The notes under the pieces: model-generated
What the model saw: only the letters and a program-made list of their open reading frames with translations
What the model was told of the DNA's origin: nothing
Databases searched by the model: none
NCBI GenBank assembly: GCA_016932965.1
Contig: JAFGBW010000034.1
Coordinates: 1-7,893, forward strand
Length of the DNA: 7,893 nucleotides
Direction of reading: 5' to 3'
Source of the DNA: Candidatus Auribacterota bacterium
Lineage (GTDB): Bacteria > Auribacterota > JAFGBW01
Program-made: the position numbers and the translations under genes
Shown: positions 1 to 7,893 of the stretch, piece after piece
Layout: each line of letters starts with the position of its first letter
Position numbering within the stretch: the stretch's first letter is position 1

Positions 1-242
1 ATGTAATCCAGACGCCGGATGATCCCCTTTAAGTTCCCGCCCTGAAAAAGGCCGCCCTCTTCAGGGTCGCGTCCCCTGGAAGTCGAGGCAGGATTGTATG
101 CCGGAATAGGGTCTTGATTATTATCGAACCGGTCCACCAGCAGAAAATACATGAAATGATCCCGCCAGTCCTGCGGGGAAGGAAACACTTCCCCCAACGG
201 TGAAAAATCAACATCATGAATGGATTGAATAGAGGCAGCCAT
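1..242 (-). CDS. GH13 alpha-amylase-family glycoside hydrolase, N-terminal fragment
   Basis: The frame reads 80 codons from an ATG at base 242 leftwards and off the window edge, so only the N-terminus is present. The residues DWRD (25-28), YFLLVDRFDNN (32-42) and FQGGNLKGIIRRLDY (66-80) match the start of the GH13 TIM barrel. In that family the first strand typically carries a Y-x-x-x-x-DRF motif, and an F-x-GG-N/D-L-x-GI segment leads into helix 1. Family members hydrolyse or rearrange alpha-1,4/1,6-glucans. The catalytic Asp/Glu/Asp residues lie beyond the window, so subfamily and exact reaction cannot be told. There is no signal peptide (the N-terminus is MAASIQSIHDVDFSPL), which suggests a cytoplasmic enzyme of glycogen or maltodextrin metabolism. 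The start is supported by a strong ribosome binding site 8 bases upstream. The gene is divergent from the large exported protein at 499. Confidence 0.85.
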   Translation of the reverse strand, partial: MAASIQSIHDVDFSPLGEVFPSPQDWRDHFMYFLLVDRFDNNQDPIPAYNPASTSRGRDPEEGGLFQGGNLKGIIRRLDY

Positions 243-250
243 GGATTTTT

Positions 251-259
251 ACTCCTTTC
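251..259 (-). promoter_or_regulatory. Shine-Dalgarno site of the GH13 gene
   Basis: On the minus strand this reads GAAAGGAGT and ends 8 bases before the ATG at 242. It is a near-ideal anti-16S complement at the normal spacing and fixes the start codon. It also shows that the organism uses Shine-Dalgarno initiation for some genes, in contrast to the plus-strand genes at 499, 3814 and 6035. Confidence 0.8.
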
Positions 260-299
260 TCTTTATTCATACAAATAACCCCCTAAGGGTAAAAAGGGA

Positions 300-328
300 T
301 TCATATAATACAGGAGATTTTTAGACAA
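300..328 (-). promoter_or_regulatory. putative sigma-70-type promoter of the GH13 gene
   Basis: On the minus strand, TTGTCT (bases 328-323) is followed after 17 bases by TATGAA (305-300). Each box is an imperfect match to TTGACA/TATAAT, but the spacing is ideal. Transcription would start near base 293 and give a leader of about 50 nt containing the ribosome binding site. This is a consensus match by eye only. Confidence 0.3.
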
Positions 329-384
329 CAGGAAAACGAAAGGGCTGTTGTTCCGCATTCGCCCGCAAGAAAATATCTGCTCCC

Positions 385-408
385 GCAGAGGCGCTGAGGC
401 GCAGTGAA
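385..408. repeat. 8-bp periodic intergenic repeat (GCAGAGGC type)
   Basis: Three consecutive octamers read GCAGAGGC, GCTGAGGC and GCAGTGAA. The complementary strand has the form GCCTCAGCGCCTCTGC. From memory, octamer-periodic strings of the type CTCTGCGCCTCTGCGT occur between genes in many unrelated bacterial genomes. No function is known to me. The element lies between the divergent promoters and outside any gene. Confidence 0.5.
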
Positions 409-426
409 TTTTTTTACTTCGATGGA

Positions 427-455
427 TTGACCTCAATCAAGTTATCGGGTATCAA
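427..455 (+). promoter_or_regulatory. putative sigma-70-type promoter of the large exported protein gene
   Basis: TTGACC (427-432) matches the -35 consensus at five of six positions. It is followed after 17 bases by TATCAA (450-455), which matches the -10 consensus at four of six. Transcription would begin near base 462 and leave a leader of about 37 nt. That leader contains no Shine-Dalgarno sequence. Confidence 0.35.
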
Positions 456-498
456 TATGTTAAGAAAACCTGAATAGACAAAAATCTAACATCTTTAT

Positions 499-3400
499 AT
501 GCCAAGAAAAATAACATACCTCCTGTTAGTGTGCCTGTTACGCGTATCTTCAGCTGAGTCTGATTCTTCTCAAAAAACGGTTCATTCCTTATTGGCTCCG
601 AAGTCTTTTCCCAACCGGATACAATCTGCCGTGTTATCAACCCACAGTCTTTCTTTCCCGGAATCTCCGGATACAAGGGATTCCAGAAAAGAATACCCTC
701 AGCTGCTGCAAATCCGGAATGGAAATTGTTCTTTCATAGACAGCCCTCAAAAGACCAATTCCTTTATCAATACCTTGTTTACAAATGAGGAACGCTCAGA
801 AGATGGGTTCAATCTGGAATATGTAACAGGGAAAATAAACGGGCTCCTAAGAGTCCTTTCCAGTTATCAGGCTTCCAAAGAAGGGGAAAATAAATATACA
901 ACAGTCAAATCCACTGATGAGGGTTTGACTTTCAATCCGGATGAGCCCAGAAATATATCCTTTGTTTATGACCCGACAGATCCCCTGTTATCCAGAAATA
1001 TATCTGGGCTGGACCTGGTGATGTTCAATCCGTTGAATCTCAAACAATTCCCGCCTCGTTTGAGAATGCTGCTATTCCAGATTTCCCTGGCGAGGTCGCT
1101 CGTGAATTTTCCTGAAACAGATGACCATGAGGAGATGCAATCACGGGTGACTGATTTCGAACTGACTCTGACTTTATTATTGCTGCAGGAAGAGTCCGGG
1201 ATCACTGAGAAGTTGAGTGAATTACATTTCGGGTATGGCGCACCCGAACAAGCCAAAGTACAGGAAGTGAATTCCAGAGCGCAGGCCTCTCTTGGTGTCC
1301 TGGAAGAATTGATCGGCGCACTGGAAACATCAGGAGCCTCAGGTGATTATAAAACTAGACTTTCACAATTGCATGGCCGCTGCAAACAATTCGCTTTTGA
1401 AAAAATCCTTGCCCTGGGAAGACTGCGTTTTTTTGTTCCCATTGCAGACGATAAAGCCCCTATAGTAGGTATGGATTGCCGGGTTCCAGATATTTACATC
1501 CCTGTCAGTGGAGAAAAGTCCCCATTAAAAAGTGAGGCCTTTCTGACAACATTCTTTGGAAGCAGAAAAGATGCCTACCCGCCGGGATATGTTCAGGGGA
1601 ATAACAGGGTGGTCCATTTCTGTGAGGACGTTGTCGCAAAAACTCCTCATACGCCTTACTTTGCTGAACAATATCAAAACGGCTTTTCCGCGCAGGTACT
1701 GACCAATGAATATGCTGAAAATTCCACACTATTGGGCACCACAGTCATGATTCATCCCGTGGTTCTTCTTTCATTTAAAGACGGAATGGCATTACCACCT
1801 ACTTTAAAAATCATCAGAGATGAACACCTCATCGTGGAGGAAAAAGGACACCGGGGAGAATTGGATCATCAATTGAAGGATGCGGTTTCAAGGCTTGAAT
1901 TGAACACAGCGAGCAGGCTTGTTTATGCCTGGGGAAAAACCATGAGAAGGCTTGTCGATAACAATATGTTCCCCGAACAGCCCACGTTTCTGGTTGTCAA
2001 GGGAACCGGGGAAGAAATTGAAGTCAGGATCACGGATCATCATTCTTTTTATGATCTAAGCAAGATGCCTAATAAAGATACAGCCATACAGGAAATGCTG
2101 GATAGAATCATTTCAAGTGTACTGACTATCCCTGTGGAAGCCAACGGTTATCAGGAACATGTCAAAGAGATCTTAAAACGTCTGCTGGAAATGGGATTTT
2201 ATGGGGGTTTCAGGAATATCAGTTATAATTATCCTCTATTGGAACAGGAATCCATTGCACATGTTAGCCGATCTCTTCCTGCCTTCAACGGCGTCATGGC
2301 AGGACAAAAAACTTTATTCAGAATCTCAGACCCTCCGGAAGACCTGCAGGTCGATACGGAGGGGATACTGGCAAATCTTGAATCCAATTTTCCGGAGGAA
2401 AGAGAACGACAAATGCTGTGCAACATGTTCGGTGTCACTTCATTCAGGGAATTGCTGCAGGCTGAGCTTTCACGGGGCATTCAGATTAGATGGAATGTCC
2501 TAGCCGCTCATGACAAAAACAGAAAAAGAGCCGCGACCAGGCTGCCGGACAGTGCGCTTGGAGGGCTTAGATATGATCCGGATATCATGGGGGGAGCAGG
2601 GGTTTCGCCTGTTCATAAATTACTGCTTATGTTAAACCAGGCTATCAAGCAGGAAATGGATACCCAGTATCCGCTGGAAGGCGATGAAGATATGTTTAAA
2701 AGGGATCTGGCTTATCTGATGAACCACGTGAGCAGGCTGGGAATGATCACCCCTGTCCACAGCAGGATACGGTCTCTTTCATCCCTGATAGAAGAATCGC
2801 TCCCAGGCGAATTACATGAAAGTCTGGAAAGATTCTTGATGGGATATTTCCCTTCCAAATTGAATTTCGGCCTTGTCACGTTCCGGACCGTCAACGGCAA
2901 GGTGTTTCCTCATTATCAGTTCACAACCCATATCCCAGCATATGATGCCCTTCACTATCTGTACCCGACTATCATCAGACTGGCAAAAGGTCAAACCTGG
3001 GGCGCACGGGCATCCAGAATCCGCACGATGTTCTTCTCAAACCATTTCGTGTTAAAAAGAGCCAGACACAGCAGAACAGGCTATGAGTCCCAGGAAGTAC
3101 AAGCTGAACTGGGTGAACGCTCCAGCGGAGCGCATTCGACGTTTTTACCTCTGCAGTACGGTTTGCTGACCATGACAGACGGCACAAATACCGAAGAGTA
3201 CTACATAGAAGAGAAGTACCAGGGAGGAGACGCCGGCTATCAGCTTGCCCGGTTGCTGCTAGGCAGCAGAAGAAATGCTGCAGAATCCATGATTCAAAAC
3301 CAGTTTTTCAACGTCCTGGATCACTTTCGGCGAATGAATATCACACCCGTGAATGCAAGCTGGGGAATCGCTGATGACCAAATGGTGAATCTCTTGGATT

Positions 3401-3582
3401 ATGAATCCTTTTCCGAGGGATTTGATCTGAACGAGATAGTCACCGACATATTCCGTCCCTATTTTCCCAAAGAGCATCAGACACAAGAATTAGCCGAAGC
3501 GATTGAATTTTTTATTTCAGTTTTCAACAGGACTGAACGTCTCGACGTTCAAAGACCTGAATCAATGAACAGAGCCAGTTAA
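499..3582 (+). CDS. large exported protein of unknown function with two degenerate kinase-like modules
   Basis: I do not recognise this 1027-residue protein as a named family. The N-terminus (MPRKITYLLLVCLLRVSSA, then ES) is a basic residue pair, a short hydrophobic core and a plausible signal-peptidase I site near residue 19, so it is probably periplasmic or secreted. The ATG at 499 is the first possible start, because an in-frame TAA lies at 487-489. No Shine-Dalgarno site precedes it. By eye there are two related modules. Module A (about 375-520) has VVAK with K381, E404, the hinge-like VEEK (446-449) with QL at 458-459, and ITDHHSF with D513. Module B (about 848-975) has FVLK with K853, E870, IEEK (903-906) with QL at 915-916, and LLDYESF with D967. 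The order Lys, Glu, hinge, helices, Asp resembles aminoglycoside-phosphotransferase-type kinase folds, but neither copy keeps the catalytic-loop Asp and Asn. The rest looks mainly helical and soluble. The kinase-like reading is my inference; the coding call is firm. Confidence 0.9.
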   Translation: MPRKITYLLLVCLLRVSSAESDSSQKTVHSLLAPKSFPNRIQSAVLSTHSLSFPESPDTRDSRKEYPQLLQIRNGNCSFIDSPQKTNSFINTLFTNEERSEDGFNLEYVTGKINGLLRVLSSYQASKEGENKYTTVKSTDEGLTFNPDEPRNISFVYDPTDPLLSRNISGLDLVMFNPLNLKQFPPRLRMLLFQISLARSLVNFPETDDHEEMQSRVTDFELTLTLLLLQEESGITEKLSELHFGYGAPEQAKVQEVNSRAQASLGVLEELIGALETSGASGDYKTRLSQLHGRCKQFAFEKILALGRLRFFVPIADDKAPIVGMDCRVPDIYIPVSGEKSPLKSEAFLTTFFGSRKDAYPPGYVQGNNRVVHFCEDVVAKTPHTPYFAEQYQNGFSAQVLTNEYAENSTLLGTTVMIHPVVLLSFKDGMALPPTLKIIRDEHLIVEEKGHRGELDHQLKDAVSRLELNTASRLVYAWGKTMRRLVDNNMFPEQPTFLVVKGTGEEIEVRITDHHSFYDLSKMPNKDTAIQEMLDRIISSVLTIPVEANGYQEHVKEILKRLLEMGFYGGFRNISYNYPLLEQESIAHVSRSLPAFNGVMAGQKTLFRISDPPEDLQVDTEGILANLESNFPEERERQMLCNMFGVTSFRELLQAELSRGIQIRWNVLAAHDKNRKRAATRLPDSALGGLRYDPDIMGGAGVSPVHKLLLMLNQAIKQEMDTQYPLEGDEDMFKRDLAYLMNHVSRLGMITPVHSRIRSLSSLIEESLPGELHESLERFLMGYFPSKLNFGLVTFRTVNGKVFPHYQFTTHIPAYDALHYLYPTIIRLAKGQTWGARASRIRTMFFSNHFVLKRARHSRTGYESQEVQAELGERSSGAHSTFLPLQYGLLTMTDGTNTEEYYIEEKYQGGDAGYQLARLLLGSRRNAAESMIQNQFFNVLDHFRRMNITPVNASWGIADDQMVNLLDYESFSEGFDLNEIVTDIFRPYFPKEHQTQELAEAIEFFISVFNRTERLDVQRPESMNRAS

Positions 3583-3611
3583 CCCCGGCCGGAATCATTT
3601 CTCCCCTTTTC

Positions 3612-3716
3612 AGACAGAATTTACAGGACGAATTTTGAATGATGAGTTATACGTGTTAAGTCAGTTACCCCCCACCAATAGGTGGAGGTTTACCGGATTA
3701 AATTAAAATCCTGTCT
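3612..3716. repeat. intergenic element bounded by inverted repeats
   Basis: The left arm AGACAGAATTT (3612-3622) and the right arm AAATCCTGTCT (3706-3716) are inverted copies, 10 of 11 positions pairing, about 105 bp end to end. Inside, TTTACAGGACGAATTTTGA (3620-3638) has an imperfect direct copy, TTTACCGGATTAAATTAAA (3689-3707). From memory, intergenic strings of the type ACAGGATTTACAGGATTAA...ATCCTGTCTAAA are repeated in several bacterial genomes. This could be a decayed member of such a family. It contains a hairpin at 3669-3688. Confidence 0.45.
3669..3688. other. GC-rich hairpin downstream of the large exported protein gene
   Basis: CCACC (3672-3676) pairs with GGTGG (3681-3685) around an AATA loop. 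Beyond one C/A mismatch the stem extends by two more C-G pairs. It lies about 90 bases after the stop codon at 3582. No run of T follows on either strand, so it is not a convincing intrinsic terminator. It might stabilise an mRNA 3' end or belong to the surrounding repeat element. Confidence 0.4.
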
Positions 3717-3729
3717 AAAGAATTTATTT

Positions 3730-3762
3730 ATTCTGCATCCTGAATTCTGACTCCTGAATTCT
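3730..3762. repeat. 14-bp tandem repeat, 2.4 copies
   Basis: ATTCTGCATCCTGA (3730-3743) is followed directly by ATTCTGACTCCTGA (3744-3757) and then by ATTCT (3758-3762). The two full units differ at two adjacent positions. Strings of the form CTGACTCCTGAATTCTGACT are familiar to me as intergenic repeats in diverse bacteria, but I cannot confirm this here. The array lies about 20 bases upstream of the putative helicase promoter and is not in a gene. Confidence 0.6.
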
Positions 3763-3778
3763 TTATATGCACACAGGC

Positions 3779-3807
3779 TTGCCGGGTTAAGATTAAACTG
3801 CTTAAAT
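3779..3807 (+). promoter_or_regulatory. putative promoter of the helicase gene, giving a leaderless mRNA
   Basis: TTGCCG (3779-3784), a 17-base spacer and TTAAAT (3802-3807) each match the sigma-70 consensus at four of six positions. The distance from the -10 box to the ATG at 3814 is only 6 bases, so transcription would start at or next to the start codon. This agrees with the absence of any Shine-Dalgarno sequence in the C-rich stretch before the ATG. The boxes are weak. Confidence 0.3.
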
Positions 3808-3813
3808 ACCCCC

Positions 3814-5703
3814 ATGACCTCATTGTCTTATTTTGACCAGTTGAAAGAAATCGTCGTCAGGGAACGCGACGCGGAAAAAGATTTGTCCTATGAGCAGTTA
3901 AAGAAATTGTCTCTTCCCGAGAGGGTTCTTCGCGGCCATACCTTGAAGAAATGCCATCTGCTTGAGCGACAGACCGAGGGGATTGAAACACTCGTTATTT
4001 TTGAACACCCTCCGGTTCCCGAAGGAGAATCGATCCCGTTTAAGGAAGGAGACTGGATTGCGCTGGAGGGGAACCACAGCGCTTCCCTATCGCCATTATT
4101 AACCGGCACGGTGGTCCGCCTGGATGAAGATCTGATCTGGATCCGCTTTTCCGAAACGTTTCCCGAAGAAATCAAAGACGGGCTCTGGCATCTCAATAAA
4201 GTGATCAATGAATCCACCTGGCAGAAAATCGAACAGGGAATTCGTTTCATGGAGGAAACCAGGGATCCGGAACAAACTCAGTTGAGAGAGGTCCTTCTGG
4301 GAAAAAAGGAAAGGACCCGCATGGGATGGATGCTAAAAAAATTCTATCACCCAAAACTCAACGACCTTCAGAAGCAAATCACGGAAGAATGCCTGAAAGA
4401 AAAGGAGATCGGCCTTATCTGGGGGCCGCCCGGCACGGGAAAAACAACGGTCCTGGTTGAAATAGCCATGCAGTCCGTCAGATGCGGACAAAAAGTCATG
4501 GTCTCCGCGCCGTCAAACATGGCCCTGGATACCTTATTGGAAAAACTGCTGGAAGCAGGATTGAAATGCGTGCGTGTGGGAGTGAATGAAAAAACTCTCC
4601 CCTCTCTCAAAAAGACGACATTGCCTGAAATCTTAAAAGACCATCCCATGATGGAAGTGATCAAAAACATCCGCAAGGAAATCTCCAGCCTTCTTCATTT
4701 CATAAAAAGACGAAAAAACCGGGAATATATCCCCCATGCCGAATACCGGCAGCTGCAGAAAGAACTGAGCGCTCTTTATCAGGAGATCCGGCAGACGGAA
4801 CGGGCAAGCGCCCGTGATGTCCTTGAGTCCGCGGAAATCATCGCCTGCACTCACGCGGGGTTTCCCTGGTTTTTGAAAAAACAGCGGATCTTTGACCTGC
4901 TCATCATGGATGAGGCTTCCCAGGCCATTCAACCCATCTCGTGGGTCCCTCTGTGCATGACGAAAAAGGTCATTTTTGCGGGGGACCCCTGTCAATTGCC
5001 TCCCACTTACTTAAGCGATGCCGTCTCAGAAATGGATATGGAGCCGACGCTTTTTGAAATGCTCCTTAAACGATATGGAAAAGCCAATCTGCTGCAAACA
5101 CAGTACCGGATGAACGTAGCCATCCAGGCATGGCCGTCTTTGTATTTCTATGACAACTCCCTCATGGCTGCGCCGGAAAACGCCGGGCATTCGATCAAAG
5201 ACCTATCTCTGACCAGGGAGACCGATCTCAAGGATGTGCCGGTGGTTTTCATCGATACGGCCGGAACCGGTTTCGAAGAAGAATGGAACAGCGATTCAGA
5301 CAGTTTTTTTAATCCCGGCGAAGCTGCAGTGACACAAAAACTTCACGCCCATTATCTTTTTTCAGGGATAAGGGAGGATCAGATCGGGATCATCACTCCA
5401 TACCGCGCCCAGGTGAACCACCTGAAAAAAACCATCCTGACCGCAACGGATATCAATACCGTCGACAGCTTTCAGGGACGCGAGAAAGAAATCATTTTTA
5501 TTTCCATGGTCCGCTCCAACTCGCACGGGGACCTGGGGTTTTTAAAAGACTACCGGAGAATGAACGTGGCCTGGACACGGGCGAAAAGACAATTGATTGT
5601 GATCGGGGATTCCTCCACCCTCTCCAGGGCCTCTTTTTATCATGACTGGATCTCGTCCATAGAAAACACCTCTTCCTGGCGTTCTGCCTGGGAGTGGATG
5701 TAA
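3814..5703 (+). CDS. UPF1/IGHMBP2-type superfamily 1 DNA/RNA helicase
   Basis: This 629-residue protein carries all hallmark SF1 motifs: Walker A GPPGTGKTT (204-212, K210), motif Ia APSNMALDTL just downstream, DEAS (366-369), GDPCQLPPT (390-398), QYRMN (430-434), VDSFQGREKE (550-559) and MNVAWTRAK (583-591). A beta-rich stretch at about 74-120 (FKEGDWIAL, then GTVVRL and LIWIRF) fits the 1B barrel of the UPF1-like group. The charged helical insert between motifs Ia and II (about 265-345) fits domain 1C, and 500-620 forms the second RecA domain. Family members hydrolyse ATP to move 5' to 3' on single-stranded nucleic acid, and the eukaryotic relatives are IGHMBP2 and UPF1. Bacterial copies are usually of this length and their role is poorly defined. 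There is no nuclease domain, R3H domain or signal peptide. The gene stands alone. The start lacks a Shine-Dalgarno site but fits the expected N-terminus. Confidence 0.93.
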   Translation: MTSLSYFDQLKEIVVRERDAEKDLSYEQLKKLSLPERVLRGHTLKKCHLLERQTEGIETLVIFEHPPVPEGESIPFKEGDWIALEGNHSASLSPLLTGTVVRLDEDLIWIRFSETFPEEIKDGLWHLNKVINESTWQKIEQGIRFMEETRDPEQTQLREVLLGKKERTRMGWMLKKFYHPKLNDLQKQITEECLKEKEIGLIWGPPGTGKTTVLVEIAMQSVRCGQKVMVSAPSNMALDTLLEKLLEAGLKCVRVGVNEKTLPSLKKTTLPEILKDHPMMEVIKNIRKEISSLLHFIKRRKNREYIPHAEYRQLQKELSALYQEIRQTERASARDVLESAEIIACTHAGFPWFLKKQRIFDLLIMDEASQAIQPISWVPLCMTKKVIFAGDPCQLPPTYLSDAVSEMDMEPTLFEMLLKRYGKANLLQTQYRMNVAIQAWPSLYFYDNSLMAAPENAGHSIKDLSLTRETDLKDVPVVFIDTAGTGFEEEWNSDSDSFFNPGEAAVTQKLHAHYLFSGIREDQIGIITPYRAQVNHLKKTILTATDINTVDSFQGREKEIIFISMVRSNSHGDLGFLKDYRRMNVAWTRAKRQLIVIGDSSTLSRASFYHDWISSIENTSSWRSAWEWM

Positions 5704-5842
5704 GTGAAGCAGAACGGATGAGCCTGAATTGAATTTCGCTAAAGCCACTTTTTTAGAAATCTGCGCTTAAAAGGTGCTCCGCTGCTGTCTTTCCTGCCCT
5801 TCCCCCGCCTGCAAGCCAAGAGATTTTCGGCCGGCGAATTGA

Positions 5843-5870
5843 AATTCCCTAAAGCAAGCTTTTGGGAATT
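5843..5870. other. hairpin 1 of repeat unit 2
   Basis: AATTCCCTAAAG (5843-5854) pairs with CTTTTGGGAATT (5859-5870) around a CAAG loop. Eleven of twelve positions pair, with one T/T mismatch. No T run follows, so this is not a standard intrinsic terminator. The counterpart in unit 1 (about 5732-5760) keeps CTAAA/TTTAG pairing but is otherwise eroded. Confidence 0.6.
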
Positions 5871-5901
5871 CCGTTCGTAAGGATGCTTCGCAACTGTTTG
5901 A

Positions 5902-5942
5902 CCGGCCTTAACCCCTTTGCAAGCAAAGGGAACTGCGGCCGG
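5902..5942. other. two-tier hairpin 2 of repeat unit 2
   Basis: The outer stem CCGGCC (5902-5907) pairs with GGCCGG (5937-5942). After an internal loop, the inner stem CCCTTTG (5913-5919) pairs perfectly with CAAAGGG (5924-5930). The terminal loop is CAAG, the same as in hairpin 1. All 13 base pairs are canonical, and the structure can form on either strand. Confidence 0.65.
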
Positions 5943-5997
5943 CGAATTCAGAAAACAGCCATTTTTGCATATTCATTTCAAATATTGAGGAAAATTG

Positions 5998-6026
5998 TTG
6001 TCATTCTCCGATTTTTTAGTCATAAT
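5998..6026 (+). promoter_or_regulatory. putative sigma-70-type promoter of the secretin-like/FHA operon
   Basis: TTGTCA (5998-6003) and CATAAT (6021-6026) each match the consensus at five of six positions, with a 17-base spacer. This is the best promoter match in the window. The expected start of transcription, near 6032-6034, falls next to the ATG at 6035. The mRNA would then be leaderless, in agreement with the absence of a Shine-Dalgarno site. Confidence 0.5.
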
Positions 6027-6034
6027 TTTTCCCT

Positions 6035-6814
6035 ATGATGAACAAAACAGGAATTTTTATCTGCCTTTTTTGCTGCGTTTCAATTCTTGCGTTGTCACAG
6101 GATTCTTCTTCCCAGATCATCTCCGTCAAGATGCAGGCTATTGAAGAGGAACTCAAACTGGATGAAGTCAAGATCAAACCTGTCGGATCCAGCGATGATC
6201 TGATGCTGGAAGGGACCGTCTCAAGCGAAGCCGTGTCCAATCGGGCAAAAGAAGTCACCAATCTGTATTTTTCAAATGTTTTCAATCTGCTCTCTGTTGA
6301 AAAACCGCAGGTCCGTTTTCAATTCAAGGTGATCAAATACCTCAAACTCAAGAATACGCCTTCAGCATCGCGAAGCACGGAAGTGCTGAAAGAAGGTATG
6401 GATATGGAAAAACCATGGTATTTCCTGCTTTTTGACAACATGGAGATGGAAAGCCTCGTGAACGAGGTCAAAAATTTATTTTCAGGAGAAGTCCTGGAAT
6501 GCCAGAAACCTGTAAAGTCAGCCTCGAATCAGATAAGAATCCCTTTTACCGACAACGGAAAAAATTATGAAGCCTTTCTCACATCGACTTATCTGGACAA
6601 CGGTTTTTTCAATCATTCACTGAAAATTGAGATGACCGGCCCGGATACGGAGGGAAAAGTCATCTTCAACATGCCTCTTTATTCAAAAAGCGGTGAATGG
6701 ATCGTGGTGACGGGATTTTCCCTTGCCGAAGAACCCGTCAATGTTCCCGAAGAATACCTAACTTTATTTGTTTTTCAGCCGACACTTCAAAAGAGAAACA
6801 ATCTGGAGAGTTAA
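6035..6814 (+). CDS. small exported BON/secretin-like protein, CpaC-related
   Basis: This 259-residue protein starts with a typical signal peptide (MMNKTGIFICLFCCVSILAL; likely cleavage after ALS at residue 21). Residues about 28-88 look like a BON-type domain, with V-K-I-K-P at 45-49, LEGTV at 58-62 and alternating Ala positions. NLLSVEKPQVRFQFKVIKYL follows at 84-103. In CpaC-type secretins of Tad pili the BON domain is likewise followed by a N-x-L-x-V...QV-x-x-x-V-x-I/V-x-E segment. The C-terminal half (about 130-250) has spaced beta strands and ends in SGEWIVVTGFSL (about 221-232), like the dG-x-x-x-v-i-G-l end of a secretin domain. Genuine CpaC proteins are much longer, around 450 residues or more, so this may be a reduced relative, a periplasmic adaptor or a non-pore homologue. 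Initiation may instead be at the second ATG (6038). Family assignment is inference; coding and export are well supported. Confidence 0.85.
   Translation: MMNKTGIFICLFCCVSILALSQDSSSQIISVKMQAIEEELKLDEVKIKPVGSSDDLMLEGTVSSEAVSNRAKEVTNLYFSNVFNLLSVEKPQVRFQFKVIKYLKLKNTPSASRSTEVLKEGMDMEKPWYFLLFDNMEMESLVNEVKNLFSGEVLECQKPVKSASNQIRIPFTDNGKNYEAFLTSTYLDNGFFNHSLKIEMTGPDTEGKVIFNMPLYSKSGEWIVVTGFSLAEEPVNVPEEYLTLFVFQPTLQKRNNLES
6805..6808 (+). promoter_or_regulatory. Shine-Dalgarno site of the dual-FHA gene
   Basis: GGAG lies 6 bases before the ATG at 6815, inside the last codons of the upstream gene. The upstream stop TAA (6812-6814) directly touches this ATG, so the two genes are very probably translationally coupled. 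The site fixes the start of the second gene. Confidence 0.7.
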
Positions 6815-7893
6815 ATGATCAAAACCCTCACAGAAACTTCCGATGTGCTCTTTTCAATCATGATCACCTCCTCGAACGATGAGCCCAAACAGGTGCCGCT
6901 CGAATACCCCGAACTGCTGATCGGCAAGTCAAAAGAAGCCGATGTGATGGTGAATGACACTCAAGTAGGAGATCTGCAAATAAAAATCATCCGGGAAGGG
7001 GAACGGTTTCAGGTTTGCGATTTGAACTCCGGATTTCCGACCCGTTTGAACAATCAAATACTGGAATCCCCTTTTCCGCTGGTTGCCGGAGATATCATCA
7101 CCATGGGTAAAACACAAATCCACTTCATGGAACGTTCCGCTTCCGAAGAAATTCCCAAAGAAAAGCCGAAGGAGGCCGATGCCGGCAAAACCCAGTTCAT
7201 GACGGTTTTCAAAGTGGAAGAAGAAAAAGCCAAAGGCAGGCTGGTTGGGGTATCCGGTCAGGTCAAAGGCCGCGTTTTCCCGATCAATAAAGACAAAATC
7301 AGTATCGGCAGGGACCCTTCGAATGATATCTGCATTGATCAGGACGGCCTCTCGCGGGCTCACGCGATCCTGGAAATCGGCGAAAAAACCATCACGGTTT
7401 TGGATTTCAACAGCACGAACGGCACGTTCATCAACGGGAAAAAAATCGTTTCCGAAGTCATCAAGCCGGGAACCGTGGTCCAATTCGCCAATGCCGCTCT
7501 GCGCTATGAGCTTTTTGACAGTTCCGATGACAAGGGCAAAAAATCCTTTTTCCGTCATTTTGTCCAATGGACAGTCACGTTGATGCTGGTGACATTCATC
7601 ACGGGCGGGGGCATTTATCTTTTCAATTATTACTCCACGGAAAAACAAAAGAGGATTCTGGAACAGAAGCAAAAAGAGCTGGAGAATCTGGCGGAAAAGG
7701 TCAAAGAGGAATCCCCGGAAAAGAAACTGGAAATCGCGGAAAAAGCCTGTTCCCTGGAACAATACGATGAGGCCATGAAAATCGTTGACGGAGTTTTATC
7801 GGACAGTCCCTCTCATGCGGGCGCTCTTTTGCTGAAGGGCAAAATCATGAAGGCAAAAAAATATGCTGAAGTGAATGAACTTTATCAAAAAGG
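6815..7893 (+). CDS. dual-FHA, single-pass membrane, TPR-like protein (3' end outside window)
   Basis: The frame has 359 complete codons and is open at the window edge. FHA domain 1 (about 28-104) keeps the fold pattern LIGKSKEADVMVND and GDIITMGKTQIHF. However, it has GK for GR (37-38), VGDLQ where S-R-x-x-H is expected, and SGFPTRLNN for S-x-NGTFVN, so it probably does not bind phosphothreonine. FHA domain 2 (about 143-234) is canonical: IGRDPSND (164-171), SRAH (180-183) and NSTNGTFING (199-208). A hydrophobic segment at 249-270 (FVQWTVTLMLVTFITGGGIYLF) is a likely membrane span. Next come a charged coiled coil (about 274-300) and TPR-like helices (303 onward, with EQYDEAMKIVDGVLSDSPSHAGALL). 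The N-terminal FHA half should face the cytoplasm and the TPR half the periplasm, where the partner encoded upstream is exported. FHA domains bind phosphothreonine partners; FHA proteins occur near pilus and secretion genes. Thr126, in the linker AGKTQFMT, is a conceivable phosphorylated ligand, but this is speculation. Confidence 0.93.
   Translation, partial: MIKTLTETSDVLFSIMITSSNDEPKQVPLEYPELLIGKSKEADVMVNDTQVGDLQIKIIREGERFQVCDLNSGFPTRLNNQILESPFPLVAGDIITMGKTQIHFMERSASEEIPKEKPKEADAGKTQFMTVFKVEEEKAKGRLVGVSGQVKGRVFPINKDKISIGRDPSNDICIDQDGLSRAHAILEIGEKTITVLDFNSTNGTFINGKKIVSEVIKPGTVVQFANAALRYELFDSSDDKGKKSFFRHFVQWTVTLMLVTFITGGGIYLFNYYSTEKQKRILEQKQKELENLAEKVKEESPEKKLEIAEKACSLEQYDEAMKIVDGVLSDSPSHAGALLLKGKIMKAKKYAEVNELYQK

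Follow-up and report, generated by a model that had tools for sequence, protein, structure and literature searches.

The locus studied here encodes P0001, a large protein in which the initial annotation had seen a signal peptide and two copies of a protein-kinase-like module. It raises the question of whether the duplication and the fold are genuine, and what such a protein would do once exported. The analysis below describes P0001 as a predicted exported orphan with an internal duplication, for which the odds of a kinase-like fold are about even and catalysis of the usual type is unlikely.

P0001 is a predicted exported orphan

The window, meaning the whole stretch of DNA that was analysed, is one entire contig (C63) of 7893 bases from a host genome of 300 contigs and 3.14 Mb. 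Relatives of a neighbouring gene (6035-6811), present in the same taxonomic order and in the same genome, indicate that the contig belongs to this host. P0001 is a plus-strand open reading frame with two candidate export signals at its N-terminus:

499..3582, plus strand: P0001, predicted exported orphan ORF of 1027 aa, with no family match and no relative found in other genomes
499..555, plus strand: putative signal peptide, aa 1-19 (MPRK-ITYLLLVCLL-RVSSA), read directly from the sequence
592..606, plus strand: LAPKS, aa 32-36, an LAPx(S/T) motif past the signal peptide, common to at least 30 other predicted exported proteins of the genome

Cleavage by a type I signal peptidase after A19 is likely; by eye, no lipobox is present in the signal peptide, the LLVC segment having no small residue at -1. 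From the signal peptide, likewise read by eye, together with the LAPKS tag, we infer that P0001 is exported.

No meaningful family match for P0001 was found in Pfam, NCBIfam, PADLOC or PDB sequences, and PHROGs returned only insignificant matches (best E 0.088). Genome searches with the whole protein, its C-terminal part and a profile of its two modules (A and B, described below) as queries found no relative in 97 other genomes, comprising 43 of its own phylum and 54 others. Nothing above chance was recovered from IMG/VR, from GTDB genome contigs scanned with degenerate patterns, or from phages and plasmids; since pattern scans detect close relatives only, distant ones may exist. A diverged orthologue was not located by synteny either. 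Seven other genomes of the phylum, among them the two of the same order, contain no strong match to the neighbouring helicase gene, which therefore offered no anchor.

That helicase, encoded at 3814-5703, belongs to the IGHMBP2 family (TIGR00376, 432 bits). Beyond it lie the gene of an exported 259-aa protein (6035-6811), whose same-order relatives adjoin FHA and CpaF-like ATPase genes of Tad-type systems, and then that of a membrane protein with two FHA domains (both within 6035-7891). Divergent from P0001, on the minus strand at 3-242, is the start of a gene with an N-terminus like that of alpha-amylase-type proteins, cut by the contig end.

P0001 contains two diverged copies of one module

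All landmarks named in the initial annotation lie where it had placed them: in module A, VVAK ending in K381, E404, VEEK (446-449), QL (458-459) and ITDHHSF with D513; in module B, FVLK ending in K853, E870, IEEK (903-906), QL (915-916) and LLDYESF with D967. The distances of 66 and 63 residues from EEK to the Asp in A and B were also reproduced. Its spacing of about 330 residues between the modules holds for the gap between them (340 residues from D513 to K853); from Lys to Lys the distance is 472. The features of the two modules are as follows:

1582..2067, plus strand: module A core, aa 362-523 (alignment-supported part 389-523), from the A/B alignment
1639..1641, plus strand: K381 of module A, beta3-Lys-like, aligned with K853
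1708..1710, plus strand: E404 of module A, alphaC-Glu-like, aligned with E870
2035..2037, plus strand: D513 (ITDHHSF) of module A, DFG-Asp-like, from the A/B alignment
2986..3438, plus strand: module B core, aa 830-980 (alignment-supported part 855-980), from the A/B alignment
3055..3057, plus strand: K853 of module B, beta3-Lys-like, on the kinase beta3 column in the profile alignment
3106..3108, plus strand: E870 of module B, alphaC-Glu-like, from the A/B alignment
3397..3399, plus strand: D967 (LLDYESF) of module B, DFG-Asp-like, on the kinase DFG Asp with seven of nine templates in profile alignment A2

Smith-Waterman local alignment (BLOSUM62) of aa 389-523 with aa 855-980 gave a score of 57, whereas 1000 shuffles averaged 28 and never exceeded 48. 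Aligning the first half of P0001 with the second half yielded a score of 54 (equalled by 5 of 500 shuffles), and the best internal alignment of the whole protein over six split points was equalled by 2 of 300 shuffles (p ~0.007). Identity between the modules is about 21-25%. The statistically supported repeat begins just past K381 and K853. The segments carrying these lysines pair only in the longer MAFFT alignment, which extends upstream across both (GYVQGNNRVVHFCEDVVAK with GARASRIRTMFFSNHFVLK) and matches K381 with K853 and E404 with E870. At the sequence level, these comparisons confirm that modules A and B are two diverged copies of one module that arose by internal duplication. The repeat beats shuffled sequences and no relatives were detected, in agreement with the original proposal of an undescribed family whose single chain carries a signal peptide and two modules related to each other.

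Profile alignments tentatively place the modules in register with protein kinases

Both copies carry a Lys, a Glu and a DFG-type Asp in kinase order (K381/E404/D513 and K853/E870/D967). Compared with the kinase superfamily (PF00069, APH PF01636 and Kdo/WaaP PF06293), the modules match the order and approximate spacing of the beta3 Lys, the alphaC Glu, the hinge, two helices and the DFG Asp, and the two-module profile A2 aligns with kinases in register, albeit at low scores and less well with other module boundaries. Unlike members of the superfamily, P0001 has no family match, no HRD Asp or following Asn and a shorter catalytic loop, carries two copies per chain and is predicted to be exported. 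The protein-kinase-like fold proposed initially is plausible rather than established: the profile alignment is in register and unusually long, but no family match accompanies it and single modules perform at chance.

When aligned by hhalign with 58 kinases of the phylum, A2 scored 17.8 over 147 columns, with a probability of 0.8%. Among 150 gap-preserving column shuffles of A2, the score was equalled by three and the length by none. This alignment places the Lys of the modules at the beta3 column and pairs their Asp with that of DFG. Across nine templates (the full 58-kinase set and eight random subsets of it), the Asp of A2 coincided with that of DFG in seven, and the alignment spanned at least 80 columns in six. 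Three of 36 real non-kinase pair alignments used as controls also reached Asp placement in at least seven of nine; none of the 36 had more than one long alignment, and the best placement among 60 shuffles was three of nine. The mean A2 score over the nine templates, 15.1, was equalled by 3 of the 36 non-kinase controls and 2 of the 60 shuffles. Placement depends on the module boundaries, falling to four of nine templates for A1 and one of nine for A4, and true kinases reach scores of 190-340 with these templates, more than ten times the modules. An earlier round of controls had used six templates picked for good alignment with the modules, a choice favouring the claim; we rely on its repeat with all nine.

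Other approaches yielded little signal. No kinase match for P0001 appeared in Pfam, NCBIfam or PDB sequences, kinase HMMs scored single modules no higher than shuffled sequences, and pairwise similarity of the modules to four exported kinases of the same genome was at chance level. AlphaFold2 models built from two-row alignments of the modules reached pLDDT values of 39.5 and 36.0, too poor to interpret, and Foldseek with both low-confidence models gave no kinase fold among the matches listed. Those matches (kinesins, TRPML, chaperonins and others) were dismissed as noise. In the low-confidence models, module B shows the order beta-beta, short helix, beta, beta, helix, helix, and module A a long helix followed by two strands that end close to the Asp, and helices; this order of elements plausibly counts toward a kinase-like fold.

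Taken together, these data put a kinase fold for the two modules marginally above an even chance. The main competing explanation is that the modules, homologous to each other, adopt some other alpha/beta fold in which the Lys-Glu-Asp order is coincidental, P0001 being an exported binding or structural protein. It has a serious claim, though one we would put below an even chance. It accords with the silence of every profile library, the chance-level scores of single modules against kinase HMMs, the boundary dependence of a profile signal that a few non-kinase controls equal, the unusable AlphaFold2 models and the fact that most members of the exported cohort described below are unrecognised proteins as well. 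What it does not predict is the long in-register profile alignment, reached by 0 of 36 controls, the kinase-like order of the predicted elements, or the several kinase domains within the cohort.

Both modules lack the catalytic Asp and Asn

The segments that line up with the kinase catalytic loop (HRDxKPxN in kinases) follow the second long helix and precede the DFG-type Asp:

1960..1998, plus strand: catalytic-loop equivalent of module A, aa 488-500 (NNMFPEQPTFLVV), aligned to kinases and module B
3337..3369, plus strand: catalytic-loop equivalent of module B, aa 947-957 (NITPVNASWGI), from the profile alignment to kinases

These segments line up with each other through a common Pro (P492 and P950) followed by T/S and F/W, and are shorter than kinase loops. 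Neither copy has the HRD Asp or the Asn after it at the aligned positions, an absence on which the initial annotation did not remark. If the fold is that of a kinase, the modules would be pseudokinase-like because both residues are missing, and catalysis of the usual type has very probably been lost.

An atypical but active kinase or transferase (an AMPylase, a glutamylase or a FAM20/CotH-like enzyme) could draw its base from another position, with both domains active or one active and the other inactive. Atypical kinases without a canonical HRD motif exist, FAM20 and SelO among them, the genome exports other kinases, and the Lys, Glu and DFG-type Asp are retained in both copies. Such activity is nevertheless quite improbable: no acidic residue of NNMFPEQPTFLVV is matched by one at the same position of NITPVNASWGI, no Asn occupies the metal-binding site, and the copies differ in the loop. 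Less probable still, to the point of being hard to sustain, is the view that P0001 is a single non-repetitive orphan whose A/B similarity reflects chance and selection by eye, which would fit the low identity and the modest whole-protein p value but not an A/B score reached by 0 of 1000 shuffles over one collinear alignment of about 135 residues, longer still in MAFFT.

The host genome encodes predicted exported kinases that share an N-terminal motif with P0001

A search for APH-type kinases gave 34 matches in the host genome. Among the genes examined, four encode kinase-like proteins with a signal peptide, each of which carries LAPMS, LAPQS or LAPKS at about residues 27-40:

L082:1806-3866, minus strand: exported kinase (contig C196), 687 aa, Pkinase match
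L083:1979-3607, minus strand: exported kinase (contig C182), 543 aa, Pkinase match
L084:2835-5684, minus strand: exported kinase (contig C19), 950 aa, Pkinase match
L096:860-1930, minus strand: exported kinase (contig C259), 357 aa, Pkinase match

Their Pkinase E values are 2.5e-20, 1.1e-19, 6.2e-16 and 0.0041. Like P0001, these are large proteins of similar layout, with a signal peptide and LAPxS within about 25 residues; unlike P0001, they match Pkinase and have catalytic loops (HRDLKPGN, FTDLKPHN, HGDPKPAN and HWDITSSN).

The motif extends well beyond kinases. At least 31 predicted exported ORFs, P0001 included, carry LAPx(S/T) at residue 20-64 past a signal peptide, mostly as LAPQS or LAPKS; the count comes from a DNA-pattern search and inspection of sites in selected stretches and is therefore a lower bound. 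Q and K predominate at position x, but the DNA pattern favoured both. Signal peptides in this cohort were recognised as a hydrophobic stretch after the start codon, without a trained predictor. With the motif permuted to PAL, 0 of 30 sites fell at exported N-termini, compared with 11 of the first 30 LAP sites, and no convincing case of LAPx(S/T) at an exported N-terminus occurred among 30 sites sampled across eight further genomes of the phylum. The papers listed by a literature search do not mention the motif.

By Pfam, several of whose matches are weak, the cohort includes the four kinases, a methyltransferase, an SMC/ABC-type ATPase, a metallo-beta-lactamase, an alpha-amylase, a GH116 glycosidase, a radical-SAM protein, an ABC/AAA-like protein and a TPR protein; the remainder are unrecognised. 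Four of the non-kinase members, each assigned by Pfam and carrying the exported LAPx(S/T) layout, resemble enzymes that ordinarily reside in the cytosol:

L165:2-5260, minus strand: SMC/ABC-type ATPase, 1753 aa, open end
L167:3607-4710, minus strand: radical SAM protein
L167:1313-3583, minus strand: ABC/AAA-like NTPase
L128:1426-2205, plus strand: methyltransferase

Genes of this kind are frequently paired at a locus (L167, L127, L133 and L143), suggesting small clusters. Third-position GC is lower in the cohort than in 185 other ORFs of the examined stretches (0.434 versus 0.481, p = 2e-4), a difference that foreign origin or relaxed codon use could explain.

Discussion

We propose a working model in which P0001, exported by means of its signal peptide and tag as these are read from the sequence, would bear two diverged kinase-like pseudokinase modules that bind and regulate a partner; as a whole this picture is tentative and falls a little short of even odds. 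Each module would have retained the beta3-type Lys, the alphaC-type Glu and the DFG-type Asp and lost the HRD Asp and the Asn. Nucleotide binding would be weak or nil, and the modules would act as binding domains rather than enzymes, regulating a partner. The role of pseudokinase partner or regulator is the simplest one because four kinase-domain proteins with intact catalytic-loop motifs are exported from the same genome. These four, with their equal N-terminal layout of signal peptide and LAPxS, would be the likeliest partners. Granted the fold, a regulatory partnership with them, suggested by genomic company, is a reasonable candidate that we hold with rather less than even confidence.

Pairs of secreted kinases and pseudokinases are known in Toxoplasma, as ROP18 and ROP5 (PMC3393671, PMC3493473), and as FAM20C and FAM20A (PMC4421857, PMC7948968). 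The analogy is functional, in that exported kinases occur with an exported relative lacking catalytic residues; it implies no homology, and the partnership of P0001 is suggested by the company it keeps in the genome. By this analogy, the role of P0001 might resemble that of ROP5 for ROP18 (PMC3493473) or of FAM20A for FAM20C (PMC4421857). In bacteria, remote-homology detection revealed divergent (pseudo)kinase families in the Legionella pan-kinome (PMC9758233). It, too, includes kinase-like families of exported proteins recognised by sensitive methods only, in a different organism.

Protein families that depend on ATP or S-adenosylmethionine are unexpected outside the cytoplasm. Because the cohort contains such families, we raise the possibility of a second cell as the destination, not as our main claim. 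Signal peptide and LAPx(S/T) would then form a two-part tag exporting a lineage-specific set of proteins, perhaps into another cell, in which P0001 would serve as a pseudokinase regulator; we regard this as speculative and unlikely to hold. It is on the same low footing that the tagged set would consist of kinases, twin pseudokinases like P0001, and methyltransferase-, radical-SAM- and SMC/ABC-like proteins. On this two-part reading, the layout would be comparable to the PEXEL and RXLR tags of eukaryotic parasites.

Should the fold prove to be that of a kinase, P0001 would represent a hitherto undescribed family of exported proteins in which one chain bears two pseudokinase-like modules. It would also point to extracytoplasmic signalling by kinases and pseudokinases in a bacterium whose genome encodes exported kinases with catalytic loops as well. 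The wider point is the LAPx(S/T) tag itself, found on at least 31 mostly unrelated predicted exported proteins. Several of these resemble enzymes that ordinarily rely on ATP or S-adenosylmethionine from the cytosol, and this prompts the question of their site of action and of what recognises the tag.
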